From positions 1 through 14,059 of the forward strand of contig PXSU01000055.1 in the NCBI GenBank assembly GCA_003022745.1: a DNA stretch of 14,059 nt, in the 5' to 3' direction. This DNA comes from Halobacteriales archaeon SW_9_67_25. GTDB taxonomy: Archaea > Halobacteriota > Halobacteria > Halobacteriales > Haloarculaceae. Below, piece by piece: positions 1-14,059 of the stretch (within the stretch, counting starts at the first letter, position 1; each line of letters starts with the position of its first letter). Position numbers and translations under genes: made by a program. The notes below the pieces were generated by a model. The model saw nothing but the letters and a program-made list of their open reading frames with translations, did not search any database and was not told where the DNA came from.

Positions 1-104
1 CGGTCCTCGTCGTCGGCGCGCTCGGCCTCGATGTCCGCCAGTATCTCCTTCGTTTCGGCAACCGTGACGTACTCCTCGTCGACGATTTGCTTGAATATGG
101 TCAT
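1..104 (-). CDS. rpoF: RNA polymerase subunit RpoF (Rpb4-like), N-terminal part
   Basis: The first 34 residues are visible before the window edge, beginning MTIFKQIVDEEYVTVAETK and continuing into an acidic ILADIEAERA segment. From memory this matches the start of haloarchaeal RpoF/Rpb4, the subunit that pairs with RpoE to form the RNA polymerase stalk. The ATG at 104 is supported by a GGAGG ribosome site on the minus strand (109-113). In haloarchaea rpoF often follows the ribosomal protein L21e gene; here the upstream gene on the same strand is an MFS permease, 104 bases away. The rest of the protein lies outside the window, so the RpoF identity rests on this short stretch. Confidence 0.7.
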   Translation of the reverse strand, partial: MTIFKQIVDEEYVTVAETKEILADIEAERADDED

Positions 105-208
105 GCGTCCTCCCCGGCTCGGTGTTTCTCGCCCGGCCTGGCGTAGCGGGGGCCCGATGACGTGATCATATCCCACCCTGGACGAGCGGGGCGAAAACAC
201 CTTCGGAA

Positions 209-1423
209 TCAGTCCGGCTCGGGTGCGACCCACGCGAGACCGACGCCGGCGATCGCGAGGAGAGCCGCCAGCAGGAACGTGGTACGGTAGCCACTCGCGT
301 CGATGACCCATCCCGCGACGATGGGTGCCACGAACGCGCCGCCGAGCCCGACGCTGGTCTGGAAGGCCACCGCGGTGGCCGCGACCCGTCCGGAGACGAG
401 TTCGCGGACGTACGCGAAAGAGAGCCCGAGCGTCAACTGGATGGCAAAACCCGCACCGAGCAGCGCGATCACGAGCACTACCACCGACCGCGAGAGGGCG
501 AAACTGGCGACGAAGGGTGTGGCGACGAGGAAGGAGACGAGCACGACCGGCCGGCGGCGACCACGGAAGAGGAAATCCGAGAGCGCACCGCCCGAAATCC
601 GTGCCAGGACGCCGACCGCGGGGAACAGCGCGGCCAGCAGGCCGCTCGCAGCCAGCGACATGCCCACCTCCTCTGCGAGGAAGGAGGGCGCCCAGGTGTT
701 GACGGTCAGGTACAGCGAGTAGGCCAGAAACCCCAGGCCGGCGACGAGCCAGACGCCGCGGTTCCGGAAGACGGTCCCGAACTCCGCGAGCGAGGGCGGC
801 CCGCCGCTCTGGACGCGGCCGAGGCCGCGGCTCGCCGGCCAGAACAGCGCGAGGCCGAGGACTGCGAGCGCGTTGAATACGACGAGCACGGCTGGCCACC
901 CGAACTGTGTGGCGACGACCGGACCGGTGCTCTGGCCGAGGGCGAACCCGACGGGGCCGCTGGCGGTGAACACCCCGACTGCGGTCGCGCGCCGGTCGGG
1001 AGGGACCGCCTCGGTCACGATGTCGATGCCCGCGTTCCAGACCACCACGTAGGCGATTCCCCCGACGAACCGCGAGGCCAGCACGCCGGCGAAGGACCCG
1101 CGACCGGCGGCGGCCCACCCCAGGACGCCGACCGCGAGCAGCGTGCCCACGGCGAGCGCGATAGCGACCCGGGAGTCGGTCCGGTCGAGGGCGGCACCCA
1201 CGGGGAGGCTCGTGAGGACTGCCGCGCCGAACATGATGCTCACGAGGAGCCCGGCCCCGCTCGCACCGATGCCGAGCGTCTCGCGCACCAGCCGCGTCAC
1301 GCTCGCAGGCGCGATTTCGTAGGCCGCGAGCGACGCCGAGACGAGGCTCGCACCGGCGACGACCGTCCACCGGGTCCATCTCCCTCCGGCTGCCCGACTG
1401 ACGGAATCTTCGACTGCGGTCAC
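209..1423 (-). CDS. MFS permease, 12 transmembrane helices
   Basis: A 404-residue integral membrane transporter of the major facilitator superfamily. Twelve hydrophobic segments can be counted, arranged as six plus six around a polar central loop near residue 205. The loop between helices 2 and 3 reads GAALDRTDSR, a form of MFS motif A, and its partner between helices 8 and 9 reads GGALSDFLFRGRRRP. The start is GTG at 1423; an ATG-like alternative is not evident. The substrate cannot be inferred; the fold resembles the nitrate/cyanate/organic-anion permease branch only in general form. It lies upstream of rpoF on the same strand but 104 bases away, so they need not be cotranscribed. Confidence 0.85.
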   Translation of the reverse strand: MTAVEDSVSRAAGGRWTRWTVVAGASLVSASLAAYEIAPASVTRLVRETLGIGASGAGLLVSIMFGAAVLTSLPVGAALDRTDSRVAIALAVGTLLAVGVLGWAAAGRGSFAGVLASRFVGGIAYVVVWNAGIDIVTEAVPPDRRATAVGVFTASGPVGFALGQSTGPVVATQFGWPAVLVVFNALAVLGLALFWPASRGLGRVQSGGPPSLAEFGTVFRNRGVWLVAGLGFLAYSLYLTVNTWAPSFLAEEVGMSLAASGLLAALFPAVGVLARISGGALSDFLFRGRRRPVVLVSFLVATPFVASFALSRSVVVLVIALLGAGFAIQLTLGLSFAYVRELVSGRVAATAVAFQTSVGLGGAFVAPIVAGWVIDASGYRTTFLLAALLAIAGVGLAWVAPEPD

Positions 1424-1796
1424 TCCCGGACGCTGACCCGCGCCCGGCTTGAACCTGTCTGTCTCCCGTGATTTCTGTCACGCGAAGGGAACTTCCGTTC
1501 GCCGTGTCAGTCCCGGCGACAGACCCCTCCCGCGCCAGAACACTACCACTGAACGCGCCCAGGTGGACGGTCGTACCACGACCGCACCGGATGTGTCCGC
1601 TCCCCGCCGGGTTCGGCGGACGGCCGACACACCTGTGCAGGCCTGCGGAAATCCCGGCCTGGGGGACCTGCGGGGAGTCCGCCGGTGGTCGTGGTCGTCG
1701 GGCCCCACCGAGCGTGGGAACGCCCGGGCCGGACCTGTCGGGACCTCGAAACTGTTTGGGTAGAGGATACATACGGGCGCGGTCCTAACTTCAGGC
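1424..1796. other. 373-base gap without a convincing gene
   Basis: The gap separates the minus-strand permease from the plus-strand small membrane protein. Open frames here on both strands translate into Arg/Pro/Thr-rich text without the acidic bias of the neighbouring proteins, so no gene is called. It must hold two divergent promoters. A perfect 10-base palindrome GCAGGCCTGC lies at 1637-1646, and GC-rich pairing is possible around 1695-1735 (GGGCCCC and GCCCGGGCC). No tRNA arms, C/D or H/ACA boxes, RNase P or SRP RNA signatures were recognised. Confidence 0.5.
1766..1773 (+). promoter_or_regulatory. TATA-like element before the 81-residue membrane protein
   Basis: The sequence GATACATA lies about 27 bases upstream of the GTG start at 1797, the spacing of an archaeal TATA box driving a leaderless transcript. 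It is the only AT-rich spot in this part of the gap. The match to the halophile consensus is imperfect. Confidence 0.45.
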
Positions 1797-2042
1797 GTGT
1801 CACACTCGATCAAACTCTTGGACTGGAGCCTGTTCCGGTCGTTTCCGCTGTACCTCCAGTTTGTCGTGGGCCTGATGGTACTCTACGCACTGGCGATGAC
1901 GGTGCTGACGGCCCTCGCGGCGGCCAGGGCCGGCACACAGGCGGCGGTCACGCTCTCCATCGCGGCGTTCGTCTGGGCGTTCGCACTCGTGGCGGTCCCC
2001 ACGTTGCTGGGACCGCGGTACGCCCCAACGGGCGGCGAGTAA
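1797..2042 (+). CDS. small two-helix membrane protein, function unknown
   Basis: An 81-residue hypothetical protein starting at GTG 1797 and ending at TAA 2042. Two hydrophobic segments are clear: about residues 17-42 and 49-71, joined by a short AARAGTQ loop, with a basic stretch (SIKLLDWSLFR) before the first helix and a short polar tail. It has no Cys, no signal peptide cleavage site and no motif I recognise. A TATA-like element 27 bases upstream suggests its own leaderless transcript. The msrB gene follows 43 bases later with its own promoter. The second codon onward shows normal haloarchaeal codon use, so I regard it as a real gene. Confidence 0.65.
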   Translation: MSHSIKLLDWSLFRSFPLYLQFVVGLMVLYALAMTVLTALAAARAGTQAAVTLSIAAFVWAFALVAVPTLLGPRYAPTGGE

Positions 2043-2056
2043 CCGTTTCGGTGCCG

Positions 2057-2064
2057 TATTTATA
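2057..2064 (+). promoter_or_regulatory. TATA box of msrB
   Basis: TATTTATA is centred about 25 bases before the ATG at 2086, a good archaeal TATA box. The spacing predicts transcription starting at or next to the A of the start codon, which gives a leaderless mRNA. Confidence 0.7.
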
Positions 2065-2070
2065 CCTCCG

Positions 2071-2084
2071 GCCCCTACTGGGGC
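2071..2084 (+). promoter_or_regulatory. GCCCC-TACT-GGGGC inverted repeat before msrB
   Basis: Perfect 5-base arms around a 4-base loop sit between the TATA box and the ATG, ending one base before the start codon. If the transcript is leaderless the palindrome is not in the RNA and would act, if at all, as a DNA operator over the start site. Confidence 0.35.
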
Positions 2085-2085
2085 T

Positions 2086-2508
2086 ATGAGCGAGACCGAG
2101 GAGACTGCAGAGACGGAAGATGTCCCCGAGGACGACGAGGAGTGGCAGGAGATACTCACCGAGGAGGAGTACCGCGTCCTGCGGGAGGCCGGCACCGAAC
2201 CCAGGTTCAGCGGCGACCTGCTGGACGTGAAAGACGACGGCCTCTTCCGGTGTGCGGGCTGTGGCGCCGAGCTGTTCCACTCCGGGGAGAAGTTCGACTC
2301 CGGGAGCGGCTGGCCGAGTTTCTACGACGTCTACCGGGAGGGACACATCGAGACCCGGGTGGACACGAGCCACGGGATGCGCCGGACCGAGGTCGTCTGT
2401 GGGACCTGTGAAGGCCACCTCGGGCACGTCTTCGACGACGGCCCGGAACCGACCGGGAAGCGCTACTGCATCAACTCCGCCGCCCTCGATTTCGACCCGG
2501 GGGAGTGA
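2086..2508 (+). CDS. msrB: peptide-methionine (R)-S-oxide reductase MsrB
   Basis: A 140-residue cytoplasmic enzyme that reduces the R epimer of methionine sulfoxide in proteins, repairing oxidative damage. The SelR fold is complete: zinc-binding pairs CAGC (Cys56, Cys59) and CGTC (Cys105, Cys108), the GSGWPSFY motif at about 74-80, the GHLGHVFDDGP motif at 110-120, and the catalytic Cys128 in KRYCINSAAL. The N-terminal 20 residues are an acidic haloarchaeal extension. No second recycling Cys is obvious near the usual resolving position, so a thioredoxin-type partner probably reduces it directly. A TATA box 25 bases upstream supports the ATG. The following membrane-protein frame begins right at its stop codon. 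Confidence 0.95.
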   Translation: MSETEETAETEDVPEDDEEWQEILTEEEYRVLREAGTEPRFSGDLLDVKDDGLFRCAGCGAELFHSGEKFDSGSGWPSFYDVYREGHIETRVDTSHGMRRTEVVCGTCEGHLGHVFDDGPEPTGKRYCINSAALDFDPGE

Positions 2509-2509
2509 A

Positions 2510-3214
2510 ACCGTATCGGACGCCGTTGCCGCCGACGAGATCGCCGAGCGCCTCGATGACCTCCCGTGGGCGCGGCTTGTACTCGCCGGGGTCGGGGTGT
2601 CCCTCGCCGGGTACGTGCTGACACTGCTCGTCACCGTCGTCGGTCCGAGTTCGACCGGGGGGAGTATCACGTCGGTGCTGAACCAGCTCGGGTTCGTCTT
2701 CTACAGTGCCCACAACGTCCTCGTGTTACTGGCCACCGGCCTCGGCGTCGCGTCCCGCCCCGTCAGGCGGACCGACGATCCGGTGCGTGTCGGCGCAGCT
2801 ATCGTCGCGGTTGCGGCGGGCTACGCGGTCGCGATGGTCGCGGGCACGGTCGTGTTCACCTCGCAGTCGGTGTTCGGGGGACTAGCCCGGCTCCCGGTTG
2901 AGGACGCACTGCTTTTCGGGCTTGCCTACCCGCTCGTGTTCGCGACGCTCGGAGCGGGCGTCGCGGGCATCGTGGCCCCCTCCGGACCGACCGGTCGACC
3001 AGCCCGGGGTGACACGCGGACCGGCGACGGCTCGGGACACGGATTTATACCACCCCGGCGAGTGGTGCGGACATGGCACGCGCGGACCGGGACCTCTTCT
3101 TGCCGGTGGCTGCCCAGCCTGCTCTCGAGGACGTCGTCTCGCTGGCCGACCGGGCCGAACGGGCCGGTTACGACCGCGTCTGGCTGCCCGAGACCTGGGG
3201 CCGGGACGCCGTGA
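2510..3214 (+). CDS. four-helix membrane protein; gene ends unclear, possible frameshifts
   Basis: From about 2510 one frame reads a coherent protein: an acidic amphipathic start (VSDAVAADEIAERLDDL) and four hydrophobic helices, roughly encoded by 2565-2640, 2685-2755, 2785-2860 and 2900-2975. No ATG, GTG or TTG occurs in frame between the msrB stop and helix 1. The nearest GTGs are at 2408, deep inside msrB, and at 2597, in the middle of helix 1. A GTG overlapping the msrB stop (2505) is in another frame. Downstream the frame stays open to 3214, running 142 bases into the next gene and through its promoter. A TGA at 3010-3012 in a neighbouring frame would be a natural end. Either the gene carries small indels or the sequence has errors. 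The family is not recognised. Confidence 0.5.
   Translation, partial: TVSDAVAADEIAERLDDLPWARLVLAGVGVSLAGYVLTLLVTVVGPSSTGGSITSVLNQLGFVFYSAHNVLVLLATGLGVASRPVRRTDDPVRVGAAIVAVAAGYAVAMVAGTVVFTSQSVFGGLARLPVEDALLFGLAYPLVFATLGAGVAGIVAPSGPTGRPARGDTRTGDGSGHGFIPPRRVVRTWHARTGTSSCRWLPSLLSRTSSRWPTGPNGPVTTASGCPRPGAGTP
3044..3049 (+). promoter_or_regulatory. TATA box of the F420-dependent oxidoreductase gene
   Basis: TTTATA lies about 27 bases before the ATG at 3073, consistent with a leaderless transcript. It falls inside the open tail of the upstream membrane-protein frame, which argues that the upstream gene really ends before this point. Confidence 0.7.
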
Positions 3215-4077
3215 CCGTCCTGGCGACAATCGCCCGTGCCACAGACCGGGTCGGGATCGGTACCTCCGTCACGAACGTCTACTCGCGCTCGCCGGTGCTG
3301 ATCGGGCAGACGGCCGCGACGCTCCAGGAGGTCTCTGGCGGACGCCTCCGGCTGGGGGTCGGGCCGAGTGGCCCGATTCTCGTCGAGGGCTGGCACGGCG
3401 TCGACTACGGGAACCCCCTCCGGCGGACCCGGGAGGCAATCGAAGTGGTCCGACAGACTCTCGCGGGCGAGACCGTCGAGTACGACGGCGAGTACTTCCA
3501 GCTCTCGGGGTTTCGGTTGCGCCACGGCCCGCCGGACCCGCCGCCGATAGACGCGGCCGGTATCGGTCCGACGGCGGTCGAGCTCGCCGGCCGGTTCGGG
3601 AACGGCTGGCACGCCCTCGTGTTGACCAGGGAGGGGCTGGTAGACCGGCTCGAGGACTTCCGGCGGGGGGCACAGCTGGGCGACCGGGACCCCGGCGACG
3701 GGCGCGTGACGGTCATGCTGACCTGCTGTGCACTCGACGACCGGGAGCGGGCGCGCTACCTGGCCCGGGAACTGATAGCTTTCTACGTCGGCGCGATGGG
3801 AACCTTCTACCGCGACGCGCTCGCCCGGCAGGGCTACGAGGCGACGGCGACGGCGGTGGCGACCCACTGGGCGAACGGCGAGCGCGAGGCCGCAATCGAT
3901 GCCATCGGCGACGACCTGCTGGACGCGCTCGCGGTTGCGGGCCACCCCGGGGAGTGCCGGGACCGCATCGCCCGCTTTGCGGACATCGACGGCGTCGACG
4001 CGGTGTCGGTCGGTTTTCCCCGGGTGGCCGAACGCGAGGAGATGGTACAGACGCTGGACGCTCTCGCACCCGAGTGA
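3073..4077 (+). CDS. coenzyme F420-dependent oxidoreductase, LLM (luciferase-like) family
   Basis: A 334-residue TIM-barrel oxidoreductase of the bacterial luciferase-like superfamily, of the F420-using branch related to methylene-tetrahydromethanopterin reductase (Mer). The N-terminal strand LFLPVAAQPAL, the AERAGYDRVWLPETWGRDA segment (about 30-48), the IGTSVTNVYSRSP motif (about 62-75) and the SGGRLRLGVGPSGP motif (about 88-101) are typical of the family. The C-terminal HPGECRDRIARFADIDGVDAVSVG segment (split by a few residues) is the usual family ending. Haloarchaea make F420 and keep several such paralogs of unknown substrate; from memory the closest named model is the NP1902A family. 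It has its own promoter and ends 2 bases before the convergent regulator gene. Confidence 0.85.
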   Translation: MARADRDLFLPVAAQPALEDVVSLADRAERAGYDRVWLPETWGRDAVTVLATIARATDRVGIGTSVTNVYSRSPVLIGQTAATLQEVSGGRLRLGVGPSGPILVEGWHGVDYGNPLRRTREAIEVVRQTLAGETVEYDGEYFQLSGFRLRHGPPDPPPIDAAGIGPTAVELAGRFGNGWHALVLTREGLVDRLEDFRRGAQLGDRDPGDGRVTVMLTCCALDDRERARYLARELIAFYVGAMGTFYRDALARQGYEATATAVATHWANGEREAAIDAIGDDLLDALAVAGHPGECRDRIARFADIDGVDAVSVGFPRVAEREEMVQTLDALAPE

Positions 4078-4079
4078 GG

Positions 4080-4895
4080 CTAGTCCACGGACGCGTCGAC
4101 GACTTCGTAGGTGATGGAACCGTCCTGGAGCGTGTCAGTGTGTGCCGAGAGGGCGTCCGCGACGACGAGCAAGAGGACATCCAGGCCTTTTGTGGCCGCC
4201 TCGCGAACGCCCTCGGCGGTGCCAAACCGGAGGTCGGGGTCGAGGTTGGCCTCCCGGGCGACCGCGGCGGCCTCGGTCCCGCTGACGGCGATCAGGTCGT
4301 GGTCGGCAGCCAGCTGGGCGACCCTGCCGGCGCCGACGGTGGCACTACCGCCGTTGCGGACGGTCGGGGCCGGGACCACGGTCACCGCCCCGAGGTCGTA
4401 GTCGACGACCCCCTCGAAGTCGGTGACGCCGACCTCGTGGTCGGCCTCGGCGTCCGTGATCGCGACGGCGGTTGCCGAGCCGGCGTCGCCGGGCGTGGCC
4501 CGGAGGTAGCCGTCGCGCATCGTCAGCGAGACGCGGTCGCCCTCGCTCATCGGCGCCGTCGCCAGGGCGCTCTCGACTTCGACCTGGCCGATGACGTCCT
4601 CGGAGACGTGGTCGACGAACGACCGCAGGGCGTCGGTCTGTGACATCAGCCAGTCGACGCCCTCCTTGGTGACCTCGTAGCGACCACGGCCGTGTTTCTC
4701 GACGTGGCCCTGCTTGACCAGTTCCTGGAGGTAGTTGCTCACCGCCTGGGAGGTGATGCCGACCTCGTCGGCGATCTCCTGCTGGCTCACCGCCGGCTGG
4801 CGCTCCGCGATCCCGACCAGGATCTGGTAGCGCGTCGCGTCGCGCTTGCTCCGGAGCACCCCCGACTCCGTTCCGGTCTGGACGTTCCCCGCCAT
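4080..4895 (-). CDS. winged-helix (MarR/ArsR-like) transcriptional regulator with C-terminal domain of unknown function
   Basis: A 271-residue cytoplasmic regulator. Residues 14-80 form a winged helix-turn-helix: SKRDATRYQILVGIAERQP, then SQQEIADEVGITSQAVSNYL as helix-turn-helix, and the wing GHVEKHGRGRYEVTKEG. The remaining ~190 residues form an alpha/beta domain (MRDGYLRATPGDAGSATAVA, VVDYDLGAVTVVPAPTV, GLDVLLLVVADALSAHT) known in haloarchaeal regulators but without an assigned ligand. The frame extends upstream to 4964, but the ATG at 4895 (MAGNVQTG) is preferred because family members begin near there and a TATA-like element lies about 30 bases before it. An inverted repeat over the predicted start site could be its own operator. 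It diverges from the cobalamin operon across 342 bases, so control of that operon is possible but unproven. Confidence 0.8.
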   Translation of the reverse strand: MAGNVQTGTESGVLRSKRDATRYQILVGIAERQPAVSQQEIADEVGITSQAVSNYLQELVKQGHVEKHGRGRYEVTKEGVDWLMSQTDALRSFVDHVSEDVIGQVEVESALATAPMSEGDRVSLTMRDGYLRATPGDAGSATAVAITDAEADHEVGVTDFEGVVDYDLGAVTVVPAPTVRNGGSATVGAGRVAQLAADHDLIAVSGTEAAAVAREANLDPDLRFGTAEGVREAATKGLDVLLLVVADALSAHTDTLQDGSITYEVVDASVD

Positions 4896-4898
4896 TAC

Positions 4899-4913
4899 CG
4901 GTCCTGTGGACCG
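4899..4913 (-). promoter_or_regulatory. inverted repeat CGGTCC-TGT-GGACCG at the regulator start site
   Basis: Perfect 6-base arms around a 3-base spacer lie three bases upstream of the ATG at 4895 and downstream of the TATA-like element, over the expected transcription start. A dimeric winged-helix protein binding here would block its own transcription, so autoregulation is a reasonable inference. Confidence 0.4.
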
Positions 4914-4920
4914 ACAACTC

Positions 4921-4930
4921 AAGTATCTTT
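4921..4930 (-). promoter_or_regulatory. TATA-like element of the regulator gene
   Basis: On the minus strand the sequence reads AAAGATACTT, centred about 30 bases before the ATG at 4895. This supports a start at 4895 over the longer frame from 4964, because a start at 4964 would lie upstream of this promoter. Confidence 0.45.
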
Positions 4931-5041
4931 GCCCCTGATTCTCTGGATTCCCCGAAAACGGCATTTCCGGCGGATAGAGACAAAGTCAGATTGCAAAACT
5001 GAAAATGGAGTAGGAGTGTCGGGCAGTCGGAGTTTGTTCCC

Positions 5042-5167
5042 ATGGCGCTGGAACCGCTGTCGGATGGAGACGTGGAAATCCTCGAAACCGTCGAAAAGCG
5101 TGGGAAGAGTGGATTGAGCTGCCGAAACAGTGGTACATCACGTCCACACGGCCAGCGCCGCCGCTGA
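5042..5167 (+). pseudogene. possible remnant of a small gene, perhaps a regulator fragment
   Basis: An ATG at 5042 opens a 41-codon frame beginning MALEPLSDGDVEILETVEKRG, which resembles the first helix of a winged-helix protein and uses GC-rich third positions. After the RG the frame turns into Ser/Arg text, but a neighbouring frame (one base missing near 5101) continues as EEWIELPKQWYITS. Two consecutive protein-like pieces in shifted frames suggest a frameshifted remnant. It has no clear promoter or ribosome site, and it is short enough that chance cannot be excluded. Confidence 0.25.
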
Positions 5168-5191
5168 CGGCAGTGTTTCGCCGCTCGACAG

Positions 5192-5234
5192 TAATACAAC
5201 CAAAATTGTTTTACGATATAGTGCATTTGTATTA
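5192..5234 (+). promoter_or_regulatory. inverted repeat TAATACAA-N27-TTGTATTA bracketing the cbiT core promoter
   Basis: The 8-base arms at 5192-5199 and 5227-5234 are perfect reverse complements. They lie on either side of the TATA element, the right arm ending three bases before the ATG at 5238. Centre-to-centre distance is 35 bases. Such AT-rich arms are rare in this genome. The placement suits a repressor that occludes the promoter. A hypothetical archaeal B12 regulator site (CBL-box) has been proposed by comparative genomics; whether this is the same motif is not known to me. Confidence 0.5.
5209..5218 (+). promoter_or_regulatory. TATA box of the cobalamin operon (cbiT)
   Basis: TTTTACGATA is centred about 26 bases before the ATG at 5238, so a leaderless operon transcript is expected. 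This decides the cbiT start: the frame is open further upstream to 5130, but that would place the promoter inside the coding region. Confidence 0.65.
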
Positions 5235-5237
5235 TGC

Positions 5238-5894
5238 ATGGCACAGACGCGACTGCCACACGACGCGAAGGCGGGGCCGACGAAGCCGGAGGTACGTGCG
5301 GTGACGCTTTCGAAGCTCGACCTCGCGCCCGGGGACCACTTCGCGGAGGTCGGCTCCTGTACTGGCGCAGTGACCATCGAGGCTGCGCGGCGTGCCGGGC
5401 GGGTGACCGCTCTCGAACGCAAGCCCACTCGGGCTGAGACGACCGTACAGAACCTCGCCGCGAACGGGCTGGAGCTCCGGACCGACCCCGTGACCCGCGC
5501 CGCGACAGACGGCGGCGGTCGGGAGGCGGGGACCGGGACTGGTGGGCAGGCCGACGTCGAAGTCCGGGTCGCGGAGGCCCCCGAGGGGTTGCCCGAGGAC
5601 GCCGACGCGCTCTTTCTCGGGGGGAGCCGCAACTACGAGGCAGTCCTCGACCACGCCGTCGAGACCGGGGTCGACCGGGTCGTGATGAACGTCTCCCGGC
5701 TGGAAGTCGCAGGCGCCGCGACCGCGGCCTTCCGCGAGCGGGACCTCTTGCAGGAGGTCGTGCAGTTCCAGGTCAGCCACGGCTACGAACTCGCGGGCGC
5801 GACGAGTTTCGATTCGGAGAACCCCGTCTACATGCTTGTCGGCGGCGCCGACGGCGGGAGTCGGGATGTCGCGACCGACGGGGGGAGTCGATGA
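5238..5894 (+). CDS. cbiT: cobalt-precorrin-6B C15-methyltransferase (decarboxylating) CbiT
   Basis: A 218-residue SAM-dependent methyltransferase that methylates C15 of the corrin precursor and decarboxylates the C12 acetate side chain (in some organisms fused to CbiE as CobL). The N-terminus LPHDAKAGPTKPEVRAVTLS is characteristic of CbiT, followed by SAM motif I EVGSCTGAVTIEAA (about 53-66), the acidic ALERK at the end of strand 2, and DALFLGGSRNYEAVLD with the GG(S/T) signature. The C-terminal VQFQVSHGYELAGATSFD region is conserved. Residues near 102-115 are a Gly/Thr-rich insertion typical of halophiles, and the tail repeats DGGSR. It is the first gene of the operon; its TGA overlaps the ATG of cbiL by four bases. 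No cbiE-like domain is attached or nearby. Confidence 0.92.
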   Translation: MAQTRLPHDAKAGPTKPEVRAVTLSKLDLAPGDHFAEVGSCTGAVTIEAARRAGRVTALERKPTRAETTVQNLAANGLELRTDPVTRAATDGGGREAGTGTGGQADVEVRVAEAPEGLPEDADALFLGGSRNYEAVLDHAVETGVDRVVMNVSRLEVAGAATAAFRERDLLQEVVQFQVSHGYELAGATSFDSENPVYMLVGGADGGSRDVATDGGSR

Positions 5895-6700
5895 CGCTGT
5901 ACGGCGTCGGGCTCGGCCCCGGCGAGGCGGAACTGGTGACCGTCCGGGGCAAGCGCGTGCTCGAATCGGCGGATGTCGTGTACTCGCCGGGGCGACTCTC
6001 CCGGTCGGTCGCGACCGAGTACGTCCCCGCGGAGCGGATCGGCGACCTGGATTTCCCGATGACACGGGACGAGGAGAAACTCCGCCGGGCCTGGAAGGAG
6101 GCCGCCGCCGAGGTGGCACCCCGGGCTCGCGAGGGCGAGGTCGCGTTCGTCACGCTGGGGGACCCGAACGTCTACTCCACCTTCGGCCACCTCCGGCGGA
6201 CGATGGCCGCGTTCCACGAGGACATCGACGTAGAGATCGTCCCCGGGGTGAGTGCAGTGACCGCGTTCGCCACCGTGCTGGGTGTCGAAATACCCTCGGG
6301 GTCGAGCCTGGCGTTGCGGGAGGCCGCGGGCGGCCACTCCCCGACCGGCCCCGACCGGATGGTCCTGTTCAAGATCACTGACGCGCCCGCGACCCACGAG
6401 GGTCTCGTCGAGGCCGGCTACGAGGTCACGTACGGCCGGCGCCTCTACATGGAACAGGGCGAGACGGTCGTCACCGACGACCCCGAAGAGATCGAGGACC
6501 GGGACTACTACACGCTGGCCTACGCAGAGAAACCCGGAGCCGGCGAACCCCAGGCGACCGCGAAGTTCGCCGCCGAAGAGCAATCCCCCACGGCGACGAC
6601 CGACGGCGGCCAGATCGAGGGCGGCGAGGTCGCAGAACTGGAACGGTCCGAGAGTCTCCTGTGTGGCGACGACCCGCCCGAGGGAGGTGAGTGGCGGTGA
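5891..6700 (+). CDS. cbiL: cobalt-precorrin-2 C20-methyltransferase CbiL
   Basis: A 269-residue tetrapyrrole methyltransferase that adds the C20 methyl group to cobalt-factor II/precorrin-2 using SAM. Family motifs are in order: YGVGLGPGEAELVTVRGKRVL (split at about residue 4-23), the YSPGRLSRSVA segment specific for CbiL/CobI, FVTLGDPNVYSTFGHL (about 84-99), EIVPGVSAVTAFATVLG (about 117-133) and the C-terminal KFAAEEQSP strand region. It is longer than the usual ~230-240 residues because of a C-terminal Gly/Glu/Thr-rich tail of about 45 residues that ends LLCGDDPPEGGEWR. The ATG overlaps the cbiT stop (ATGA), indicating translational coupling. CobI and CbiL cannot be separated by eye; the cobalt form is chosen from the presence of CbiX and CbiG. 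Confidence 0.9.
   Translation: MTLYGVGLGPGEAELVTVRGKRVLESADVVYSPGRLSRSVATEYVPAERIGDLDFPMTRDEEKLRRAWKEAAAEVAPRAREGEVAFVTLGDPNVYSTFGHLRRTMAAFHEDIDVEIVPGVSAVTAFATVLGVEIPSGSSLALREAAGGHSPTGPDRMVLFKITDAPATHEGLVEAGYEVTYGRRLYMEQGETVVTDDPEEIEDRDYYTLAYAEKPGAGEPQATAKFAAEEQSPTATTDGGQIEGGEVAELERSESLLCGDDPPEGGEWR
6683..6688 (+). promoter_or_regulatory. Shine-Dalgarno site that decides the cbiF start
   Basis: GGAGGT lies 8 bases before the GTG at 6697 but only 2 bases before an in-frame GTG at 6691. The normal spacing favours 6697, which also gives the GTGA overlap with the cbiL stop. Confidence 0.55.
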
Positions 6701-7614
6701 CAGACGGCGAGTCGAGCGACCCGGCCGGGAATGCGGGGGCCGACCCGCAAGACGCCATCGACGAGGCGAGTCGCGACCGCCGGGGGACCCGCCCGCAGAG
6801 GTTCACCGCTGGCGACACTCCCGAGGGAATACCGTTCGTCGGTGCCGGGCCGGGCGATCCCGGCCTGCTGACCGTCACTGGCCGGGAACTGTGCGAGGCT
6901 GCCGACCTCGTGGTCCACGCGGGGTCGCTGGTCAACAGCGAACTCCTGGACGCGTACTGTGACGACGCCGAGACCGTCTCCTCCATCGGCAAGGACCTAG
7001 AAGAGCTGATCCCGCTCATGGCCGACGCCTACGAGGCAGGCGAGACGGTCGTCCGCTTACACAGCGGCGACCCCGCCATCTACGGGGCTGCCCTCGAACA
7101 GATGGACGCGCTGGCGAGCGAAGGCGTGCCCGCCTACTTCGTCCCCGGCGTCACCTCGGCCTTCGCGGCCAGCGCAACCCTCCGGACGCAACTGACGCTG
7201 AACGGCGTCGCCAACCACGTCGCGTTCACCCGGCCCCGGGGCAAGACGCTCGACCCGGAGGAGGACCACATCGGCGAGTTCGTCGGGATGGGCGACGTGA
7301 CGACCTGTATCTACCTCGGTACCCACGCCGTCGGCGAGACGATGGACCGCCTGCTGGAGGCGGGCCACGACCCCGAGACGCCGGTGACGGTCGTCTACCA
7401 CGCCTCCTGGCCCGACGAGGACGTCATCGAGGGCACCATCGCCACCATCGGCGAGGCAATCGAGGCAGCGGGCTACCGCGCCTCCGCGCTTGTCATCATC
7501 GGCGAGGCTGTCGGGGAGGCGGGCTACGACCGCTCGTACCTCTACGACGGGTGGGCCTCGCGAGGACCGGATTCGGACGGTACCGACGGCGCCCTCCAGG
7601 AGGCAGACGACTGA
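6697..7614 (+). CDS. cbiF: cobalt-precorrin-4 C11-methyltransferase CbiF
   Basis: A 305-residue tetrapyrrole methyltransferase that methylates C11 of cobalt-precorrin-4. The core begins at about residue 45 with PFVGAGPGDPGLLTVTG, followed by AADLVVHAGSLVNSELLDAY, RLHSGDPAIYGAALEQM, FVPGVTSAFAASATL and HVAFTRPRGKT; the AGSLV and RLHSGDP/IYGA motifs are specific for CbiF/CobM. The VVYHASWPDEDVIEGTI segment near the C-terminus is also diagnostic. The first ~45 residues are an acidic, low-complexity extension not found in bacterial homologs (about 250 residues). The start is GTG 6697 by ribosome-site spacing; GTG 6691 in the same frame would add two residues. It is followed two bases later by cbiG. 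Confidence 0.93.
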   Translation: MTDGESSDPAGNAGADPQDAIDEASRDRRGTRPQRFTAGDTPEGIPFVGAGPGDPGLLTVTGRELCEAADLVVHAGSLVNSELLDAYCDDAETVSSIGKDLEELIPLMADAYEAGETVVRLHSGDPAIYGAALEQMDALASEGVPAYFVPGVTSAFAASATLRTQLTLNGVANHVAFTRPRGKTLDPEEDHIGEFVGMGDVTTCIYLGTHAVGETMDRLLEAGHDPETPVTVVYHASWPDEDVIEGTIATIGEAIEAAGYRASALVIIGEAVGEAGYDRSYLYDGWASRGPDSDGTDGALQEADD

Positions 7615-7616
7615 AA

Positions 7617-8645
7617 ATGAGTACGGACACCAATACCACGACAGACGGCAGTACAGACTCCGATAGCGACGGCAACACGGACACAGGAGGCGGTGACAGC
7701 GGTGGCGGCCACTGTTCGACCCCGGACTCCGACGGGGAGGTCGCCGAGGAGATAGCGATAATTTCCTTCGAACGCAAGATAGACACCGCCGAGGAGATCA
7801 AGACGGGCATCGGCGACCGCTACGAGACAATCGACATAATCGAGTACCACGGCGAGGTGTTCGCCGAACACTGGGGCGAGTACGACTGTTTCGTTGGCCT
7901 GATGGCCTCGGGCATCGCGATGCGCAAGACTGCTCCCTTGCTGGACGACAAGTGGGACGACCCTGCGGTGTGTGTCGTCGACGAGGAACTGACCTGGGCC
8001 ATCCCCATCACGGGCGGCCACCACGGCGCCAACCAGGTCGCGGGGGACCTGGCGACGATGGGTGCGGTGCCGGCGATGACCACGGCCTCGGAGGCGGCTG
8101 GCAAGCAGGGCGTCGAGGAGCGCGCGAAGGCACTCGATACGCACGTCGTCAACGGCGACTCCACTGTGGCGACAAACCTCGCCGTGCTGGACGAGAATCT
8201 CGGTCCGGTCGCGCGACTGGACGGCCCGCAGGCCGTCCTCGTAGGTGACGATGTGACCGTGCTCAAACGCAACAGCGACGACGGGGTCGTCCTCGGGACC
8301 GGGAGCGTCTCGGGCGCGAAGAAAGAGCAGTTCCTCGAAGCCTGGAAGCGTTCCCTCGAAGGTACCGACTACGGCCTCGACGACGTGGAGTTCGTCGCCA
8401 CGGGTACCCGGAAGGAAGACGAGGCGGGGCTGCTCGCTGCGGCAGAGGAACTGGGCGTGGGCGTCGTCTCCTTCTCGAAGGAGACACTGGAGGAGTTCGA
8501 GGGCCCGACACCCTCGCGGTCGAAGGAACTCATCGGCTGGCCGGGTATCGCGGAGGCGTCGGCCATCGCCGGCGGCCGCGACCACGACCTGCTGGTCGAG
8601 AAAGAACGCCACGACGAGGCCGTGACCGCGGCGGTGGGGCGGTAG
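7617..8645 (+). CDS. cbiG: cobalt-precorrin-5A hydrolase CbiG
   Basis: A 342-residue enzyme that opens the ring-A acetate lactone of cobalt-precorrin-5A and releases the C20 carbon as acetaldehyde. The N-terminal CbiG domain shows YDCFVGLMASGIAMRKTAPL and WAIPITGGHHGANQVA; the C-terminal domain shows GTGSVSGAKKEQFLEAW, TGTRKEDEAGLLAAAEELG and GIAEASAIAGG. ATG 7617 is chosen over an open frame from 7551 because of an AGGAGG site at 7598-7603, the position just after the cbiF stop, and the acidic composition beginning there. The first ~45 residues are Ser/Thr/Asp/Gly-rich and contain a lone HC pair (His32, Cys33). CbiG marks the anaerobic (early cobalt) pathway. Confidence 0.92.
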   Translation: MSTDTNTTTDGSTDSDSDGNTDTGGGDSGGGHCSTPDSDGEVAEEIAIISFERKIDTAEEIKTGIGDRYETIDIIEYHGEVFAEHWGEYDCFVGLMASGIAMRKTAPLLDDKWDDPAVCVVDEELTWAIPITGGHHGANQVAGDLATMGAVPAMTTASEAAGKQGVEERAKALDTHVVNGDSTVATNLAVLDENLGPVARLDGPQAVLVGDDVTVLKRNSDDGVVLGTGSVSGAKKEQFLEAWKRSLEGTDYGLDDVEFVATGTRKEDEAGLLAAAEELGVGVVSFSKETLEEFEGPTPSRSKELIGWPGIAEASAIAGGRDHDLLVEKERHDEAVTAAVGR

Positions 8646-8646
8646 G

Positions 8647-9570
8647 ATGGCGGGCGAGACGCCATCCGGGACCCCCACTCCCGGGGAGTACGGCACGCTG
8701 TACGTCGTCGGCATCGGCCCCGGGTTGCCCCACGCGATGACCCAGCGCGCGAAGGACGTCATCCGGACGGCCGACTGCGTGGTCGCGTCGAACCTCTATC
8801 AGGAGTTCCTCCGCCGGGACGGCACACTCCCGCCCGAGAGCGCCGAGGTGGGAGCAACAGCGGACGGCGGGACCGCCGCGGAAGGCGGAACCACCTCGGA
8901 GGGCGGAACCCTGCTGGAGCGGCCCGACGGGAGCCGCCAGGAACTCGTCCGGTCGACGATGGGCCGGCAGGTCGAACTGGCCCGCGAGGCCTTCGAGCGC
9001 GTACGGGACGGCGAGGACGTTGCCCACGTCTCGGGGGGCGACCCGAACGTCTACGGCAAGAGCGACCTCGTGTTCGTGATGGCCCGGGAGGAGGGGGCGA
9101 CGGACGTCCCCATCGAGATCGTCCCCGGCGTCACCGCGGCGCTTGGCGGCGCTGCGAACCTCGGTGCCCCCCTCTCGAACGACTTCTGTACGGTCTCGTT
9201 GTCCGATAAGTGGCGCGGCTGGTCCGAAATCGAGGAGAAACTCCGGGCCGCGGCCATCTCGGGGTTCGTCGTCTTCCTGTACAACTGCTGGCGCGACTAC
9301 GAGCGCGCAATCGAGGTATTGCGCCAGGAGCGCGCCGACGACGTGCCCGTGGCCATCATCAACGACGCCGGCCGCGGCGACGCCGGCCGCAACATAGAGG
9401 GCGAGACGTTCACCCTGACGACGCTGGGCGAAGCGACCGAGCACGACGAGGAAGTCGGCGGCATGGGCACGTCGATCCTCGTGGGCAACCACGAGACCGA
9501 GGAATGGGCAAACGATTACCGCGACTTTCTCGTCACCCCGCGCGGCGGGCGTGACGTGGAGGACTTCTGA
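8647..9570 (+). CDS. cbiH: diverged CbiH/CobJ-family precorrin methyltransferase (paralog 1)
   Basis: A 307-residue tetrapyrrole methyltransferase most like the C17-methyltransferase CbiH. Motifs kept: LYVVGIGPGLPHAMTQRA (about 18-35), HVSGGDPNVYGKSD (about 126-139), EIVPGVTAALGGAANLGAPL and the final LVTPRGG. Several residues typical of CbiH are changed: the GY(K/T)TY segment is ASNLYQ, the MC(K/G)E motif is replaced by STMGRQ, LSD..TPW reads LSDKWRGW, and YNP.S reads YNCWRD. Residues 71-88 are three tandem xx[DE]GGT units. It starts one base after the cbiG stop and overlaps the following true CbiH (TGATG). It may do another methylation or support ring contraction; its exact reaction is not decided by the sequence. 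Confidence 0.8.
   Translation: MAGETPSGTPTPGEYGTLYVVGIGPGLPHAMTQRAKDVIRTADCVVASNLYQEFLRRDGTLPPESAEVGATADGGTAAEGGTTSEGGTLLERPDGSRQELVRSTMGRQVELAREAFERVRDGEDVAHVSGGDPNVYGKSDLVFVMAREEGATDVPIEIVPGVTAALGGAANLGAPLSNDFCTVSLSDKWRGWSEIEEKLRAAAISGFVVFLYNCWRDYERAIEVLRQERADDVPVAIINDAGRGDAGRNIEGETFTLTTLGEATEHDEEVGGMGTSILVGNHETEEWANDYRDFLVTPRGGRDVEDF
8857..8910 (+). repeat. three 18-base units encoding xx[DE]GGT in paralog 1
   Basis: Three consecutive 18-base units encode TADGGT, AAEGGT and TSEGGT (residues 71-88) in a loop that is shorter in ordinary CbiH. The second and third units are closest at base level. This is an in-frame minisatellite-like expansion in a solvent loop. Confidence 0.65.
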
Positions 9571-10541
9571 TGAGCACCGACACCACCCCCGACACCGACA
9601 CGAGTACAGGCACGAGCACAGACACTGACACCGACGCGAGCACAGAATCCAAGTGCGGCGCATCGACGCCCGATACCGCCGACGCGGGCGCGAGCACGGA
9701 GTCGAAATGTGGCGCCAGCTCGACCGACGAGAAGGAGGTCGGGTCGACGGTTGAGGACTTCGACGCAGAGCCCGGCCGACTGGTGGCCGTGGGCCTCGGT
9801 CCCGGTCAACCGGAGGGAATGACCCAGCGCGCACAGACTGCCCTCGGGGAGGTCGAACACATCGTCGGCTACACGACCTACATCGACCTCATCCCGGACG
9901 AGATTACCGAGGACGCCGACGACATCTACTCGACGCCGATGTGTGGCGAGGTCTCCCGCACCGAGGAGGCAATCGACCGCGCCCTGGCGGGCAACGACGT
10001 CGGCATCGTCGGCAGCGGCGACCCGAACGTCTACGCCCTGGCGGGCCTCGCGCTGGAAATCCTCGAATCCAAGGGCGGCACGGCCTCGATGGTCGACTTC
10101 GAGGTCGTCCCCGGGGTGCCAGCCGCACAGTCCTGTGCAGCCCGGCTGGGCGCGCCGCTGGTCAACGACACCGTCTCGATCTCGCTGTCGGACCACCTGA
10201 CGCCGATGCCAGAGATCGAATCGCGGCTCCACGCGGTCGCCGGAGAAGGGTTCACTATCGCCATCTACAACCCCTGGAGCCGGAAACGGCGCGAGAACTT
10301 CCAGAAGTGCTGTGAGATTCTCCTCAATCACCGCGACCCGGAGACGCCCGTGGGCGTCGTCCACGGGGCGGGCCGGGAGGACGAGGCCACGGAGATCGTC
10401 GAACTCGGGGACCTGGAAGAACTGGGCGAGACGGATCTGATCGACATGACAACGACGATCCTCGTCGGCACCGGGGACACCTACGTGTGGGACGACCGGA
10501 TGGTCACCCCGCGGGGCTACGAGAGCAAGTACGACTACTGA
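9570..10541 (+). CDS. cbiH: cobalt-precorrin-3 C17-methyltransferase CbiH (canonical copy)
   Basis: A 323-residue enzyme that methylates C17 and contracts the macrocycle, expelling C20 into the lactone later opened by CbiG. All CbiH hallmarks are present: VAVGLGPGQPEGMTQRA (about 73-89), GYTTYIDLIPDEI, TPMCGEVSRTEEAID, IVGSGDPNVYALAGLALEIL, VPGVPAAQSCAARLGAPLVND, SISLSDHLTPMPEIE, IYNPWSRKRRENF and MVTPRGY. The ~65-residue N-terminal extension is Thr/Asp/Ser-rich and holds the sequence ASTESKCGAS twice (residues 23-32 and 41-50). The ATG at 9570 overlaps the previous stop (TGATG), which supports this start and the extension as translated. Confidence 0.93.
   Translation: MSTDTTPDTDTSTGTSTDTDTDASTESKCGASTPDTADAGASTESKCGASSTDEKEVGSTVEDFDAEPGRLVAVGLGPGQPEGMTQRAQTALGEVEHIVGYTTYIDLIPDEITEDADDIYSTPMCGEVSRTEEAIDRALAGNDVGIVGSGDPNVYALAGLALEILESKGGTASMVDFEVVPGVPAAQSCAARLGAPLVNDTVSISLSDHLTPMPEIESRLHAVAGEGFTIAIYNPWSRKRRENFQKCCEILLNHRDPETPVGVVHGAGREDEATEIVELGDLEELGETDLIDMTTTILVGTGDTYVWDDRMVTPRGYESKYDY
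9636..9719 (+). repeat. two copies of a 30-base unit encoding ASTESKCGAS
   Basis: Units at 9636-9665 and 9690-9719 encode the identical ten residues with one Cys each. The bases differ at nine of thirty positions, all synonymous, including a TCG to AGC serine change. Confidence 0.85.
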
Positions 10542-10882
10542 TGTACCGGGTTACCATCGACAAAGACGCCTGCGAGGGCATATTCGCCTGCCTGGTCCGG
10601 GACGACCGGTTCGTCGAGAGCGACGACGGGCTGGCGGATTTCGATACGGCGGCTGCCGAGACCTACCGGACCGGTGACGACAGCGTGATCGCGGAGCTCG
10701 ACGACGACCGCATCGCGGACGCCCGGCAGGCCGCGGCGGCCTGTCCACCCGGTGCAATCACCGTCGAAGAAGTAGAGGCCGTCACCGAGACCGACGACGA
10801 AGTCGACCGGCAGGGAGACTGCGAGGGTAGCAGCGGTGCGGAGACTGCCGACGAGCGAAGCGAGGAGGCAGTATGTCGGTAG
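10541..10882 (+). CDS. single-cluster ferredoxin, [3Fe-4S]-type Cys pattern
   Basis: A 113-residue protein starting MYRVTIDKDACEGIFACLVR. Cys11 and Cys17 are separated by five residues (C-x5-C) and the third Cys68 sits in AAAACPPGAITVEE, the CP..AI ending of ferredoxins. The second Cys of the usual C-x2-C-x2-C motif is Ile14. This spacing is that of [3Fe-4S] ferredoxins that serve actinobacterial P450s, so a three-Cys cluster is likely. A tail of about 30 residues adds Cys94 and Cys112. The ATG overlaps the cbiH stop (TGATG), and the frame upstream of it is a shadow. Its place in the operon suggests an electron donor or cluster partner for a cobalamin enzyme, perhaps CbiH or a reductase; the partner is inferred. 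Confidence 0.8.
   Translation: MYRVTIDKDACEGIFACLVRDDRFVESDDGLADFDTAAAETYRTGDDSVIAELDDDRIADARQAAAACPPGAITVEEVEAVTETDDEVDRQGDCEGSSGAETADERSEEAVCR
10862..10868 (+). promoter_or_regulatory. Shine-Dalgarno site of the LAGLIDADG-like gene
   Basis: GAGGAGG lies 4 bases before the ATG at 10873, inside the end of the ferredoxin gene. It supports this start and the 10-base overlap of the two genes. Confidence 0.5.
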
Positions 10883-11553
10883 AGACGGGCTCGCCCCGCG
10901 ACTTGCTCGAACGGCACCCGGAGACGGCCTACTTCTGGGGTCGGGTCGTCGGGGACGGCGACGTTTCGACGGACTGCGTGACCGTCAGGACGGCCGACGA
11001 GACAGCAGCCCGGCGGCTGGCCGCCATCGCGGGTGCCGAGTGCGTCGACCACCGCATCCGCGAGCGCGAGTACGCCCACGACACCGCCATCACCCGCCAG
11101 GAGGATGTCTACACCGTCCAGGTTCTGGGCAGTCTCGGCGACCGCGCGAGCGCCTCGCTGGGCCTGCCACTCGACGACGGGCCCGGCGGCTACCGGCTCG
11201 ACGTCTTCGACGACCATCGCCGACAACTACTTCGCGGGCTTCTGGAGGGCTGTGGCACGGTCTGTTTCAAATCCTCCTCGGACTCCGTGGGCGTCTCGTT
11301 CGTCCACGACCGACGGCGGCTGCTGGAACGGGTCAAGGGACTGCTCGCGGACCTCCCGGTCGACGCGCCCGCGGGGTCGATCTCCGAGACTTCCTCGGGC
11401 GGGCACTGGTTCGGTCTCGACGACGGCGCCGTCCCGGAGGTGGGGCCGTGGCTCTACGAGGGGAGCGAGGGCTCGGGGCTGTTCTCGCCGCCCCGCCGTC
11501 GCAAACTCCGGCGGAGCCTCGACCGGGCCGAGAACGTCCAGGTGGAGGGATGA
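10873..11553 (+). CDS. cobalamin-operon protein with two degenerate LAGLIDADG-like repeats
   Basis: A 226-residue protein of unknown function. It reads as two related halves. Half one: YFWGRVVGDGDVSTDCVTVR (residues 20-39) then an alpha/beta stretch with AARRLAAIAG. Half two: RRQLLRGLLEGCGTVCFKSS (117-136) then VGVSFVHDRRRLLERVKGLL. Each matches the LAGLIDADG pattern (helix ending G.GxV, strand, then helix), and the end, WLYEGSEGSGLFSPPRRRKL, resembles the C-terminal part of that fold. In half one the acid is kept (Asp28 of GDG), in half two it is Cys127. Cys35, Cys57 and Cys131 add to possible metal ligands. From memory, haloarchaeal B12 clusters carry a gene of this kind with no assigned role. 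The stop overlaps cbiX (ATGA). Fold assignment is by eye. Confidence 0.7.
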   Translation: MSVETGSPRDLLERHPETAYFWGRVVGDGDVSTDCVTVRTADETAARRLAAIAGAECVDHRIREREYAHDTAITRQEDVYTVQVLGSLGDRASASLGLPLDDGPGGYRLDVFDDHRRQLLRGLLEGCGTVCFKSSSDSVGVSFVHDRRRLLERVKGLLADLPVDAPAGSISETSSGGHWFGLDDGAVPEVGPWLYEGSEGSGLFSPPRRRKLRRSLDRAENVQVEG

Positions 11554-12845
11554 GCCGGAGCGGTCCCGCGGATGCCCGCGGAGGGACGGAGGCGACCGGC
11601 GAAGGCACCGGAACCGGGACCGAGGCCGCGCCGGGGACGCTCGCCGACCGACTCGACGACGAGGCCATCCTGCTGGTCGGGCACGGCTCGCGCCGCGAGA
11701 AGTCGAACGAGCAGGTCCGGGATCTCGCGGCCGCGCTCGAGAAGCGGCTCGGCCTGCCGGTCGATGCGGCCTTCCTCGAACTGGCCGCGCCCGCTATCCC
11801 GGACGCGATTGCGGGCCTCGCTGGTGCCGTCTCGGAGGTCACGGTCGTCCAGCTCTCGTTGTTCGCGGCCAGCCACGTCAAAAACGACGTCCCCCTGGCC
11901 GTCGAGGGGGCCCGCGCCGACCACCCCGGGCTGACCATCAACACCGGGGCCCACCTGGGGGTCCACCCGGCAATACTGGACCTGCTCGACGACCGCGCGG
12001 CAGCGGTCGAGGCGGAGATGGGCCTCGACCGGGTCGCGGACGACGTGGCAGTCGCACTCTGTGCCCGCGGGTCGAGCGACCCCGACGCCAACGCGGACGT
12101 CCACAAGCTCGCGCGCCTCCTCTACGAGGGGCGTGACTTCGATTGCGTGGAGGCGACGTTCGTCGGCGTCACCGACCCGCTGCTCGACGAGACGCTGCAC
12201 GGCCTGGCCAAACGCCGCCCCGACGCCGTGGTCGTCTTGCCCTACATGCTCGGGGACGGCGTCCTGACGGGGCGCATCCGCGACGGTGCAACGGAGTTCG
12301 ACGACGAGTACCCCTACGTGGACGCGGCGGCGGGTGACCCGCTCGGGACCGACTCGCGGCTGCTTGACGTGCTGGCCGACCGCTGGCAGGAGGCCCGCAC
12401 CGGCAGCGTCGAGATGTCCTGTGACACCTGCAAGTACAAGGTGGAACTGGACGGCTACGAGGAGGACGTCGGCGGCGCCCGCGCGATGTTGCGAGCGCTG
12501 ACCCACCAGGAGACACACGCCGACCGCGAGAACGTCGACGACGACCCGCACGTCCACGACGCCCCCGAGAGCCACGTCGCCGTCTGTACCAACCAGACCT
12601 GTGCTGCCGACGGCGCGCCGGCAGTCCTCGAACGGCTCCGCCAGGCGGCCCGCGACTCCGATGAGTGTGACGCCCGCATTACGCGCTCGTCGTGTCTCGG
12701 CCGGTGTGGCGAGGGACCCATCGCCGCGGTCTACCCGGACGGCGTCTGGTACGGCAACCTCTCGCCGGAGGACGCCGAGGAAGTCGTCTCTTCGCACCTC
12801 GACCGGGGCCGCATCGTCTCGGAACTGGTCGATCAGACGCTCTGA
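11550..12845 (+). CDS. cbiX: sirohydrochlorin cobaltochelatase CbiX fused to a C-terminal [2Fe-2S] domain
   Basis: A 431-residue enzyme that inserts cobalt into sirohydrochlorin, the committing step of anaerobic B12 synthesis. Residues 38-155 are a CbiX half with AILLVGHGSRREKSNEQV (His45) and SLFAASHVKNDVPLAVE (His109), the metal-binding histidines. Residues 166-285 are a second half in which GHGS has become CARGSSDPDAN, so it lacks that His but keeps VVVLPYMLGDGVLTGRI. Next is a MSCDTCKYKVELDGYEEDVG segment (Cys291, Cys294) known from long CbiX proteins, then a His/Asp-rich linker. Residues 342-415 form a thioredoxin-like ferredoxin domain with CTNQTC (Cys346, Cys351) and SCLGRCGEGP (Cys382, Cys386). 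ATG 11550 overlaps the previous stop; the frame upstream of it is a shadow. Confidence 0.93.
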   Translation: MSRSGPADARGGTEATGEGTGTGTEAAPGTLADRLDDEAILLVGHGSRREKSNEQVRDLAAALEKRLGLPVDAAFLELAAPAIPDAIAGLAGAVSEVTVVQLSLFAASHVKNDVPLAVEGARADHPGLTINTGAHLGVHPAILDLLDDRAAAVEAEMGLDRVADDVAVALCARGSSDPDANADVHKLARLLYEGRDFDCVEATFVGVTDPLLDETLHGLAKRRPDAVVVLPYMLGDGVLTGRIRDGATEFDDEYPYVDAAAGDPLGTDSRLLDVLADRWQEARTGSVEMSCDTCKYKVELDGYEEDVGGARAMLRALTHQETHADRENVDDDPHVHDAPESHVAVCTNQTCAADGAPAVLERLRQAARDSDECDARITRSSCLGRCGEGPIAAVYPDGVWYGNLSPEDAEEVVSSHLDRGRIVSELVDQTL

Positions 12846-12928
12846 TGCCGACATCGCACGAAGCACTCAGGTATCGCGCGCATTACCGAACCGACGCACC
12901 CACGTACCACGACACACGACACACACCC

Positions 12929-13300
12929 ATGGCCTGTCAAGAACTCGAAGCACTGCGACTCGGACTGATGAACGTCCTCGGGACCGAAGACGAGAGCGTC
13001 CGCCAGCATGCCGAGGCGGAACTCGACGAGGACCTCTCGGGTCCTATCGAGGCACTGACCGACGCGGAGACGCTCGCCGAAATCGGCCGCCACCTCGACG
13101 CGGCGCTGGTCGACCTGGAGGAAGACGTCGCCGAGACCGACCCCGGAACGGACGAGTACGACTACCTGCGAGGCCGCCTGGTGGCGGTCCGTGACGCCGA
13201 ACGCGACGTTGCGGCGCTCACCCGGCAGGGCGAGGCCCTGCTGGAGGGCTACGGGGAGGCCCACGACCTCCTGCACGAACTGTTCCCGGTCGAGGACTGA
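12929..13300 (+). CDS. DUF3209 family protein
   Basis: A 123-residue acidic, all-helical cytoplasmic protein beginning MACQELEALRLGLMNVLG and ending HDLLHELFPVED, which matches the DUF3209 family of haloarchaeal cobalamin clusters as I recall it. The family function is unknown; its steady linkage to cbiX suggests a role near cobalt handling or chelation. The frame is also open from an ATG at 12845 that overlaps the cbiX stop (TGATG). That start would add 28 residues with four histidines (MPTSHEALRYRAHY onward). ATG 12929 is preferred because the family begins with MAC or MSC. The 83 bases between are CA-rich with no clear TATA box or ribosome site. Confidence 0.82.
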   Translation: MACQELEALRLGLMNVLGTEDESVRQHAEAELDEDLSGPIEALTDAETLAEIGRHLDAALVDLEEDVAETDPGTDEYDYLRGRLVAVRDAERDVAALTRQGEALLEGYGEAHDLLHELFPVED

Positions 13301-13326
13301 GATGACTGGCCGCAAGCGCGAAACGC

Positions 13327-14059
13327 ATGCGTAGCACACTCGACCGTCGCGTGGCCGACCTCGGAGCCGTCGACCCGGCCGGGTCGCGCCATCAGGGCCG
13401 CCGTTCTGCCGTCGCGCTGACCGACGAGTGCGTCGTCGCCGGCACCGTCGGCGGTGCCGTCCGGACGTTCGACCGCGAGACGCTGGCCGAGCGGTGGCAC
13501 GCCGACGCCGACGGCGAGGCCAGCGTCGTCTCCGCGAGCGTCGGCCCGGCGTACATCGCAGTCGGCGAGCGCGGCCCGGCGGGCGCAGTCCGCGTCTACG
13601 ACCGCCAGGGGGTACTCCGCTGGCGATACGAGACTGCCGGAGACGTCGGCAAACCGGCAAAAGAGACGCGCTTTTTCCTGCCGTTCGTCGTCGACCTCGC
13701 GACCGACGGCGACCGGCTGTACGCTGCCGCGCGCCGGTACGAACGCCACGGGGACCGCCCCGAGCGGATCGCAGTAGCGTTCAACCGCTGTCCCGGCGGC
13801 CACCAGCGCGGGCTGGTCGTCCTCGACGCTGGCGAGGGGTGCGAGCGGTGGTCCTGGGACCCCGGAATCGACGGCCAGCGCCGCGTGGGCGACGTCTCGC
13901 TCGTCGGGGAGGGAGCGGTGGTCACGAGCCACGGCGACTACTGCGGGTACGCACTCGAGGCGGGCGGCGAGGTCCGCTGGCGGGCCGACCTGGCGACGCC
14001 CCGCGCGGTCGAGGGCGAGACTGTCTATGCCTACCCGAACCACGTGTACGCCACCGACG
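13327..14059 (+). CDS. PQQ-like beta-propeller repeat protein, N-terminal part
   Basis: At least 244 residues are encoded before the window ends, without a stop. The protein shows repeated blades ending in an aromatic strand: TFDRETLAERWHAD, VYDRQGVLRWRYE, VLDAGEGCERWSWD and ALEAGGEVRWRADL, the D-x-G-x3-W pattern of PQQ-like/WD-like propellers. There is no signal peptide or lipobox (start MRSTLDRRVADLG), so it should be cytoplasmic, unlike PQQ dehydrogenases. It is 26 bases after the DUF3209 gene and probably in the same operon. From memory, related haloarchaeal B12 clusters have such a propeller before cobN. No catalytic function can be assigned; a scaffold or ligand-binding role is possible. 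Confidence 0.8.
   Translation, partial: MRSTLDRRVADLGAVDPAGSRHQGRRSAVALTDECVVAGTVGGAVRTFDRETLAERWHADADGEASVVSASVGPAYIAVGERGPAGAVRVYDRQGVLRWRYETAGDVGKPAKETRFFLPFVVDLATDGDRLYAAARRYERHGDRPERIAVAFNRCPGGHQRGLVVLDAGEGCERWSWDPGIDGQRRVGDVSLVGEGAVVTSHGDYCGYALEAGGEVRWRADLATPRAVEGETVYAYPNHVYATD

Follow-up and report, generated by a model that had tools for sequence, protein, structure and literature searches.

The window analysed here, 14,059 nucleotides of Halobacteriales archaeon SW_9_67_25 (contig PXSU01000055.1), carries a cobalamin (B12) operon with the gene order cbiT, cbiL, cbiF, cbiG, cbiH1, cbiH2, ferredoxin, LAG, cbiX and DUF3209, where LAG denotes the LAGLIDADG-fold protein under study. The main features are:

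5192..5213, + strand: conserved 22-base promoter palindrome TAnTACAA-N6-TTGTTTTA upstream of cbiT, a candidate operator of cobalt/B12 genes
5238..10541, + strand: cbiT, cbiL, cbiF, cbiG, cbiH1 and cbiH2, the cobalt-early operon core (cbiT start at 5238 inferred)
10541..10882, + strand: single-cluster 4Fe-4S ferredoxin (PF13459), overlapping the start of LAG by 10 bases
10873..11553, + strand: LAG, 226 amino acids
11550..12845, + strand: CbiX cobaltochelatase (PF01903) with a C-terminal thioredoxin-like [2Fe-2S] domain (PF01257)
12926..13300, + strand: DUF3209 gene (PF11483), start inferred from the Pfam match

The first-pass annotation had described LAG as locked into the operon by a 10-base overlap at its 5' end and an ATGA overlap with the start of cbiX (11550) at its 3' end; both overlaps were present, and the place of LAG within the B12 operon proved fixed. 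No known cobalamin riboswitch was detected in the window (Rfam, no family at its gathering score). Judging from the gene order in Table 3 of PMC8305020, the Haloferax volcanii counterpart of LAG would be HVO_B0055, which the accessible text of that paper gives as 'function unassigned'. Of 731 homologs, the 120 that were listed carry Pfam family PF26411, as do homologs P0122 and P0123, while the LAG protein had no NCBIfam match. The open-licence literature yielded no paper naming the fold of HVO_B0055 or the PF26411 family, none linking LAGLIDADG proteins with cobalamin biosynthesis in haloarchaea, and none on DUF3209.

The two-half LAGLIDADG layout that had been read from the motifs FWGRVVGDG (residues 21–29) and LLRGLLEGCG (residues 119–128), the latter followed by CFKSS with Cys131, was corroborated by two kinds of comparison. 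The Pfam model LAGLIDADG_3 matched LAG at 19.7 bits (E 0.0011), just below its cut-off of 22.5 bits; when 32 aligned homologs were scanned with it, 17 gave E ≤ 0.01, the lowest value being 1.3e-6. In structure comparison, the predicted structure of LAG matched LAGLIDADG proteins across nearly its whole length, with two alpha-beta-beta-alpha-beta-beta-alpha halves packed on the LAGLIDADG helices; the unrelated predicted fold that had been named as grounds for abandoning the assignment did not appear. Sequence searches of solved structures with either the LAG protein or a 32-row profile as query returned nothing up to E 10, so that the relation to solved LAGLIDADG structures was visible only through the predicted structure. 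General LAGLIDADG and intein proteins were also among the 50 matches listed from a viral structure library, at 9–21% identity. The likeness appears to exceed chance, and the assignment of LAG to the LAGLIDADG fold is well supported at the level of predicted structure. From this fold, LAG presumably derives from a mobile element.

Three features within the gene bear on its former active site:

10939..10959, + strand: first LAGLIDADG-type helix end, G23–G29 (GRVVGDG), with the non-conserved Asp28, placed by internal alignment of the halves
11077..11079, + strand: codon of the invariant His69
11236..11271, + strand: second LAGLIDADG-type helix end and next strand, G122–K133, with the invariant Cys127 and Cys131

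In LAGLIDADG enzymes, the catalytic residue is the acid just before the motif's final glycine, and the PDB title 'I-DmoI E117A' of one structure match fits a catalytic acid at that place. The halves of LAG align as xxG23xxxxD28G over xxG122xxxxC127G, which puts Cys127 at the place of the second catalytic acid. Conservation was assessed in 81 orthologs, namely the window and 80 named loci. Position 28 is occupied by D in 41 of them, while 29 have S, 6 have G and 5 have N. The proposal that Asp28 is a retained catalytic acid was therefore not supported, since 40 of the 81 orthologs lack it; close relatives by themselves would have misled, Asp28 being present in 31 of 32 closer homologs (alignment A1). 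Acids at both catalytic positions occurred in none of the 81, which indicates that LAG is endonuclease-dead and agrees with the earlier view that the nuclease site is no longer intact.

Cys127, Cys131 and His69 were invariant in all 81 orthologs, a sample biased towards conserved cysteines because the 80 named loci were the best 80 of 109 found with a search pattern containing the Cys stretch. They were equally invariant (18/18) after thinning below 70% identity, in a set that includes two divergent homologs (from genomes G021 and G183) found by profile and not by the Cys pattern. The refutation set by the first-pass annotation, orthologs that do not conserve the two G.G helices and the Cys, did not come about, and the three residues are of the ligand type that would be expected of a cobalt metallochaperone.

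The distribution of LAG was surveyed in 194 genomes of the class. LAG was present in 102 genomes and CbiG in 106; LAG occurred in 102 of the 106 CbiG-positive genomes vs. none of the 88 CbiG-negative ones (Fisher p ~4e-51, a nominal value as the genomes are related). Across the phylum it was found in 24 of 294 genomes, all 24 in the order of the window itself (the share of the 294 outside the class was not stated). DUF3209 matched in 103 of the 194 class genomes, exactly the 102 with LAG plus G052; a DUF3209 match was also seen in a Thermus control genome. All 80 named loci, which had been selected for having LAG, showed the matches to ferredoxin, LAG and CbiX in an unbroken row, with CbiH2 before them in 79 and DUF3209 after CbiX in 75, several of the remaining five being cut contigs. 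One exception emerged from the survey, G014, in which LAG and CbiX follow CbiH2 with no ferredoxin match between them and a ferredoxin lies with CbiG elsewhere. Instead of the sporadic occurrence of a mobile element in introns, inteins or intergenic positions, LAG occupied a fixed slot and tracked CbiG. That LAG is fixed in its operon is well supported.

Outside this setting, a LAG homolog of a Halorutilales-like genome (L092 7445-10454, - strand) stands in one row with a rhodanese gene and two genes for cation efflux. The homolog of G021 lies with metal-efflux genes and not with ferredoxin, and Cys127, Cys131 and His69 are kept in the distant homolog flanked by two cation-efflux genes; this metal-transporter context comes from one genome.

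Four CbiG-positive genomes were devoid of LAG (G001, G007, G129 and G052). The first three encode CbiT, L, F, G, H1 and H2, their CbiX lacks the [2Fe-2S] domain, and their 18-kb cbi locus held no match to ferredoxin, LAG or DUF3209, the last having no match genome-wide either. In a tree of five joined Cbi proteins (midpoint root; 74 of 87 loci complete enough), they grouped as a single clade with support 0.999, the remaining 71 lying on the opposite side, so their lack of LAG counts as one event. A second haloarchaeal cbi operon type (L087, L088, L090), without ferredoxin, LAG, the [2Fe-2S] CbiX domain and DUF3209, is found in genomes without heme-copper oxidase. G052 was nested among the rest of the tree and has oxidases, DUF3209 and ferredoxin; in its LAG slot (L089 9703-10644) lies a short His-tailed CbiX, beside an ordinary long CbiX.

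Each of the four LAG-less genomes has a CbiX copy whose tail is long and rich in His. The tail was readable in 75 of the 81 LAG-bearing loci, of which 74 had 4–9 His; L023 had 26 His together with LAG, and no match to the [2Fe-2S] domain or DUF3209, showing that LAG and a His-rich tail can coexist. The association of the His tail with LAG absence amounts to about two independent events (the G001/G007/G129 clade and G052). Because tail and [2Fe-2S] domain occupy the same end of CbiX, the tail may trade with the domain rather than with LAG.

We tentatively favour the reading, with a probability of roughly 0.4, that LAG is a domesticated, endonuclease-dead LAGLIDADG scaffold re-used for the handling of metal, probably cobalt, beside CbiX. 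A LAGLIDADG protein would have been domesticated, losing its nuclease site, and fixed as an accessory of the main haloarchaeal cobalt-early B12 operon type. In the former active-site region, Cys127 in the catalytic position and Cys131 four residues on would, together with His69, most likely act as ligands of a transition metal, probably Co2+. Beside CbiX, LAG would either hand cobalt over to the chelatase or keep free cobalt low, a role resembling the one proposed for the His-rich tail found on other CbiX enzymes. A common site for the three residues, metal binding there, cobalt as the metal and CbiX as the partner are what we infer; the genomic context favours metal handling.

The alternative that survives best takes LAG for a WhiA-like DNA-binding regulator that would sense cobalt or a corrinoid and control cbi and cbiM, perhaps via the palindrome before cbiT. 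Arg121, Glu125, Thr129, Arg208 and Lys211 were among the other residues invariant in the thinned set (18/18), in which position 133 was K in 17 and R in one; the invariance of Arg121, Arg208 and Lys211 and near-invariance of Lys133 make binding of nucleic acid or of an anionic ligand possible. Of 71 loci, 70 have CAAN6TTG in the 90 bases ahead of the cbiT anchor (mean 1.7 and maximum 8 in simple shuffles), often with a second copy 20 bases away, and the exact pattern CAANCNNAATTGTTTTA occurred in 79 of 106 CbiG-positive vs. 1 of 88 CbiG-negative genomes. A set of fifteen loci that have extra or second sites held 17 sites: eight before cbiT and a ninth (L137) probably so, three before cbiH1, three before a CbiM-like ORF (a test of two of these ORFs confirmed PF01891), and a last pair (L142, and L143 of a CbiG-negative genome) before nothing recognised. 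The cbiT and cbiH1 genes downstream of sites were recognised by eye from translations. The palindrome preceded cbiM and cbiH1 in L134, L140, L141, L145, L146 and L147, and there seems, from these sequence patterns, to be a haloarchaeal cobalt/B12 regulon with the palindrome as candidate operator.

Whether LAG reads this element is a separate matter. All four LAG-less loci retain CAAN6TTG ahead of cbiT, so LAG is unlikely to be its only reader, and the idea that the cbiT palindrome is LAG's own site is weakened by this persistence. Strands b1–b2 of half 1, the would-be reader of one arm, were poorly conserved (mean entropy 1.72 bits vs. 0.50 in half 2), although strands b3–b4 differed little (1.35 vs. 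1.12), and the 20-base spacing of the second copy suits a multimeric binder better. A winged-helix DUF7839 gene (window 4083-4895, - strand), divergent to cbiT, is another candidate reader; it adjoined cbiT in 14 other loci and was matched in every one of 20 chosen genomes, both with and without CbiG, so that its presence decides nothing. Regulation by LAG is in our judgement rather unlikely.

Another explanation would make LAG an iron-sulphur or redox partner, its Cys and His residues holding a cluster or the cysteines forming a redox-active thiol pair, and cooperating with the [2Fe-2S] domain of CbiX and the neighbouring ferredoxin so that the pathway can run in air. LAG does travel with both, and of 12 genomes tested for heme-copper oxidase, the three related ones that lack this module had none and the other 9 had it. 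This aerobic contrast, however, stems from one clade, only three possible ligands are invariant, and the G021 homolog keeps company with metal-efflux genes instead of ferredoxin. We consider a redox role improbable.

LAG might instead fill the CbiD or CbiJ step, for which HVO_B0055 was proposed as one of four unassigned cluster genes in the accessible text of PMC8305020, where CbiH1 had also been flagged as a gap candidate. In line with the published gap, neither the CbiD nor the CbiJ family matched in any of the 194 class genomes; among 14 controls CbiD matched in 6 and CbiJ in only 3, its model missing two archaeal controls that match CbiG, which makes the absence of CbiJ the weaker test. 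The four LAG-less genomes, 4 of the 106 with CbiG, keep other core genes, including CbiH1 in all four, yet have no CbiD or CbiJ match, so LAG probably does not close the gap in general. Nor is a LAGLIDADG fold expected of a methyltransferase or reductase, and we hold such a role to be very unlikely. LAG, ferredoxin and DUF3209, by gene order three of the four unassigned candidates, had no match in the cbi locus of the clade that keeps the core, and attention thereby turns to CbiH1, present there. Finally, that LAG is an active mobile homing endonuclease lying in the operon by chance, as its fold alone might suggest, is virtually dismissed by the missing acid pair, the same slot in 80 of 80 loci and its restriction, within the survey, to CbiG-positive genomes.

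To our knowledge, domesticated LAGLIDADG proteins are few, namely WhiA, yeast HO and some maturases. Among the closest known systems to LAG are the archaeal monomeric LAGLIDADG homing endonucleases I-DmoI, I-Tsp061I and PI-PfuI. Unlike these, LAG has no catalytic acid pair, lies outside any intron or intein, is fixed among B12 genes and has the invariant Cys127, Cys131 and His69. WhiA (DUF199), a bacterial transcription factor that arose by domestication of a LAGLIDADG protein, joins the fold to a helix-turn-helix domain (PMC11701221, accessible text). In the 226-residue LAG, the LAGLIDADG match to WhiA spans residues 3–226 and the C-terminal helix-turn-helix domain of the WhiA family was not matched (Pfam); the Cys residues and the B12 context are LAG's own. 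Both CobW and the His-rich tail of CbiX-L have been proposed to supply cobalt to cobaltochelatase, CobW being described as a GTPase with a CxCC motif (PMC7689651, accessible text). LAG shares with these only the proposed role, the folds being unrelated; in contrast to CobW, it has a CxxxC spacing with a His far off in the sequence, and Pfam matched no GTPase domain in it. Counts of CobW domains did not separate LAG-bearing from LAG-less genomes (12 genomes).

What is already known is the family, by its accession PF26411 and the locus tag HVO_B0055; new are its predicted fold, the loss of the active site, the set of conserved Cys and His residues and the distribution. With metal handling beside CbiX as the preferred reading, a wider proposal may also be considered, possible but doubtful, in which replacement of a catalytic acid by Cys turned the DNA-cleaving metal centre of a homing endonuclease into a transition-metal site. 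LAG and its homologs would then be haloarchaeal LAGLIDADG cobalt chaperones or metal sensors, with a B12-cobaltochelatase branch and a deep cation-efflux branch. If the nuclease metal centre itself became the Cys/His site, this would show a new way for a selfish gene to become a metabolic one.
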